Shown: positions 1-64,000 of the stretch, piece by piece
Layout of the letters: every line of letters starts with the position of its first letter
Numbering within the stretch: position 1 is the stretch's first letter
Origin: Pseudomonas synxantha
GTDB taxonomy: Bacteria; Pseudomonadota; Gammaproteobacteria; Pseudomonadales; Pseudomonadaceae
Assembly (NCBI RefSeq): GCF_900105675.1
Contig: NZ_LT629786.1
Location: forward strand, 2,914,001 to 2,978,000
DNA length: 64,000 nt
Direction: 5' to 3'
Made by a program: the position numbers and the translations under genes
The notes under the pieces: generated by a model
What the model was told of the DNA's origin: nothing
What the model saw: the letters and a program-made list of their open reading frames with translations, nothing else
Databases searched by the model: none

Positions 1-583
1 CCGGGCACACCCTGGGCAACGCGGTCAGTATCAACTCCAGGGCTTGAGTACCGCCTGTGGAAGTGCCAATGGCGACAATATTGTCGGTGGTACGCACCAT
101 CGCCTGGGTACCCCCGGGAACAATGACGTCGGCATTTACCCTAGCGGGAGCACGTTCACCGCACGCCACCATTCGTTTCATGTTGGCCTTGGCCGCAGCC
201 TTGACGGCCCCCGCCAACTCATCGGCGCTGTCGGTCAGGAACTGGCGCAAATTCAACTGCGGCTTGGTGACGATACTGACAGCCCCTGCCGCCAAGGCTT
301 GCATGGTGGTGGCCGCGCCCTTCTCGGTCAAGGTCGAGCAGATGACCACCGGCGTGGGGTGTTCGGCCATGAGTTTCTTGAGGAACGTAATGCCGTCCAT
401 GCGCGGCATTTCGACGTCCAGCACGATCACATCCGGCCATTGCTTGTTCATTTTATCCATGGCGAATACCGGGTCTGCCGCCGCGCCTATCACTTCAATG
501 GCGGGGTCTCGTCCCAGGGTCGCCGTCAATACCTGGCGGACCACGGCAGAGTCGTCAATGATCAGTACTTTGATAGGACTCAT
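1..583 (-). CDS. cheB: CheB1, chemotaxis protein-glutamate methylesterase (3' end outside window)
   Basis: Methylesterase/deamidase that removes methyl groups from MCP glutamates once phosphorylated by CheA. Only about the first 194 residues are visible. They comprise a receiver domain with acidic pocket IIDDS near residues 8-12 and phospho-acceptor D56 ([11 protein letters not shown]), then the start of the esterase domain with the catalytic-serine motif GTSTGG. The ATG overlaps the cheD stop codon (ATGA), which indicates translational coupling. It is the last visible gene of the left che operon and is closely similar to CheB2 at 13418-14497. Confidence 0.95.
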
Positions 584-1101
584 AGCGCACGCTCTCGTTG
601 AGGGCTGCTGAGGGGGCGCTGCAGCGCCAGGTAGTTGAGTTGAATATTGCCATTGGCCAGATCGAATACCACGGTGCGATACCCCACGCCTTCCACGTGC
701 CAATTCAGACACCGCAGGTGATGCATATCGAGCAGGCGCCTGGCTTGCTCGACATTGCGTTGCCCGACGTAGTGGTTGTCCGGGCGCACCAGCCCGGGAA
801 ACATATTCCCGCCGCCATACACATTGATCCTGAACTCCGTCGGCGGCACCTTGCTCGCGCGCATGGCATTGAGCAGCAGTTGCAGCGCTTGATTGCCATA
901 TCGACCGTCCAGAGGCTCGGCGCCCGTCGCAGCACGCTGGGGCAGCAGGTAATGACACATGCCGCCCAGCAAGCGCTGCGGATGCCAGAACACCAGGGCC
1001 ACGCAGGAGCCCAGCACGGTGCGCAGCCGAATCGCGCCGGTACCGAAAAACCACTCGCCAGGATTCAGGAACACCTCGCGCGAAGGTTGAGTGTCAGGCA
1101 T
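580..1101 (-). CDS. cheD: CheD1, chemoreceptor glutamine deamidase
   Basis: CheD deamidates specific MCP glutamines so that CheR can methylate them. The 173-residue length is normal. The catalytic set of the family is present: T28, C33 in LGSCVAL and H50 in GGMCHYL. The start overlaps the last 8 bases of cheR and the stop overlaps the cheB start, so the three genes are probably co-translated. No CheC partner is encoded nearby. It closely resembles CheD2 at 14460-14993. Confidence 0.93.
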
Positions 1102-1897
1102 GTGGCCTCCGATAGATCGAAGGCTTGACCAGCTTCAGCTCGTCGGTCACGCCGTTGAGGCTTTCCGAGTGGCTGACCAGGAAATAGCCGCCAGGCTTGA
1201 GATGGCTGACCAGACGCTTGACGACCTGCACTTTGGTATCGCTGTCGAAATAGATCATCACGTTGCGCAGGAAGATCACGTCGAACATGCCGACTTTCGG
1301 CAGCGGATTGTTCAAATTGATCGCCTGGAAATCGATTTTCGCCGCGAGCGCCGGATCGACCATGAAGCAACCGTGGTTGGCACCGACGCCCTTGAGGCAA
1401 TATTTGTGCAGCAGCGCTTCGGGAATGCCGCGTATACCCTCGAGGGGGTAGCGCCCTTGGCGGGCTTTATCCAGCACACGGCTGCTGATGTCCGACGCCA
1501 TGATCTCCCAAGGCCGACCGGCCAGGTTGTCCGCCAGCACCATTGCCAGGGTGTAAGGTTCTTCACCGGTGGAGCAGGCGCCACTCCATACCCGCAGCGT
1601 TGCGTTGCCACGCAGTTCGGGCAGGGCCACGTCGCGCAGGAAGTCAAAATGCTTGGGTTCGCGGAAAAAATAGGTTTCGTTGGTGGTCAGCATGTCTACC
1701 GCCACCTGCAGTTCCGTGGCGTCCTTCATCAACACCTTGTAGTAAGCACCGTAGGTCGTGAGCTCGAACGCCTGCAGTCGCTTGGCAAGCCGTGCGCTGA
1801 CCAACTGTTTTTTCGCATCGGACAGGCTGATGCCGGCGATCTGATGGATAAGGCTGCGAAACTGCTGGAACTCGGCGTCGGAGAGAATCACGTTCAT
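1094..1897 (-). CDS. cheR: CheR1, MCP methyltransferase
   Basis: SAM-dependent methyltransferase that methylates receptor glutamates. At 267 residues it has the two-domain CheR layout: an N-terminal helical domain and a Rossmann domain with the SAM-binding motif VWSGACSTGEEPY. It also has the family motif NETYFFREPKHF and a late IFLRNVMIYFD segment. It lies 21 nt downstream of a cheW stop and overlaps cheD. Very similar to CheR2 of the second operon. Confidence 0.95.
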   Translation of the reverse strand: MNVILSDAEFQQFRSLIHQIAGISLSDAKKQLVSARLAKRLQAFELTTYGAYYKVLMKDATELQVAVDMLTTNETYFFREPKHFDFLRDVALPELRGNATLRVWSGACSTGEEPYTLAMVLADNLAGRPWEIMASDISSRVLDKARQGRYPLEGIRGIPEALLHKYCLKGVGANHGCFMVDPALAAKIDFQAINLNNPLPKVGMFDVIFLRNVMIYFDSDTKVQVVKRLVSHLKPGGYFLVSHSESLNGVTDELKLVKPSIYRRPHA

Positions 1898-1918
1898 AAG
1901 GGCATCCCAAAAGTTGAA

Positions 1919-2443
1919 TCAGGCGGTGGCAGGCAGCAAGGCTTCAAAGTCCGCCAGCCCATCGATCGGTTCCAGGGACAACACGCGACCGATATCCAGC
2001 AGCAGTACAAAACCGCTGTCCAATTTGCCGATGCCCAACAGGAAATCGGCCCTGACCTCGGTGCCGACACTCAGCGAAGGTTCGATATCCTGCTCGGCGA
2101 TTTCAAGCACCTCGCTGACTGCATCCACAATGATGCCCACCGGCTTGCGCACGCTACCGACCTGTACCTCCAGGATCACAAAGCAGGTTCTTGACGTCTG
2201 CAGCGTCCGTTCGCCGCGAAAGCGCACGCCCAGGTCCAGTATCGGCACCGCAGCGCCTCGCAGATTGATCACCCCGCGCAGGCTGGCAGGCAGCAACGGC
2301 ACGTGGGTAATCGGCCCATATTCGATGATCTCGCGCACGTTGAGCGTGCCGACCGCGAACATCTCACCCCCCAACTCGAAGGTGAGGTATTGGCTCGGGC
2401 CGGAGATCGCAGCACTGCCAGGACTTTGGATGGTTAATGCCAT
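1919..2443 (-). CDS. cheW: CheW1a, chemotaxis coupling protein
   Basis: CheW adaptor linking receptors to CheA. The protein has 174 residues. The fold markers are QYLTFELGGEMFAVGTLNVREIIEY at the N-terminus and the conserved RGVINLRG strand in the middle. It is the second of two consecutive cheW genes; the paralogous operon has only one. The two proteins are clearly related but far from identical, so they may couple different receptors or serve different layers of the array. Confidence 0.93.
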   Translation of the reverse strand: MALTIQSPGSAAISGPSQYLTFELGGEMFAVGTLNVREIIEYGPITHVPLLPASLRGVINLRGAAVPILDLGVRFRGERTLQTSRTCFVILEVQVGSVRKPVGIIVDAVSEVLEIAEQDIEPSLSVGTEVRADFLLGIGKLDSGFVLLLDIGRVLSLEPIDGLADFEALLPATA

Positions 2444-2498
2444 GATTCACCTCGGATCAATTGCTTTGCGCCCGCACCTGGGGGCACGGTCGTACACC

Positions 2499-3011
2499 TC
2501 AAGCGCGCATCAAGCCGGCGATCTCGTCGACGCACAGCACCTGCTCGATCTGCAGCAGCGTGACAAACGCTCCCCGCACCTTGGTCATCCCTCTGATGAA
2601 GTCGGTACGAATAAGGTTGCCGAAGGCCGGTGCAGGCTTGATATCGATATCGAGGATCTCGATCACCTCGCTGACCGAGTCCACCACCACCCCCAGCACC
2701 TGGGACTCGCCCTCCTTGGCCGCTTCAAGAATGACGATGCACGTGCGGCTGCCAAGGTCCGTCACGCCCTTGCCGAACCGGGCCTTGAGGTCCACCACCG
2801 GTACCACCGAGCCGCGCAGATTGATCACCCCGCGCAGGAACTCCGGCATCATCGGCACGCTCGTCACCTGGCTGTATTCGATTATTTCGCGAACGCTCAA
2901 CGTGTTGACCGCGTACATCTCCTGATCAGCCGAAAAGGTCAGGTACTGCAAGGGCTCGCTGCCTTGCGGCGCTGGGGCTGAAGTGCCAGGCACAACGGCT
3001 GAGGCACTCAT
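2499..3011 (-). CDS. cheW: CheW1b, second chemotaxis coupling protein
   Basis: A 170-residue CheW-domain adaptor with QYLTFSADQEMYAVNTL at the start and the RGVINLRGSVVPVVDL motif in the middle. It starts 3 nt after the stop of the upstream full-length MCP and precedes CheW1a. The N-terminal 20 residues are Ala/Pro-rich and probably disordered. Having two cheW genes is a difference from the otherwise collinear operon at 13418-22057. Confidence 0.93.
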   Translation of the reverse strand: MSASAVVPGTSAPAPQGSEPLQYLTFSADQEMYAVNTLSVREIIEYSQVTSVPMMPEFLRGVINLRGSVVPVVDLKARFGKGVTDLGSRTCIVILEAAKEGESQVLGVVVDSVSEVIEILDIDIKPAPAFGNLIRTDFIRGMTKVRGAFVTLLQIEQVLCVDEIAGLMRA

Positions 3012-3014
3012 GGG

Positions 3015-5432
3015 TCAACTCCCGAAGCGGACGAAACCGCTCTCCACTGCACGGCTGTCATGATCCGACAGCGACGCCGCACGCCCCAGACCCGACGTTG
3101 CAACAGTGCGCCCGACGCGCTTGCCCTGTACGGTGAAAAAGCCCATCAGTTCCTGCAACTGCTCGGCCTGGCCACTCATTTCCTCGGCAGTCGCGGCCAA
3201 CTCTTCGGAGGCCGACGCGTTTTGCTGAGTCAGTTGGCTCATTTGCGACATTGCGCTGTTGATTTGCTCGGAGCCGATCGATTGTTCTTCCGAGGCGGCC
3301 GCAATTTCCTGCACCAGGTCAGAGGTCTTGGCGATCGAAGGCACGATTTCATCCAGCAGGTTACCGGCCCGTTCGGCCAGGGCCACGCTGTTCTTGGCCA
3401 CTTCGCTGATTTCCTGCGCCGCGATCTGGCTGCGCTCGGCCAGTTTGCGCACCTCCGCGGCCACCACCGCGAAGCCTTTACCGTGCTCGCCGGCCCGTGC
3501 CGCTTCGATGGCCGCGTTAAGCGCCAACAGGTTGGTCTGGTAGGCGATGGAATCGACGATGCCGATTTTTTCCGCGATGGTCTTCATCGCCGCCACCGTA
3601 TCCTTCACGGCGCGACCGCCTTCGGACGCCTCTTTGTTAGCCTTGCCCGCCATACCATCGGTCACCTTGGCGTTTTCGGTGTTCTGGGCGATGGACGCTG
3701 ACATTTGCTCCATCGACGCCGAAGTCTGTTCCACCGACGCCGCCTGTTCGGACGCCGATTGCGCCATGCTCTGGGCAGTGGCGGAGATTTCCTCGGAGGC
3801 ACTGGACAGCGAGTCGGCCGACCCGCGCACTTCGCCGATGATTTCCGAGAGTTTTTCCACGGTGCCGTTGACCGAGTTTTTCAGCTCCAGGAACTTGCCT
3901 TGATAGTCGCCGACGATGGTCCGGGTCAGATCGCCACTGGAGATCGACGCCAGGACGTCCATGGCTTCGGTGATCGGCACGATGATCGCATCCAGCGACC
4001 CGTTGATCCCCAGGATGATGCGGCGGAAATCGCCCTGATGGCGAGAGGCATCCGGCCGGGTATCGAGTTTGCCGATCATCGCGCTGTCGCTGATCTGGCG
4101 CGTGTCGTCGACCAGGGCCAGGATGTTGGCGCGCAACTGCTCAATGTTCTCGTTGATAAAGGCTTTTTTGCCCGGGAATTGCTCCAGAGGCGCGGCCAGA
4201 TCGCCTTCGCCGAACGCGCGAATGCAGGCCATGGCCTTTTTCTTCACACTGATATGGCCGCTGACCATGTCATTGATGCCCTGGCCGATTTCACGGTACG
4301 AACCGCTAAAGCGCTCGACATCGATCATGACGTCAATGTCACCTTTCTCGTGCTCGCTGGACATGTGCTGCATTTCATTGATCAGCGCCAGGATATTGCT
4401 ACGCAGCAGCTCAATATTTTCATTGATGAAGGCTTTCTTGCCGGGGAACTGTTCCAACTGCGCCGATAGATCACCTTCACCAAAGGCACGAATGCACGCC
4501 ATGGCTTTTTTCTTCACCGCGATATGGCCGTTGACCATGTCGTTGATGCCTTGGGCCATTGAACGGTAGCTTGCGTGAAAGCGGCTGGCATCGATCTGTG
4601 CGTCGATTTCGCCCTTGTCGTGCTCGCTGGACATGGTGTTTATCTGCGCGACCAGCGCCTGCAGGTTCGAGCCCAACTGTTGCATGCAAGCCATCAGGCT
4701 CGTGGTGTCACCGGCCTTGAGGGGGGCTTTTGCCTCCAGCTCGCCGGCTGACAAGCGCGCAGCAAAGGCGCGGACGCTCGCAGGTTCACCGCCCAGCTGG
4801 CGCATGAGATTGCGTGCCAGCAGTACGCCCATCAGTCCAGTGACCAGCAATGTGAGCGCGCCGATCAGCAGGATGATGTAGCGGGCATTCTGCTCAGTGC
4901 TGGTGGCCAGCAGCTGTGCCTTGCGCCCCAGCTCCAGGTTGTATTGGCGCACATCGGCGATTGCCGTCTGGGTCGCTGTTTGCAGAGGCTGGCTCGCTTC
5001 AAGCAACGTGCGAGCGCCGGCGATATCGCCTGTTTCAACCAGTTTGTCGAATCGCCCCTGCAAGGTTGCAAACTCGTCAAACCGGGTGCGCAACTGGCTC
5101 AACAACGCCGCATCATGCGCGTCGATAGCCAGTTGGGTGCGGTAACGCTCCAAGGCGTTGTCGATAATGCCCGAATGCTGCGCTATCAGTGCGGCGTACG
5201 GCGCAACCGTGCTCTTGCCCGACTCATTCAGGTGCTCCCATTGCAAGGCGTGCAGGCTGGCGAAAGCCTCGGCGGCGCGATCGATCTCAAGCAGGCTGGG
5301 TACCGTGTTGACACTGGCAAAACTGGCGCTGGAATTGACTTCACTGGTCAGATAGAAACTGGTGCCACCCAACACGACGACGCCCAGCATTGCCGTGAAA
5401 ATCAACAGCGTAATATTTTTGATAACGGTCAT
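3015..5432 (-). CDS. Methyl-accepting chemotaxis protein with tandem HAMP-type repeats (MCP1)
   Basis: Membrane chemoreceptor of 805 residues. It has TM1 at about 7-28, a helical periplasmic sensor at about 30-183, and TM2 at about 184-206. HAMP-like modules follow, including two near-identical 90-residue repeats from about 268 to 450. A cytoplasmic signalling hairpin comes next, with tip sequence [20 protein letters not shown]. The ATG at 5432 was preferred over an in-frame start 75 nt upstream because AGGAG lies about 9 nt before it. The C-terminus ends GFVRFGS, close to a CheR-tethering pentapeptide. The ligand is unknown. Confidence 0.92.
4091..4632 (-). repeat. 270-bp tandem duplication inside MCP1 (HAMP-type module)
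   Basis: Two successive copies of a 270-bp (90-codon) unit in frame. The motif for SSEH...KG recurs at about 4632 and 4362, and the motif [16 protein letters not shown] occurs in both copies. The copies are nearly identical in the central part and diverge at the edges, so this is an old but conserved intragenic duplication that extends the cytoplasmic stalk. Confidence 0.9.
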
Positions 5433-5454
5433 GGCGAGGAACTCCTGATGACGC

Positions 5455-7587
5455 TTATTGGATCGATAAAGGACGTGGGGTCGAACGGTTGGTGGCTTCC
5501 TTGGCAACGAGTCCTAACAGATTGGGAATATCCAGGATCAGGGCCACGGCCCCGCTCCCGAGAATGGTGAAACCACCCAATCCCTGGGCTTCTCCGAAGA
5601 CTTTGCCCAAGGGCTTGATCACGGTTTGAAACTCACCCTGCAAGCGATCGACCACCAGGCCGGCACGTAAGCCGGCGTAGTGCACGACAACGACGTTTTC
5701 GCGGATGCCGCCCGGCTCTTGCACGGCAAACATGTCGCGCAGCCGCAAGATCGGCAGCACATCGCCGCGCAGGTCCAGGAAGCCGGATTCAGCCCCCTGC
5801 CCAGGCGCCAACTCGATGCACTCCTCCACCATGTTCAGCGGGATGACGTAAGAGGCTTTGCCCACACCGATCAGAAAGCCATCGATGATCGCCAGGGTCA
5901 GCGGCAAACGAATGCGTACCGTGGTGCCCTGCCCCTCCTCGCTCTCAAGGCTCACGCTGCCGCGTAATGCGGTGATATTGCGCTTGACCACGTCCATGCC
6001 AACGCCGCGGCCGGACAGGTTGCTGACCTGGTCGGCGGTGGAGAAGCCTGGTTCGAAGATCAGGTTCAGGATGTCTTTGTCGGCCGGTACCTGACCGTCC
6101 CCGACCAGGCCGCGCTCGCGAGCCTTGGCGAGGATCTTGTGCTTTGCCAGGCCGCCGCCGTCGTCCGACACCTCGATCACGATGCTGCCGGATTCATGGT
6201 AGGCATTCAGGCGTACGGTGCCCTGGGCCGGCTTGCCCCGTTGCAGGCGAGTCGACACCGCCTCGATGCCATGGTCCATGGCATTGCGCACCAGGTGCGT
6301 CAACGGGTCGCCAATGCGCTCGACGACCGTCTTGTCCAGTTCGGTTTCGCCACCGCCGATGCGCAGCACGATGTCCTTGCCCAACTCTTTGGACACATCC
6401 CGGACCACGCGCTGGAAGCGGGTGAAGGTCGCGCCGATCTGCACCATGCGCAAGGTCAGAGCCGAATCACGCACCTCCTCTACCAGCCGCGACAACAGGC
6501 TGGTCGCCTCGATCATCTCGCCAATCCCACTGTGCACCGCCACCAGGTTGGCGCCGGCACCGGCGATGATCAGCTCACCGACTAGATTGATCAGTTGGTC
6601 CAATTTGGCGGCATCGACCCGAATCAGGTTGCCTTCGTTGTTGGCCGCGCCTTTGCTGGCCTTGGGCGGCGAATCCTGCGCGACTTCAGGCGCGGCAGGC
6701 GCATCGGCAGGCGTTGGCGAGCCTTCTTGGATAACGAGCGCGGCCTGAGCCTCAGTCAAAGTGCCGCAGCGAACCAACAGCTCCAGCAACACCGCATTGT
6801 CTTCCGGCAGCGCGTCGATGTGCGTGAGATACGCCTGGATCTCGGCCTGGGGCGCCAGGATCAGCACCAGGGCGTCATCGCGGACAAAATCGAAGGCGCC
6901 GTCGATGACTTCCCGCGTGGCGTCGCTGACCAGCGCCAGTTCAAAGCCCAGGTAGTTGGTTTCCGGGTCCATCGACAGCAGAGGCGGCAATGCGTCGAAC
7001 AGCGTGACGGTATGCGCCAAGTGCCCCAGGGTGCTCAGGTAACGCAGGAACGCCAGGGGGTCCATGCCATTGCGAAACATATCCGCACCAAAGCGCACGG
7101 AGAGATGCCAGTGACCAGGCCCTTCGGCAGCCATCGGCGGCTGGTCTTGAGCAACCGATTCAGGCAGCGCGACAGGCGCTTGCAGATACATCGACAGGCG
7201 CTCAGCCAAGCGCTGGCCCTGAACCCGCAACGGTTCACCCAGGCGCTCAAGGTCGCCATCCTCGGCCAGCAGGTCGATCAGTTGGCCAATATGGTCACGG
7301 GCGTCGAGAAACAACGCGCTCAAGGCCTCGTCCACCTTCACTTCCAGGCTGCGTACGCGATCCAGGACGCTCTCGGCGACATGGGTGAACTCAACGATTG
7401 GCATCAGGCCGAACAGGCCGGCCGACCCCTTGATAGTGTGGGCCACGCGAAACAGGCCGTTGATGGTGTCCAGGTCCTGCGGCGACTGCTCGATCTGCAG
7501 CAGCGCATCTTCCATTTGCAATAGAAGCTCGCGACTCTCGGCAATGAACGTTTGCAGCACGTCATCCATGTTCATGGGCTGGGCCAT
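5455..7587 (-). CDS. cheA: CheA1, chemotaxis histidine kinase
   Basis: Sensor kinase of 710 residues that phosphorylates CheY and CheB. It has an N-terminal Hpt domain with phospho-acceptor H50 in AHTIKGSAG and a linker domain containing [16 protein letters not shown] dimerisation segment (LINLVGELI), the HATPase with [12 protein letters not shown] and [13 protein letters not shown], and a C-terminal CheW-like domain follow. The ATG at 7587 follows GGAG by 9 nt and lies 5 nt after the STAS gene stop. The longer frame upstream overlaps the STAS gene and was not used. Confidence 0.94.
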
Positions 7588-7591
7588 AGGG

Positions 7592-7909
7592 TCACGCTCC
7601 AACCGATACAGTGAAAGAGGGGTTGGCGAAGTAGTCGTCAAGGCCACTGAGCCGCAGGGCTTCGAGTACCGTCGCACTGGGGTTGCTCAGCACCAGCTGC
7701 GTGCCGTCCTTGAACGATTCGCGCTTGATCAGAATCAACAGTTGCAAACCGGCGCTGTCCAGTTCGTCGACATTGGACAGGTCCAGCTCGACCTCATGGG
7801 CCAAGGGAAACAACGACAACAACACGTCTTTTTGCTCGCTGGCCGTGTAGATCGTCAGGGGGCCTTCCATGACCTGGATTCGACGCAGCATCGGCACGGT
7901 GCTTTTCAT
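7592..7909 (-). CDS. STAS-domain protein (anti-sigma-factor-antagonist type) of che operon 1
   Basis: A 105-residue single-domain STAS protein. The loop that is phosphorylated in SpoIIAA-like proteins reads LDSAGLQLL and keeps the Ser (S52). It is placed between cheY and cheA with an AGGAGG ribosome site just upstream of ATG. STAS proteins bind kinase or partner-switch proteins; here the partner is likely the adjacent CheA or CheY, but this is inferred from position only. The paralogue at 20153-20440 has Gly at the equivalent residue. Confidence 0.85.
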   Translation of the reverse strand: MKSTVPMLRRIQVMEGPLTIYTASEQKDVLLSLFPLAHEVELDLSNVDELDSAGLQLLILIKRESFKDGTQLVLSNPSATVLEALRLSGLDDYFANPSFTVSVGA

Positions 7910-7942
7910 GCAAACCTCCTGGCCAGCGCTCGCTGGTCATCG

Positions 7943-8311
7943 CTATGGCAGGATCAACTTGGAGACGGCGGTGAGCATTTGCGCAGGCTGGAAAGGCTTG
8001 ACCATCCACGCCTTGGCGCCGCTGGCCTGGCCTTGCTGTTTCATCGCATCACTGGCCTCGGTCGTCAGCATGATGACCGGGGTGAACTTGTAGGCCGGCA
8101 ACAGCTTGGCGGCCTTGACGAAGCTCAAGCCGTCCATGTTGGGCATGTTCACGTCACTGACAATCAAGTGGATTTTGCGACCGTCCAGCTTGCTCAACGC
8201 ATCACGTCCATCACAGCCTTCGATCACGTCGTAACCCGCCCCCTTGAGGGTGATGCTCACCACCTGCCGGATGGAGGCCGAGTCGTCGACGATCAGAATG
8301 GTTTTGCTCAT
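7943..8311 (-). CDS. cheY: CheY1, chemotaxis response regulator
   Basis: Single receiver domain of 122 residues. The acidic pair is DD (9-10), the phospho-acceptor is D53 in VSDVNMPNMDG, the Thr is in MLTTEA and the Lys in VKPFQP. It lacks an output domain, so it acts by binding a motor or other target. The start at 8311 follows the short MCP-like gene by 13 nt. It is the presumed substrate of CheA1 and of any phosphatase activity in the neighbouring MCP-like protein. Confidence 0.93.
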   Translation of the reverse strand: MSKTILIVDDSASIRQVVSITLKGAGYDVIEGCDGRDALSKLDGRKIHLIVSDVNMPNMDGLSFVKAAKLLPAYKFTPVIMLTTEASDAMKQQGQASGAKAWMVKPFQPAQMLTAVSKLILP

Positions 8312-8324
8312 CGGAAAAACTCCT

Positions 8325-9509
8325 CTAGAAAAAGGTGATTTCGCTGGCTTGCGCCTTGGCGTGCACTTTGCCGCCGTGAATGGCGTGCTGCTCCGGCATG
8401 GTGTAGCCCGTTGCAAGCGCCTGCAGCCACTGGTCACCGCGCATCGGCATCAAAGCGCCACCGCTGAGGCTCGCCGCCTGGCGCTCGCCTAACTGTTGCT
8501 GCAACTTGCTCAGGTCGCCGGTAATCAGCGTCAACATCTGGCTGACGCGATCCTGGAACTGCAGGGCGACCAGCACCTGGGCAATTTCGCCGGCGACGTT
8601 GGCGTTCTGTTGCTGCAGGTCATGGCTGTTGCCCACGATGCTTTGGGCGGTGCCGCGAAAATGTTCGATGACCTGCGATACCACACGCTCCGAATCCGCG
8701 AGGGTCAGGGTGTCTTGTTCGGCGTGGTGACGGGACATTTGCACCGTACGGGCAATGGCCGCGTTGACGGTGTTGACGGTTTCACTGATCTTGCGCCCGG
8801 TCTCGCCGGACATGCTCGAGAGTTTGCGCACTTCATCGGCCACTACCGCGAAACCTCGCCCGGCCTCGCCGGCACGCGCTGCTTCGATGGCAGCGTTGAG
8901 CGCCAGCAGGTTGGTTTGACTGGCAATGTCTCCGACAAACTTGGCCATCTGCTGCAGCTGCTCAGTGAACCCGGATAGTTGCAGGACTTCCTTGAGTTCG
9001 TTCTCTTTATTGGACAGCGCAGCACGCAGCGCTACCACGATGGAGTTGAGGTCACGCTGGCCAACCTCCAGCAAGTCGACCAGTTGCAGGGAAGCGTCTT
9101 GCGCCCCCTGGCTGGACACGCTGTGGCTGATGTCTGATGACAGCGTACTGAAGCGTTCGCTGAGCTTGAGGATCGAGGTTTCGCTGATCTCACGCGCCGC
9201 TTCGATCTGCCTGGACCAGATGGGCAAGACGTGGACGCAGACGTCTGCCAGGCCGTTATCGACAGCTACCACCGTCGCGGCAATTGCCGGATGGTCAAGC
9301 TGCTGGCACAGGCGTTTGCAGTGTGCCTGGTGACGCCGGTGCGCCAGGCAACCCAAGCCTGTGCACAGCGCCAACAGCGCAACTCCCGCTATCAAGGCCC
9401 AGGCACTGAAACCACCGCTGTAGGCGAGCGCACTGCCGCCAAGCAGGCCGGCAATGATCACCGGAACCAGGGTCAAGGCAACTGAAGGGGTTGGGATCTG
9501 TTCACTCAC
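8325..9509 (-). CDS. Short MCP-like protein with CheZ-like DxxxQ motif, operon 1
   Basis: First gene of che operon 1, 394 residues, starting at GTG with GGGAG 8 nt upstream. It has two N-terminal membrane segments (about 10-56), no HAMP domain and no sizable periplasmic domain. A receptor signalling tip [20 protein letters not shown] follows. After the hairpin it has QFQDRVSQ at about 317-324 and ends in SEITFF. In CheZ the CheY-P phosphatase residues are D and Q in QDLTGQ, and CheZ's C-terminal peptide binds CheY. A CheZ-like role is therefore inferred; simple receptor function is the alternative. Confidence 0.8.
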
Positions 9510-9608
9510 GGTGTGTCTCCCAGTCGAAGCCTGTCATCGCCGGTGAATCGGCAGTTCGACGGCCTGGGAGCAATAATGGCCCTATGATGGCAACACAACC
9601 ATCAGAGC

Positions 9609-9630
9609 ATCCCTATTCTGGGGTAGGGAT
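9609..9630. promoter_or_regulatory. Perfect inverted repeat upstream of che operon 1
   Basis: ATCCCTA and TAGGGAT flank an 8-nt spacer, about 100 nt upstream of the GTG of the first che gene. On the minus strand the segment TACCCCAGAATAGGGA fits a 7-2-7 NarL-type heptamer pair with two mismatches. The gene immediately upstream encodes a NarL/LuxR-type regulator, so an operator is plausible. A further ATCCCTA half site lies at 9652-9658. Confidence 0.5.
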
Positions 9631-9672
9631 AACGGGAAACCGGTTAGGAAAATCCCTACATGAGCGCACGGA

Positions 9673-10305
9673 TCACGAGATGCCCAAGGTCATGGCAAAG
9701 CGCACAATATCTGCCGTGGAGCTGAACCCCATCTTTTCCATCAAGCGCGTCTTGTGGGTGCTGACGGTCTTGTTGCTGATGACCAACTGTTCGGCAATCT
9801 GGTTGACGCTCAGGCCGTGCGCCAGCAAGCGCAGAATCTGGAACTCTCGATCAGACAAGCTTTCGACGTAGGTCTGCTGCTTCAAACCGCTGCTTTGCAG
9901 CGCAATCTGCTCAGCCAGGCCCGGGTCCAGGTAACGTTGCCCACTGACCACCCGCCGCATGGCAGCCAGCAAAGTCTCTGGGTCGCGGTCCTTGGTGACG
10001 TACCCGAGCGCTCCAGCACGTAATGCGCGTTGGGCAATGTGGATTTCGTTATGCATGCTCAACACCAGGATCGGTAGACTCGGGTACTGGGCGTGCAAAC
10101 GGGCGATCAGGATCTCGCCGCTGATACCCGGCATGTTCATGTCCAGCAGCAGCAGGTCGATCTCGACCTGGCGCAACAGTTCGATCAGCTGTGTTCCACT
10201 CTCGGCTTCGGCCACTACTTGCACATCGGCCACCAGGCTAAACAGCTGCTTGAGCCCTTCGCGCATGATGGTGTGGTCATCGGCGATCAGCATGCGAATC
10301 ATCAA
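9673..10305 (-). CDS. LuxR/NarL-type response regulator
   Basis: DNA-binding response regulator of 210 residues. The receiver domain has DD near residues 8-9 and phospho-acceptor D in LLLDMNMPG (about 55). The C-terminal LuxR-type HTH begins SLSDREFQILRLLAHGLS. The ATG overlaps the stop of the upstream sensor kinase (ATGA), so kinase and regulator are a cognate pair. It sits directly before che operon 1 and after che operon 2, which makes the che operons its most likely targets, though that is inference. Confidence 0.9.
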   Translation of the reverse strand: MMIRMLIADDHTIMREGLKQLFSLVADVQVVAEAESGTQLIELLRQVEIDLLLLDMNMPGISGEILIARLHAQYPSLPILVLSMHNEIHIAQRALRAGALGYVTKDRDPETLLAAMRRVVSGQRYLDPGLAEQIALQSSGLKQQTYVESLSDREFQILRLLAHGLSVNQIAEQLVISNKTVSTHKTRLMEKMGFSSTADIVRFAMTLGIS

Positions 10306-13214
10306 TACGTATCCTTGTGCATCGGAATAAATGCCTGGACCGTGGTGCCCTGCCCGGGATGACTGAAAATAATGACTTTGCCGCCCAGCATCAGGCCGCG
10401 CTCACGCATGCCCGCCAGGCCCAGGGTCTGGCGCGTGAGCGCCTCCGGCTCGAAACCCTTGCCGTTGTCCTGCACCTCCAGCAGCCAATGGGTTTCCTGC
10501 GGGGTCAGGGTGACGCTGACCTGTGTCGCTTCGGCGTATCGGGCAATGTTGGTCAGCGACTCCTGAACGATGCGAAACGCGGCGGTAATGTGCGTATCAG
10601 GGAGGACCAGGGGAATCGAAGGCAAGTGCAGCACGCACGGAACCAGGGTCAAGGTGGCGAATTCGGTGGTCAGCCATTCCAGCCCCGATACCAGCCCCAG
10701 GTTCAAGGCGGACGGTCGCAGGCTGGTGGAAACATTGCGCACCACCTGAATCGTCTTGTCGGTCAGCGCCAGCAAGCGTTCCACCTGAGGCGCGAGTTCC
10801 GGCGTGGTGGCGCCGAACTGAAACCGCAATAACGAGATCCCCATGCGCAATGCGGTAAGGTGCTGGCCCAATTCGTCGTGGACCTCCCTGGCAATCAGTT
10901 TGCGCTCCTCTTCCCGGGCGGTTTCGCGGCGGGTCGACAGATCGCGCAACTGCGCGTTGGAATTGGCCAGGCGCCGCTCCGCCGCACGCAGCGTGGAAAT
11001 ATCGCGCCCTACCGCCAGTACGCTGACCACTCGCTCACCATCCAGCTCCGGAACAAAGTGGATCAGCACCACTTTGGGGGCCGTCTTCAAGATTGAGAGT
11101 CGAAACTCTTGCTCGGTTGCCTTGTTTTCACGAATCACCTGGGCAACCAATTCACGAAACAGCTGGGACTGGTTATTCAGGGGGGCCAACGCATCCATAG
11201 GCATGCCGATCAGCTTCGGCCAGGCGTCGCCTACCCAGGTCTTTAACCGCGCATTGACGTAGAGCACGTCACCTTGGGCACTCAACCGGGCGACAGCGTC
11301 CGGACTGTTTTCTACCAGTGTGTTGATGTCGTGCTGGCGCTCCAGTTCTTTGTGTCGGGCGCGGGTCAGCAAGGTGGTATCGCGACCGATCACCAGTATG
11401 CGCGAGCCCGTGCGCCCGGAATCGGCCACCGGTACCAGGGTGAAATGCAGGTTACGAACTTCGTTGAGCAGCAGCATGCTCTCATCTGACTCAACCGTGC
11501 GACCGGCAACCCTGCACTGCTCGCAAAGCCCCTGGAGCTTCTGCGCGCCCAACCGGCCGAATATCGACACCAGCATCGCGCCGATCAGCACCTCATGGGC
11601 TTTGCCCAGCGCGCGTGACAACGCCGGGTTGGCTTCGACACAAGACACATCGCCGGCCGGTGTCACCTCCAACAGCAGAAGCATGTCCAGGTTATGGTCG
11701 AAAATATCCCGGTAACGGCGCTCACGCTCGCGCAGTAACGACTCCGATTGCCAACGTTCAATCGCGATCGCGGCAATGTGGCAGGTTTGCCGTACAGGCT
11801 GAATATCACTCTCGTGCGTCACCGAACCGGGCAACCGGGACAATTCGAAAGCCCCCAGGCGTTGCCCTTGTTTGTCCATGATCGGTTCGGACCAGCATGA
11901 GTTGTCTGCAAGCGTAGAAGCAGACGCCCGATATTTCGCCAGGCCAGTGCCGAGCGGTTCTACCAGCTGTACGCGGCAGGACCAATGGGGCAAGGCCAAT
12001 TGCAGATACCCCACGAGCAGTGCCAGCGTTTCTTCAAGGGAGGCACCCGTCGCCATTTTTTCGAAGATGCCCAAACGCGCATCTTCCAGCAGCTGGTGCC
12101 TGCGCAGTTCGGTAATGTCGTGGGCCAACGAGAGCACACCGACCACTTCGCCAGTGTTGCTGCGTTCGGCCATCAGGCTGACCGCACAACTCACGTAACC
12201 GAGACCGTTGGCGACGCTCCAGCTGTCGACGAATTGCGCGGTCTCGCCCGTTGCCACCACACGGCGCAACTGATTGAGGTAGTCACTGGCTTCCTCATCC
12301 GGGCTGAAGCCTATCGCCGCGTCACACGTCTTGCCAGTCAAGCGCAGATAGGCCGGGTTGACGTAGGTGCGTAACAGGTCGCGGTCGTAACGGACAATGA
12401 TATTGGGGGAGTTTTCCGCCAGGGTGAGAAACTTGAGCTCGCTGCCCATCAATGTTTCGCGCAGCTGCCAATTCTCGGTGATGTCTTCCAGTTGCGACAC
12501 GAAACAGGTCGGTTGCCCCTGGTCGTCACGCACCAGGCCCACGGACAAGCGCACCCACACAACGTGCCCGTCGCGATGAATATAGCGCTTGTGCAATGTC
12601 GCTCCCGCCCTTTCACCGCCCTTCAACTCTTCGATCAGCTGTTTGCCGACCTGCATGTCGTCGGGGTGGGTCAGCGCCATGAACGTGGTGTGTTGCAACT
12701 GCGCTTCGCTGTAGCCCAGCATCGTGCAGATGACACCATTGGCCCGCAGCCAACGCCCCTCCAACGACACCAGCGCCAAGCCGGTGCCGGAGGCGTCGAA
12801 AATCGACCTGAGCGGGATCTGCGCATAACTTTCGACCGCGGGTGGCGGCGCCGATGAAGCCTGGCGCGCAATCACTTCAACGATAAAATAAGCGTCGCGC
12901 CACAGCGTCAGGGAAACATCCAGCAAGCCCTGCCCCGCGCCCACCACCGCAAAAAATGCGCGCTTATTTGCCCCCGCTTTCTCCAGGGCGAGGTAAAAAA
13001 GCCAATGGTCCTCGGCACGCAGGAGTGAGACAAACTCGCAGCCGACGGCAGGAGAAAACCCATCTTCAACCAGCAGGCTTGAGAACGCAGGGTTGCCCAT
13101 CACCACCCGTGCCGCTCGATCCAACGCCGCAACCGCACCTGAAAGGCAGCCGAGCACACTCTCCAGGGTGCGCGCCTTTTCATCGTCAGCCATAACCTGT
13201 GCGTGGCGATTCAT
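10302..13214 (-). CDS. Multi-PAS/GAF soluble sensor histidine kinase
   Basis: About 970 residues with no clear membrane segment. In order it has an N-terminal PAS-like region and PAS-PAC modules (for example AQLQHTTFMALTHPDD), a GAF-like domain near the middle and two more PAS modules. A NarX/DegS-type HisKA_3 kinase core follows, with the H-box REVHDELGQHLTALRMG and a HATPase. It feeds the co-translated regulator downstream. The ATG at 13214 has GAGG about 10 nt upstream; another in-frame ATG at 13193 is possible, and an upstream extension of 38 codons lacks a ribosome site. The stimulus is unknown; PAS/GAF content suggests a cytoplasmic small molecule or redox signal. Confidence 0.88.
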   Translation of the reverse strand: MNRHAQVMADDEKARTLESVLGCLSGAVAALDRAARVVMGNPAFSSLLVEDGFSPAVGCEFVSLLRAEDHWLFYLALEKAGANKRAFFAVVGAGQGLLDVSLTLWRDAYFIVEVIARQASSAPPPAVESYAQIPLRSIFDASGTGLALVSLEGRWLRANGVICTMLGYSEAQLQHTTFMALTHPDDMQVGKQLIEELKGGERAGATLHKRYIHRDGHVVWVRLSVGLVRDDQGQPTCFVSQLEDITENWQLRETLMGSELKFLTLAENSPNIIVRYDRDLLRTYVNPAYLRLTGKTCDAAIGFSPDEEASDYLNQLRRVVATGETAQFVDSWSVANGLGYVSCAVSLMAERSNTGEVVGVLSLAHDITELRRHQLLEDARLGIFEKMATGASLEETLALLVGYLQLALPHWSCRVQLVEPLGTGLAKYRASASTLADNSCWSEPIMDKQGQRLGAFELSRLPGSVTHESDIQPVRQTCHIAAIAIERWQSESLLRERERRYRDIFDHNLDMLLLLEVTPAGDVSCVEANPALSRALGKAHEVLIGAMLVSIFGRLGAQKLQGLCEQCRVAGRTVESDESMLLLNEVRNLHFTLVPVADSGRTGSRILVIGRDTTLLTRARHKELERQHDINTLVENSPDAVARLSAQGDVLYVNARLKTWVGDAWPKLIGMPMDALAPLNNQSQLFRELVAQVIRENKATEQEFRLSILKTAPKVVLIHFVPELDGERVVSVLAVGRDISTLRAAERRLANSNAQLRDLSTRRETAREEERKLIAREVHDELGQHLTALRMGISLLRFQFGATTPELAPQVERLLALTDKTIQVVRNVSTSLRPSALNLGLVSGLEWLTTEFATLTLVPCVLHLPSIPLVLPDTHITAAFRIVQESLTNIARYAEATQVSVTLTPQETHWLLEVQDNGKGFEPEALTRQTLGLAGMRERGLMLGGKVIIFSHPGQGTTVQAFIPMHKDTY

Positions 13215-13262
13215 GTTCCCTATACCTCGGATGTGCAAAACACTTGGCAATAGCGGGATGGG

Positions 13263-13288
13263 TTTCAAGACAGTTAAACGTCTTGAAA
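13263..13288. promoter_or_regulatory. 9-bp perfect inverted repeat upstream of the sensor kinase gene
   Basis: TTTCAAGAC and GTCTTGAAA are separated by 8 nt, about 50-75 nt upstream of the kinase start. It lies in the short gap between cheB2 and the kinase. It lacks a U-tract, so an operator is more likely than a terminator. The binding protein is unknown. Confidence 0.45.
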
Positions 13289-13392
13289 ACCTTAAGCAGC
13301 GCATAGAATCGAAAGGCTTATCGCCCACACAAGTACCCTTGAGTACGTCAGGCCATGCAGTCAGCCGCCCTAATTACACCCTGCACGCGCTC

Positions 13393-13418
13393 AACTTATT
13401 GACCCAGATCAATAAGTT
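13393..13418 (-). terminator. Stem-loop directly after cheB2 stop (possible terminator or attenuator)
   Basis: A 10-bp perfect stem, AACTTATTGA and TCAATAAGTT, with a 6-nt loop. It begins at the stop codon of the last gene of che operon 2. It is AT-rich and not followed by a T-run, so factor-independent termination would be weak; RNA stabilisation or an operator is also possible. Confidence 0.4.
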
Positions 13419-14497
13419 CACTTATGCAAAATCGCCCGATGAATATCTTCCAGCGCCATGACCCGCTGGGCAGCGTTGAGCTTGATCGCTTCCTTGGGCA
13501 TGCCGAACACCACGCAACTGGCCTCGTCCTGGGCCACCGTGGCGGCACCGGCCTCGAGCATCTCCTTGAGCCCGCGCGCGCCGTCGTCGCCCATGCCGGT
13601 CATGATGATGCCCGTGGCGTTCTTGCCGGCGAACTTGGCCACCGAACGAAACAGCACGTCCACTGACGGCCGGTGCCGGTTGACCAGCGGGCCATCGATA
13701 ACCTGGGCGTGGTAATAGGCACCGCTGCGGGTGACCATCAGGTGCTTGCCGCCAGGGGCGATAAGGGCCAGGCCAGGCAGGATGCGGTCATTGTTGCGTG
13801 CTTCGCGCACCTCGATCTCGCAGACGCTGTTGAGACGCTCGGCAAACGAGGCGGTGAATTTTTCCGGCATGTGCTGCACGATCACCATGCCCGGGCACAC
13901 CCGCGGCAGCGCCGTCAGCACCGCCTCCAAGGCTTGGGTACCGCCGGTGGAGGTGCCGATGGCGACGATACGTTCGGTGGTCTGCGCCATGGCATGGCCG
14001 TTGGCGGCGGGCAGGATCGCATCCGCACTGAGCTTGCTGGCCGGGGCCAATGGCGACGGGCTGACGCTGCGCTTGCCCAGGTTCCTGACGTTGGAGTTCG
14101 CCGCGGCACGGATCGCTGTCACCAATTCGGCCGCCGATTCGATCAGGAAGTTCTTCAAGCCGGTGGTCGGCTTGGTGATGATTTCCACGGCGCCCGCTGC
14201 CAGCGCCTGCAGGGAGGTTTCCGCGCCTTTCTGGGTCAGCGACGAGCAGATCACCACCGGCGTAGGCCGTTCGCTCATGATTTTCTTGAGAAAGGTGATG
14301 CCGTCCATGCGCGGCATTTCCACGTCCAGCACGATCACATCCGGCCATTCCCGGGTGAGTTTGTCCATGGCGAAAATCGGGTCGGAGGCGGCACCCATGA
14401 CGTGGATATCCGGCGTGTCGGCGAGAATCGCCAGCAGTACCTGGCGCACCACGGCCGAGTCATCGACCAGCAGCACACTGATTTTTTTGGTAGGCAT
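13418..14497 (-). CDS. cheB: CheB2, chemotaxis protein-glutamate methylesterase
   Basis: Complete CheB of 359 residues. The receiver domain has DDS at 12-14 and phospho-acceptor D58 in [10 protein letters not shown]. The C-terminal esterase domain has the Ser motif GTSTGG, the His motif VQHMPEKF and the Asp motif GMGDDGARG. It is the last gene of che operon 2 and overlaps cheD2 by 38 nt, much more than in operon 1. It presumably reverses CheR2 methylation on the receptors of this operon. Confidence 0.95.
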
Positions 14498-14993
14498 CTT
14501 GTTGAAGTGTTCCCATTGGTTGGTGCCGGACCCAGACGTTGCCGTTCCACAGGTCGAACATGACCGTGCGATAACCGGTACTGCCCATGTCCTGGGCCGT
14601 CAGGTGCAGGTGATAGCGCTCGGCGAGGGCCAGCGCTGCGCGAATATTCAGGCTGGCCACGTCCTGGGTCGGCAAGCGGCGCGGCTGATCGGGAAACATC
14701 TCGCCGCCGCCGAACAACTTGACCTGATAATCCCGTGCATGGGTGCCATTGGCCTGGGCGTGGCGCAGCAACAGTTCCATGGCTTCGTCGCCATAGCGGC
14801 CATCCAGGGGCTGATGATCGCGCAGGCGTGCCGGCAGCATGAAGTGACACATGCCGCCGATCCGCCGTTGCGGGTGCCAAAAGGTGATCGCCACGCAGGA
14901 ACCGAGCAAGGTGCGCAGGCGCGTCGGCCGCGTCGCAAAGCTGACCTGGCCAGGCGCTAAGACCACTTCGCTCGCATCGACTGGTTTTTTCAT
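14460..14993 (-). CDS. cheD: CheD2, chemoreceptor glutamine deamidase
   Basis: The protein has 177 residues with the catalytic T28, C33 (LGSCVAI) and H50 (GGMCHFM) of the CheD family at the same positions as CheD1. Its stop lies inside cheB2 (38-nt overlap) and its start overlaps the cheR2 stop as ATGA. The C-terminal residues encoded in the overlap have no CheD1 counterpart. Confidence 0.93.
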
Positions 14994-15808
14994 GGCTTGC
15001 GGTAAATCGACGGCGCCACCAGCTTCAAAGTGTCGTTTACACCGTTGAGGCTTTCCGAGTGGCTGATGATGAAATAACCGCCGGGCTTGAGCAGCGGCAG
15101 CAGACGCGCGACCACCTGGCTCTTGGTCTGCTGGTCGAAATAGATCATCACGTTGCGCAGGAAGATCACCTCGAACTCGCCCAAAGCCGGCAGCGCTTCG
15201 TTAAGGTTGACCTGGACAAAATTGACCCGGCTACGCAAGGCCTTGTCGATCAGGAAGGTGCCCTCCTGGCGGCCAGTGCCCTTGAGGCAGTACTTGGTCA
15301 GCAGCGGCTGGGGCAGCGTCCCGGCGCGCTCCATGGCGTAATGGCCGTTGCGCGCCTTGGCCAGCACCTGGATGCTGATGTCCGAGCCGATCACTTCCCA
15401 GGGGGTGGTGCCCAGGCTCTCGGCCAGGGTCATCGCCAGGCTGTAGGGTTCTTCGCCCGATGAACTGGCCGCGCTCCACACGCGAAAGACCTTGCCCGGC
15501 GCCGCCTTGGGCAGCACCTGCTGGCGCAGGAAGTCGAAGTGCTTGGGTTCGCGGAAAAAATAGGTTTCGTTGGTGGTGAGCAAATCCAGCGCAACCTGCA
15601 GCTCGCCCTTGCGCTGGTCACTCATGATCAGCTTGAAGTACTCACCATAGCTGTGCAGCTCATAGTGCTTGAGGCGCTTGAACAGGCGCCCGGCCACCAG
15701 GGCTTTCTTGGCCGGCGACAGGTTGATGCCGGCCGCGCGGTACAGCCAGCTCTGGAACTGGCCGAATTCACGATCGTCGATGGAGGCGGTTTCTGGCATG
15801 GTCGGCAC
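14990..15808 (-). CDS. cheR: CheR2, MCP methyltransferase
   Basis: SAM-dependent receptor methyltransferase of 272 residues. It has NETYFFREPKHFDF, the SAM-site motif VWSAASSSGEEPYS and the IFLRNVMIYFDQQ segment. The ATG directly abuts the cheW2 stop and its end overlaps cheD2. Overall sequence is strongly alignable with CheR1, supporting duplication of the whole operon. Confidence 0.95.
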   Translation of the reverse strand: MPTMPETASIDDREFGQFQSWLYRAAGINLSPAKKALVAGRLFKRLKHYELHSYGEYFKLIMSDQRKGELQVALDLLTTNETYFFREPKHFDFLRQQVLPKAAPGKVFRVWSAASSSGEEPYSLAMTLAESLGTTPWEVIGSDISIQVLAKARNGHYAMERAGTLPQPLLTKYCLKGTGRQEGTFLIDKALRSRVNFVQVNLNEALPALGEFEVIFLRNVMIYFDQQTKSQVVARLLPLLKPGGYFIISHSESLNGVNDTLKLVAPSIYRKP

Positions 15809-16348
15809 TCAACGCGGATCGAGGTCGAGGGCCGGCGCTTGGCCACCCTCGGCGAGGCTGGACATCTCATCGATGGACAGCACCTTGTCCACCTCCAGCA
15901 CGATCACGAACTTGCCGTCGACCTTGGCCATGCCACCGATGAAGTCGGCGCGAATTCGCGCCCCGAAGCTGGGTGGTGGCTCGATCTGCGCAGCTGGGAT
16001 CTCCTGCACCGCCGACACGGTGTCGACCAGCAAGCCGATATCCTGTGGCCGGCCCTCTTCGCTGCTCGCCTCGATGATGATCACGCAGGAGCGCCGGGTG
16101 ATCGCCGAATTGGCCCGCCCAAAGCGCGCCGACAAGTCCACCACCGGCACCACCGCGCCGCGCAGATTGATCACCCCACGCACGAACGCCGGCATCATCG
16201 GCACCACAGTCAGGCTGCCGTATTCAATAATCTCCTTGATCCCCAGGATGGCGATGGCGAACATTTCGCCGCCAAGCATGAAGGTCAGGTATTGCGCATC
16301 CTCATCCACCGCAACCGCGGTATGCCGAGTCGTCATCACTGCGCCCAT
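15809..16348 (-). CDS. cheW: CheW2, chemotaxis coupling protein
   Basis: CheW-domain adaptor of 179 residues with AQYLTFMLGGEMFAIAILGIKEIIEY split across the first strands and RGVINLRGAVVPVVDL in the middle. The ATG at 16348 was chosen because AGGAG lies about 6 nt upstream; an in-frame ATG 24 nt earlier has no such site. It sits between MCP2 and cheR2 and is the only cheW of this operon. Confidence 0.92.
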   Translation of the reverse strand: MGAVMTTRHTAVAVDEDAQYLTFMLGGEMFAIAILGIKEIIEYGSLTVVPMMPAFVRGVINLRGAVVPVVDLSARFGRANSAITRRSCVIIIEASSEEGRPQDIGLLVDTVSAVQEIPAAQIEPPPSFGARIRADFIGGMAKVDGKFVIVLEVDKVLSIDEMSSLAEGGQAPALDLDPR

Positions 16349-16383
16349 GTCACTCTCCTTGTAAGCCCGCATTGATCGTGGGA

Positions 16384-18042
16384 TCAGAAGCGGGTGAATT
16401 CAGATTCGTCCGGGGCACTGGCCAGGCTGTAGGCGAAGGCCTTGCGCGGTGCCTGTGGTTTCGGCCGCGGAGGCTGACGGTTGGGCTTGCTGCCGGGGCT
16501 GTCGACGCTGTTGTCTTGAACCGCGGCCCTTGGGGTTGAATCCAGCACGAAGAAGCTCATGGCCTGTTGCAGTTGCTCGGCCTGGCTGCTCATCTCTTCG
16601 GCCGTGGCCGCCAGTTCCTCGCTGCTCGAGGCATTTTGCTGGGTCACCTGGTTGAGCTGGGTCATGGCCGTGTTGATCTGCCCGACACCCGCGGCCTGTT
16701 CTTCGGAGGCGGCGCTGATTTCCTGCACAAGGTCGGAGGTCTTGTTGATGGAGGGCACCATTTCGTCGAGCAGCTTGCCGGCCTTCTCAGCCATGTCCAC
16801 GCTGCTGGAGGACAGCTCGCCGATTTCCTGGGCGGCGACCTGGCTGCGTTCGGCCAGCTTGCGCACTTCGGCGGCCACCACGGCGAAGCCCTTGCCATGC
16901 TCGCCGGCCCGAGCGGCCTCGATGGCGGCATTGAGGGCAAGCAGATTGGTCTGGTAGGCAATGTCATCGATGATGCTGATGCGCTGGGCGATTTTCTTCA
17001 TCGCCACCACGGTCTGCTGTACCGATTCGCCGCCTTCGGTGGCCTCCTTGGCGGCCTTGCTGGCCATGCCATCGGTGACCTTGGCGTTTTCGGTGTTCTG
17101 GTTGATGCTGGCGCTCATTTGCTCCACCGAGGCACTGGTTTCCTCGACGCTGGCGGCCTGTTCACTGGTGGCCTGGCTCATCGATTGCGCGGTGGCACTG
17201 ACCTGCTCGGAGGCGCTGGCGAGGTTATCGGCGGCGTTGCGCACTTCGCCGATGATATGCGCCAGCTTGCCGACCATGTTGCGCATGGCGTTGAGCACCA
17301 TGCCGGTTTCATCCTTGGCACCCGGTTCGATATGGGCGTTGAGGTTGCCTTCGGCCAATTGCTCGGCGGCGGTTGCGGCTTGGCGCAGTGGGCGGGAAAT
17401 GATGCGGGCGATGAACACCGCCAGGCCCAGGCCGATCAACAAGGCCGCGGCCAGTACCGCGATGATCGACAGGCGTGCGTTTTCGTACAGCGCCAAGCCT
17501 TTGTCACCTGCGACCGTCGCGCCGGCGTCATTGAGTTCGACCATTTTCTGCAGGCGGGTGGTCACCTCATCGAAATGCCCCTTGGACTCCCCTCTGAGCA
17601 AACCGCGTGCCTGGACTTCCTGGTTCTGCCGGGAAAATTCGAGCAATTGCTTGCTGCTTGCCAGGTACGCTTCCCATGCGCTTTTTACGCTGGCCAGCAG
17701 CTGACGATCTTCATCGTTCGACAGCAACTGCTCATAGGTGCCCATGCGGGTTTCGAACTGTTGGCGCGCGTCGGCGGCTTCACGTTCGGCCTGGGCCTTT
17801 TCCTCGGCGATCTCGGTCGCGAGGTGGCGGTTTTCCTTCAAGCGATAGTTGGCGGCAAAAAAACGCATGCCTGCCGCTGCGCGCATGGAAGGCATCCAGT
17901 TGCCCTTGATGTCCTGGGCTGCCTGGTTGACAGCGCCGAGCTGGTGGATGGCGAAGCCACCCATGGCCGCGGTGAGCGCCAGGACCACCAGGAACGAGCT
18001 GATCAGCTTGGTGGAAATCTTGAGATCGTAGAACCATTTCAT
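16384..18042 (-). CDS. Methyl-accepting chemotaxis protein (MCP2) with C-terminal EFTRF
   Basis: Chemoreceptor of 552 residues. It has TM1 at about 11-33, a four-helix-type periplasmic sensor region, and TM2 near 185-207. A single HAMP (ISRPLRQAATAAEQLAEGNL) and a signalling hairpin with tip [20 protein letters not shown] follow. The ATG at 18042 has GGAGG 8 nt upstream. The last five residues EFTRF fit the x-[FYWH]-x-x-[FYWH] pentapeptide that tethers CheR or CheB. It lacks the duplicated HAMP block of MCP1. Confidence 0.93.
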   Translation of the reverse strand: MKWFYDLKISTKLISSFLVVLALTAAMGGFAIHQLGAVNQAAQDIKGNWMPSMRAAAGMRFFAANYRLKENRHLATEIAEEKAQAEREAADARQQFETRMGTYEQLLSNDEDRQLLASVKSAWEAYLASSKQLLEFSRQNQEVQARGLLRGESKGHFDEVTTRLQKMVELNDAGATVAGDKGLALYENARLSIIAVLAAALLIGLGLAVFIARIISRPLRQAATAAEQLAEGNLNAHIEPGAKDETGMVLNAMRNMVGKLAHIIGEVRNAADNLASASEQVSATAQSMSQATSEQAASVEETSASVEQMSASINQNTENAKVTDGMASKAAKEATEGGESVQQTVVAMKKIAQRISIIDDIAYQTNLLALNAAIEAARAGEHGKGFAVVAAEVRKLAERSQVAAQEIGELSSSSVDMAEKAGKLLDEMVPSINKTSDLVQEISAASEEQAAGVGQINTAMTQLNQVTQQNASSSEELAATAEEMSSQAEQLQQAMSFFVLDSTPRAAVQDNSVDSPGSKPNRQPPRPKPQAPRKAFAYSLASAPDESEFTRF

Positions 18043-18071
18043 CGGGGAACCTCCATGGAATTGCAAAGACA

Positions 18072-20111
18072 TCAGCGAGCGACGACCGGCGGCGATTGAG
18101 GCGCCTGGGGCGTACGGGCTTCCAGTTGTACGATTTGGTTGAGCAGTGCCGGTACATCCAGGATCAGGGCCACCGCGCCGCTGCCCAATATGGTCGAGCC
18201 GCTGATGCCGCGCAGTGCGCCGAACAGCTTGCCCAGCGGTTTGATCACGGTCTGGAACTCGCCGAGCAGGTCATCCACCACCAGCCCGGCCTTGTGTTCG
18301 GCGTAGCGCACCACCACCACGTTCTGGCGCCGTGAAGCGGGCCCTTCGTGGCTGAAGTGTTCGCGCAGGTCCACCAGCGGCAACACCTCGCCACGCAGGT
18401 CCAGATAGCCGTCGTCGCGGCTGGACTGGCGCTGGCGCTCATCCAGTTCAATGCATTCCTGGACCATGTCCAAGGGGATCACATAGGTGGACTGGTCAAT
18501 GGCGACCAAAAACCCATTGATGATCGCCAGGGTCAGCGGCAAGCGGATACTCACCACGGTGCCTTCGCCGGGGCGGCTGTCCAGGTCGACGGTGCCGCGC
18601 AACAAGGTGATATTGCGCTTGACCACGTCCATGCCGACGCCGCGCCCGGACAGGTTGGTCACCGCCTCGGCGGTGGAGAACCCCGCTTCGAAGATCAGGT
18701 TATAAATCTCCTGGTCGGTCAACACCGCACCGCTGGCCACCAACCCGCGTTCCTGGGCTTTTTGCAGGATGCGCTCGCGGTTGAGCCCGGCGCCGTCGTC
18801 GGCGATTTCAATGACGATGCTCCCTGAATCATGGTAGGCATTGAGGCTCAGGTGGCCCTTGCCCGGCTTGCCGGCCGCCTGCCGCGCATCGGCGCTTTCG
18901 ATACCGTGGTCCATGGCATTGCGCAGCAGGTGCATCAGTGGGTCGCCGATTTTCTCGACCACGGTCTTGTCCAGTTCGGTTTCCGCGCCACTGATGATCA
19001 GTTCGATGTCCTTGCCCAGTTCCTGGCTGATATCGCGCACCACTCGGCGAAAGCGGTTGAACGTGTCACCAATGGGGATCATGCGCAGGTGCAGGGCGCC
19101 ATCGAGGATCTCCTCCACCAGCGCCGATACCGTCGAGGTCGCCTCTTGCAGGGGGTCGTTGTCACAGGAGCGGGCCAACAGGCTTGAGCCGGCACTGGCG
19201 ATCACCAGTTCGCCGACCAGGTTGATCAGCTCGTCGAGCTTGTCGGCGTTGACCCGCACGTAATTACCGTCACGGGGTTTCGTCTCGGTGGCTGGCGCAG
19301 AACGCTGCGGTGTCGCCGCCACGAGGCCCTGCTCTGCCTGGGCGACACGGTCGCCGGCAAAGACCGCAGTGCTTTCAGGCGCTTCGTCGACGGCACGGAT
19401 GTGCACCTCGCAATCGTCACGCACAAAGTCGAACACTTCGTTGAGGGTGGCGTGACTGGCCGTCGAACGCAGGCCGATTTCGAACCCCAGGTAGCAGCTT
19501 TCCGGGTCCCAGCGGTCTATGGGCGGGATGCTGTCGGTCAGGGTGGTGACCTGCAGCACCTGCCCCAGGGTCTCGAGGTAGCGCAAAAATGACAGCGGGT
19601 CCATGCCATTACGGAACACGTTCACGCCGAAGCGCAGGGAGATGTGCCAGAGCACTTCGACCGCCGTGTCGTCGGCCACCTCAGCGGTTTCGACGCTGGC
19701 AGTGACGGTTCGCATCGGCTGATAGGCACTCAGCGCCTCGCGCAACGCCTCACCGCGCTCCAGAACGGCAGGCGTCGGCGTCTCACCGCGGTTGGCGACC
19801 ACTTCGACCAGTTCGAGCATGTGGTCGCCGCATTTGAGCAGCAGAGCGATCAATGCGGCGTCCACCGCCACATTGCCTTCGCGCAGGCGGTCAAGCACGT
19901 CTTCGACGATATGCGTGAACCCCACGATCGACGCCAGACCGAAAAGGCCCGCCGAACCCTTGATGGTGTGCGCGGCGCGGAAAATCGCGCCGATGGCGTC
20001 CTGGTCGCCGGGCTCGCTTTCCAATTGCAGCAGGGATTGCTCCATGGCCTGCAACAGCTCGCGTGCCTCAACGATGAATGTCTGCTGTGCCTGATCGAGA
20101 TTGATGCTCAC
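18072..20111 (-). CDS. cheA: CheA2, chemotaxis histidine kinase
   Basis: Kinase of 679 residues with Hpt H48 (AHTIKGSAG), the same unusual middle domain as CheA1 (GMDPLSFLRYLETLG, then CYLGFEIGL), a dimerisation segment, HATPase motifs [12 protein letters not shown] and [13 protein letters not shown], and a CheW-like regulatory domain. It starts at GTG with AAGGA about 8 nt upstream, 41 nt after the STAS gene. The C-terminal 20 residues are Pro-rich. Confidence 0.94.
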   Translation of the reverse strand: MSINLDQAQQTFIVEARELLQAMEQSLLQLESEPGDQDAIGAIFRAAHTIKGSAGLFGLASIVGFTHIVEDVLDRLREGNVAVDAALIALLLKCGDHMLELVEVVANRGETPTPAVLERGEALREALSAYQPMRTVTASVETAEVADDTAVEVLWHISLRFGVNVFRNGMDPLSFLRYLETLGQVLQVTTLTDSIPPIDRWDPESCYLGFEIGLRSTASHATLNEVFDFVRDDCEVHIRAVDEAPESTAVFAGDRVAQAEQGLVAATPQRSAPATETKPRDGNYVRVNADKLDELINLVGELVIASAGSSLLARSCDNDPLQEATSTVSALVEEILDGALHLRMIPIGDTFNRFRRVVRDISQELGKDIELIISGAETELDKTVVEKIGDPLMHLLRNAMDHGIESADARQAAGKPGKGHLSLNAYHDSGSIVIEIADDGAGLNRERILQKAQERGLVASGAVLTDQEIYNLIFEAGFSTAEAVTNLSGRGVGMDVVKRNITLLRGTVDLDSRPGEGTVVSIRLPLTLAIINGFLVAIDQSTYVIPLDMVQECIELDERQRQSSRDDGYLDLRGEVLPLVDLREHFSHEGPASRRQNVVVVRYAEHKAGLVVDDLLGEFQTVIKPLGKLFGALRGISGSTILGSGAVALILDVPALLNQIVQLEARTPQAPQSPPVVAR

Positions 20112-20152
20112 CTGGACTGTCCTTGTCGATCAAAAAAAATGGGAAGTGGCGA

Positions 20153-20440
20153 CTACAAGCCTGCGCTACGGCACAGTTGCAGTGCGTGCATGACCGCCTG
20201 GCTTTGGCCGGTCACACTCAAGGCTGTACCGGCAACACCCGCCTCACGCTGGACAACTGCAAGCAACTGCAAACCGGCGCCATCCATCTCCGTGACCTGT
20301 GACAGGTCCAGCTCCAGGCGCGGCGTGGCGCCCATCTGCGGCAGCAGCGCAGCCGCCAGTTCCGCCACGGTGTAGATCGTCAGCTCGCCGTCAATGCGCA
20401 CGCAGGTGGTGCCGTCGAGTGTTTCAGTACTGATTGGCAT
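20153..20440 (-). CDS. STAS-domain protein of che operon 2 lacking the phospho-serine
   Basis: A 95-residue STAS protein between cheY2 and cheA2. The key loop reads MDGAGLQLL, so the residue aligned with S52 of the operon 1 paralogue is Gly. It therefore cannot be switched by Ser phosphorylation as in SpoIIAA. It may act as a constitutive partner or scaffold; the target is unknown. Confidence 0.85.
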   Translation of the reverse strand: MPISTETLDGTTCVRIDGELTIYTVAELAAALLPQMGATPRLELDLSQVTEMDGAGLQLLAVVQREAGVAGTALSVTGQSQAVMHALQLCRSAGL

Positions 20441-20464
20441 GGCAGCCTCCCTGGCGCCGGATGA

Positions 20465-20833
20465 TCAAGGCAGGATCAGCTTGGAAACGGCTGCGAGCAT
20501 TTGCGCCGGTTGGAACGGCTTGACCACCCAGGCCTTGGCGCCGGCGGCCTGGCCCTCGGCCTTCTTCGATTCCTGGGACTCGGTGGTCAGCATGATGATC
20601 GGCGTGAACTTGTAATTGGCCAGCTTCTTGACCTCCTTGACGAAGGTGATGCCGTCCATGTTGGGCATGTTTACATCGCTGATGATCAGGTGGACTTTCT
20701 GCCCGGTGAGCTTGCTCAGGGCATCCTTGCCGTCGCTGGCCTCGATTACGTCATAGCCGGCGCTTTTCAAGGCAATGCCGACCACTTGTCGCACGCTGCT
20801 GGAGTCGTCGACCACTAATACATTCTTCGCCAT
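20465..20833 (-). CDS. cheY: CheY2, chemotaxis response regulator
   Basis: Single-domain receiver of 122 residues with DD at 9-10, phospho-acceptor D53 (ISDVNMPNMDG), Thr in MLTTES and Lys in VKPFQP. It aligns end to end with CheY1. It starts 9 nt after the short MCP-like gene and precedes the STAS gene. Confidence 0.93.
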   Translation of the reverse strand: MAKNVLVVDDSSSVRQVVGIALKSAGYDVIEASDGKDALSKLTGQKVHLIISDVNMPNMDGITFVKEVKKLANYKFTPIIMLTTESQESKKAEGQAAGAKAWVVKPFQPAQMLAAVSKLILP

Positions 20834-20842
20834 GGTGTACTC

Positions 20843-22057
20843 CTAAAAAAAGGTGATGTCTTGGGAATTCGGCTGCGCGGCTGCCACTCCGTGGTGCAGG
20901 CGCCGCTGTTCGTCGGTGGCATAGGTGGCTTCCATGCGCGCCAGCCACTGCCGGGCGTCGACGCCCACCGCCTGGTCCGGCGCCTGGCTGGCCTGCAGGA
21001 GGTGGTCGTGCAAGGCGTGCATGTTGTCGCGCACGTGGCTGAGGATCTGGCTGACGCGGTCCTGGAATTGCAGGCTGACCAGCACTTCGGTCATCTCATC
21101 GCGGATGCCGTAGCTTTCCTGCTTGAGCAGGTCGGCAGATTCGGCCAGGCGCCCGGTGATGTTCTGGAAGCGCTCGAGCACCTTTTGAATACTGTTTTCG
21201 GACTCGGCCACCGAATGGCTGTCCTCGTCGGCACTGCTGGACGCGGCCTGCACCAATTGCGTGATGGCGTTATTGATGATGTCGACCTTGGCCGACATCT
21301 GCTGGCCGGTTTCACTGGATTTGTTCGACAGGCTGCGCACCGCATCGGCCACCACCGCAAAGCCGCGCCCGGCCTCACCGGCACGCGCCGCCTCGATGGC
21401 AGCGTTGAGGGCCAGCAGGTTGGTTTGCGCGGCAATCGCCGCCACGTCGGCGGCCATGGCGCGCAGTTCCTTGGTATAGGCAGTGAGGCTGCGGACCTGG
21501 ACCAGGGTCTGGTCACGGCTGGTCTGTGTGGCCTTGAGCGAATTGATCACCTGGCTCAGCTCGCTGTCGCTGCGCGCCAGTACCTCGAGCGCGCCGTCGG
21601 CCGACTGCCCATCCAGTTCGCCGGCAGCCTGCTGCGAGGCCTGTACCGTTTCATGCAATCGCGCGGCGATCCCGGTGAAACGGTTGGCCAGGCTCACAAT
21701 CGCTTCTTCGGTCTGGTGCCGCGAGCTTTCCACCTGCTTGGCCCAGATCGGCATGGCGCCGAGCAGCACTTCATCGAGCTGTGCGCGGGAAGCCATGCCG
21801 TCATGCGCTGCGTCCACCGCCGACTGATCCGCCTGCGCCCGCGCCGTCGCGTGCAGCACAGCGTTGCGTTGCGAATGTGTGCTCCAGGCACAAGCCCCCA
21901 AGCCCGTCAGCACCAGTACCGCGCAGGCCAGCAGATTGGCCGAGGAAGCTGATTGCACCAGCAGCCACCCAATGGCAGGCACGACCGGTATAAGGGCAAA
22001 CCAGCAAAAACGCGGATAACCAGGAAGGGAAATGCGGCCGGATTGACGCTGGGTCAT
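20843..22057 (-). CDS. Short MCP-like protein with CheZ-like DxxxQ motif, operon 2
   Basis: First gene of che operon 2, 404 residues. Two N-terminal membrane segments (about 14-57) are followed directly by a coiled signalling domain with tip [20 protein letters not shown]. After it come QFQDRVSQ (about 330-337) and a tail ending SQDITFF. The tail aligns with that of the operon 1 paralogue (shared QWL, EQ and ITFF). There is no HAMP domain and no CheZ gene nearby. A CheY-P phosphatase or CheY-binding role is inferred from the motif and the neighbouring cheY2. Confidence 0.8.
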
Positions 22058-22189
22058 GAGTTCGATCCTTGAACAGTGTTGCGGATATTAGGTGACATAG
22101 GGGATATCTGCCCAATACCTCGCAACTTTAGGATCCTGATGTGCCTTCCGTCTGTTTTATGACCATCAGGTGACGGATCCGGGTGCCTG

Positions 22190-22624
22190 GCAGCTTATAG
22201 CTATCTGACTGATGCACCGCGATCCAAATGTGGGAGGGGCGGTGCGACGATTCGACTTGCCCCCGATGGCGGCCTGACAGCCGACCAGAATGTTGGATCA
22301 GACCGACTACATATCCATTGTTTAGGTAACGGCCACTATTGGTTCCGCTCTTACAGCGGGTCACTTTGAAAAGCGCAAAGTAACCAAACGCTCTTGCCCC
22401 ACCACTCGGCACCTCGCTTAGGCTCGGTGTGCCCGTAATCCGCCATGGATTTGGGGGGCCGCCGCCACGCGCCATCCATGGCGCGGGGCGGCTAAACCGG
22501 CATCCTTGCCGGTTTACCCCCCAAATCCCTGTCGAATTCCGGCCAGCGTGGTTTAACGGGGCGCCTGAGATCAAAAGCAGATCAAGATCAAGATCAAGAG
22601 CGGCTCGCTTCGCATCGTGGTTAC
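22190..22624. repeat. Interspersed repeat element, single-REP copy
   Basis: Fills most of the 639-base gap between the che operon and the LysR gene; no gene is supported here. It contains one REP-like unit (22233-22262, interrupted by 16 nt), a conserved middle part, a compound hairpin (22447-22528) and a GATCAA-rich run. The whole element reappears inverted at 53350-54669, with sequence differences and a large expansion. A partial copy occurs at 31231-31345. Confidence 0.85.
22447..22528. repeat. Three-way-junction (cloverleaf-like) inverted repeat
   Basis: The outer stem is GGATTTGGGGGG (22447-22458) with CCCCCCAAATCC (22517-22528), 12 bp. Inside are two hairpins. The first is GCCGCC-A-CGCGCCAT with ATGGCGCG-G-GGCGGC (22461-22492). 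The second is TAAACCGGCA with TGCCGGTTTA and a 4-nt loop (22493-22516). Almost every base is paired. An inverted copy is at about 53485-53570. Confidence 0.85.
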
Positions 22625-22696
22625 TGACGGCGCTACGTCAGAGTTGTGTAGATAACCATGCCCCAGGGTGCACGGCTTTAGCCAAGACCAGGCCCC

Positions 22697-23602
22697 TCAC
22701 CCTCCTCCCCACCCCTCGCGCACCGCGTGCCGAATCCCTTCCAGCAGCATCGCGAACGCCGGGTTGTCGTTGTTCTCGCGCCAGATCAGATGAAGCTCGC
22801 TTTGTACGCCTTCGCCCAGGTCGATATCGCGGAACACCACGTTCTTGAACACTACGCTGGTGGCGCAACGGGGCACCAGCGCCAGGCCCATGGCGGCGTT
22901 GACCAGGGCGAGGATGGTCAGGGACGAGCCGAGCCACTGCACATAATCCGGGGCGACGCGGGCAGAGCGCAGCATGCCGGTCAGCAGTTCGTTGAACGGC
23001 GGATAGGCGGCGTGGGAGTACATCAGGAACGGCTGGCCGTCGAGGTCCTTGACCGACACGGTTTTGGCATCAGCCAGTGGATGGGTGTTGGGGACGGCCA
23101 GCACAAAGGGCTCGCGGACCAGGCATTCGGTGGCGTAACCGGGTTCCAGCAACGGTGCGCGGGCAATGCCCAGGTCGATACGTCGAGCGCGCAAGGCCTC
23201 GTGCTGCTGGTAGGTGTTCATTTCCGACAGGTCGATTCGCACGTGGGGCTGGGTGATGCGTGTCTCGGCTATGACCTTGGGCAGGAACTCGTACACCGCG
23301 CTGCCGACGAAGCCGATATTCACCGAGCCGATATCGCCCTGGGCAAACCGCCGGGCGGTCACTGCGGCCTGCTGGGCGCGCTCGAGCAGGTTCTGCGCCT
23401 CGATGAAAAACGCTCGGCCGGCCGCGGTAAGGGCGACGTTGCGGGTGTTGCGGGTGAACAGCTCGACGCCCAAGTGATGCTCCAGCAACTGGATCTGCCG
23501 GCTGAGCGGTGGCTGGGTCATGTTCAGCCGTTCGGCGGCGCGGCGGAAATTCAGTTCAGTGGCGACGGTGGTGAAACAGCGCAGATGGCTCAGTTCGAAC
23601 AT
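22697..23602 (-). CDS. LysR-family transcriptional regulator of the adjacent sugar-acid genes
   Basis: LTTR of about 301 residues. The N-terminal winged HTH is FELSHLRCFTTVATELNFRR followed by AERLNMTQPPLSRQI, and the C-terminus is an effector-binding domain. The ATG at 23602 is the canonical LysR start; a 74-codon upstream frame would run across the divergent promoter and was rejected. It is divergent from the MFS transporter and the enolase-family dehydratase, which it probably controls in response to the sugar acid. Confidence 0.9.
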   Translation of the reverse strand: MFELSHLRCFTTVATELNFRRAAERLNMTQPPLSRQIQLLEHHLGVELFTRNTRNVALTAAGRAFFIEAQNLLERAQQAAVTARRFAQGDIGSVNIGFVGSAVYEFLPKVIAETRITQPHVRIDLSEMNTYQQHEALRARRIDLGIARAPLLEPGYATECLVREPFVLAVPNTHPLADAKTVSVKDLDGQPFLMYSHAAYPPFNELLTGMLRSARVAPDYVQWLGSSLTILALVNAAMGLALVPRCATSVVFKNVVFRDIDLGEGVQSELHLIWRENNDNPAFAMLLEGIRHAVREGWGGG

Positions 23603-23654
23603 TGATCTAATCCAGGTATCAATCGAATGCCAAGTTAGATTAGACGGGATCAAT
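23601..23654. promoter_or_regulatory. Nested inverted repeat in the LysR / transporter intergenic region
   Basis: ATTGATC (23601-23607) pairs with GATCAAT (23648-23654), and TCTAATC (23606-23612) pairs with GATTAGA (23638-23644). This nested dyad lies in the 118-nt divergent promoter. It overlaps the LysR start codon, consistent with an autoregulated LTTR operator. Confidence 0.55.
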
Positions 23655-23720
23655 ACCCGCGTCCATGATCGACCTACGTCACCAGCAATCCCCACAAAAA
23701 CAACGATCGGGAGTCGCTCA

Positions 23721-25109
23721 TTGAATACCCTGCAGAGTCCACCGGACCCGAACGTGCTTGCCCGGGCTGCCGCCAAGGTCAAGCGCCACGTCCTGCCGTT
23801 ATTCGTGATCATGTTCATCGTCAACTACATCGACCGGGTCAATATCGGCTTTGTGCGCAGCCATATGGAAACCGACCTGGGCATCGGCGCTGCCGCCTAT
23901 GGCCTGGGCGCCGGGCTGTTCTTCGTCGGTTATGCGATCTTCGAAGTGCCTTCCAATCTGCTGCTGCAACGCTACGGCGCCCGCGCCTGGCTGACGCGCA
24001 TCATGTTCACCTGGGGCGCCGCCGCGATGGCCATGGCCTTCGTCCAGGGTGAAACCAGCTTCTATGTGCTGCGCTTTGTCCTCGGTGCCGCAGAAGCCGG
24101 CTTCTTTCCCGGCATCATTTACTACTTCACCCAATGGCTGCCCTCGACCGAGCGCGGCAAGGCCATGGCGATTTTCCTCAGTGGCTCGGCCATCGCCTCG
24201 GTGATCTCCGGCCCGGTGTCCGGCGCGCTGCTGCACATCGATGGCTTGAACCTGCACGGCTGGCAGTGGATGTTCCTGGTCGAGGGCTTTGCGTCCATCG
24301 CCCTCTGCGGTTTTGTCTGGTTCTGGCTGCAATCCCACCCGCGGGAAGCCAAGTGGCTCAGCGAGGAAGAAAAGACCGCGCTGATCGCCGCCATCGACCA
24401 GGAGCAGCGGGCCCGGGAAGCCGCGCAGACGGTCAAGCCCTCAATGTTCAAGTTGCTGGCCGACAAACAGATCGCGCTGTTCTGCTTCATCTACTTTTCC
24501 ATTGCCCTGACTATCTACGGCGCCACGTTCTGGCTGCCGAGCATGATCAAGAAGATGGGCAATCTGGGTGATTTCCAGGTCGGGCTGTTCAATTCGATCC
24601 CATGGATCATTTCCATCGTCGCCATGTACGGCTTCGCCGCCATGGCCAGCAAATGGAAATTCCAGCAGGCGTGGGTCGCGCTGACGCTGTTGATCGCCTC
24701 GTTCGGCATGTTCATGTCCACCTTCGGCGGGCCGGTTTTCGCCTTCGTCGCCATCTGTTTCGCCGCGATCGGCTTCAAGGCGGCCTCGGCGCTGTTCTGG
24801 CCAATCCCGCAAGGCTACCTGGATGCGCGCATCGCAGCAGCGGTGATCGCCCTGATCAACTCCATCGGTAACCTCGGCGGCTTCGTGGCCCCGACCACGT
24901 TCGGCTTGCTGGAGCAGACCACCGGGTCCATCGAGGGCGGGCTGTACGGTTTGGCCGGCGTTTCGCTGGTGGCTGCCGTGGTGATCTTTTTCGTCCGAAC
25001 CGCGCCGCGTGGCGACGTTCCGAACGCGCCGTGCAAAGACACTGCGCCAAAGAAGCCGCCGATGAGTCACCCAGCCCTGAAAACTGATGCAACGGGAGCA
25101 GCCTCTTGA
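23721..25109 (+). CDS. MFS transporter, anion:cation symporter type (glucarate/galactarate-like permease)
   Basis: About 462 residues with 12 predicted membrane helices and the family signature NYIDRVNIGF in the first helix. Substrate assignment rests on the next gene, a glucarate-dehydratase-family enzyme. The TTG at 23721 (GGGAG 7 nt upstream) is preferred; the open frame extends upstream into the regulator without a ribosome site. The stop overlaps the next start as TTGA. The terminal 30 residues are hydrophilic. Confidence 0.85.
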   Translation: MNTLQSPPDPNVLARAAAKVKRHVLPLFVIMFIVNYIDRVNIGFVRSHMETDLGIGAAAYGLGAGLFFVGYAIFEVPSNLLLQRYGARAWLTRIMFTWGAAAMAMAFVQGETSFYVLRFVLGAAEAGFFPGIIYYFTQWLPSTERGKAMAIFLSGSAIASVISGPVSGALLHIDGLNLHGWQWMFLVEGFASIALCGFVWFWLQSHPREAKWLSEEEKTALIAAIDQEQRAREAAQTVKPSMFKLLADKQIALFCFIYFSIALTIYGATFWLPSMIKKMGNLGDFQVGLFNSIPWIISIVAMYGFAAMASKWKFQQAWVALTLLIASFGMFMSTFGGPVFAFVAICFAAIGFKAASALFWPIPQGYLDARIAAAVIALINSIGNLGGFVAPTTFGLLEQTTGSIEGGLYGLAGVSLVAAVVIFFVRTAPRGDVPNAPCKDTAPKKPPMSHPALKTDATGAAS

Positions 25110-26380
25110 AAATCACTCGCGTCACCGTCACCCCCATCGCCTTCCGTGATCCGCCGTTGCTCAATGCCAGCGGCATTCACGAACCCTTTGCCCTGCGCTC
25201 GATCATCGAAATCGAAAGCGACACCGGCTGCATCGGCCTCGGTGAAAGCTACGGCGACGCCCCGGCGCTGGCGATCCAGCAGCAGTTGCAAAGTCAGCTG
25301 ATCGGCCTTGACCCGTTCAATCTCAATCACCTGCGGGCCATCGTGAAAGCCACGGTGGCGGCGAACAAACCGCCGACCCTGGCCGGCGCGGAACTGGCGC
25401 CCGGCTCCCACGCGAGCAAAGCGGTGAGCAATGCCTATTCGGCGTTCGAAGTGGCGTTCCTCGATCTGCAGGCGCACGCCCTGAACCTACCCTTGGTGGA
25501 TCTGCTGGGCGGGGCGATACGCGATGAGATTCCGTTCAGCGCCTATTTGTTCTTCAAATATGCGCAACACGTGGACTCACCCTACAAGCCGGACAGCTGG
25601 GGCGAGGCGCTGAACGAAGAGCAGATCGTTGCCCAGGCGCGGCGGATGATCGAGGCCTATGGCTTCAAGAGCATCAAGCTCAAGGCCGGTACCTTGCCGC
25701 CGGAGCATGAAGTGGCGTGCATCAAGGCCTTGAAAAAGGCGTTTCCCGGCTATCCGCTGCGCATCGATCCGAACGGTAACTGGTCGCTGGAAACCTCGAT
25801 CCGCATGGCCGAACTGCTCGGTGATGATCTGCAATATTACGAGGACCCGACACCGGGCCTGGAGGGCATGGCCCAGCTGCATAAACGCACCGGCCTGGCG
25901 CTGGCGACCAACATGGTGGTGACCGATTTCGAAGAGTTGCGCCGCAGCGTGGCGCAGGACAGCGTGCAGATCGTGCTCGCCGACCACCACTACTGGGGTG
26001 GCCTGCGCGACACCCAAGTGCTGGCAAAAATGTGCGAGACCTTTGGCCTGGGGGTGTCCATGCACTCCAATTCGCACCTGGGTATCAGCCTGATGGCCAT
26101 GGCCCACGTCGCCGCCTCGGTGCCCAACCTCGATTACGCCTGCGACACCCATTACCCCTGGCAAGAGCCGGACGAAGAAGTGATCAAGGGCGGCAAGGTA
26201 CCGATTGTCGATGGCTGCGTGAAAATCACCCGGTCCCCGGGGCTGGGCCTGGAGCTGGACCACGATCAGCTCGGCAAGCTGCATGATCAATACCTGACCT
26301 GTGGCATTCGCCAGCGCGACGATGTGCGGCAGATGCAGCGTTATGACCCGGCGTGGAAGGCGGTCAAGCCGAGGTTTTGA
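25106..26380 (+). CDS. Glucarate dehydratase or close relative (enolase superfamily)
   Basis: The protein has 424 residues. The enolase-superfamily barrel has the Lys pair in SIKLKAG, metal ligands in RIDPNGNW, YYEDPTPGL and TNMVV, and the His-bearing motif SMHSNSHLG. These match glucarate dehydratases, which convert D-glucarate to 5-keto-4-deoxyglucarate. Glucarate-dehydratase-related proteins with weak or different activity share the same motifs, so the substrate is not certain. It starts at TTG, overlapping the transporter stop, and is followed by a terminator. Confidence 0.85.
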   Translation: MKITRVTVTPIAFRDPPLLNASGIHEPFALRSIIEIESDTGCIGLGESYGDAPALAIQQQLQSQLIGLDPFNLNHLRAIVKATVAANKPPTLAGAELAPGSHASKAVSNAYSAFEVAFLDLQAHALNLPLVDLLGGAIRDEIPFSAYLFFKYAQHVDSPYKPDSWGEALNEEQIVAQARRMIEAYGFKSIKLKAGTLPPEHEVACIKALKKAFPGYPLRIDPNGNWSLETSIRMAELLGDDLQYYEDPTPGLEGMAQLHKRTGLALATNMVVTDFEELRRSVAQDSVQIVLADHHYWGGLRDTQVLAKMCETFGLGVSMHSNSHLGISLMAMAHVAASVPNLDYACDTHYPWQEPDEEVIKGGKVPIVDGCVKITRSPGLGLELDHDQLGKLHDQYLTCGIRQRDDVRQMQRYDPAWKAVKPRF

Positions 26381-26414
26381 TCAGAGGAGTCTGATGAGCA
26401 TGTAGCAACCTTTG

Positions 26415-26451
26415 GTCCGGGAGCGCCGCTGCGCTTGCCCGGACTTTTTTT
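26415..26451 (+). terminator. Rho-independent terminator after the dehydratase gene
   Basis: Perfect stem GTCCGGG (26415-26421) with CCCGGAC (26438-26444), followed by seven T. It lies 35 nt past the stop of the dehydratase and separates it from the convergent receiver gene. Confidence 0.85.
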
Positions 26452-26531
26452 GTCGGTTGATTGCTGTTCATAAGCGGTTCAGCCTTTATGGAAAACGGCA
26501 ATCATGCGTCCGACAGGACTGCGGGTTTTAC

Positions 26532-26894
26532 CTAAGACTCCAGCGTCAACGCAATTTTCAACCGAAGGTCTTTTTCTGCAAACGGCTTATGCAGCACCGG
26601 ACAGTCACTAAACTCCTCCGGCAAGCCGCTGCCGCCGTAGCCCGTACTGAACAAAAACGGAATATGGCGGGCCCGCAGAATCCGCGCCACTGGGAAAACG
26701 CGCTCTCCAGCAATGTTCACATCCAGGATCGCCAAGTCGACATCCACCACATCTGCCACTTGCATCGCCTTGCCGAGCTGGGCCACGGAGGCGACTACGG
26801 TGCACTCCAGGTCTTCGAGCATTTCCTCGATCAACATGGCGATGGTGCCCTCGTCTTCAACCAGGAGCACTTTGGTACCTGGGAATGTGATCAT
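26532..26894 (-). CDS. Stand-alone receiver-domain response regulator
   Basis: Single receiver domain of 120 residues with EDE near 13-15, phospho-acceptor D in LAILDVNIAGE (about 58), a Thr/Ser in FSTGYG and Lys in LHKPF. No output domain. The ATG overlaps the stop of the upstream HWE kinase (ATGA), so it is the likely phosphotransfer partner. Such pairs often act as phosphate sinks or feed another regulator located elsewhere. Confidence 0.88.
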   Translation of the reverse strand: MITFPGTKVLLVEDEGTIAMLIEEMLEDLECTVVASVAQLGKAMQVADVVDVDLAILDVNIAGERVFPVARILRARHIPFLFSTGYGGSGLPEEFSDCPVLHKPFAEKDLRLKIALTLES

Positions 26895-29074
26895 GTCTGG
26901 TTCTCAGCGAGCATAAACGAGAAGCGGCAGTGAACGCCCTCACGGGCGAAGTCGAGTTCGAACGAACCGCCTAGATCACGCTCGATGCAGCGCTTCATCA
27001 ACCGCGAACCCAAGCCTTCGCGCTCCGGCGTGGACACCCAAGGCCCGCCTTGTTCGCGCCAGTCCACGGTGAGCAGCGCGCCGCTCGGCTGGGGCCGAAC
27101 GCTCCAGGCCACCGTGAGTGTCCCGGTGTCGGTGGACATCGCTCCGTATTTAAGGGCGTTGATCGCCAGTTCGTTGAGCGTCATGGTCAGGTTAAGGGCG
27201 ACGCGGGTGTCGACCTCGATGGCATCACCGGCGATCACCACGCGACCGGAATCATGGCCAAACACCGGCACCAACACTTCCTGGGCCAGCACTCCCAGCG
27301 GCGTAAGGCCCCAATGCCGCTTCGTCAGCAGGTCGTGGGCACGCGACAAGGCCAGCAACCGGGCTTCGAACCGGGTGTAGCCGTCCTTGGCATCCTGCGC
27401 GTTGCGTGCGGTCTGGGACGCCAGGGACTGGACCGTGGCCAGGGTATTCTTGACCCGATGATTGAGTTCGTCGATCAAGTTCTTTTGTCGGTCTTCGGCC
27501 TGCTTTCGCTCGGTAATATCCACGAGCATGTTGATCGCGCCGATCAGATTGCCATCGGCGTCATGCAGCGGGGTCGGATATGGCGTGAAAGGCACGCGGG
27601 TGCCATCCGGACGCTCGGCGACGGCCTCGACGCCGCGTATGGCGCGGTTTTCCTTGAGCGCCACGGCCATCGGGCATTGGTCGTGAGGCAGAAAAGAGCC
27701 GTCGGTGTTAAACAGTTTCCAGGTGACACACCACAGGTCGCCCAGTTGCGGCGTGCGCCCCGACAACTCGACGGCCGCACGGTTAAAGAAGGTAATACGC
27801 CCCTCGGCGTCGGTGGTGTAGACCGCCGCCGGCATGGCCTCGAGCAGATCGCGCATGTGCCGCTCGCTTTCACGCACGCGGTTTTCCATTTCTCGGGCCA
27901 GCGTGACGTCCTGGATGACCCGCACACCATAGCGGAACCGGCCATCGGGCGCCCTGACCGAGGAGCTATGCACATCCAGGTAGAGCGCCTGGCCATCGAG
28001 CTTCACCGCCCGTTTGCGCAGCACGTAGTTATCCAGTTCACCCGCTACCTGCCGGGCGTATAACGCCGCGTCCTGCTCGACACTGTCTGGGTGGGTGTAG
28101 TCCAGGAAGGTCATCGCCAGCAATTGCTCACGAGAGCGACCGAGCATGGTGCAAAGGGCATCATTGACCCGCAGCAGACGGCCGTCCTCGCCCGCCTCGG
28201 CAATGCCGATGGTCGCCGCCTCGTAGGTCGCCGCCAGCCGGTCATCGCTCTCCTGACGCCCGGTTTCAGCATCGTGCACGCGGGTCACGTCAATGGTGAA
28301 GCAACGCGTGTTGAAGAACTTGCCGTCTTCGAACCGCCCATTCGAGGTAATCGCGACGTGCCTGATGGTGCCGTCCCTGGCCCGCAGGCGCGCCGGGTAG
28401 CTGTTCAGGCAATCACCGCTGCCGAGTTTATGCAGGATGTCGCCGATTACCGGTTCATCCACATGAAATTCAGTGATATGACGGCCGATGTACTCGTCCG
28501 CGGTATAGCCCAGCAGCGACAACTCGGCTTTATTGGCGCGCAGGATAATGCCCTCGCCGCTGACAATATGCAGGCCCACGGCGCTGTTTTCGAAAAAGTC
28601 TTCGAGATCGGAGCTTTTGCGCCGCAATTCCTCGGCCATGGCGTGGTGCATCGAGACGTCCTGAAAGCAATTGATCGCGCCTTGGATTTCTCCATGCCGG
28701 TCTCTGAGGGTGCGGATATTCATGAGCGCGACGAATCGCGACCCGTCCGGGCGCTCAATCATGACTTCCTGGTTACGCGCACACAGGCCTGCGTTGAGCG
28801 TCGACGCCATCGGGCATTCGTCAACCGCCAATGGCGCGCCGTCTGTCGTATAAAGTCGATATGAGCCGCAATAGCGGTCCCCATGCTTACCCAGGGCGGG
28901 TGTCCGTCCCCATAAATCAACCGCATCGCTGTTGAACCTGACGAGCCACCCGTCGCGGTCACAGAGGTAAATCGCCCCCGGAATGACATCGAGCAAGTGA
29001 GTCCCCATCGCGACCAGGCTCTCGTATTCACTGGGTTCGCGTGTGGCTCTGGGGGACTGGTCAACATTCAACAT
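26891..29074 (-). CDS. PAS-rich HWE/HisKA_2-type sensor histidine kinase
   Basis: Soluble kinase of 727 residues with four PAS-like modules. Successive markers are PGAIYLCDRDGWLVRF, GLHIVSGEGIILRANKAE, GIAEAGEDGRLLRVND and AVYTTDAEGRITFFNRA. The C-terminal kinase core has ELNHRVKNTLATVQSLA, typical of HWE/HisKA_2 kinases. The ATG follows GAGG by about 7 nt. It is translationally coupled to the receiver gene and divergent from the hydrolase at 29310. The signal is unknown; several blue-light and general-stress kinases share this architecture but no LOV Cys motif was seen. Confidence 0.88.
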   Translation of the reverse strand: MLNVDQSPRATREPSEYESLVAMGTHLLDVIPGAIYLCDRDGWLVRFNSDAVDLWGRTPALGKHGDRYCGSYRLYTTDGAPLAVDECPMASTLNAGLCARNQEVMIERPDGSRFVALMNIRTLRDRHGEIQGAINCFQDVSMHHAMAEELRRKSSDLEDFFENSAVGLHIVSGEGIILRANKAELSLLGYTADEYIGRHITEFHVDEPVIGDILHKLGSGDCLNSYPARLRARDGTIRHVAITSNGRFEDGKFFNTRCFTIDVTRVHDAETGRQESDDRLAATYEAATIGIAEAGEDGRLLRVNDALCTMLGRSREQLLAMTFLDYTHPDSVEQDAALYARQVAGELDNYVLRKRAVKLDGQALYLDVHSSSVRAPDGRFRYGVRVIQDVTLAREMENRVRESERHMRDLLEAMPAAVYTTDAEGRITFFNRAAVELSGRTPQLGDLWCVTWKLFNTDGSFLPHDQCPMAVALKENRAIRGVEAVAERPDGTRVPFTPYPTPLHDADGNLIGAINMLVDITERKQAEDRQKNLIDELNHRVKNTLATVQSLASQTARNAQDAKDGYTRFEARLLALSRAHDLLTKRHWGLTPLGVLAQEVLVPVFGHDSGRVVIAGDAIEVDTRVALNLTMTLNELAINALKYGAMSTDTGTLTVAWSVRPQPSGALLTVDWREQGGPWVSTPEREGLGSRLMKRCIERDLGGSFELDFAREGVHCRFSFMLAENQT

Positions 29075-29309
29075 ACTTCATCCTCAATGCACCTGTGTTG
29101 AAAACGCGCCTGCTCTTGCCGCCTTCAGCTCTTCCCTGAGTGTATGTCGTGAAACGGGATTCCACGTTGGATAAATTTCATTTACACGCAAAACGTTGCC
29201 CGGGTAGCTATAGGCACTGGAAGACTAAATGGGAACGAAACATGCAGCTAACGCTCATTATAGTGTTGCCGCTTCGAGTTTATCAGCCGACGTAGCATGA
29301 GGAGAGACT

Positions 29310-30329
29310 GTGTCCACTTTCAAGCTGACCTCGCGTGTCCTCAAGACCTCGCGCCATACAACGCACTATCTAGAGATGGGACCGACCGATGGGCCGTTGA
29401 TGCTGTTCCTGCACGGTTGGCCGGAGCTCAGCCTGATCTGGCGCGCACAGATAGAAGCGTTCGCTGCACAAGGCTGGCACTGCGTTGCACCCGACATGCG
29501 CGGTTATGGCAGCTCTTCGGCACCAGCCCCCACTCATGCGTACACCCTTGAAAACATCGTGGCCGACATGGCAGAACTTCACGACCATCTCGGTGGCAGG
29601 CCGGCCATCTGGGTGGGCCACGATTGGGGCAGCGTTGTGGCGGGTGAACTGGTCGCCCATGAACCCCAGCGCAGCCGCGGGGTTGTATTGATTTCGGTCC
29701 CGTACTTCCCCAACACTAACGCCCTGCCGACGCTCGTTCCACTGGTTGACCGCTCGATCTATCCGGCGGACACGTATCCGGACGGTCAATGGGATTATTA
29801 CCGCTACTACAACACCCACTTTGAATCCGCTGTTGCTGACCTTGATGCGGATAAAGCTGCATCGCTGGCGTCGATTTATCGACGAGGCGACCCGGCGAGT
29901 ATCGGCAAGGTTGCAGCCAATGCCGAAGTGACCCGCAAAGGCGGACGGTTTGGCCAGGCGCACCGGGCGCCACTCACTCAGCCAGACCTTGCGCTCTGGC
30001 CGCAGGCAGACTTCGCGCAATTGGTGCGCAGCTTCGAGGCCCATGGTTTCCGCGCTCCCTGCGCATGGTATTTAAACGACGCTGCCAACATTGAATATGC
30101 CCACCGAGCGCCCAATGGCGGCCTTTTGTCTTTACCCGTACTGTTTGTGAACGGCGATTACGACCAGATGAACACCATCAAGGGTAATCGACTGGGCGAT
30201 CCAATGCGGGCGGCCTGTGCAGATCTCACCGTGACAAGCCTACACGGCGGGCATTGGTTGCCGGTGGAGTGCAAGAGGGAACTGGTTGAAGCCATAAGCA
30301 ACTGGCTACGGAGCAGGAGGCTTGGATGA
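29310..30329 (+). CDS. Alpha/beta-hydrolase, epoxide-hydrolase type
   Basis: The protein has 339 residues. It has the oxyanion motif HGWPE at 35-39, nucleophile D105 in GHDWGS (epoxide/haloalkane type, not a Ser hydrolase), a helical cap and a late His in GGHWLPVE. The substrate is unknown. It starts at GTG with GGAG about 5 nt upstream. The 235-nt gap before it carries the divergent promoters of this gene and the HWE kinase. The 3' end overlaps the convergent gene at 30306 by 24 nt. Confidence 0.87.
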   Translation: MSTFKLTSRVLKTSRHTTHYLEMGPTDGPLMLFLHGWPELSLIWRAQIEAFAAQGWHCVAPDMRGYGSSSAPAPTHAYTLENIVADMAELHDHLGGRPAIWVGHDWGSVVAGELVAHEPQRSRGVVLISVPYFPNTNALPTLVPLVDRSIYPADTYPDGQWDYYRYYNTHFESAVADLDADKAASLASIYRRGDPASIGKVAANAEVTRKGGRFGQAHRAPLTQPDLALWPQADFAQLVRSFEAHGFRAPCAWYLNDAANIEYAHRAPNGGLLSLPVLFVNGDYDQMNTIKGNRLGDPMRAACADLTVTSLHGGHWLPVECKRELVEAISNWLRSRRLG

Positions 30330-31010
30330 CGACAAGACGTCGCTCCTCCAGGGACCGTCCCACGAGGCTGCCTCTAAACACGCAAACAGTTGTGAAACGT
30401 TTTCGAAACAGTCGCGTAGCGAAACATTGGATAGCTGCTCTTCGATAGCGGCCCACTCACCATGAGCAAAAGCATTTCTAATGCCTCGAAAGCTGTGAAC
30501 GGTATGCAGGACTTGCGCATCTACCACATAAGACAGTCCTGAGGCTTCAAGGTGCTCCAAGAGGAACTGGATATCGCTCACGCGAGACCCGGAAGGTTTG
30601 CGCGCAATAGCTCCATATAGATCCTTCACCACACGCTTCAAACCCCACTCCACAAAGCTGCATAGCAACACAATGGAGGTCGCCTGAGTGACTACGGTCA
30701 AATTGTCTTCCCAGCGCGGAATCTGGTCATCGAGCCAGTACAGCGCTTCAGCGCCGGGACCAGAATCCGCCATGTACGACTCGCGCTGATCGACGAGTTT
30801 TGAATGGTGCTGCTCGACCGTCACGAGCTGCAGGAAGCAGTAGTCATTGAGCTGCTGAAGTTTTTCGAAGAGAACCCAAAAGGTCTCAGAAAATCGTTCA
30901 GGCTGGTAAATGTAAGTACCGTCTGCTATTGGCGTCCCGTCGTCCTTCGTCACTAGGCTTAATGCCCAGAACAGTCCATAACGTTTAGCGATATCCAATT
31001 CATTATCCAA
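30306..31010 (-). CDS. Unrecognised protein with HEPN-like RNxxxH motif
   Basis: The protein has 234 residues, is soluble, and belongs to no family I recognise. The C-terminal helical part contains RGIRNAFAHGEW; R178-N-A-F-A-H183 matches the Rx4-6H motif of HEPN ribonucleases and HEPN-related RNA-binding proteins. The only plausible start is TTG with AGGG about 9 nt upstream. It is a single gene, convergent with the hydrolase (24-nt overlap), with no antitoxin or restriction gene beside it. Its base composition is more AT-rich than its neighbours, which hints at acquisition. A role in defence is only a possibility. Confidence 0.6.
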   Translation of the reverse strand: MDNELDIAKRYGLFWALSLVTKDDGTPIADGTYIYQPERFSETFWVLFEKLQQLNDYCFLQLVTVEQHHSKLVDQRESYMADSGPGAEALYWLDDQIPRWEDNLTVVTQATSIVLLCSFVEWGLKRVVKDLYGAIARKPSGSRVSDIQFLLEHLEASGLSYVVDAQVLHTVHSFRGIRNAFAHGEWAAIEEQLSNVSLRDCFENVSQLFACLEAASWDGPWRSDVLSSSKPPAP

Positions 31011-31160
31011 CAGTCGTATCCCTGGTGATTCTGTGCTTTTAACGTCTTCAGGTCAGAAAGTCACCGATTGTATTGGCTACACTGTGCGCTTCATACAGGA
31101 ACAGGCGTTGTAGCCTCTATATGACTGGGTCTACATAACTTTGGTTATGCCGCTGGGCCT

Positions 31161-31345
31161 GTGGCGAGGGAGCTTGCTCCCCTGACGGCCTTATAATTGA
31201 CAGGCATCTACGTGACACACCTCAGTCAAATGTGGGAGGGGGCTTGCCCCCGATGGCGGCCTGACAGCCGACCGGGATCTTGGATCAGACCGAGTACATA
31301 TCCATTGCTGCAGTAGCAGCCACTCAGGATTCCGCTTTTACAGCG
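31161..31345. repeat. REP sequences and partial copy of the interspersed repeat
   Basis: The 417-base gap between 31010 and 31428 holds no supported gene. A REP-like palindrome GAGGGAGCTTGCTCCC lies at 31166-31181. A second REP type (GTGGGAGGGGGCTTGCCCCC) begins at 31232 and is followed by sequence matching the 22.2-kb element up to CCGCTTTTACAGCG (31332-31345). Confidence 0.8.
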
Positions 31346-31427
31346 ATGGACGTCATCCCAGACCGGGCTTTCACCCAGATCGGCCTGGCACGGTGAATAC
31401 AGATGGAGCTATTCCTGAGCAGACATA

Positions 31428-32273
31428 TCAACACGCCTTGATTTGAACCCAAAGCTGGGCAACTTGTTCGGCGCTGGTGGCCTTCACTCGTGCCAGGTCG
31501 ACGGGGTAGTCGACGCCTGGGTTTTCGACAAACCGCGTCGCCGTAAACTGACCATTGCTGGCGCGCAACACATAAGCGGAGTCTTGACAGTGCTGCGACG
31601 CCAGGAACACCACGCCAGGCGTGACCCATTCAGGCTTGAGGTTCTCCGGTTCGCCCGTTACGCCCCACATGCGGGTCTTGGCCACTGGGGATACCGCATT
31701 GACCAGGATGCCTGATTGCGCGCCTTCCATGCTCAGCGCATTCATGATGCCCAGTTGTGCCATCTTGCCGGCGGCATACGCCACCAGGCCCGGTTGGGCA
31801 TATTGCTGGTACATCGCACGGTCGGATGACGTCAGCACGACCCGTGCGGCACTAGACTGCTTGAGGTATTTCCAGGCATGTTTGCATAGCCACACGGGTG
31901 TATAGATATTGATATCCACCGCACGGCCTATGAAGGTTGCATCGGCCTCTTCAATAGATTGGTAGCCGACCCAGCCGGCGTTGTGAATCAAAATATCGAG
32001 TTGGCCATACGCCTCGATGGCGGTTGCCACCAGTTGCTCGCAACCTTGTTCGCTGGACAGGTCACCATGGTGCCCTATCACGTTGAAACCCTGGTCACTG
32101 AGGGTTTTAGCAGCCTGCATGGCGATGGAGCCATCGCCCCCCGCGCCGAGCTTATCGGCGCCGATATCACTGATCACCACATTGGCGCCCAGCGAGGCTA
32201 ACGCTTTCGCGTAACTAAAACCCAACCCCCGGCCAGCGCCGGTTACAACGGCAGTCTTTCCTGTAAAGTTCAT
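31428..32273 (-). CDS. Short-chain dehydrogenase/reductase
   Basis: Classical SDR of 281 residues. The cofactor motif TGAGRGLG is at 11-18, NAG at 98-100, the catalytic Ser is near 149-150, and Y166-x3-K170 is in YAAGK. It has the extended N-terminal loop seen in multifunctional beta-oxidation-type SDRs. The substrate is not predictable. It is divergent from a LysR gene, which probably regulates it. Confidence 0.88.
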   Translation of the reverse strand: MNFTGKTAVVTGAGRGLGFSYAKALASLGANVVISDIGADKLGAGGDGSIAMQAAKTLSDQGFNVIGHHGDLSSEQGCEQLVATAIEAYGQLDILIHNAGWVGYQSIEEADATFIGRAVDINIYTPVWLCKHAWKYLKQSSAARVVLTSSDRAMYQQYAQPGLVAYAAGKMAQLGIMNALSMEGAQSGILVNAVSPVAKTRMWGVTGEPENLKPEWVTPGVVFLASQHCQDSAYVLRASNGQFTATRFVENPGVDYPVDLARVKATSAEQVAQLWVQIKAC

Positions 32274-32348
32274 TGGCTGTTTCCTCTCGAGTGCCCCCTC
32301 ACCTTAACAAGGTCTATCTACGCTGTTTAATACTAACGGCGGCGCAAG

Positions 32349-32369
32349 TTGATACTCGGCGCATATCAA
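32349..32369. promoter_or_regulatory. LTTR-type dyad between SDR and LysR genes
   Basis: TTGATA and TATCAA separated by 9 nt, in the 180-nt divergent promoter of the SDR and LysR genes. The T-N11-A pattern and the position fit a LysR-type operator. It also resembles an FNR box, but the 9-nt spacing is wrong for that. Confidence 0.5.
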
Positions 32370-32453
32370 GTTGATGTGAAATCCGTGTAATCCTTGATGA
32401 GGTACCATTGCAGCCCCGGTCCGCTGATCAGTTCAAATGAAGGAACAGAAGAA

Positions 32454-33383
32454 ATGATCGAAACCCGCCTGCTGCGCCAGTTCATCGCCGTGGCTGAAGA
32501 GTTGCATTTCCACAAGGCCGCCATTCGCCTGCACATGGCCCAGCCGCCATTGAGCCAGGCGATCCAGCGCCTGGAAGACAAACTGGGGTTCAGTCTGTTC
32601 ACCCGCAATAAACGCGGGGTCAAGCTGACCCCGGCCGGCGGCGCATTCCTGAGCGCGGCCTACAGCACCTTGAAGGAGTTGGAGCTGGGCATAGAACATG
32701 CCCGCCAAGTGTCCGAGGGGATTGCCGGCAAACTCACGGTGACTGCGGTATCGATCGCCTACTACGAGTCACTGCTCAGTACCCTGCGCCAGTTCCGCGA
32801 GACCTACCCCAAAGTCCAGTTGATCATCAAGGAGATGCCCTCTTCCAGCCAGGCCAAGGCCATTCTGTCGGGAGAAGCGGATATTGCCTTCATGCGCAAG
32901 TTGCCGATCTCAGCAGAAAACATCGAGTCACGCCTGTTACTGGATGAAGAGATCGTGATGGCGCTGCCCGCCCATCACCCCAAGGCCAAGGAAGGTCAGA
33001 TCGACTTGAGGGATTTCGCCGGGGAAGACTTCGTATTCACCCCGGAAGCCCTCGGTACCGGCTATCACAGTCAGCTTATCGCCTTGTGTGAAGCCGCTGG
33101 TTTTTACCCCAAGGTGGTGCAGGAGGCCGCACAGATCCATACCCTGATCGGCCTGGTGGCCTGTGGTTTCGGCGTCGCCCTGGTACCTGAGTCGATGGCC
33201 AACTCAATCATGCGCGACAAGGTCCTGTTCCGCCGGATCACCCCCGTGACCGCCTCCCCCAACCCGGCAATCGGCCTGTACATGAGCTGGAACACCCACA
33301 ACGAATCACCGTTGATGGACAGCTTCATTTCCATGCTCGATTTCAGTGCCGTTTCCCAGGTTGAGGGGGAGCATCTTAGTTAG
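32454..33383 (+). CDS. LysR-family transcriptional regulator
   Basis: LTTR of 309 residues with the N-terminal HTH (LLRQFIAVAEELHF, then MAQPPLSQAIQRLE) and a periplasmic-binding-like effector domain. The ATG at 32454 has AAGGA upstream; a 20-codon extension is open but lacks the family start. It is divergent from the SDR and followed after 293 nt by an MFS gene. It probably regulates the SDR and possibly the MFS gene. Confidence 0.9.
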   Translation: MIETRLLRQFIAVAEELHFHKAAIRLHMAQPPLSQAIQRLEDKLGFSLFTRNKRGVKLTPAGGAFLSAAYSTLKELELGIEHARQVSEGIAGKLTVTAVSIAYYESLLSTLRQFRETYPKVQLIIKEMPSSSQAKAILSGEADIAFMRKLPISAENIESRLLLDEEIVMALPAHHPKAKEGQIDLRDFAGEDFVFTPEALGTGYHSQLIALCEAAGFYPKVVQEAAQIHTLIGLVACGFGVALVPESMANSIMRDKVLFRRITPVTASPNPAIGLYMSWNTHNESPLMDSFISMLDFSAVSQVEGEHLS

Positions 33384-33676
33384 TTATATTCGTGCCCCCC
33401 TCCCCGCGATACACCACCCTGCTACGTATTACAACTAACCAAACCGTTCACCCGGGATTGATACTCCTGTCATCAACACGTGACTAATGCCCGCCAATAG
33501 TCTTAAACAGAGACTTTTATAGTATTTCTCATCTCCCTGTCAGCACCGCACTATCACCGCCACTTTTGCAAGAACGAGTTCGGGGCACCACCACGGCAGT
33601 CGGTTCATGACGACGCCAACTTAGTGCACTTGCACCGGCAGGATCCCCGATTCATGCACCGACAAGGAGACGCTGA

Positions 33677-34846
33677 ATGCCAGCCGTCATTTATATTTTT
33701 TCGCTCTGCACTTTTACATTCGGTTTATCCGAGTTCGTCGTGGCCGGCCTGGTGTCGGCCATCTCGGTGGATCTGCATGAGTCCATCTCGCACGTCGGCT
33801 CAGCCGTCGCGGCCTATGCCTTGGGCGCCGCCATTGGCGCCCCGATCATCACGGCCTTGTTGGCCAACTGGCGCGACAAAACCGTATTGCTGCTGACCCT
33901 CGGCGTGCTTGCCGCTGGCAGCGTGGTCATCAGCCTGGCACCTGATATTCTGACCCTGCATGGCGTACGTTTCATTATCGGCCTGGCCCATGGGGTATTC
34001 ATGGCCGTGGCCTCCAACGCCGCGGTCAAACTGGTCGATCCGATGCGCGCAGGGCGAGCGCTATCGCTGGTGTGGACGGGGCTGACCCTTTCGATCGCCT
34101 TTGGCGTGCCTATCGGCACCTTCCTCGGCAGCTACTGGTCATGGCGCATAGTGTTCCTGGCCATCGGTGGCCTGGGCCTCATCAGCACCGCAGGCCTGGC
34201 GCTTCTGATGCGTCAGCGCCGCCTTTGCTCGACCCACCAAGCCACAGACCTGAAACAAAGCCTCGCGGCCCTCTTGCACCGCGAACTGTTGGGGGCGGCG
34301 ACGATCGCGATGCTGGTGAGCGTGGCGACTTTTTCATTCTTTACCTTCGTGTCGCCGTTCCTGCTGGATATCACCCGTGTGCAGCCGCAAATTCTGAGCC
34401 TGGCGATGCTGGTGTTCGGTGTCTGCTCCATTCTCGGTAATTTGCTTGGCGGCTATCTCGTCGATGCATTCGACGCCGATCGATGTTTGCTCGGTGGGTT
34501 GACAGCTTTGATGCTTAACCTGTTGAGCTTGTACGTATGGGGCGATTCGCTGATCGCCACGTTAATGCTGGTGGGGTTATTGGGTGTGGTGTTCTTCGCC
34601 ATAGTGACCATGTCGACCCTGCGCCTGCTGCGCCTGGCACACCACTATGTTCCGCAATCCAGTAGCGTGGCTTCAGGACTCAATATTGCTTCGTTCAACT
34701 TAGGCACCGCATTGGGTGGCATCGGCGCAGGCTGGATCATTACCCGTTTCGGGCTCGCCTTTATTCCGATTGCGGGCGTAGGTGCTGCGTTGGTGGCCAT
34801 CGGCATACTTGCCCTGCAGATGAAAAGCACGCTGAGACCATCGTAA
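33677..34846 (+). CDS. MFS exporter, DHA1 type
   Basis: The protein has 389 residues with 12 membrane helices starting immediately at the N-terminus. GLSEFVVAGL near residue 13 and the motif-A-like segment in the loop after helix 2 suggest the arabinose-efflux/drug-efflux DHA1 family. AAGGAG precedes the ATG by 8 nt. The 293-nt gap upstream shows no other gene. The substrate is unknown. Confidence 0.85.
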   Translation: MPAVIYIFSLCTFTFGLSEFVVAGLVSAISVDLHESISHVGSAVAAYALGAAIGAPIITALLANWRDKTVLLLTLGVLAAGSVVISLAPDILTLHGVRFIIGLAHGVFMAVASNAAVKLVDPMRAGRALSLVWTGLTLSIAFGVPIGTFLGSYWSWRIVFLAIGGLGLISTAGLALLMRQRRLCSTHQATDLKQSLAALLHRELLGAATIAMLVSVATFSFFTFVSPFLLDITRVQPQILSLAMLVFGVCSILGNLLGGYLVDAFDADRCLLGGLTALMLNLLSLYVWGDSLIATLMLVGLLGVVFFAIVTMSTLRLLRLAHHYVPQSSSVASGLNIASFNLGTALGGIGAGWIITRFGLAFIPIAGVGAALVAIGILALQMKSTLRPS

Positions 34847-34883
34847 AAAAGCCTGCGGTCCGAGGGTTGCCGAGAGCGGTGAC

Positions 34884-35099
34884 CTACGACTGGCTTTCAT
34901 CCGCCGCCTTGTCGGTGACGATAGGACGCTCGATCCCCCAATCACCAGGCACGCACCAATCTTCACCAAACAGTTCGGCTGGGTGCATCGTACGCTCGGA
35001 GCCATTGCCGCACGCCAATGACTTGGCCGGGCAATAGCGGTCGCACCCCCAACAGATTCGTTCGGGGTGGCTGGGGTTGACGGGGAAGTGCTTGGCCAT
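34884..35099 (-). CDS. DUF3079-type small Cys-rich protein
   Basis: The protein has 71 residues, MAKHFPVNPSHPERICWGCD at the N-terminus. Four Cys sit in CWGCDRYC and ACGNG, with another in DWCVPGDWG, suggesting a small metal site. I recognise it as the DUF3079 family, of unknown function. GGAG lies 6 nt before the ATG. It is a single gene downstream of nrdG on the same strand, but a 113-nt gap makes operon membership uncertain. Confidence 0.75.
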   Translation of the reverse strand: MAKHFPVNPSHPERICWGCDRYCPAKSLACGNGSERTMHPAELFGEDWCVPGDWGIERPIVTDKAADESQS

Positions 35100-35212
35100 G
35101 CCGATCTCCAATCATTGAGAGGCGTTTTTACAACCTACAGCTTCCGTGCGAAGCCATCCTTGACGGATATCAAGCTATCAACCTCGAATAAAGGTTTTAT
35201 CCGTCGCCTCGA

Positions 35213-35908
35213 TTACCCCCGCAACACGAACGCTGGAAACAACTCGCGCATGGCCGCCCAAAGATCCGCAAGCAAGGCAGGCGCCAGCACACTCGGCAGC
35301 TGAGGATCAAACATCTGCTCGGTGCGTACCAGCTGCACGGCAAAGCGTTTGACCCCCAGTTCACTCAAGCGCTGCGCCAGGGTCAACAGACCTGCCGGCT
35401 TGAACAGATGCCAATGCACGGTGGTACGGCATTCGTAGTCCACACCACCGGCCAGAAGATGTTCAAGGCTGCGCCAGTTCGCCGCTCCACTGCCTTCGAC
35501 CCGAGTGATTGCCTGGCAATCCTCGGGCAACGCCTTGACATCGAAACCGACCCAATCGGCACCGGTCAGCGCCTTGGCAAAGGCTGTTGGCTTGATGCCG
35601 GCACTGTGAAGACCGATGCGAAAGCCCATCGCCCGCACTTCGTCCATGGCGTCAAGTAAACCCTCTTGCAAGGTTGGCTCACCGCCGCTGAACACCACCG
35701 CATCGAGCAGGTCCTGCCGGCGTTGCAGGAACGCCAATACCCGCCGCCAATCGACTTCGTCGGTGCCGCGAGGCGGGATCAACTGCGGGTTATGGCAGTA
35801 ACGACAACGCCAGGCGCACCCCTGGCAAAACAACACACAGGCGAGCAGCCCCGGATAGTCGATGGTGGTCAGGGGCACCATGCCCCCAACCCGCAGCGTT
35901 CGACTCAT
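35213..35908 (-). CDS. nrdG: NrdG, anaerobic ribonucleotide reductase activating enzyme
   Basis: Radical-SAM activase of 231 residues that installs the glycyl radical on class III ribonucleotide reductase. The cluster motif is CQGCAWRCRYCHN (Cx3Cx2C core) near 29-39 and the GGEP motif is SGGEPTL. The ATG overlaps the stop of the small glycyl-radical ORF (ATGA), so activase and radical peptide are translationally coupled. Confidence 0.93.
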   Translation of the reverse strand: MSRTLRVGGMVPLTTIDYPGLLACVLFCQGCAWRCRYCHNPQLIPPRGTDEVDWRRVLAFLQRRQDLLDAVVFSGGEPTLQEGLLDAMDEVRAMGFRIGLHSAGIKPTAFAKALTGADWVGFDVKALPEDCQAITRVEGSGAANWRSLEHLLAGGVDYECRTTVHWHLFKPAGLLTLAQRLSELGVKRFAVQLVRTEQMFDPQLPSVLAPALLADLWAAMRELFPAFVLRG

Positions 35909-36072
35909 TGGCGAGCGGCCAGCGCCGCGCTTTCAGTAAAGTGCACCCGCTCGCGGTGCTCGGACTGTTTGCCCGGATTGAACGCCGATACCGGGCGGTG
36001 ATAACCCATTACCCGAGTCCAGACTTCGCAGCGTTGACGTTGAGCCTGGGGCAGTGTTTGCGATGCAGTCAT
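35905..36072 (-). CDS. Separate glycyl-radical domain of class III ribonucleotide reductase
   Basis: The protein has 55 residues. The sequence RVMGYHRPVSAFNPGK matches the C-terminal glycyl-radical loop of NrdD proteins, with the presumed radical residue G23. The main NrdD ORF upstream ends right after its zinc site and lacks this motif. The ATG at 36072 has its own AAGGAG 8 nt upstream and lies 32 nt after the nrdD stop, in a different frame. The stop overlaps the nrdG start. A TTG at 36108 would give a longer form (67 residues). It is probably a split subunit or spare-part peptide; a decayed frameshift is less likely given the ribosome site. Confidence 0.75.
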   Translation of the reverse strand: MTASQTLPQAQRQRCEVWTRVMGYHRPVSAFNPGKQSEHRERVHFTESAALAARQ

Positions 36073-36104
36073 GGTAAAGCTCCTTGCGATTGAGTGGATC
36101 GAAA

Positions 36105-38120
36105 TCAATGAGCGGTGCCGGGTTGCTGTTCTTTCAACAGCAGAACCTCGTCACATTTGGGACAGAACTCGTGCTCGCCATCGAGGTAACCGTGCACCGG
36201 GCAGATGGAGAACGTCGGGGTCACGGTCAGGTACGGCAGGCGGAAGCGTCCGAGGGCTTTGCGCACCAGTTGCTTGCAGGCTTGGGTCGAGGAAATCCGC
36301 TCGGCCATGTACAGATGCAAGACCGTGCCCCCGGTGTATTTGCATTGCAGTTCGTCTTGCAGTTGCAGGGCTTCGAAGGGGTCGTCGGTGTAGCCCACCG
36401 GCAGTTGCGAGGAGTTGGTGTAATACGGCGCTTGCAGCGTGCCGGCCTGGAGGATGTCGGGGTAACGCTTGAGGTCTTCCTTGGCGAAACGATAGGTGGT
36501 GCCTTCCGCCGGGGTCGCTTCCAGGTTGTAGAGGTGCCCGGTTTCTTCCTGGAAACGCAGCAACGTGGCGCGCACATGGTCCAGCAGCTTCAGGGCGAAC
36601 TGGCGGCCCTGTTCGGTGTGCGTGCCCTCTTTGTCAGCGGTGAAGTTGCGCAGCATTTCATGCAGGCCATTGAGGCCGATGGTGGAGAAATGGTTGCGCA
36701 AGGTACCCAGGTAACGCTTGGTGTAAGGGTACAAACCGGCATCCATATGGTGCTGGATGACCTTGCGTTTGACTTCCAGGCTCTCCATCGCCAATTCCAT
36801 CAGCGAGTCCAGCCGCTTGAGCAGACCGCTGGTGTCGCCCTTGAATACATAACCCAGGCGCGCGCAGTTGATGGTTACCACGCCCAGCGATCCGGTCTGT
36901 TCCGCCGAGCCAAACAAACCGCCGCCGCGCTTGAGCAATTCGCGTACATCCAGCTGCAACCTGCAGCACATGGACCGCACCTGATTGGGTTGCAGATCGG
37001 AATTGAGGAAGTTCTGGAAATACGGCAGGCCATAACGGGCCGTCATTTCGAACAGGCGATCAGCGTTCTCGCTGTCCCACGGAAAGTCATGGGTAATGTT
37101 GTAGGTCGGGATCGGGAAGGTGAACACCCGCCCTTTTGCATCACCGGCTTGCATCACCTCGATGTAGGCGCGGTTGAGCATATCCATTTCAACTTGCAGG
37201 TCGCCGTAGGCAAACGGCATTTCCTCTCCACCGATGACAGGGATCTGCTCGCGTAGATCCTGCGGGCACACCCAGTCGAAGGTCAGGTTGGTGAACGGGG
37301 TCTGGGTGCCCCAGCGCGACGGTACGTTGAGGTTGTAGATGAATTCCTGGATCGCCTGGCGAACCTGCGCATAGCTCAATTGATCCTTACGCAGGTACGG
37401 CGCCAGGTAGGTATCGAACGAGCTGAAAGCCTGGGCGCCGGCCCATTCGTTTTGCAGCGTGCCGAGAAAATTCACCATCTGCCCCAGGGCACTGCTCAAG
37501 TGCTTTGGCGGCCCGGCTTCGACACGCCCTGGCACGCCGTTGAGCCCCTCGTGCAACAAGGTCCGCAGCGACCAGCCGGCGCAATATCCGGCCAGCATGT
37601 CCAGGTCGTGCACATGCAGATCAGCCTCGCGATGGGCCTGGCCAATGGCTTCGCTGTACACCTCGTCCAGCCAGTAGTTGGCAGTGACCTTGCCCGACAC
37701 ATTCAGCACCAGCCCGCCCAGGGAGTAGCCCTGATTGGCATTGGCCTGGACCCGCCAGTCTTCACGGTCCAGGTATTCGTTCATCGACGCCGCCACTTCG
37801 ACCAGGGTCCGCCGGTCACGGCGCAAACGCCCGTGTTGTTCGCGATAGACGATGTAGGCCCGCATGGAAAGGAAATAACCGGCGTCCATCAGCACCCTTT
37901 CAACGCGGTCCTGGATTTGCTCGACATGCAGCCTGGACAAGCCTTCCAGCCGGGCCAGTACCGCCTGCAGCAATCCTTCGGCTTCTACCTCGGTATATTC
38001 CCCCGTGGCCTTGCCCGCCGCGATCAATGCCTGACGGATTTTGTCCGCATCGAAAGCGACCAGGGTGCCGTCGCGCTTGTGCAAACGGGTACATCCCACT
38101 GAAACCAGCGTGCTCTGCAT
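36105..38120 (-). CDS. nrdD: NrdD, class III anaerobic ribonucleoside-triphosphate reductase, large part without the glycyl-radical loop
   Basis: The protein has 671 residues. An N-terminal ATP-cone occupies about 1-95. The catalytic barrel follows, with the Cys pair region MCCRLQLD. The C-terminal zinc site is ICPVHG then FCPKCDE, after which it stops at QQPGTAH. A normal NrdD continues with a RVxGY radical loop, which here lies in the next small ORF. The ATG at 38120 has GGAGG 5 nt upstream. An ANR/Dnr box is centred about 93 nt upstream, so anaerobic induction is expected. Confidence 0.9.
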   Translation of the reverse strand: MQSTLVSVGCTRLHKRDGTLVAFDADKIRQALIAAGKATGEYTEVEAEGLLQAVLARLEGLSRLHVEQIQDRVERVLMDAGYFLSMRAYIVYREQHGRLRRDRRTLVEVAASMNEYLDREDWRVQANANQGYSLGGLVLNVSGKVTANYWLDEVYSEAIGQAHREADLHVHDLDMLAGYCAGWSLRTLLHEGLNGVPGRVEAGPPKHLSSALGQMVNFLGTLQNEWAGAQAFSSFDTYLAPYLRKDQLSYAQVRQAIQEFIYNLNVPSRWGTQTPFTNLTFDWVCPQDLREQIPVIGGEEMPFAYGDLQVEMDMLNRAYIEVMQAGDAKGRVFTFPIPTYNITHDFPWDSENADRLFEMTARYGLPYFQNFLNSDLQPNQVRSMCCRLQLDVRELLKRGGGLFGSAEQTGSLGVVTINCARLGYVFKGDTSGLLKRLDSLMELAMESLEVKRKVIQHHMDAGLYPYTKRYLGTLRNHFSTIGLNGLHEMLRNFTADKEGTHTEQGRQFALKLLDHVRATLLRFQEETGHLYNLEATPAEGTTYRFAKEDLKRYPDILQAGTLQAPYYTNSSQLPVGYTDDPFEALQLQDELQCKYTGGTVLHLYMAERISSTQACKQLVRKALGRFRLPYLTVTPTFSICPVHGYLDGEHEFCPKCDEVLLLKEQQPGTAH

Positions 38121-38206
38121 TAAGCCTCCAAACACTACATATAGGTATTTAATAAACAAAAAACACAATATGCAGTGAAGACTACGGGCAATAGGCGGTT
38201 TTGCAA

Positions 38207-38220
38207 TTGATCAATATCAA
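38207..38220. promoter_or_regulatory. Perfect ANR/Dnr (FNR-type) box upstream of nrdD
   Basis: TTGAT-CAAT-ATCAA is a perfect match to the FNR-family consensus TTGATnnnnATCAA. It lies 93 nt upstream of the nrdD start on the minus strand, in the gap between moaA and nrdD. With the usual -41.5 spacing, transcription would start about 50 nt before nrdD. Confidence 0.85.
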
Positions 38221-38302
38221 GATTGTGAGGCAAAAAACCGCCCCCAGGACCGGTGACGAATACATGGCCAACGAGGGTTTACTGTGGCTCGGCGTATCCC
38301 GT

Positions 38303-39295
38303 TCAGCCGCCACTCATGTTCATGAAGCGCACTACCTGCACCTCGCCGCCAGGGTTGAAGTCGTGGCGCAATGGCTTGCCGTGCAGGGCTTTGTGCACGG
38401 CGTCGATCAGCGGTTGATCGTCCAGCGGATAGCGGCGCAGCAAGCCACGCAAATCCAGCGCGTCGTCCTGCCCCAGGCACAGCAACAGCTTCCCCTCAAC
38501 GGTCATCCGTACCCGGTTGCAACTGCCACAAAAGTTGTGACTGTTGGGTGAGATGAAGCCGATGCGGGTATCGGGATGGCGTTCCAGGCGCACGTAACGC
38601 GCCGGCCCCCCACTGTTTTCGGCGCTGTCGAGCAACCGGTGCCGGCTGGCGATCAGCGTTCGCACCTCATCGCTGGAGCAAAACGCTTCGCCCCGTGAGC
38701 GCCCTACGTCACCCAGGGGCATTTCTTCGATGAAACTGATGTCGATGCGTTGCCGGATGGCGTACTGCACCAGCCCCAGCACTTCATCGAAGTTGCGCCC
38801 CTTCATCACCACGCAGTTGAGCTTGACCCGCTCAAACCCCGCGCCGCGCGCCGCTTCAATGCCGCCCAGCACTTGGTCGAGATCGCCGTTGCGGGTGATC
38901 GCGCGGAATTTCTGCGCGTCCAGGCTATCGAGGCTGATGTTCATGCGCTTGACGCCCGCCTCCGCCAACGGCCGGGCCAACCGGCCCAGTTGCGAGCCGT
39001 TGCTGGTCATCACCAGTTCCCGCAAACCCGGCAACGCGGCGATATTGCGGCATAAATCGACAATGCCGGGACGGATCAGCGGCTCACCGCCGGTCAGGCG
39101 AATCTTGCGTACACCGAGGCCGACGAACAGCGTCGCCAGGCGCTGCAACTCCTCCAGCGTCAGGACCTGCTGACGCGGCAGGAACGTCATGTTTTTCGCC
39201 ATGCAATACACACAGCGAAAATCACAACGGTCCGTCACCGACATTCGCAGATAGTCAATCTGCCGTCCAAAACCATCCTGCATGACCGCGTTCAT
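38303..39295 (-). CDS. moaA: MoaA, GTP 3',8-cyclase of molybdopterin synthesis
   Basis: Radical-SAM enzyme of 330 residues. The N-terminal cluster CDFRCVYC and the C-terminal cluster motif CGSCNRVR with a later Cys are present, and it ends in the MoaA-type Gly-Gly. It makes the first cyclised intermediate of the Mo cofactor needed by NarG. It is the last gene of the nar operon, 24 nt after the PpiC gene. The ATG at 39295 has GGGAG upstream. Confidence 0.93.
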
Positions 39296-39319
39296 CACTT
39301 CTCCCGTTGCCCCCAAGGC

Positions 39320-40279
39320 TCACTGCACCAGCGGCGAGTCGGCACCCTGCAAATGGATGCCGCGAATATCCGCCGCGCCGATCAGGGTTTGCAGGTATTG
39401 CACCAGGGCTTTTTGCCAGACGCCTTGCTGCAACTGCGTGCGGATCGCCGTCGACACCACTTCGTAGGGCAACGGCATGCCTTCGATCCGCTGATCGACA
39501 CTGACCACGTGCCAGCCGTAACGGCTTTCCAAAGGTTTACTGGCCAGCCCCGGTGCCAGGGTGAACAGCTGGCGTTCCAGTTCGGGCACGGTCTGGCCCT
39601 TGCTGATCTGCCCTAAGGAGCCGCCCTGAGCCTTCGACGGGCAGGCCGAATACTTCACCGCCAGCTCGGCAAAACTGCCGGGGAGGTCCGCCAGCCGTTG
39701 CAGCAGGATTTCAGCCTGGGCATGCGCAAGTGCACGGGCCTCGGCATCGTCCGGCGCACATTCAAGCAGGATGTGCCGCACGGCCAGCAACGGCGCGCTG
39801 TGAAAGCGCCCGCGGTTATTTTCGTAATAACGCAGGCTGGTCTCTTCGTCGCACTGCGGCACCTGCACCTCACGCTCAAGCAACAAGCGCGTGGCTGCTT
39901 CTTCTTCGTTCTCACCGGCGCCGATCTGCAGCGACACACCGAGTTCGGCAATGCGTTGCTGCAACAACTCGCGGATCACCAGCGCTCGAGCGGCCTGATA
40001 GACCGCCTCCTCGCGGGTTGGCGCCGGGTGATATTGCAACTCCTGGGCCAGCGCCTGTGGGGTGATCGACACCTCATTGACGCTGATGATCGGCCACTCC
40101 TGCTCGCTGCTGGCGATCAACTGCGCCGGGGCGTCATCGGCTGCTGGCGCAACCGGCAGCTCGTCAAACTGCACCACACCGGTCGGCGCGATATCCACTA
40201 CATCGGCCTCGAGTTTTTTTGAAGAACCGCAGCCACCGCTGCCCCCGTTACCGCCGCCACATCCACATCCACCTGACAT
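39320..40279 (-). CDS. PpiC-type peptidyl-prolyl isomerase of the nar operon
   Basis: The protein has 319 residues. An unusual Gly/Cys-rich N-terminus (Cys at 5, 7 and 17) is followed by a SurA/NifM-like helical region and a parvulin domain with VRHILLE and GGSLGQISKGQ. No signal peptide, so it is cytoplasmic. The same gene lies between narI and moaA in Pseudomonas nar operons. It probably assists folding or maturation of the nitrate reductase, but the role is not established by the sequence. Confidence 0.85.
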   Translation of the reverse strand: MSGGCGCGGGNGGSGGCGSSKKLEADVVDIAPTGVVQFDELPVAPAADDAPAQLIASSEQEWPIISVNEVSITPQALAQELQYHPAPTREEAVYQAARALVIRELLQQRIAELGVSLQIGAGENEEEAATRLLLEREVQVPQCDEETSLRYYENNRGRFHSAPLLAVRHILLECAPDDAEARALAHAQAEILLQRLADLPGSFAELAVKYSACPSKAQGGSLGQISKGQTVPELERQLFTLAPGLASKPLESRYGWHVVSVDQRIEGMPLPYEVVSTAIRTQLQQGVWQKALVQYLQTLIGAADIRGIHLQGADSPLVQ

Positions 40280-40289
40280 GATTGTCTCC

Positions 40290-40970
40290 TCAGAATTTCT
40301 GCCGAACGATTTGATAACGACGCCCCAAGTACCAGACCGGTGCGCTGATCATGTGTACGAGACGGGTGAAGGGAAACAGCACGAACAAGGTCAAGCCGAG
40401 AAACACATGCAGCTTGTAGGTCAGCCCGACGGGCGCGATAGACGCCGCCGCTTCCATTGGCCGCAGCAGCACAGTGTTCTGCGCCCAATCGGCGAGCATC
40501 ACCATCACCGAGCCGTCCATATGCTCGGTGGACGCGACAATCGTCAGCAGGCCGAGCAGCAATTGCGCGAGCAGCACCAGCAGGACCAAGATGTCCGACG
40601 GGCTGGAAGTGGCGCGAACCCGTGGGTCGGTCAGCCGCCGCTTAATCAGCATCAGCAACCCCACCAGGCATAACAGGCCGAAGACCCCACCGGAAACCAT
40701 CGCCAGTAACTGCTTGTTCTGCGTGCTGATCACATGGTGGTAGACCGATGCCGGCGTCAGCAGGCCGACGAAGTGCCCGGCCAGCACGAACAACACGCCG
40801 ATATGGAAAAAGTTACTCGCCACGCGCATGCCACGCTGGTTGAGCATCTGGCTGGAGCCGGCCTTCCACGTGTACTGCGACAGATCGAAGCGAGCCCAAC
40901 TGCCAAGCAGGCAAATCGCCAGGGCCACATAAGGGTAAACCCCGAACAGCAAAAGATTCCATTTAGACAT
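40290..40970 (-). CDS. narI: NarI, nitrate reductase gamma subunit (cytochrome b)
   Basis: Membrane subunit of 226 residues with five helices. It carries the two b hemes and oxidises quinol, passing electrons to NarH. His ligands lie in FFHIGVLFVLAGHFVG and in the late THKLHVF-like region (YKLHVFLGL). The ATG at 40970 overlaps the end of narJ by 8 nt. The longer open frame upstream lies inside narJ and is not real. Confidence 0.94.
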   Translation of the reverse strand: MSKWNLLLFGVYPYVALAICLLGSWARFDLSQYTWKAGSSQMLNQRGMRVASNFFHIGVLFVLAGHFVGLLTPASVYHHVISTQNKQLLAMVSGGVFGLLCLVGLLMLIKRRLTDPRVRATSSPSDILVLLVLLAQLLLGLLTIVASTEHMDGSVMVMLADWAQNTVLLRPMEAAASIAPVGLTYKLHVFLGLTLFVLFPFTRLVHMISAPVWYLGRRYQIVRQKF

Positions 40971-41724
40971 TACCCACCTCCTTGGCTGGCACAGCGGCCA
41001 GCCCTTCATGCTGAAAATCGACCCAGTGCAGCGGCACCGCGCTTTCTTCCCGGGCCTTGCCCGGCGCGCTTGGCAGCGAACTGCAACGGTCCTGCTGTTC
41101 GGCCTGCAGAAAGTCCACGGCCTCTTCTTCCCAGATCTTGTCGAGGGCTTCGAGGGAGTCATCGCGCGGTTCTGCGGCGACCTGTTCGCGCAGGTCAGCC
41201 ACCGCTTGATGGGGCTCGGCACCGGCGATCTGCAGCAACGCCCGGAAGCAACTGGCGTAAGCGCTTTCACGCTCCTCCAGGCGCGCCGCCAGCAAGGCCA
41301 GCAGATGCGCCACATCCGCCAGGCCTTCGCGGGCCTCAATGTCTTCGCGGGTCGAAAGGAACTCCAGGTACAGCGGGATAAAGTCCGGCAGCTCCTTGAC
41401 GCCAATGGCAAAACCGGCGGCTTCGTACTGGGCCATCATGTCGACCATCGCCTGGCCACGGTCACGGGACTCACCGTGCACGTGCTCAAACAACAGCAGC
41501 GACAGCGAGCGCCCGCGGCCGAACAGCGCACCGTAGTGCTCCTGCCCGTCCATCAGGTCATTGGCGCAGATCAGTTCCAGCAACTCGAACAATGCGCCGC
41601 GTTGCGTCGGGCTGATTTCCCGGGACTGGGCAATCGCTTGTTCCAGTTCGTCGCGACCGCCCGTCAGTGCCTCGGTCGGGTAGTCGAGCAGCAGCGACAT
41701 CACTTTGAGAATTTGCATGCTCAT
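40963..41724 (-). CDS. narJ: NarJ, nitrate reductase assembly chaperone
   Basis: Cytoplasmic chaperone of 253 residues that holds NarG for Mo-cofactor insertion. It has the N-terminal MSLLLDYPTE and the central LYLEFLST motif of the NarJ/TorD family. The ATG overlaps the narH stop (ATGA) and its stop overlaps narI, so the operon is tightly coupled. The C-terminal 40 residues are variable. Confidence 0.93.
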   Translation of the reverse strand: MSMQILKVMSLLLDYPTEALTGGRDELEQAIAQSREISPTQRGALFELLELICANDLMDGQEHYGALFGRGRSLSLLLFEHVHGESRDRGQAMVDMMAQYEAAGFAIGVKELPDFIPLYLEFLSTREDIEAREGLADVAHLLALLAARLEERESAYASCFRALLQIAGAEPHQAVADLREQVAAEPRDDSLEALDKIWEEEAVDFLQAEQQDRCSSLPSAPGKAREESAVPLHWVDFQHEGLAAVPAKEVGNV

Positions 41725-43259
41725 TGCTCCCACACCTGCACGGTTTTGAGGATGTCGCGGCGGTTGGCTTTCTTCGCCCCAAACAGGTTGGTGTCGGAAC
41801 TGCCGCTGCAACCGCTGCCGAAACTGAAGCCGCAACCGGAGCGTTCGGCGAAGGCGTCGCTCATGGCGTCTTCGCGGTGCGCACTCGGTACCACGAAGCG
41901 GTCTTCATAGTTGGCAATCGCCAGGTAGCGATACATCTCTTCGACCTGGGCCACGCTCAAGCCGACATCCGCCAGCACTTGCAAGTCCTGCACGCCATCG
42001 ACTTGCTCGGAACGCTTGTAGGCGCGCATCGCCAGCAAGCGTTTGAGCGCACGCTTGACCGGTTTTTCATCGCCCGCCGTCAGCAGGTTGGCCAGGTACT
42101 TGAGTGGAATGCGCAGGCTGTCCACATCCGGGATCACCCCGTTCATGCCCACGGTGCCGGCGGTCGCGGCGTTCTGGATCGGCGAGAGCGGCGGCACATA
42201 CCAAACCATCGGCAAGGTGCGGTATTCCGGGTGCAGCGGCAGCGCAAGCTTCCAGTCCACCGCCATCTTGTAGACCGGCGAGCGTTGCGCCGAGTCGATC
42301 ACCGACTGCGGCACACCATCGGCCAAGGCCTGGCGGATCACCGCCGGATCGTTCGGGTCGAGGAAGATCTCCAGTTGTTTTTCGTACAGGTCCTGCTCGT
42401 TGGCGGTGCTGGCGACTTCGCTGATGCGGTCGGCGTCATACAGCAGCACCCCGAGGTAGCGGATACGACCGACACAGGTTTCGGCGCAAACCGTCGGCAT
42501 CCCGGCTTCGATACGCGGGTAGCAGAAGATGCACTTCTCGGATTTGCCGCTTTTCCAGTTGAAGTAGATCTTCTTGTACGGGCAGCCACTGATGCACATC
42601 CGCCAGCCACGGCATTTTTCCTGGTCGATCAGGACGATGCCGTCCTCTTCGCGCTTGTAGATCGCCCCGCTGGGGCACGACGCCGCGCAGGTCGGGTTGA
42701 GGCAGTGCTCGCACAGGCGCGGCAGATACATCATGAAGGTGTTTTCGTACTCGCCGTAGATGTCCGCCTGGATCTTGTCAAAGTTCTTGTCCTTGCGACG
42801 CTTGGCGAATTCGGTACCGAGGATTTCTTCCCAGTTCGGGCCCCATTCGATTTTTTCCATGCGTTTGCCGGAGATCAGCGAACGCGGGCGCGCGGTGGGC
42901 TGGTGCTCGCCCAGCGGAGCGGTGTGCAGGTGCTGGTAGTCGAAGTCGAACGGCTCGTAGTAGTCGTCGAGGCTCGGCAGGTCCGGGTTGGCGAAAATGT
43001 TCGCCAATACGCGAAATTTACCGCCGATGCGTGGGTTGATCGTGCCGTTGGCGTTGCGAATCCAGCCGCCCTTCCACTTGTCCTGGTTTTCCCATTCCTT
43101 CGGATAGCCGATGCCCGGTTTCGATTCAACGTTGTTGAACCAGGCGTATTCCATGCCTTCGCGGCTGGTCCAGACGTTTTTGCAGGTGATCGAACACGTG
43201 TGGCAACCGATGCATTTGTCCAGGTTCAGAACCATGCCGATTTGTGAGCGAATCTTCAT
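41721..43259 (-). CDS. narH: NarH, nitrate reductase beta subunit (iron-sulphur)
   Basis: The protein has 512 residues. It has four Cys groups: CIGCHTCSITC, CEHCLNPTCAASCP, CRGWRMCISGC (Trp replaces one Cys, the [3Fe-4S] signature) and CIFCYPR with CAETC. It relays electrons from NarI to NarG. The ATG at 43259 immediately follows the narG stop. Near the C-terminus it has a short Gly/Cys/Ser stretch (SGCGFSFGSGCSGSS). Confidence 0.95.
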   Translation of the reverse strand: MKIRSQIGMVLNLDKCIGCHTCSITCKNVWTSREGMEYAWFNNVESKPGIGYPKEWENQDKWKGGWIRNANGTINPRIGGKFRVLANIFANPDLPSLDDYYEPFDFDYQHLHTAPLGEHQPTARPRSLISGKRMEKIEWGPNWEEILGTEFAKRRKDKNFDKIQADIYGEYENTFMMYLPRLCEHCLNPTCAASCPSGAIYKREEDGIVLIDQEKCRGWRMCISGCPYKKIYFNWKSGKSEKCIFCYPRIEAGMPTVCAETCVGRIRYLGVLLYDADRISEVASTANEQDLYEKQLEIFLDPNDPAVIRQALADGVPQSVIDSAQRSPVYKMAVDWKLALPLHPEYRTLPMVWYVPPLSPIQNAATAGTVGMNGVIPDVDSLRIPLKYLANLLTAGDEKPVKRALKRLLAMRAYKRSEQVDGVQDLQVLADVGLSVAQVEEMYRYLAIANYEDRFVVPSAHREDAMSDAFAERSGCGFSFGSGCSGSSDTNLFGAKKANRRDILKTVQVWEQ

Positions 43260-43260
43260 C

Positions 43261-46200
43261 TCAGTTCTCCTCGATATCGGTCGGCAGCGGACGCGGCAGG
43301 TCATCACCGGACGAACCATCGAGCCAGTCGACTTTGGACATTTTGCGCACCACGACAAACTCATCGCGGTTGCAGCCGACGGTGCCGTAATAGTTGAAAC
43401 CGTAGGCTTGCTGGGCGTAGCCACCGATCATGTGGGTCGGCTTGAGCACGACGCGGGTCACCGAGTTGTGGTGGCCGCCACGGGTCTTGGTGGTTTCGGA
43501 ACCGGGTACGTTCACGATTCGTTCCTGGGCGTGGTACATCATCACCATGCCGTCCTTGACCCGCTGGCTGACCACCGCACGGGCAGTCAGCGCACCGTTG
43601 ACGTTGAAACATTCGATCCAGTCGTTGTCTTCAATACCGGCGCTTTTCGCATCATTCTCCGAGAGCCAGACAATCGGCCCGCCACGGCTGAGGGTCAGCA
43701 TCAGCAGGTTGTCGCTGTAGGTACTGTGGATACCCCATTTCTGATGCGGGGTGATCCAGTTCAGGACGATCTCGATCTCGCCATTGCTGCGCTTGCCCTT
43801 CACCCCTTCGATGGTGCGGGTATTGACCGGTGGGCGATAACTCATCAGCTGTTCGCCGAACGCCTGCATCCACGGGTGATCCTGGTAGAACTGCTGGCGG
43901 CCGGTGATGGTGCGCCATGGGATCGCCTCGTGCACGTTGGTGTAGCCGGCGTTGTAGCTGACGTGATCGTCTTCGAGACCCGACCAGGTCGGGCTGGAAA
44001 TGATCTTGCGCGGCTGGGCCTGGATGTCGCGGAAACGAATCGCCTCGTGGGCCTTGGACAGCGCCAGGTGGCTGTGGTCGATGCCGGTGAATTCCGACAG
44101 CGCGGCCCAGGCTTTCACGGCAACCTGGCCGTTGGTTTCCGGCGCCAGGGACAGGATCACCTCAGCGGCGTCGATGGCCGTGTCGATTTTCGGCCGACCG
44201 TGGCTGATGCCGGCATCGCCTTCGTGGTGGTTCAGCTCACCGAGGAATTTCACTTCGTCTTCGGTGTTCCAGTTGATGCCCTTGCCGCCGTTGCCGTGTT
44301 TTTCCAGCAATGGCCCCAGGGACGAGAACTGCTTGTAGATGTTCGGATAATCACGCTCGACCACATGCAGGTTCGGTGCGTTTTTCCCCGGCACTGGCGC
44401 CACTCCGTCACTTTTCCAGTCGGTGCCGCCAAACGGCTGAGCCAGTTCGCCAACACTGTCGTGCATCAGTGGCAGGGTCACCAGGTCCTGTTCGACGCCC
44501 AGGTGCCCTTCGGACATGCTGGAAAACGCCTTGGCAATGCCCTTGTAGATTTCCCAGTCGGAACGCGACTCCCACGCGGGGTCGATGGCGGCCGACAAGG
44601 GGTGAATGAACGGGTGCATGTCCGAGGTGTTCATGTCGTCTTTTTCGTACCAGGTCGCGGTCGGCAAGACGATGTCGGAATACACGCAGGTCGAGGACAT
44701 GCGAAAGTCCAGTGTGGTCACCAGGTCGAGCTTGCCGATGGCGCCCTCGTCAACCCATTCGGCTTCTTCGGGTTTGCAGTCGCCGACCTGGCCGATGTCT
44801 TCGTTCATCACGCCGTTCTTGGTGCCGAGCAGGTACTTGAGCATGTACTCGTGGCCCTTGCCCGAGGAGCCCAGCAGGTTGGAACGCCAGATAAACATGT
44901 TGCGCGGGAAGTTCACCGGGCTGTCCGGCTGCTCGCAGGAAAAGCGCAGCGAACCGTCCTGCAGCGACTTGACCACATAGTCTTTCGGGTCCATGCCGGC
45001 GGCGGCCGCATCGCGGCAGATGTGCAGCGGGTTGGTATTGAGTTGCGGCGCGCTGGGCAGCCAGCCGGCCCGTTCGGCGCGGATGTTGTAGTCCAGCGCG
45101 TGTTCGGGAAATTGGGATTTATCGGCCAACGGCGATAGCACGTCGTGCATGCTCATTTTCTCGTGGCGCCATTGCGAACTGTGGGCGTAGAAAAAGCTGG
45201 TGCCGTTCATTTGTCGCGGTGGACGGTTCCAGTCCAGGCCGAACGCCAGGGGCAGCCAACCGCATTGTGGGCGCAATTTTTCCTGGCCGACGTAGTGCGC
45301 CCAACCACCGCCGGTCTGGCCGACACACCCGCAGAGCATGAGCATGTTGATCAGCCCGCGGTAGTTCATGTCCATGTGGTACCAGTGATTCATCGCCGCG
45401 CCGACGATAATCATCGAGCGGCCCTTGGTCTTGTCGGCGTTATCGGCAAACTCACGGGCGATCTGGATGGCTTTTTCGCGGCTCACGCCGGTGATTTTCT
45501 CCTGCCAGGCCGGGGTGCCGGGCACCGAGGCGTCGTCATAATCCTTGGCGACGTTTTCGCCGCCCAGGCCACGATCAATCGCCAGGTTGGCCGCCGACAG
45601 GTCGAACACGGTGGCCACTTTAGCGACGCTACCATCGGCCAGCACCACGTTATGCACCGGCACCCGGCGGTATTGCACGGCATCGCCGGCGACGTGCTGG
45701 AAGTGTTCGTGGGACTCACCGGCAAAATACGGGAACGCCACTTCGGCGACGTCATCGCCCATCAGGCTCAGTTTCAGATCGATCTCGCGACCTTCGCCAC
45801 CTTCACGGGCAAGAATGTTCCACTTGCCCTTCTCTCCCCAGCGATAACCGATGGACCCCTGAGGGGACACCAGTTCACCGTCGACGTCGAGGGCGATGGT
45901 TTTCCATTCCGGGTTGTTTTCCTGGCCGAGGTTGTCGGTCAGGTCACTGGCGCGCAGGAAACGGTCCGGCTGATAGCCGGCACCCGGTGCCTTGTCGACC
46001 ATTTGCTTGAGCAGCACCAGTACCGGCAAATCGGTGAAGCGCTTGGCGTATTCGGTGAAATAGGCGCTCGGTTTGTCGAGGTGGAATTCTTTGAAGATGA
46101 CATGGTTGAACGCCTGCGCCAGTGCCGCATCGGTGCCTTGTTTGGGGTTCAGCCACAGGTCGGTGAGCTTGGCGACTTCCGAATAGTCGGGGGTAATGGC

Positions 46201-47034
46201 GACCGTCTTGGTGCCCTTGTAACGCACTTCGGTAAAGAAGTGCGCGTCCGGGGTCCGGGTCTGAGGGACGTTGGAGCCCCAGGCAATGATGTAGTTGGAG
46301 TTGTACCAGTCGGCCGATTCCGGCACGTCGGTCTGCTCGCCCCAGACCATCGGCGAGGCCGGCGGCAAGTCGCAGTACCAGTCATAGAAGCTCAGGCATG
46401 CGCCGCCGATCAGCGACAGGTAACGCGAGCCGGCGGCGTAGCTGACCATCGACATGGCCGGGATCGGCGAGAAGCCGACAATGCGGTCGGGCCCATATTG
46501 CTTGATGGTGTAGACGTTGGCCGCCGCGATGATCTCGTTGACTTCTTCCCAGTTGGAACGAATGAAGCCACCCATGCCGCGCTTGCTTTTATAGGACTCG
46601 GCCTTGGCCTTGTCCTCGACGATGCTCGCCCAGGCTTCGACCGGCGCCAGGGTCTGGCGCGCATCGCGCCACAGCTTCAGCAACGGTTTGCGGATTTTCG
46701 GGTACTTGAGCCGGTTCGCGCTGTAGATATACCAGCTATAACTGGCGCCACGCGGGCAACCACGGGGTTCATGGTTAGGCAGATCGTTGCGGGTGCGCGG
46801 GTAGTCGGTCTGCTGGGTTTCCCAGGTGATCAAGCCGTTCTTGACGTAGATTTTCCACGAGCAGGACCCGGTGCAGTTCACCCCGTGGGTGGAGCGCACG
46901 ATCTTGTCGTACTGCCAGCGGGAACGGTAGACGTTTTCCCAGTCGCGAGACTCTTTGCGGGTCTCTCCATGACCGTCGGAAAACTCGTTTTGCTTGCGAT
47001 TGAAAAACCGCAATTGGTCCAGTAAATGACTCAC
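43261..47034 (-). CDS. narG: NarG, nitrate reductase alpha subunit (molybdenum)
   Basis: Catalytic subunit of about 1257 residues, cytoplasmic and membrane-anchored through NarI. The FS0 cluster ligands are H50, C54 and C58 in HGVNCTGSC. Molybdo-bis-MGD binding motifs follow, for example YIIAWGSN and GCVGQTGGGWAHYVGQEK. The likely start is the GTG at 47034 (MSHLLDQL) because GAGAGG lies 8 nt upstream; another in-frame GTG is at 47043. Opposite-strand frames across this gene are composition artefacts. Confidence 0.96.
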   Translation of the reverse strand: MSHLLDQLRFFNRKQNEFSDGHGETRKESRDWENVYRSRWQYDKIVRSTHGVNCTGSCSWKIYVKNGLITWETQQTDYPRTRNDLPNHEPRGCPRGASYSWYIYSANRLKYPKIRKPLLKLWRDARQTLAPVEAWASIVEDKAKAESYKSKRGMGGFIRSNWEEVNEIIAAANVYTIKQYGPDRIVGFSPIPAMSMVSYAAGSRYLSLIGGACLSFYDWYCDLPPASPMVWGEQTDVPESADWYNSNYIIAWGSNVPQTRTPDAHFFTEVRYKGTKTVAITPDYSEVAKLTDLWLNPKQGTDAALAQAFNHVIFKEFHLDKPSAYFTEYAKRFTDLPVLVLLKQMVDKAPGAGYQPDRFLRASDLTDNLGQENNPEWKTIALDVDGELVSPQGSIGYRWGEKGKWNILAREGGEGREIDLKLSLMGDDVAEVAFPYFAGESHEHFQHVAGDAVQYRRVPVHNVVLADGSVAKVATVFDLSAANLAIDRGLGGENVAKDYDDASVPGTPAWQEKITGVSREKAIQIAREFADNADKTKGRSMIIVGAAMNHWYHMDMNYRGLINMLMLCGCVGQTGGGWAHYVGQEKLRPQCGWLPLAFGLDWNRPPRQMNGTSFFYAHSSQWRHEKMSMHDVLSPLADKSQFPEHALDYNIRAERAGWLPSAPQLNTNPLHICRDAAAAGMDPKDYVVKSLQDGSLRFSCEQPDSPVNFPRNMFIWRSNLLGSSGKGHEYMLKYLLGTKNGVMNEDIGQVGDCKPEEAEWVDEGAIGKLDLVTTLDFRMSSTCVYSDIVLPTATWYEKDDMNTSDMHPFIHPLSAAIDPAWESRSDWEIYKGIAKAFSSMSEGHLGVEQDLVTLPLMHDSVGELAQPFGGTDWKSDGVAPVPGKNAPNLHVVERDYPNIYKQFSSLGPLLEKHGNGGKGINWNTEDEVKFLGELNHHEGDAGISHGRPKIDTAIDAAEVILSLAPETNGQVAVKAWAALSEFTGIDHSHLALSKAHEAIRFRDIQAQPRKIISSPTWSGLEDDHVSYNAGYTNVHEAIPWRTITGRQQFYQDHPWMQAFGEQLMSYRPPVNTRTIEGVKGKRSNGEIEIVLNWITPHQKWGIHSTYSDNLLMLTLSRGGPIVWLSENDAKSAGIEDNDWIECFNVNGALTARAVVSQRVKDGMVMMYHAQERIVNVPGSETTKTRGGHHNSVTRVVLKPTHMIGGYAQQAYGFNYYGTVGCNRDEFVVVRKMSKVDWLDGSSGDDLPRPLPTDIEEN

Positions 47035-47104
47035 GGTGTACACCTCTCAGGCTTGCTGCGGGGTTCTGTGCCCCGCCCACGCAATGGTTGGATTCGGGCT
47101 CGAC

Positions 47105-48502
47105 TCAGCAGGGTGTCGCGGCGCCTTTGCGCGCGTACCACCACCAGGTCACCACGATGCAGCTCAGGTAAAAGCCGACGAACATGTAGAAGGCCATCTC
47201 CGGGCCGCCGGTCTGGGCCATCGAAGTGCCGAAGGATTTGGGAATGAAGAACGCACCGAAGGCGCCCATGGCCGAACTGAAACCCAGGACGGCCGCCGAT
47301 TCCTTGCCGGCATCCTTGAGCGCTTGTTCGCGCACGGCGGCGGGTTTTCCAGCAGCGGATCTTTCATGCAGGGTCCGGAAGATCACCGGGATCATCCGGA
47401 AGGTGGAGCCGTTGCCCACGCCGGTGGTGATGAACAGCAGCATGAACATGCCGAGGAAACCGTAGAAGTTGCCGCCCGATCCGTCCTGGGGCAAAAAGTG
47501 CAGCACACCGAAGACCATCACGATCATCAGCACGAAGTTCCACAGGGTCACTTTCGCGCCGCCGAGCTTGTCCGCCAGCCAGCCGCCCAACGGACGAACC
47601 AATGCGCCGACCAGCGGGCCGAGGAACGCGAATTTCAAGGCGATGACGTCCGGAAAGGAGGTCTTGATCAGCAGCGGAAACGCCGCGGAGAAGCCGATGA
47701 ACGAACCGAAGGTCGCCAGGTACAACCAGCACATCAACCAGTTGTGCTTGCGCTTGAAGATCACCGCCTGCTCGCTGAACGAGGCGCGGGCACTGGACAG
47801 GTCATTCATGCCAAACCAGGCCAACACTGTCACCAACACAATGAATGGCACCCAAATGAACCCGGCGTTCTGCAACCACAACTGAGCGCCGTCCTGCAGC
47901 ACTTGCGGCTGGCCGCCCAGGAAACCGAACACGCCAAAAGTAATCACCAGCGGCACGCAGAACTGCATCACCGAAACGCCCAGGTTGCCGAGCCCTGCGT
48001 TGAGACCAAGGGCTGTGCCCTGCTGAGACTTGGGATAGAAGAAGCTGATGTTGGACATGCTCGAGGCAAAGTTGCCGCCACCAAAGCCGCAGAGCAAGGC
48101 GATCAACACGAATACGCTGTACGAGGTGCTCGGGTCTTGCACCGCCAGCCCCATCCAGATCGACGGCAACAGCAGTGACGCGGTGCTCACGGCGGTCCAG
48201 CGCCGGCCCCCGAAGATCGGCACCATGAACGAATAGAAGACGCGCAGGGTCGCCCCGGACAACCCCGGCAATGCCGCCAGCCAGAACAACTGGTCGGTGG
48301 TGAAGCTGAAGCCGATGGCGTTCAACCGCACGATCACCGTGCTCCAGACCATCCACACCGCAAAGGCCAGCAGCAGTGCAGGAATGGAGATCCACAGGTT
48401 GCGGGTGGCGGTCTGTTTGCCGCTGCTTCCCCAGAACGCAGGGTCTTCGGGGCGCCAGTCATGGATGACCGGGCCTTTATCAGGCTTTTGCAGAACGGAC
48501 AT
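47105..48502 (-). CDS. narK2: NarK2-type nitrate/nitrite transporter
   Basis: MFS NarK-family protein of 465 residues with 12 membrane helices and the nitrate-signature segments GFGGGNFASSMSNISFFYP and GVGNGSTFRMIP. It carries nitrate in or exchanges it for nitrite. The ATG at 48502 has AAGGAG upstream and overlaps the narK1 end by 23 nt. Usually NarK1 and NarK2 act as a pair, one as proton-linked importer and the other as antiporter. Confidence 0.92.
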   Translation of the reverse strand: MSVLQKPDKGPVIHDWRPEDPAFWGSSGKQTATRNLWISIPALLLAFAVWMVWSTVIVRLNAIGFSFTTDQLFWLAALPGLSGATLRVFYSFMVPIFGGRRWTAVSTASLLLPSIWMGLAVQDPSTSYSVFVLIALLCGFGGGNFASSMSNISFFYPKSQQGTALGLNAGLGNLGVSVMQFCVPLVITFGVFGFLGGQPQVLQDGAQLWLQNAGFIWVPFIVLVTVLAWFGMNDLSSARASFSEQAVIFKRKHNWLMCWLYLATFGSFIGFSAAFPLLIKTSFPDVIALKFAFLGPLVGALVRPLGGWLADKLGGAKVTLWNFVLMIVMVFGVLHFLPQDGSGGNFYGFLGMFMLLFITTGVGNGSTFRMIPVIFRTLHERSAAGKPAAVREQALKDAGKESAAVLGFSSAMGAFGAFFIPKSFGTSMAQTGGPEMAFYMFVGFYLSCIVVTWWWYARKGAATPC

Positions 48503-49784
48503 GTTCTTCTCCTTGGGCAATGCTGGAAAACGGGGACGACGTCGCTGGCGGCTGTTTGCCCAGCAGCGGGCGCTTGCGTATTTCGCTGAAGTACATCCAG
48601 GTGAGGGAGACCCAGACCACGCCGTACATCAACATGAAGCAGGAAGAGCGCACTCCGGTGAGGTCCACCAGGGCGCCGAACAGGATCGGCAGCACGAAGC
48701 CGCCGAGGCCGCCCGCGAGGCCGACAATGCCCGACACCGCGCCCATGTTTTGCGGGTAGTCATTGGCGATGTATTTGAAGACCGAGGCCTTGCCGAATGC
48801 GAAGGCGATGCCCATGACAAACAGCAGCACGGTGAACAGCGTGGGAGTGAGGCCGATGTGGAAACTGACCGGGCCGTTGATCGACTGCACTTGCAGCTGG
48901 GTCTGTGGGTACGAAAGCAGGAACAGGCAGATCCAACTGACCCACAACACCCACCAGGTCACGCTTTGCGCGCCCCAGCGATCCGACATCCAGCCGCCGA
49001 CGGCACGCAATACACCGCCGGGCAGGGAGAAACAGGCGGCCAGCAACGCGGCGCTTTGCAGGCTGAAACCGTATTCGCGCACGTAGTATTGGGTCATCCA
49101 TAATGCGAGGGCCACATAGCCGCCGAAGACGATCGAGTAGTACTGGCAGTAGCGCCACACCGCAGGGTCTTTCAGGGCGCTCAATTGCTCGCGCAAACTG
49201 GCGCCGGTCGCACTGCGGTGGTCCTTGTTTTCTGCACTGAGAAACCAGAACAGCAATGCCGTGACAAAGAGGATGGCGCTAAAGACTTTCGGTACCAGTT
49301 GCCAGCTACCCGCGGCGATCAGGGCCGGCGCGAGAAACTTGGTCACCGCAGCCCCCGCGTTGCCGGCGCCAAAGATGCCCATCGCGAAGCCCTGGTTCTC
49401 TTTGTCGAACCATTTGGCGACGTAGGCAATCCCCACCGAAAACGAGCCGCCGGCCAGGCCGACGAACAGGCCCAGCACCAGGAACTGCCAGTAAGCAGTG
49501 GCGTGGCTGATCAGGTACAACGGTGCGACGCAGGTCAGCATCAGCACCAGGAACACGCTGCGCCCGCCAAAGCGGTCGGTGAGCAGGCCCAGGGGCAGAC
49601 GCGCCAGTGAGCCGGTCAGCACCGGGGTGGCGGCCAGCAGGCCAAATTGCGTTTCGTTGAGCTGGAGCAGTTCCTTGATCGGCACGCCGAGCACGGCGAA
49701 CATCATCCAGACCATAAAACACACGGTGAAGGCCAGTGTGCTCATGCCAAGCACCAAGCCTTGTCGTACACGGGGTTGGGTCAC
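48480..49784 (-). CDS. narK1: NarK1-type nitrate/nitrite transporter, first gene of nar operon
   Basis: NarK-family MFS protein of 434 residues with GGSFSVGIAYVAKWF and GVVLAGGLGGF-like signature segments. It starts at GTG with GGAG 10 nt before. It is promoter-proximal in the nar operon. The ANR/Dnr box is centred 65 nt upstream and a NarL-type heptamer pair about 115 nt upstream, consistent with anaerobic and nitrate-dependent expression. Confidence 0.92.
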   Translation of the reverse strand: MTQPRVRQGLVLGMSTLAFTVCFMVWMMFAVLGVPIKELLQLNETQFGLLAATPVLTGSLARLPLGLLTDRFGGRSVFLVLMLTCVAPLYLISHATAYWQFLVLGLFVGLAGGSFSVGIAYVAKWFDKENQGFAMGIFGAGNAGAAVTKFLAPALIAAGSWQLVPKVFSAILFVTALLFWFLSAENKDHRSATGASLREQLSALKDPAVWRYCQYYSIVFGGYVALALWMTQYYVREYGFSLQSAALLAACFSLPGGVLRAVGGWMSDRWGAQSVTWWVLWVSWICLFLLSYPQTQLQVQSINGPVSFHIGLTPTLFTVLLFVMGIAFAFGKASVFKYIANDYPQNMGAVSGIVGLAGGLGGFVLPILFGALVDLTGVRSSCFMLMYGVVWVSLTWMYFSEIRKRPLLGKQPPATSSPFSSIAQGEEHVRSAKA

Positions 49785-49842
49785 AATGTTCTCCAGTCAG
49801 CTAGCCATGCCGGCAGACTAGAGACGCCAACCCTGCAAAAAC

Positions 49843-49856
49843 TTGACCCATGTCAA
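49843..49856. promoter_or_regulatory. ANR/Dnr box of the narK1 promoter
   Basis: TTGAC-CCAT-GTCAA matches the FNR-family pattern TTGAYnnnnRTCAA. Its centre is 65 nt upstream of the narK1 GTG. With -41.5 placement the transcript would start about 24 nt before narK1. Confidence 0.75.
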
Positions 49857-49894
49857 CGAAGCCCAAGGGGGCATAGGCCTATGCTTAGCCTGTC

Positions 49895-49910
49895 TACCTC
49901 TAAGGAGGTA
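49895..49910. promoter_or_regulatory. NarL-type 7-2-7 heptamer pair in the narK1-narX region
   Basis: TACCTCT-AA-GGAGGTA. The left half fits TACYYMT fully and the right half differs from AKRRGTA at one position. It is placed between the ANR/Dnr box and narX, and could serve narK1, narX or both. Confidence 0.75.
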
Positions 49911-49914
49911 GTGC

Positions 49915-49977
49915 ATGGACACCTGGAAAGCCTTTATTTATCAGCTTCTTAAGGTTTTACAGCCCCACCTTTACTGA
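49915..49977 (+). CDS. Possible 20-codon leader ORF before narX
   Basis: ATG at 49915 with AAGGAGGT 5-6 nt upstream, reading MDTWKAFIYQLLKVLQPHLY and then TGA. The apparent ribosome site coincides with the NarL-type operator half, so the Shine-Dalgarno match may be fortuitous. If real it is a leader peptide or small amphipathic protein upstream of narX. Weakly supported. Confidence 0.25.
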   Translation: MDTWKAFIYQLLKVLQPHLY

Positions 49978-49991
49978 CAGGGAGCGGTCGG

Positions 49992-50007
49992 CAACTCTTT
50001 AGAGGTA
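49992..50007. promoter_or_regulatory. Second NarL-type heptamer pair upstream of narX
   Basis: CAACTCT-TT-AGAGGTA. The right half fits AKRRGTA exactly and the left half fits TACYYMT at five of seven positions. It lies 82 nt before the narX start, suggesting autoregulation of narXL. Confidence 0.55.
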
Positions 50008-50088
50008 GCGCACCCGGGACGGGATGCAAAACCGTGTTCCGGGACGCCGTATGCTCAGTTTTCGTGGTTTTGCCCAGGATCAGCGCTG

Positions 50089-51891
50089 ATGATGCGCTGG
50101 TTGCGCAGCTCCCTGCCCGCTCGCGCCGGGCTGGCGGTGATCCTCATCGCCATCCTCGCCCTGGCCAGCTCGTTGAGCGCCGGATTGATCGCCTGGTTCA
50201 GCCAAGGCGATGCCGCCGCCATCAATACCGCTGGCTCGGTGCGCATGGAGACTTACCACCTGAGCTGGAAACTGGCCGCTGGCGCTCCCCGCGAAGAAAT
50301 CGCTGCCGTCACTGACAGCCTGCAAACCCGCCTCAATAGCCATTCCCTCAAGGCGGTGCTGGAAGATGGCCCGACCACCGATTTGCAAATCAGCTATGGG
50401 CAGATCCAGCAACGCTGGAAGGATGATTTGCACCCGGCACTTCAACGTGGCGATGCAAGTGCTTTTCAGGCCATGGCCCTGCCCTTCGTCGAACAACTGA
50501 ACCAGTTCGTCAGCCTGCTGCAGCGCCAGAGCGAGCAAAAGCAAGGCTGGCAACAGGTCATTCAAGGCCTGGCCTTGTTCACTACGCTGATCGTCTTGCT
50601 GCTCGGGCTCTACGAACTGCAGTATGGCGTCGTCTCGCCGCTGCAAGAGTTGGTGGCCGCCACCCAGCGCTTTCGTCGCGGCGAGTTCCAGGTGCGGGTC
50701 AACCATCAGTCCCATGACGAACTGGGCCAGTTGGCCACCAGTTTCAACGCCATGGCCGAGACGATCGAGGAGTCGCACCGCACGCTTGAAAGCCAGGTCC
50801 AGCAAAAAACCTTGAACCTGCAGCAAGCCAACGCGGCGCTGGAACTGCTCTATCAAAGCAGCCGAAGCCTGGCCACGCGCCTGGCCAATGCCGAGGGGCT
50901 GGACGAGTTGATCCGGCGCTTCCAGCAACGCCTGCCCGGCTTGCGCCTGTCGTTGTGCCTGCAAGGACACTTGCAGGCACCGGCCCAGCAATTACTCGCC
51001 CTGCACGGCGCCGACAGTCGGGATGTCTGCGCCAGCAGCGATTGCGCCACGTGCCAGAAACACCACAAAACCAGCCCGCAAACCTTCAGCATCAGCAACC
51101 AGGGCAGCGAACTGGGTGAGCTCAAGGCCCACTTTGTCGACGGCCATCCCGCGCAAGCCTGGGAAACCCAACTGATCCAGGCCCTCGCCAACCTGATCGG
51201 CACCTCGCTTTCGCTCAAACGCCAACGGGAACAGGACCATCGCCTGCTGCTCCTTGAAGAGCGCACGATCATCGCCCGCGAATTGCACGATTCACTGGCG
51301 CAGGCCCTGTCCTACATGAAACTGCAAGTCAGCCGCATGCAAACCCTGATGCGCCGCGGCGAACCGGTCGAAACCCTGGAAACCGTCACCGCTGAGTTGC
51401 GCGAGGGCCTGAACAATGCCTACCGCCAGCTACGCGAACTGCTGACCACTTTTCGCTTGCAGATCAATGATGCAGGCCTGGTGCAGGAGCTCAAGGACAC
51501 CGCCGAGGAGTTCTCCCGTCGCGGCGAGTTCAAGGTCCACCTGCACGTCGATGCGCTGGCCTTCCAGCTCTGCGCCAGCGAGCAAATCCACATCTTGCAG
51601 ATCACCCGCGAGGCGCTTTCCAACTGTCTGCGCCATGCCCATGCGCAAAACGTCTGGCTGCAACTGCGCCAGGACGGCGAAACCGTCAGGCTCTCGGTCG
51701 AAGATGACGGGCGCGGCTTCAGCGGCACTGTCGACCAACGCGAACACCACGGCCTGAACATCATGGATGAACGTGCGCGCAGCCTGCGCGGCCAGTTGCA
51801 GATAATTTCCAGGACGCCGCAAGGGACCCGCGTCCAACTGGAGTTTCATCCCGAGTTTCTCGAACGGCAAACAGAAGGTAGCGTCGCATGA
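50089..51891 (+). CDS. narX: NarX, nitrate/nitrite sensor histidine kinase
   Basis: Membrane kinase of 600 residues. TM1 is at about 12-36. The periplasmic nitrate-binding P-box is INTAGSVRMETYHL (45-58), and TM2 is near 165-190. A HAMP follows, then a Cys-containing central region (CASSDCATCQ), the HisKA_3 H-box with H400 in RELHDSLAQALSYMK, and a HATPase. It is divergent from narK1. The stop overlaps the narL start by 4 nt. It signals nitrate to NarL. Confidence 0.94.
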   Translation: MMRWLRSSLPARAGLAVILIAILALASSLSAGLIAWFSQGDAAAINTAGSVRMETYHLSWKLAAGAPREEIAAVTDSLQTRLNSHSLKAVLEDGPTTDLQISYGQIQQRWKDDLHPALQRGDASAFQAMALPFVEQLNQFVSLLQRQSEQKQGWQQVIQGLALFTTLIVLLLGLYELQYGVVSPLQELVAATQRFRRGEFQVRVNHQSHDELGQLATSFNAMAETIEESHRTLESQVQQKTLNLQQANAALELLYQSSRSLATRLANAEGLDELIRRFQQRLPGLRLSLCLQGHLQAPAQQLLALHGADSRDVCASSDCATCQKHHKTSPQTFSISNQGSELGELKAHFVDGHPAQAWETQLIQALANLIGTSLSLKRQREQDHRLLLLEERTIIARELHDSLAQALSYMKLQVSRMQTLMRRGEPVETLETVTAELREGLNNAYRQLRELLTTFRLQINDAGLVQELKDTAEEFSRRGEFKVHLHVDALAFQLCASEQIHILQITREALSNCLRHAHAQNVWLQLRQDGETVRLSVEDDGRGFSGTVDQREHHGLNIMDERARSLRGQLQIISRTPQGTRVQLEFHPEFLERQTEGSVA

Positions 51892-52535
51892 CCCCGTCCC
51901 CCCACCATAGAATCCTGCTGGTAGACGATCATCCAATGATGCGTCACGGCATTCGCCAGATGCTTGAACTCGAAGATGATTTCCTGATCGTCGGCGAAGC
52001 CAACCATGGCGAAGAAGCACTCACCCTGATCGAGCCACTGCAACCGGACCTGGTACTACTCGACAACAACATGCCGCAGATGAATGGCATTGAGACCCTG
52101 CGTCGATTACGGGCCATGCATTACACCGGCAAGGTACTGCTGTTTACCGTGTCGGATGCCGAAGACGACATTCGCGATGCGCTGCGCCTGGATGCCGACG
52201 GTTATCTGCTCAAGGACATGGAGCCCGAGCTGCTGATCCAGTACATCCGCGATGCCCTCGAAGGCGCATTGGTCATCAGCCCTGGCCTGACGCAGGTCAT
52301 GGCCCAGGCGTTGCGCTCACCGCCGCGTCAAGCGGTGGTAGAACTGACCGAGCGTGAACGCCAGGTGTTGAAGACCATCGCCAGCGGCTACAGCAACAAG
52401 GTTATCGGACACAAGCTGGGCATCACCGAAGGAACGGTCAAGGTCCACGTCAAGAACCTGCTGCACAAACTCGGCTTGCGTTCACGGGTCGAAGCGGCGG
52501 TGTGGGCCATGGAGCATCTGCGCATTACAGGCTGA
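51888..52535 (+). CDS. narL: NarL, nitrate-responsive regulator
   Basis: Response regulator of 215 residues. The receiver has DD at 13-14 and phospho-acceptor D59 (LLDNNMPQMNG), and the LuxR-type HTH is at about 150-205 (LTERERQVLKTIASG, then GITEGTVKVHVKNLL). It is translationally coupled to narX. NarL-type heptamers are seen upstream of narK1/narX, dnr and moaB in this window, which defines a plausible local regulon. Confidence 0.94.
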   Translation: MTPSPHHRILLVDDHPMMRHGIRQMLELEDDFLIVGEANHGEEALTLIEPLQPDLVLLDNNMPQMNGIETLRRLRAMHYTGKVLLFTVSDAEDDIRDALRLDADGYLLKDMEPELLIQYIRDALEGALVISPGLTQVMAQALRSPPRQAVVELTERERQVLKTIASGYSNKVIGHKLGITEGTVKVHVKNLLHKLGLRSRVEAAVWAMEHLRITG

Positions 52536-52539
52536 GGCA

Positions 52540-52555
52540 TGCCTCCTTGGAGGTA
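52540..52555. promoter_or_regulatory. NarL-type heptamer pair upstream of dnr
   Basis: TGCCTCC-TT-GGAGGTA, a near-symmetrical 7-2-7 pair, immediately after the narL stop. A -10-like TACAAT lies at 52593-52598, and GGAGG precedes the dnr ATG at 52620. This suggests nitrate control of dnr. Confidence 0.6.
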
Positions 52556-52619
52556 GGCCGGCAGAGGCATAGGTCAACCCCCCTGCGCGCTCTACAATGA
52601 CCGTCAGCGGAGGTACGCC

Positions 52620-53294
52620 ATGCTGACCCACCCTTCCATCGTCTTAACGCTGCGTCGTCATCATCTGTTCAGCCAATTGCCGGAGAACGTTTTCGAGCAA
52701 GTCTGCGGCCTGGCCATGCTCAAGCGCCTGCCGTGCCAAGCCACGCTGATGTACCAGGGCGATCCGGCCAAGCGCTTTTTCCTGCTGGTCAGCGGCCAGA
52801 TCAAACTCTACCGCCTCAACGGCGAAGGCCAGGAAAACCTGGTGGAAATCATTCAACCCGGCCAGACCTTCGCCGAAGCCCTGCTCTTCAGCCAGGCCCG
52901 GCTTTACCCGGTCAGCGGCACCGCCCTCAAGGACAGCGTGCTGGTCAGTATCGAGGGCCACCATTACCGCAAGGCGCTGGAAGACCAGCCGAAAGTCTGC
53001 CTGGCTATCCTGGCGAGCATGAGCGTCCATCTGCACCTGCGCCTGCGGGACATCGACACCTTGACCATGGCGAGCGCGAGCCGTCGGGTGATCAGTTTTC
53101 TGCTCCAGGAACGCCACCCGGTTACCGGACAGATTGTCTTGCAGGTATCCAAACGCCTGGTGGCGTCGAAGCTGGGGATTCAACCGGAAACCTTTTCGCG
53201 GATTTTGCATCGCCTGGTCGAGTGCGGACTGATCCAGATGCAACGACGCAACATCAGCATCCTCGCCGAAAAGGATCTGGCTGCGTTCCAATAG
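52620..53294 (+). CDS. dnr: Dnr-type CRP/FNR-family regulator
   Basis: The protein has 224 residues. The N-terminal cyclic-nucleotide-binding-like domain has no FNR-type Cys cluster, as expected for a heme-based NO sensor rather than ANR. The C-terminal HTH is SKRLVASKLGIQPETFSRIL with the E..SR recognition residues for TTGAT half sites. It sits after narL and probably activates denitrification-related promoters in response to NO, possibly including the boxes at 38207 and 49843. Confidence 0.9.
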   Translation: MLTHPSIVLTLRRHHLFSQLPENVFEQVCGLAMLKRLPCQATLMYQGDPAKRFFLLVSGQIKLYRLNGEGQENLVEIIQPGQTFAEALLFSQARLYPVSGTALKDSVLVSIEGHHYRKALEDQPKVCLAILASMSVHLHLRLRDIDTLTMASASRRVISFLLQERHPVTGQIVLQVSKRLVASKLGIQPETFSRILHRLVECGLIQMQRRNISILAEKDLAAFQ

Positions 53295-53378
53295 ACACGA
53301 TTGGCTGCGATGAATGCGCAATACCAGCTCAACTGTGTGGCAGCCGACGGTAACCACGATGCGTAGCGAGCCGCTTTT

Positions 53379-53433
53379 GCTCTTGATCTGCTCTTGATCT
53401 GCTCTTGATCTGCTTTTGATCTGCTTTTGATCT
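53379..53433 (+). repeat. Five tandem 11-bp repeats
   Basis: GCTCTTGATCT three times followed by GCTTTTGATCT twice, contiguous. The related position of the 22-kb copy has a shorter GATCAA run, so this stretch has also expanded or contracted. Confidence 0.85.
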
Positions 53434-53717
53434 TGATCTTAGGCGCCCCGTTAAACCACGCTGGCCGGAATTCGACAGGGATTTGGGGGGTAAACCGGCA
53501 GGGATGCCGGTTTAGCCGCCCCGCGCCATGGATGGCGCGTGGCGGCGGCCCCCCAAATCCCTGTCGGATTACGGGCACACCGAGCCTGAGCGAGGTGCCA
53601 AGTGGTGGGGCAAGAGCGTTTGGTTACTTTGCGCTTTTCAAAGTGACCCGCTGTAAAAGCGGAACCCTAAGTGGCCGTTACCGCAGCAATGGATATGTAC
53701 TCGCTCTGATCCGGCAT

Positions 53718-54625
53718 GCTGGTCGGTTGTCAGGCCGCCATCGGGGGCAAGCCCCCTCCCACACTTGGGCCGAGACCATCAGTCAAATACTGGTCGGCTG
53801 TCAGGCCGCCATCGGGGGCAAGCCCCCTCCCACACTTGGGCCGAGACCATCAGTCAAATACTGGTCGGCTGTCAGGCCGCCATCGGGGGCAAGCCCCCTC
53901 CCACACTTGGGCCGAGACCATCAGTCAAATACTGGTCGGCTGTCAGGCCGCCATCGGGGCAAGCCCCCTCCCACACTTGGGCCGAGACCATCAGTCAAAT
54001 ACTGGTCGGCTGTCAGGCCGCCATCGGGAGCAAGCCCCCTCCCACACTTGGGCCGAGACCATCAGTCAAATACTGGTCGGCTGTCAGGCCGCCATCGGGG
54101 GCAAGCCCCCTCCCACACTTGGGCCGAGACCATCAGTCAAATACTGGTCGGCTGTCAGGCCGCCATCGGGGGCAAGCCCCTCCCACACTTGGGCCGAGAC
54201 CATCAGTCAAATACTGGTCGGCTGTCAGGCCGCCATCGGGAGCAAGCCCCCTCCCACACTTGGGCCGAGACCATCAGTCAAATACTGGTCGGCTGTCAGG
54301 CCGCCATCGGGGGCAAGCCCCTCCCACACTTGGGCCGAGACCATCAGTCAAATACTGGTCGGCTGTCAGGCCGCCATCGGGGGGCAAGCCCCCTCCCACA
54401 CTTGGGCCGAGACCATCAGTCAAATACTGGTCGGCTGTCAGGCCGCCATCGGGGGCAAGCCCCCTCCCACACTTGGACCGAGACCATCAGTCAAATACTG
54501 GTCGGCTGTCAGGCCGCCATCGGGGGCAAGCCCCCTCCCACACTTGGGCCGAGACCATCAGTCAAATACTGGTCGGCTGTCAGGCCGCCATCGGGGGCAA
54601 GTCGAATCGTCGCACCGCCCCTCCC
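53718..54625 (+). repeat. Tandem array of about 12 REP-containing 71-bp units
   Basis: Units of 70-72 bp, each with a REP-type hairpin GGGGGCAAGCCCCC, a GTCAGGCCGCC stem part and the linker ACTTGGGCCGAGACCATCAG. The linker starts at 53761, 53832, 53903, 53973, 54044, 54115, 54185, 54256, 54326, 54398, 54469 and 54540. Variation is limited to the number of G/C in the hairpin and a G-to-A change in two units. The last unit (54580-54625) ends in the interrupted REP. Confidence 0.92.
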
Positions 54626-54710
54626 ACATTTGGATCGCGGTGCATCAGTTAGATCGCTATAAGCTGTCAGGGAGCAGCGGCGTAGCAAAGTGGTGTAGAT
54701 ACCTATGCCT

Positions 54711-55181
54711 CTACTGCACCGCCAGCCCCTTGCCCGCCCGCTCAAGATTGCGCCACAACCAGACCGGCAAGACGTCAGGGTCCAGGCTGTCGATCAGGTT
54801 CTTCAGCGCCAACCCCAACTCGGTATCGCCCTGGATGACCAGGCGCCGGCGGAAAAACAGCGTGTCCGGATCCTCCTGGCGACTGGCCAGGAGCAGGAAC
54901 TCTCGCCAATTGCCGCTGATGGTCACGTGAGCCTGGGCCTGACGGGCAATTTGCAAACCCTCGCGGCCCAGGGTCAGGTACCAGGACAACCCCAGATCGG
55001 CAATTCGCAGGCACAGCCAACGCCCGCGCAGCACTTCGAATTCACCGTCGCGCAACGGCTCGGCGAGGCAGCGATTCAGCGCCTGCTGCAGCGCCAGGCG
55101 CTGCACCGCAAAGGGCACTCGGCGTACCAGCGGCAGTAAGCGATCAGCGCCTTTCAATAGCCACGCTTTGCGGTTCAACAC
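54711..55181 (-). CDS. ubiT: UbiT, SCP2-domain lipid carrier for O2-independent ubiquinone synthesis
   Basis: The protein has 156 residues with an SCP2 fold. The lipid-binding region includes SWYLTLGREGL and AHVTISGNWREFL. It acts with UbiU and UbiV in the anaerobic ubiquinone pathway. The start overlaps the ubiV stop by 7 nt and the gene ends the ubiU-ubiV-ubiT operon. Confidence 0.9.
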   Translation of the reverse strand: MLNRKAWLLKGADRLLPLVRRVPFAVQRLALQQALNRCLAEPLRDGEFEVLRGRWLCLRIADLGLSWYLTLGREGLQIARQAQAHVTISGNWREFLLLASRQEDPDTLFFRRRLVIQGDTELGLALKNLIDSLDPDVLPVWLWRNLERAGKGLAVQ

Positions 55182-56065
55182 AGGCCGACCTCCTCAACGC
55201 GCAGCATGCCGGCCTGGCCATGCCAGTAACCATTGCAACCCTCGACGAACAGCGGCGGTGTCTGGCCCAGGCGAACCCGTTGGTACGCCTCGATCACCTC
55301 GCTCATGCCCTGGGCTCGTGGACTCAGGCGCAGCAGATCGGCCCCGCAGGCCACCAACCCGGAATAATCGGCCAGCAGATTGGTCACCTGCGCCGACATC
55401 GTTTGAATGCCGTTAAGGGTGAACAACGGCTGGCCTTCCTGGCTGGCCAGCGCCAGGCCATCGGGGTAGTTGATGCAACAGAACTGGCAGTCGTCCTTCG
55501 GTCGATCTTCCGCGCGGGCGGTAAAGCAGCGGGCGGAATAGGCCAAGGGCAAATGCCCATAGGCGAAGATTTCCACTTCCGGCACGTCACGGCCGAGCTC
55601 GCGGACCTGCGCGATCACATCGCTGATCAACGCAGCTGAACACTCCACCGGCGGTACCCAACGGGTCATGCCGCAGTCGAGCAATTGCGCCAGCGCATGC
55701 CCGTTGTACAGGTTGAGCGCCGGGCCACCCACGAACGGCAACTTGCGTTCAGCCAGAAACTGCACCGCGCCCATGTCATTGGCTTCCACCAGCAGCTGGC
55801 CGTTGTCGCAGAGCCGCCGCAGGCTGGAAAGTTCGGACGCGGCTTCGATCAGCGTCAAGCTGGAGATCACCAATTGCGCCTGGCTGCAGGCCTGCAACTC
55901 ACGCCCCAACCCCAGCCATTGATCCAGTGAAAAAGCCCGGCGTTTCGAGCACACGGTTTCCCCTAGATAAATCACATCCAGGGGCAAGGCCGACATCTCG
56001 GCGTAAAAGTTGCTGAGTTGCTCTTTGTCCCAGTAAAACAGGACCGGTCCAAGGCTGAGCTGCAT
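55175..56065 (-). CDS. ubiV: UbiV, O2-independent ubiquinone hydroxylation protein
   Basis: Peptidase-U32-family protein of 296 residues without protease function. The four presumed 4Fe-4S ligands are C39 and the Cys of ARCFTARAEDRPKDDCQFCC. It forms a heterodimer with UbiU. The ATG at 56065 is the canonical start; the upstream 56-codon extension overlaps the ubiU gene. Separated from ubiU by 10 nt. Confidence 0.92.
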   Translation of the reverse strand: MQLSLGPVLFYWDKEQLSNFYAEMSALPLDVIYLGETVCSKRRAFSLDQWLGLGRELQACSQAQLVISSLTLIEAASELSSLRRLCDNGQLLVEANDMGAVQFLAERKLPFVGGPALNLYNGHALAQLLDCGMTRWVPPVECSAALISDVIAQVRELGRDVPEVEIFAYGHLPLAYSARCFTARAEDRPKDDCQFCCINYPDGLALASQEGQPLFTLNGIQTMSAQVTNLLADYSGLVACGADLLRLSPRAQGMSEVIEAYQRVRLGQTPPLFVEGCNGYWHGQAGMLRVEEVGLC

Positions 56066-56075
56066 GTTTCGTCCC

Positions 56076-57071
56076 TCATTGCCACGATCGATGATAAGCA
56101 CCCAGGGTGGTCTGGCTGCCTTCGGACAAACCAGCCAGCACCTGGCGCCATTGCGCCTTGACCTGAAAACTGCCCGGTGAGCCGCGATGGGCATCGAGTG
56201 CGGCCCGCCAGACGCGGGTGACTTGCTCGACATAGGCCGGGCTGCGTTGGCGACCTTCGATTTTTACCGCCTCGACGCCGATGGCGCTCAGCTCAGGGAG
56301 CAAGTCGAGGGTGTCGAGGCTGGTGGGCTCCTCCAGCGCATGAAAGCGTTTGCCGTCGACCAGAAAGCGGCCCTTGCACAACGTTGGGTAACCGGCCGGC
56401 TCGTCAGGGGTATAGCGATCAATCAGTACTTCGCTGAGGCGCGCGCTCAAGCCTTGGGCGTCTTCACTCCAACGCACAGCCTTGGCCGGCGAACAGACAC
56501 CGCACAGGTTCGGCGACTCGCCGGTGATGTAGGAGGACAGGTGGCAACGCCCCTCGGCCATGATGCACAAGCTGCCAAAGCCAAACACTTCGATCGGCAC
56601 CGGGCTGGTGGCGGCGACCTGACGCACCTGCGCCAACGACAGCACCCGTGGCAGCACCGCACGCCGGATACCGTAGCGCTGGGCGTAAAACTGCAGCGCC
56701 GCAGCGTGGGTGGCCGAGCCCTGGACCGACAGGTGCAACGCCAGTTGCGGGTGCCGCTGGCTGGCATAGTTGAGCACCCCGGGATCGGCGGCGATCAGCG
56801 CGTCCACGCCGAAATCGGCAGCCCGATCGACCGCCCGCTGCCAGCGTTCCCAGCCCTTGGGTTGCGGGTAGGTATTCACCGCGACGTAGAGTTTGCGTTG
56901 GTGCTGACGGATGTGGGCGACCGCAGCGTCGAACTGCTTGTCATCCATATTCAGGCCGGCAAAATGCCTGGCGTTGGTGTCATCGCGAAAACCGACATAG
57001 ACGGCATCCGCGCCTTCGCGCACCGCCGCTTTAAGCGCAGGCAGATTCCCTGCCGGACAAACCAGTTGCAT
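56076..57071 (-). CDS. ubiU: UbiU, O2-independent ubiquinone hydroxylation protein
   Basis: U32-family protein of 331 residues beginning QLVCPAGNLPALKAAV. The 4Fe-4S Cys set is visible as CIMAEGRC, NLCGVC and TLCKGRF. With UbiV it hydroxylates the ubiquinone ring without O2. It is the first gene of the ubiUVT operon. A weak ANR/Dnr-like site lies 117 nt upstream. Confidence 0.93.
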   Translation of the reverse strand: MQLVCPAGNLPALKAAVREGADAVYVGFRDDTNARHFAGLNMDDKQFDAAVAHIRQHQRKLYVAVNTYPQPKGWERWQRAVDRAADFGVDALIAADPGVLNYASQRHPQLALHLSVQGSATHAAALQFYAQRYGIRRAVLPRVLSLAQVRQVAATSPVPIEVFGFGSLCIMAEGRCHLSSYITGESPNLCGVCSPAKAVRWSEDAQGLSARLSEVLIDRYTPDEPAGYPTLCKGRFLVDGKRFHALEEPTSLDTLDLLPELSAIGVEAVKIEGRQRSPAYVEQVTRVWRAALDAHRGSPGSFQVKAQWRQVLAGLSEGSQTTLGAYHRSWQ

Positions 57072-57181
57072 GGGTAATCCTCATGAAAAACGCGTCTTGA
57101 CTCTCGCCCGGGATCGCTAGTGCACCGATCAGAAAGGCGCTGCCAGTCTAGCCAGACCAGCCGCCATGGCCTTGACGACAA

Positions 57182-57195
57182 TCAATTGCGATCAA
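57182..57195. promoter_or_regulatory. Weak ANR/Dnr-like site upstream of ubiU
   Basis: On the minus strand TTGAT-CGCA-ATTGA: one perfect half site, the other with two mismatches. It overlaps the end of moeA and is centred 117 nt from the ubiU ATG. Anaerobic control of ubiUVT is expected from its role, but this site is marginal. Confidence 0.3.
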
Positions 57196-58427
57196 TGCAT
57201 CAGGTCGGCGAAGGACAGGAACATCACGCTGTCGTGCTTGAGCACTTGCTGCTCGCACTCGATCACGGCCAACCCGTCGGCCCAGCACGCAGCGGTCAAC
57301 ATCGCCGAACTTTGCTGAGGGTGCAGCGCCACGCTCAAACGGCCGTCGGCAGCGGGTGTCAGCCTGGCCCGCAGGTACTGACGGCGTTTGTTGCGTTGCA
57401 ACCAGTCGAACCCGGCCGGCACGGCCAATGGCACAGGCATCACGTCCGTGACGCCCTGCGCCCGGAGCAGGAACGGCCGCACGACCACCAACGCGGTAAT
57501 CAGGGCCGCCGAAGGATTGCCCGGCATACCGATCCAGGGTTTGCCGGCGACTTCGCCAAAGGCCAGGGGTTTACCCGGCTGAATGGCCAGCCGCCAGAAA
57601 TCCAGGCTACCCAGTTCCTTGATCGCGTGTTTGAGATGGTCTTCCTCGCCAACCGAGACGCCACCGGAACTGAGCAGCAAATCGCACTCCGACGACGCCA
57701 GGCTCAAGGCATCGCGGCTGGCCGCCAACTCATCTGCCATGACGCCATAGTCGTGCACCTCCACGCCCCAGCCGCGCAGCAACGCAGACAGGCAATAGCG
57801 ATTGCTGTTGTAAATCTGCCCCCGCGCCAAGACATCGCCCGGCTCGCGCAGCTCATTGCCGCTGCTGAGCAAGCACACTTGCAACGGTCGATGAACCGCG
57901 ACCCGCGCCACGCCTGCGCCAGCCAGCAAGCCCAATTCTTGTGCACGCAAGCGCTTGCCGGCCTTGAGCAACAGGTCCCCACGGCGAACCTCTTCACCTT
58001 CCTTGCGCACGTGATCGCCCGCACTGACGGACGGAAACCAGACGCGCTCGCCGTCGATCCGGCAGCGCTCTTGCGGCACCACTGTATCGGCGCCCGCAGG
58101 CAATGGCGCGCCGGTGAAAATCTGCACCGTCTGCTGGGCGAGCAACGGCGAGCCGGCTTGATCCCCGGCAGCAATTCGCCCACCAATGGGCAAGTAACCC
58201 CCCTGGGATGGTAGGTCGGCTGCCCGGAGCGCATAGCCGTCCATGGCGCTGTTGTCCCAGGCCGGCAGGTTCACCAGGGAATGAATGTCGGTTGCCAGCA
58301 CTCGTCCCAAGGCTTGATCCAGGCCGATCATTTGCGCCAACGGGGGTGTCGGGGCCTGACCCAACAAACGCTGAATGGCCTCGTCCACCGGCATCAGATG
58401 ACCGAGGTCGCACACTCCAGCGGTCAT
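57192..58427 (-). CDS. moeA: MoeA, molybdopterin molybdenumtransferase
   Basis: The protein has 411 residues and inserts Mo into adenylylated molybdopterin. It has NSAMDGYAL, the MoeA-type SSGGVSVG loop and GMPGNPSAAL. The ATG overlaps the moaB stop (ATGA), so both are co-translated. In Pseudomonas this moeA1-moaB1 pair accompanies ubiUVT and supports nitrate reductase. Confidence 0.92.
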   Translation of the reverse strand: MTAGVCDLGHLMPVDEAIQRLLGQAPTPPLAQMIGLDQALGRVLATDIHSLVNLPAWDNSAMDGYALRAADLPSQGGYLPIGGRIAAGDQAGSPLLAQQTVQIFTGAPLPAGADTVVPQERCRIDGERVWFPSVSAGDHVRKEGEEVRRGDLLLKAGKRLRAQELGLLAGAGVARVAVHRPLQVCLLSSGNELREPGDVLARGQIYNSNRYCLSALLRGWGVEVHDYGVMADELAASRDALSLASSECDLLLSSGGVSVGEEDHLKHAIKELGSLDFWRLAIQPGKPLAFGEVAGKPWIGMPGNPSAALITALVVVRPFLLRAQGVTDVMPVPLAVPAGFDWLQRNKRRQYLRARLTPAADGRLSVALHPQQSSAMLTAACWADGLAVIECEQQVLKHDSVMFLSFADLMH

Positions 58428-58978
58428 GAGCGCGTCTCGCAGGCTTCATTGCCTTGTTGCGGCTGCGGTTTCAAATGCGGGGCGAAATTGCAGGGGCCGG
58501 TGCGGCTGTCCAACTGTTCCAGCAGGATCATGTTCCAGGCTGTCCGGCACGCCCCTGGCGAACCCGGGACGCAACACACCAACACCCCGTTGCTCATTCC
58601 AGCCAGGGCCCGCGATTGCAAGCTGGACATGCCGATTTCCGCCAGGGAGACCTGGCGGAACAGTTCGCCAAAGCCTTCCACCTGTTTGTCGAGCAATGGC
58701 AGGACTGCTTGCGGCGTGTTGTCGCGCACGGTGAAACCGGTGCCGCCGGTCATCAATACCACTTGCACCTGGGGGTCGGCGATCCACCGGGAAACAATGG
58801 CGCGAATCTGATAAATGTCGTCCTTGACCAGCGCCCGGTCGATCAGCACATGGCCGGCGGTCTGCAGCAAGCCAGCCAGGGTCTGCCCCGAGGTATCGGT
58901 GTCAAAGGTGCGTGTATCGCTGATGGTCAGCACGGCGATGTTCAGGGGAATAAAGGTGCGTTGCGCCAAATGGGCCAT
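58424..58978 (-). CDS. moaB: MoaB, molybdopterin adenylyltransferase
   Basis: The protein has 184 residues with the MoaB/MogA fold: AVLTISDTRT, the VLMTGGTGFT loop and VCCVPGSPGA. It adenylylates molybdopterin before MoeA acts. The ATG at 58978 has GGAAGG 7 nt upstream. The 100-nt gap upstream holds a NarL-type heptamer pair, so its transcription may be nitrate-responsive. Confidence 0.9.
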   Translation of the reverse strand: MAHLAQRTFIPLNIAVLTISDTRTFDTDTSGQTLAGLLQTAGHVLIDRALVKDDIYQIRAIVSRWIADPQVQVVLMTGGTGFTVRDNTPQAVLPLLDKQVEGFGELFRQVSLAEIGMSSLQSRALAGMSNGVLVCCVPGSPGACRTAWNMILLEQLDSRTGPCNFAPHLKPQPQQGNEACETRS

Positions 58979-59040
58979 ATAAAAGCCTTCCCGTAGATGA
59001 GGGTTTGGCCAAGCCTGAACCGGAATCGCCGCCCGGCCTA

Positions 59041-59056
59041 TTCCTCCAACGAGGTA
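59041..59056. promoter_or_regulatory. NarL-type heptamer pair upstream of moaB
   Basis: TTCCTCC-AA-CGAGGTA, five and six of seven matches to the heptamer halves, followed by an overlapping TACCTCC (59055-59061). It lies 63 nt before the moaB start, in the gap to pdxH. Confidence 0.45.
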
Positions 59057-59078
59057 CCTCCACAGGGCGAATACAGAC

Positions 59079-59726
59079 TCAAGGCGCCAGGCGGCGGCGA
59101 CACCATTCGCCGTTCTGCAAACGGTAGTCGAGTCGATCATGCAGGCGATCGGCACGCCCCTGCCAGAACTCCAGGCGTGCCGGGCGCAGGCAGTAACCAC
59201 CCCAGTGCTGCGGTCGCGGCACGGCCTGGCCAACGAAACGCTTGATGGTTTCGGCCAAACGCGAATCCAGCGCTGCCCGGCTGGCCAGCGGCTGGCTTTG
59301 CGGTGAAGCCCAGGCGCCCAGGCGGCTGGCCACTGAGCGGGAGTCGAAGTAGGCATCCGAGAGTTGCGGATCGAGCCTGGATACCTGGCCTTCAATGCGC
59401 ACCTGACGCTCCAGACCTGGCCAGAAAAACGTCATGGCGGCATTCGGGTTAGCGGCCAGTTGCAGGCCTTTGTCGCTCTGGTAATTGCCGAAAAACGTGA
59501 AGCCATCGTCGCTCAAGCCCTTGAGCAGCAGGACCCGGCAGTGCGGTTGCCCGTCACTGTCGACCGTCGCCAACATCATGCTGTTAGCCTCGACAGGCGC
59601 GCATTCGGTGTCACGCGCTTGCTGCAGCCATTGGCGGAACATGGCCAGTGGATCGTCCGGCGCAGCCTCATCCAGCAGACCGTTGAGGGTGTAGTTACGG
59701 CGCATCTGAGCCAGGGAAAGTGGCAT
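59079..59726 (-). CDS. pdxH: PdxH, pyridoxamine 5'-phosphate oxidase
   Basis: FMN-dependent oxidase of 215 residues that makes pyridoxal 5'-phosphate. It has [20 protein letters not shown] split over the FMN-binding strands, NYQSDKG, GQVSRLD and the C-terminal WGGYCLRP and RLHDR motifs. The ATG at 59726 has GGAG 9 nt upstream. A housekeeping gene among anaerobic genes; not obviously part of their operon. Confidence 0.92.
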
Positions 59727-59815
59727 AACGGTGATCTCCGTGGGGATTTGGCCCAGTGTGCAAGCCACTGGCTGACCTCACCTTGATCGCCATCAACAGG
59801 CGGCGCCGCCACGGC

Positions 59816-61354
59816 TTACTTCAAGCCAAGACGCCGGGCCAGTTTGTGCAGGTTGCTGGGGTCGACGTCCAGCAGCCGTGCGGCGCCCGCCCAGTTCTGG
59901 GCAGAAAGACTCAGGGCGTGAAGAATTTTTTCTCGCTGGCAGTCATCCACCGCAGCGCCCAAGGCCTGGAACGGCGCATCAGGCATCAGCTCCAGCGGCC
60001 GCTCGACGAGCATTCCCGATGCCCCCGTCGCACTGTCAAGATCGAGGATTTGCGCCTCCAGCGTCATGATCAGCGCGCGACTGGTACCGCGGCTGAGTTG
60101 CTTCAACGCAGCGCGACTGATCACATGTTCCAGTTCGCGCACATTGCCCGGCCAGGTATAGGCCAGCAAGGCCCGCTCGGCCGCGGGCGACAAGCGCAAA
60201 CCGCGCAAGCCGAGCCGTGCCCGATTGAGCTCGAGGAAATGCCCGGCGAGCATCAGCACATCGTTACCGCGCTCGCGCAGAGGCGGAATCGGCACCGGGT
60301 ACACCGAGAGCCGGTGATACAGGTCAGCCCTGAACAGGCCATCGCGGATGCTGTCGGGCAGGTGCCGGTTGGTCGCGGCGATGATCCGTACATCCACGTG
60401 CAACGGTTTATCCGCCCCCAGCCGCTGGATCTCGCCGTTTTGCAATGCGCGCAACAGCTTGGCCTGCACGCTTAGCGGCAACTCACCGACTTCATCAAGA
60501 AACAGTGTGCCGCCGTTGGCCGCATCGAAACGTCCGGCGCGGTCACTGGTGGCGCCGGAAAAGGCGCCCTTGACGTGCCCGAACAACTCGCTTTCTGCCA
60601 AGGATTCCGGCAAGGCGGCGCAATTGACCTGTATCAACGGCTTGTGGCTGCGCCCCGACAAACGATGCAGGCGCCGGGCGAACAACTCTTTGCCGACACC
60701 TGTCTCGCCCAACAGCAACACCGGCAGGTCGGAATCGGCCAGTACATCCAGCTCATTGAGCAACTGGTGCAACGCCTCGCTCTGGCCGAGGATTTCGCCT
60801 TCGTCGGCGGGCAAGCGCACATCTTGAAGGCCGCTGCGGGACAAGCGCAAGCTGCGGTTTTCCTGTTCGAGGCGGGTGACGCGCACGGCGGCTTCGATCT
60901 GCAAGGTGCAACGCTTGAGTTCCTCCCGCGCCTGGCTGTCGAAGGTGCCGGCATGCAACGCATCGAGGGTGATGGCGCCCCAGATGCGCCCCTCCACGTA
61001 GAGGCTCACACCCATGCAGTCATGCACCGGCAACGGTTCTCCCACGTGGTTGTCGAGCAAGCCGTCGTAGGGGTCCGGCAGGCGGCTGTCCGGCTCGAAC
61101 CACGTCGGCTCGCGCGACGCCATGATCGCAGCCAGTCGAGGATGCTGAGCGATGACAAATCGGCGCCCCAACGCTTCGTGCACCAACCCCACTGTCGCGA
61201 CAGGCCTGAGGCTGTCTTCATCCAGGCGCAGCAAGCCCACGGCACCGCTGTTGAAATATTCGCGCAGGGTCTGGACCAGGCGTTGGAACCGTACGGCATT
61301 GGGCAACTCGACGATCAAGTCGGCGGCCAGGCTTTCTCGCAGCATGGTAGTCAT
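59816..61354 (-). CDS. norR: NorR-type NO-responsive sigma-54 activator
   Basis: About 512 residues. The N-terminal GAF domain carries the presumed non-heme iron ligands (R74, D95, D98, C114 and D132 align with the E. coli NorR set, shifted by one). The AAA+ domain has GETGVGKE at about 217-224, the sigma-54 loop as GAFSGA instead of GAFTGA, and GGTLFLDEVGELPL. The C-terminus is a Fis-type HTH. Starts at ATG 61354, GTG 61357 or ATG 61345 are all possible. It is divergent from the RIC protein, its likely target. Confidence 0.88.
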   Translation of the reverse strand: MTTMLRESLAADLIVELPNAVRFQRLVQTLREYFNSGAVGLLRLDEDSLRPVATVGLVHEALGRRFVIAQHPRLAAIMASREPTWFEPDSRLPDPYDGLLDNHVGEPLPVHDCMGVSLYVEGRIWGAITLDALHAGTFDSQAREELKRCTLQIEAAVRVTRLEQENRSLRLSRSGLQDVRLPADEGEILGQSEALHQLLNELDVLADSDLPVLLLGETGVGKELFARRLHRLSGRSHKPLIQVNCAALPESLAESELFGHVKGAFSGATSDRAGRFDAANGGTLFLDEVGELPLSVQAKLLRALQNGEIQRLGADKPLHVDVRIIAATNRHLPDSIRDGLFRADLYHRLSVYPVPIPPLRERGNDVLMLAGHFLELNRARLGLRGLRLSPAAERALLAYTWPGNVRELEHVISRAALKQLSRGTSRALIMTLEAQILDLDSATGASGMLVERPLELMPDAPFQALGAAVDDCQREKILHALSLSAQNWAGAARLLDVDPSNLHKLARRLGLK

Positions 61355-61402
61355 CACCCTCTATGGTGGCATTCACCCTAGAGCGTCAGGGTAACTATCA
61401 CC
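61346..61402. promoter_or_regulatory. Three GGT-N7-ACC NorR-type sites
   Basis: GGT-N7-ACC occurs at 61346-61358, 61365-61377 and 61390-61402, with an extra GT-N7-AC at 61385-61395. E. coli NorR recognises three GT-N7-AC sites upstream of its target. Here they lie upstream of the sigma-54 promoter of the RIC gene, and the first overlaps the norR start, allowing autorepression. Confidence 0.7.
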
Positions 61403-61442
61403 ACACCTAATAATTAATCGTTATTTATCAATCCATTAAACA

Positions 61443-61458
61443 TGGCATGCCGGATGCA
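61443..61458 (+). promoter_or_regulatory. Sigma-54 (-24/-12) promoter of the RIC gene
   Basis: TGGCATG-CCGG-ATGCA. The GG and GC are 10 nt apart as required. It matches TGGCACR-N4-TTGCW with two substitutions. It lies 42-57 nt before the ATG at 61500, downstream of the NorR-type sites. Confidence 0.75.
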
Positions 61459-61499
61459 ACAAGGCTGGGGAACCGTTGAAACCCAATCAAGGAACCCTG

Positions 61500-62174
61500 A
61501 TGAGCCAGACCCTGCTGGAACAAAGCCTCGGCCAACTGGCCTGCGACATTCCCGGTGCCACCCGGATCTTTCACACCTTCAAGCTGGACTTCTGTTGTGG
61601 TGGACATAAAAGCCTGCGTGAAGCGGCACTGGGCAAGGATCTCGACCCGACACTGATTGTCGAGGCCCTGCACAGCCTGCAAGACGCCGGCGAAACCAAA
61701 CTTGACTGGCGCAACGAGCCGTCGCATGTGTTGATCACTCACCTCCTCACGCGTTACCACGCTCGCCACCGCGAGCAACTGCCCGAACTGATCCGCCTGG
61801 CCCGGCGGGTCGAGCAGGTCCACGGGGCGCGCAGCAGTTGCCCCAACGGCTTGGCCGACCTGCTGACCGACATTCAACAAGAACTCGAAGGCCACATGCT
61901 CAAGGAAGAACAAGTGCTCTTCCCGATGCTGCAACAGGGCATCGGCCTCCAAGCCGCCCCGCCGATCCAGGTGCTGCGTTTCGAACATGACCAGCATGGC
62001 CAGGCGCTGGAGGAACTGCTGGCCCTGACCAACAACATCACCCCGCCAGCGGATGCCTGTAACACCTGGCGTGCCTTGTATCGCGGGCTGCTGGAGTTTC
62101 GCGACGACCTGATGCAACACATCCACCTGGAAAACAATGTGCTCTTCGTAAACGCCCTGACCCCCAGGCACTGA
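61500..62174 (+). CDS. ytfE: RIC/YtfE-type di-iron protein for repair of Fe-S centres
   Basis: The protein has 224 residues. The N-terminal ScdA-type domain has DFCCGGHKSL. A hemerythrin-like four-helix bundle follows, with the His/Glu iron ligands in RYHARH, EGHMLKEEQ, RFEHDQHG and HIHLENNVLF. It repairs nitrosylated or oxidised Fe-S clusters. The ATG at 61500 has AAGGA 7 nt upstream. It is expressed from a sigma-54 promoter controlled by the divergent NorR. Confidence 0.92.
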   Translation: MSQTLLEQSLGQLACDIPGATRIFHTFKLDFCCGGHKSLREAALGKDLDPTLIVEALHSLQDAGETKLDWRNEPSHVLITHLLTRYHARHREQLPELIRLARRVEQVHGARSSCPNGLADLLTDIQQELEGHMLKEEQVLFPMLQQGIGLQAAPPIQVLRFEHDQHGQALEELLALTNNITPPADACNTWRALYRGLLEFRDDLMQHIHLENNVLFVNALTPRH

Positions 62175-62249
62175 TCGATTGCCGCTTGCAACCCACCCGC
62201 GCCAGCCCACCGGTTGCCGCGGGTTTTGTCTGCCGGGCACTTTTATCGA

Positions 62250-62690
62250 TCAGCCATGCCAATAAAACATGGCCTTGGCGAGGATCACGATCAACACCAT
62301 GTGCCCGAGGATGCTGCGGCGAATCCAGCTTGCCCGCTGAGCGCTCAGCCGAGCGTTTTTCAGCCAATAGGCCAACAGCAAATAATGCCCGATGATGCTC
62401 AGGGCCAACAGGATCTTCAGGCTCAACAACGTGCCAAGACTGCTGGCCAGCGGCTGGCTCAAGGCGCCCCGGTACTGCCACGCCAGACTGATGCCGGCGC
62501 CATACAACAGCACCACCACGCCATGCAGGACCTTGCGCGAGCGCAGGGCAATGGCCTGATCGGCCGTCGACCGTGGCGCATCCGGCAACTGCTGGCGGGC
62601 GTGATGCCAGATCACCACTTCGAAAAACAACGTACCAATGAAGGCGATTGCCGCTAGCAAGTGGGTCACCAGCAAAAAAGGGTATATCAC
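62250..62690 (-). CDS. Small four-helix membrane protein (CopD-like)
   Basis: The protein has 146 residues with four membrane helices and His residues in VTHLLAAIAFIG, IWHHARQ and YWLKN-flanking helices. It resembles CopD-family heme or copper membrane proteins, though the match is loose. It starts at GTG with GGAGG 6 nt upstream, 25 nt after the nnrS stop, so it is likely co-transcribed. The longer frame upstream would overlap nnrS. It may act with NnrS. Confidence 0.75.
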   Translation of the reverse strand: MIYPFLLVTHLLAAIAFIGTLFFEVVIWHHARQQLPDAPRSTADQAIALRSRKVLHGVVVLLYGAGISLAWQYRGALSQPLASSLGTLLSLKILLALSIIGHYLLLAYWLKNARLSAQRASWIRRSILGHMVLIVILAKAMFYWHG

Positions 62691-62715
62691 TGTCCACCTC
62701 CATTCATTCGCCGGC

Positions 62716-63906
62716 TCAACCCGGATGACCGTCAACCCGAGTGCGCAGCAGCATCGGCCCGTAACGCCAGGCGTACAATGCAAACGCCAGCGCCCAGCAC
62801 AGGCCGGCCAGCCACAGCGCCGGCAAGGGCAGGACCACAATCAACACAACCCGGCTGAGACACGCCAGATTGAGCAAGATGAACGCCAGGGTCATGCCCG
62901 AGGGCGGCTCAAGTGGCCGACCGGTATGCCCCAGGCTGACCCGTGCAATCATCGCCAGCACCAACCCCCCCATGGCACCGATCGTCAGGCAATGCACCGC
63001 CAGGCTCGGGTTGACCGGCACGCCGAGATGCCACAGCGCCATGCCCAGGCACGCCACTGCCAACCAGCCATAGGCCAGGTGCAGCGACCACAACAACGGC
63101 ACGCGCCAGAGTGCCCGATCATGCCAGCGAACCAGGCGCACCAGATGCCCCGCCGCCAACACCGCGAACAGCAGGCCCACCCAGACATTGGGGGTGAGGG
63201 CCGGCCCCGCTGCATACAGCAACGCAACCAGCGGCGCACCGATCAACAACACCCCGTCCAGCCACGGCCATGGAGCAACTCCCTCGACCCGACCGAGACC
63301 ACGCTGGGTGAAAAACGGAATGACCCGCCCGCCGACCAACCCCATCATCGCTGCCACCAGCCAGATGCCCGCCAGTACGCCTTGGCGCTGCCAGCCTTCA
63401 TGGCCTTCGCGTACGCCATAAAGCGACAACCCATCGGCCACGGCTAACAACAGCAACACCATCACAATCGGATAGTTACGTTTCTGTCGCACCTTCCACA
63501 GGCTCAACCCCATGAGCAACGCCACCGCCAGTGGGAATGCCAATTCCAGCACCATGAGCAGCGGCCAGGGCGCATTGAGCAACCAGGCCGCCCGTGCGCA
63601 CAGCCACAACAGCGCCAGGGCAGCCAGCGGCTTGCCGCTGAGCCCGGGGCGACTGGTCCAGGTCTGCACCGCCGTCAGCAAAAAACCTGCAATGATCGCC
63701 AGCCCGAAGCCGAACAGCAGTTCATGCCGATGCCAGCCCAGCCAACCGCCTGCGGGAGTCCAGTGGGAAATCGAACCGCCGAAGGCTGCCAGCCACAGCG
63801 CAATGGCCAACACCGCAAACAGGCAGCCGGCAAGGAAAAAAGGCCGGAAGGCCAGCCGTAACAGCGGCGGGATCGCCATCGCTTTACGCCGCTCAAGCAC
63901 TTGCAT
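62716..63906 (-). CDS. nnrS: NnrS, heme- and copper-containing membrane protein of NO stress
   Basis: The protein has 396 residues with about 12 membrane helices, beginning LLRLAFRPFFLAGCLFAVLA. Family motifs include WHRHELLFGFG, GGRVIPFFTQRG and RVSLGHTGRPL, with conserved His likely binding metal. NnrS proteins lessen nitrosative stress. It lies upstream of the CopD-like gene. The 94 bases beyond its start to the window end show no clear promoter box. Confidence 0.92.
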   Translation of the reverse strand: MQVLERRKAMAIPPLLRLAFRPFFLAGCLFAVLAIALWLAAFGGSISHWTPAGGWLGWHRHELLFGFGLAIIAGFLLTAVQTWTSRPGLSGKPLAALALLWLCARAAWLLNAPWPLLMVLELAFPLAVALLMGLSLWKVRQKRNYPIVMVLLLLAVADGLSLYGVREGHEGWQRQGVLAGIWLVAAMMGLVGGRVIPFFTQRGLGRVEGVAPWPWLDGVLLIGAPLVALLYAAGPALTPNVWVGLLFAVLAAGHLVRLVRWHDRALWRVPLLWSLHLAYGWLAVACLGMALWHLGVPVNPSLAVHCLTIGAMGGLVLAMIARVSLGHTGRPLEPPSGMTLAFILLNLACLSRVVLIVVLPLPALWLAGLCWALAFALYAWRYGPMLLRTRVDGHPG

Positions 63907-64000
63907 AACGCCACTCCTCTAACCTGTTGCCGACCTGACACTTAGTCGCGAGTGCCGAGGTAAATCCGGATGCATCATCGGGTATAGGCGATCAGTCGCC

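Follow-up and report, generated by a model that had tools for sequence, protein, structure and literature searches.

The window analysed here, a 64,000-nt stretch of Pseudomonas synxantha DNA within one contig of a 6.84-Mb genome, carries three consecutive genes on its minus strand: the large chain of an NrdD (36105..38120), a 55-residue ORF with a glycyl-radical loop (35905..36072, stop included) and nrdG (35213..35908). The nrdD frame has 671 codons from an ATG at 38120, which is preceded by TGGAGG; residue numbers of the large chain follow the listed ORF of 687 codons, which starts at TTG 38168. The chain comprises an ATP-cone, a barrel and a zinc knuckle and terminates in ...FCPKCDEVLLLKEQQPGTAH (also given as ...SICPVHGYLDGEHEFCPKCDEVLLLKEQQPGTAH) at TGA 36105-36107, just past the knuckle. 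The RVxGY motif of the glycyl-radical loop is absent from it, as a first-pass annotation of this DNA had noticed.

The large chain matches positions 2-528 of Pfam NRDD (579.1 bits) together with an ATP-cone, and scores 1127.8 bits against NF006126 (cut-off 548) and 450.3 bits against TIGR02487 (cut-off 326.35), which places it above the cut-off in all three families that define class III (NrdD) membership. The NrdG that is looked for beside a class III NrdD is also present, the radical-SAM activase matching TIGR02495 (NrdG2) with 210.4 bits (cut-off 131.15). The RVxGY motif, which is looked for in the same chain, is confined to the separate ORF, and we therefore file the locus as a split variant rather than as an ordinary NrdD. 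Cysteines occupy both columns of Cys415-Cys416 (36921..36926) in 36/36 split and 21/21 fused rows, making these two the candidate thiyl-radical cysteines. The knuckle, C670-P-V-H673 ... C683-P-K-C686 (36111..36161), keeps Cys 670, 683 and 686 in the same 36/36 and 21/21 rows, and by analogy with class III structures it would bind zinc.

A perfect TTGAT-N4-ATCAA match, which we take to be the Anr/Dnr box consensus, lies at 38207..38220, 86 nt upstream of the nrdD ATG, and the cluster nrdD - small gene - nrdG is probably switched on by Anr/Dnr without oxygen. Upstream of nrdD on the same strand (38303-47043), frames read by eye resemble moaA, a PpiC-type protein and narI/J/H/G, and may form a nitrate respiration island. 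Downstream of nrdG lies a DUF3079 gene (PF11278; 34884-35099, minus strand), by which an Anr/Dnr-like box with one mismatch is found at 35160-35173.

The small glycyl-radical ORF

The small ORF starts at ATG 36072, 32 nt after the nrdD stop and in a frame other than that of nrdD, and runs for 55 codons to its stop at 35905-35907. An AAGGAG ribosome-binding site (36080..36085) precedes the ATG at a spacing of 7 nt, and the ORF overlaps the nrdG ATG (35908) by 4 nt in a common ATGA. The first-pass description of its position, ribosome site, frame and overlap with nrdG was thus accurate. The peptide matches positions 531-562 (of 562) of Pfam NRDD with 36.9 bits (cut-off 26.2), dividing the profile cleanly between the two ORFs, and the genome has no NRDD match besides these two. 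In a family search at E up to 1 it matched NRDD and, weakly, DUF6191, and no family of the pyruvate formate-lyase (PFL) type (Gly_radical in Pfam); a sequence search of the PDB, likewise at E up to 1, returned no match. Gly23 (codon 36004..36006), within RVMGY, is invariant in 29 aligned peptide rows and is the expected radical site. Cys15 (codon 36028..36030) is invariant in split peptides, and Thr stands in its place in fused homologues.

Pooled pN/pS over a 36-codon core in 15 copies of the same family was 0.071 (pN 0.041, pS 0.580). The chosen start was ATG in 43/43 rows from sampled genomes and in 75/76 split rows from a scan of named genomes. Since the script that chooses starts favours ATG and Shine-Dalgarno sequences, the same choice was run on control windows inside nrdD: an ATG with at least 5 nt of Shine-Dalgarno sequence at 4-11 nt was found at 59/76 named split loci compared to 16/1520 control windows. 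Profile match, low pN/pS and start/Shine-Dalgarno enrichment together confirm that the small ORF is not a chance ORF. Five matches to the peptide were flagged for an internal TGA and considered as selenocysteine candidates; this is the peptide's own stop in three (L028, L030 and L049), and the other two (L039 and L057) are weak matches.

Split and fused enzymes in cellular genomes

The small peptide found matches in 16/57 relatives (one of them, G041, with a fused E. coli/Bdellovibrio-like NrdD and another, G022, with a remnant), and profile matches occurred in 28/274 class-level and 27/398 phylum-level genomes, fused and weak matches included. The named ones among 120 listed of 2063 homologues are mostly Pseudomonas. 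The same genome draws were searched for the large chain, with NrdDs counted at 50% identity or more. The small gene is present in all 42 genomes, our own included, whose loop-less NrdD has its C-terminus on the contig; a 43rd row (G203), cut by the contig end, was left out of this count. In 41 of them the distance from nrdD stop to small-gene ATG is -38 to +133 nt, and the frame relations 0/1/2 number 5/17/19. In the remaining genome (G624) ~9 kb separates nrdD from the small gene and nrdG, with all three on one strand. Four sampled genomes (G277, G690, G110 and G069) hold fused relatives. The only NrdD in G286 is a fragment of 151 residues, and the small peptide was not found in this genome. 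G022, of the same genus, gave no nrdD match; what remains there is a shortened nrdG frame and the final 26 codons of the small gene, so loss does occur within the genus. In four genomes with weak matches (G266, G093 at C33, G210 at C175 and G128) the peptide was not confirmed. Three split enzymes (L132, L191 and L279) have NrdD frames with long insertions, ~310 aa in L132, that are intein-like by length and place.

Named genomes were also scanned with 29 diverse peptide queries, each species being represented once (84,980 species according to the description of the tool). The best 80 of at least 583 relatives were analysed, ranked by likeness to the split peptide, an order that favours split loci: 76 are split beside nrdD, none is fused and 4 lack nrdD in the fetched stretch (L172, L195, L200 and L205, the last two with nrdG directly after). 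Frame relations 0/1/2 among the 76 pairs are 18/38/20, and gaps between nrdD and the small gene range from -38 to +415 nt over the sampled and named sets. These 80 loci come from 35 Gamma-, 23 Beta- and 6 Alphaproteobacteria, 6 Pseudomonadota without class, 6 unplaced genomes and four possibly misbinned metagenome bins (two Omnitrophota, one Verrucomicrobiota, one Chloroflexota). Cultured examples of the split are Allochromatium palmeri, Marichromatium gracile, Pseudomonas indica and Ectothiorhodospira shaposhnikovii. Twenty-nine plasmid records match the small peptide, split and fused forms counted together. In Cupriavidus necator H16 and Sulfuricystis multivorans the small gene is annotated by RefSeq as an nrdD of its own, and it is therefore no news to annotators.

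Fused relatives are more distant and by name mainly Alphaproteobacteria. Among the best 120 of 7999 scored relatives of a fused Pseudaquidulcibacter enzyme, all are fused, with both an HGY in the zinc motif and RVMGY, and all 120 have Thr four residues past the last knuckle Cys. Split peptides have Cys at this site (29/29 aligned peptides and 80/80 best named genome loci). Two further cysteines mark the split large chains, at columns 315 (36/36 split rows) and 449 (34/36), each present in 1/21 fused rows. Since the fused loop exits directly from the zinc knuckle, the Cys of the split peptide should sit near the knuckle, and our guess is that Cys15 is linked to the large chain by zinc or a disulfide. 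In trees of the large chain 18 fused forms cluster and three changes between split and fused state are required, with the fused G277 placed among split forms and the split G524 deep; these sequence trees may be compatible with a single origin of the split. The G277 locus (L134), from a genome 82% complete and 3% contaminated, has a large chain that groups with split enzymes and a fused C-terminus with Thr, which may reflect re-fusion, recombination or a binning artefact.

Peptides on viral contigs

The loop peptide also occurs on viral contigs. Among the best 80 of 281 relatives on IMG/VR contigs (L247-L326), 74 have an assigned start and no NrdD in the fetched stretch, five are alike without an assigned start and one (L279) lies beside nrdD; these stretches reach at most 4 kb per side and often less, with at least 2 kb on both sides in 42/75 loci with measured flanks. 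The 80 peptides comprise 57 distinct cores, and 79 have Cys and one has Thr at the split-specific site. An NrdD search of 29 whole viral records gave no match in 28, the records being possibly fragments and none rated 90% complete or more. On 27 viral records the NRDD profile matched by its end only (from 521-532 to 561-562) in every case. Neighbours at six viral loci matched tape measure, head, head protease, tail fibre, replication initiation, helicase and SSB proteins, while 4/16 neighbours tested either had no match or fell only into families without a known function. All four viral peptides tested matched PHROG 4132 (unknown function). A search of 50,697 annotated phage records with two viral peptides returned 0 and 2 (weak) matches, which argues against a wide spread.

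In several viral peptides (L264, L272, L273, L313, L324 and L326) the loop is preceded by a Cys-rich leader, which may be a metal knuckle of their own. ANMV-1, a virus of an archaeon (KP703175, L331:2686-3120), encodes a protein of 144 aa that contains CEMYSRIVGY and two CxxC pairs; the 6.1-kb stretch examined around this gene has no further annotated NrdD part. BMS3Bbin13 has a second copy of the small gene (L130), with RecT, YqaJ and a class I/II-type reductase chain in its neighbourhood. The stand-alone viral peptides are the most surprising part of the finding and would be a new kind of auxiliary gene.

A proposed two-chain class III reductase

We propose that the locus encodes a class III (anaerobic) ribonucleotide reductase that obligately consists of two chains, one of them a detachable glycyl-radical peptide. 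Its activity is predicted from homology, and we put the probability of this reading at roughly 0.87. The first-pass annotation had suggested a two-chain class III enzyme, and this is still the best reading given the divided NRDD profile and the split kept in relatives; by sequence, it is a real and widespread two-gene class III reductase. Its observed basis consists of the gene split, separate translation signals, conservation, co-occurrence and homology to both parts of NRDD, from which we infer docking, radical formation on the peptide and the absence of a fused product. Both chains would be expressed from one cluster, the large chain supplying the ATP-cone, the zinc knuckle and the catalytic barrel in which the radical cysteine lies, and the 55-aa peptide bearing the radical-storing glycine. 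The peptide would dock by the zinc knuckle and insert Gly23 into the barrel; NrdG would generate the glycyl radical on the peptide, and the radical would then move to the barrel cysteine. Class III enzymes are described as being cleaved by oxygen at the glycyl radical in the available text of PMC3019208, and the likely benefit of the arrangement is that such cutting would destroy only a cheap, replaceable peptide.

For the in-frame Ectothiorhodospira pair (L230) we made a single-chain fold, replacing the stop by Trp and using 48 aligned rows. The model has a mean pLDDT of 80.4, with ten-residue blocks over 691-740 at 78-89; residues 383-409, which include the L230 candidate radical cysteines 384-385, are below 50. 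Over 509 residues it superposes on Prevotella NrdD (8p2s_B) at 2.9 Å, model 107-735 on chain 94-735, loop included. With one chain, the stop as Trp, 48 rows and cysteines below pLDDT 50, the model is no test of two-chain binding, and we take it to indicate compatibility with the two-chain reading only. Other structural alignments end at model residue 633-634 (8p2c, 8p28, 8p2d and 8p27 from Prevotella; 4con from Thermotoga, with citrate). The available text of PMC11226230 reports that in the presence of ATP, but not of dATP, the glycyl radical domain is ordered in one monomer. Two of the four short-aligning Prevotella entries are titled dATP-bound, but 9d3x with dATP aligns to 739, so there is no clean sign of a dATP effect on loop alignment.

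A frameshift or stop readthrough could instead join the two ORFs into an ordinary fused NrdD, the start of the small ORF being incidental. The frames do agree in 5/41 sampled and 18/76 named pairs, 16 of the 18 with a single stop between, but all three frame relations occur and the gaps vary, so no constant shift site is possible, and the conserved shift site with constant frame relation that marks a programmed frameshift gene was not found. The conserved ribosome site and ATG, the small gene 9 kb away in G624 and its solitary occurrence on viral contigs likewise speak against recoding, which we consider very improbable. Less probable still is a sequencing error or a decaying pseudogene of a once-fused nrdD. 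The decay seen in G022 speaks for a pseudogene, but the split is kept in Gamma-, Beta- and some Alphaproteobacteria with few amino-acid changes. In close relatives the split persists together with the start and ribosome site of the small gene, the check that had been suggested, and the single continuous ORF that a one-base error would predict is not seen; only more distant relatives are fused.

The small peptide might also serve as a repair spare, in the manner of GrcA, if NrdD were complete through another glycine, for example the HGY in the zinc motif. YfiD and T4 Y06I restore oxygen-cut PFL according to the accessible part of PMC8683613, and the viral copies resemble spares. However, HGY also occurs in 120/120 of the best fused homologues, alongside RVMGY, and hence probably does not serve as the radical site. 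A second loop is missing from the large chains here, and for this reason the peptide looks obligate rather than a spare. We rate a repair spare about as improbable as recoding. On the two-chain reading, nrdD and nrdG would be expected to give no activity when cloned without the small gene.

We extend the two-chain reading, at even odds, to a broader proposal: the class III reductases of many Proteobacteria would be natively two-chain, with the vulnerable radical on a swappable peptide of 50-60 aa; phages, and an archaeal virus with a related form that has its own Cys pairs, would carry the peptide alone to renew or commandeer DNA-precursor synthesis of the host; and the invariant Cys would hold the peptide at the zinc knuckle or at a split-specific Cys. 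A two-chain NrdD would also offer a clean peptide-in/peptide-out system for radical installation, oxygen damage and repair.

Comparison with known systems

The small gene is already known to RefSeq, and a description of the split NrdD was not found in our search of open-access main texts. An earlier mention is possible in a 1999 paper reportedly dealing with ribonucleotide reduction in Pseudomonas and in another, said to be from the same year, on a megaplasmid nrdD in Alcaligenes eutrophus. In the available text of PMC9531940, a large family survey discarded sequences of fewer than 400 residues, a size filter that would not have kept the small gene. PA1920 NrdD is listed at 76 kDa in anoxic cells in the accessible part of PMC12284477.

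Single-chain NrdDs (NF006126/PRK08270, TIGR02487; 8p23, 4u3e, 1h78, 9d3x) share the ATP-cone, barrel, conserved Cys, zinc knuckle, RVxGY loop and adjacent NrdG, but here the loop is a separate peptide with its own start, and before the loop split peptides have a conserved leader (consensus LxDxERQxC) with the invariant Cys, a site at which fused enzymes have Thr. The split class II NrdJa-NrdJb of Pseudomonas (PMC4520616, available text) likewise consists of two genes in one operon, in partly the same Proteobacteria, and is described there as the only split reductase found in a non-viral organism; it belongs to a different class, and its separate part serves thiol-disulfide exchange, not radical storage. 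Phage nrdD and nrdA genes are also found in pieces, divided by introns, inteins or homing endonucleases, with nrdD split by introns or inteins and in one case by an unknown cause (PMC3653736, as far as its accessible text goes), whereas here the 32-nt gap is free of mobile elements and the break keeps to a single functional boundary. YfiD/GrcA and phage T4 Y06I, the only validated cofactors of this sort named in the available text of PMC8683613, both for PFL, are likewise small separate glycyl-radical-loop proteins for a large partner, with phage copies. The split pairs have the same separate-small-chain gene anatomy and would supply the radical in a similar way. The likeness to YfiD/GrcA drawn in the first-pass annotation would hold in function but not in family: YfiD and Y06I restore a cut PFL, whose own loop they duplicate, whereas here the large chain is loop-less and the peptide is of the NRDD type, matching no PFL-type family.
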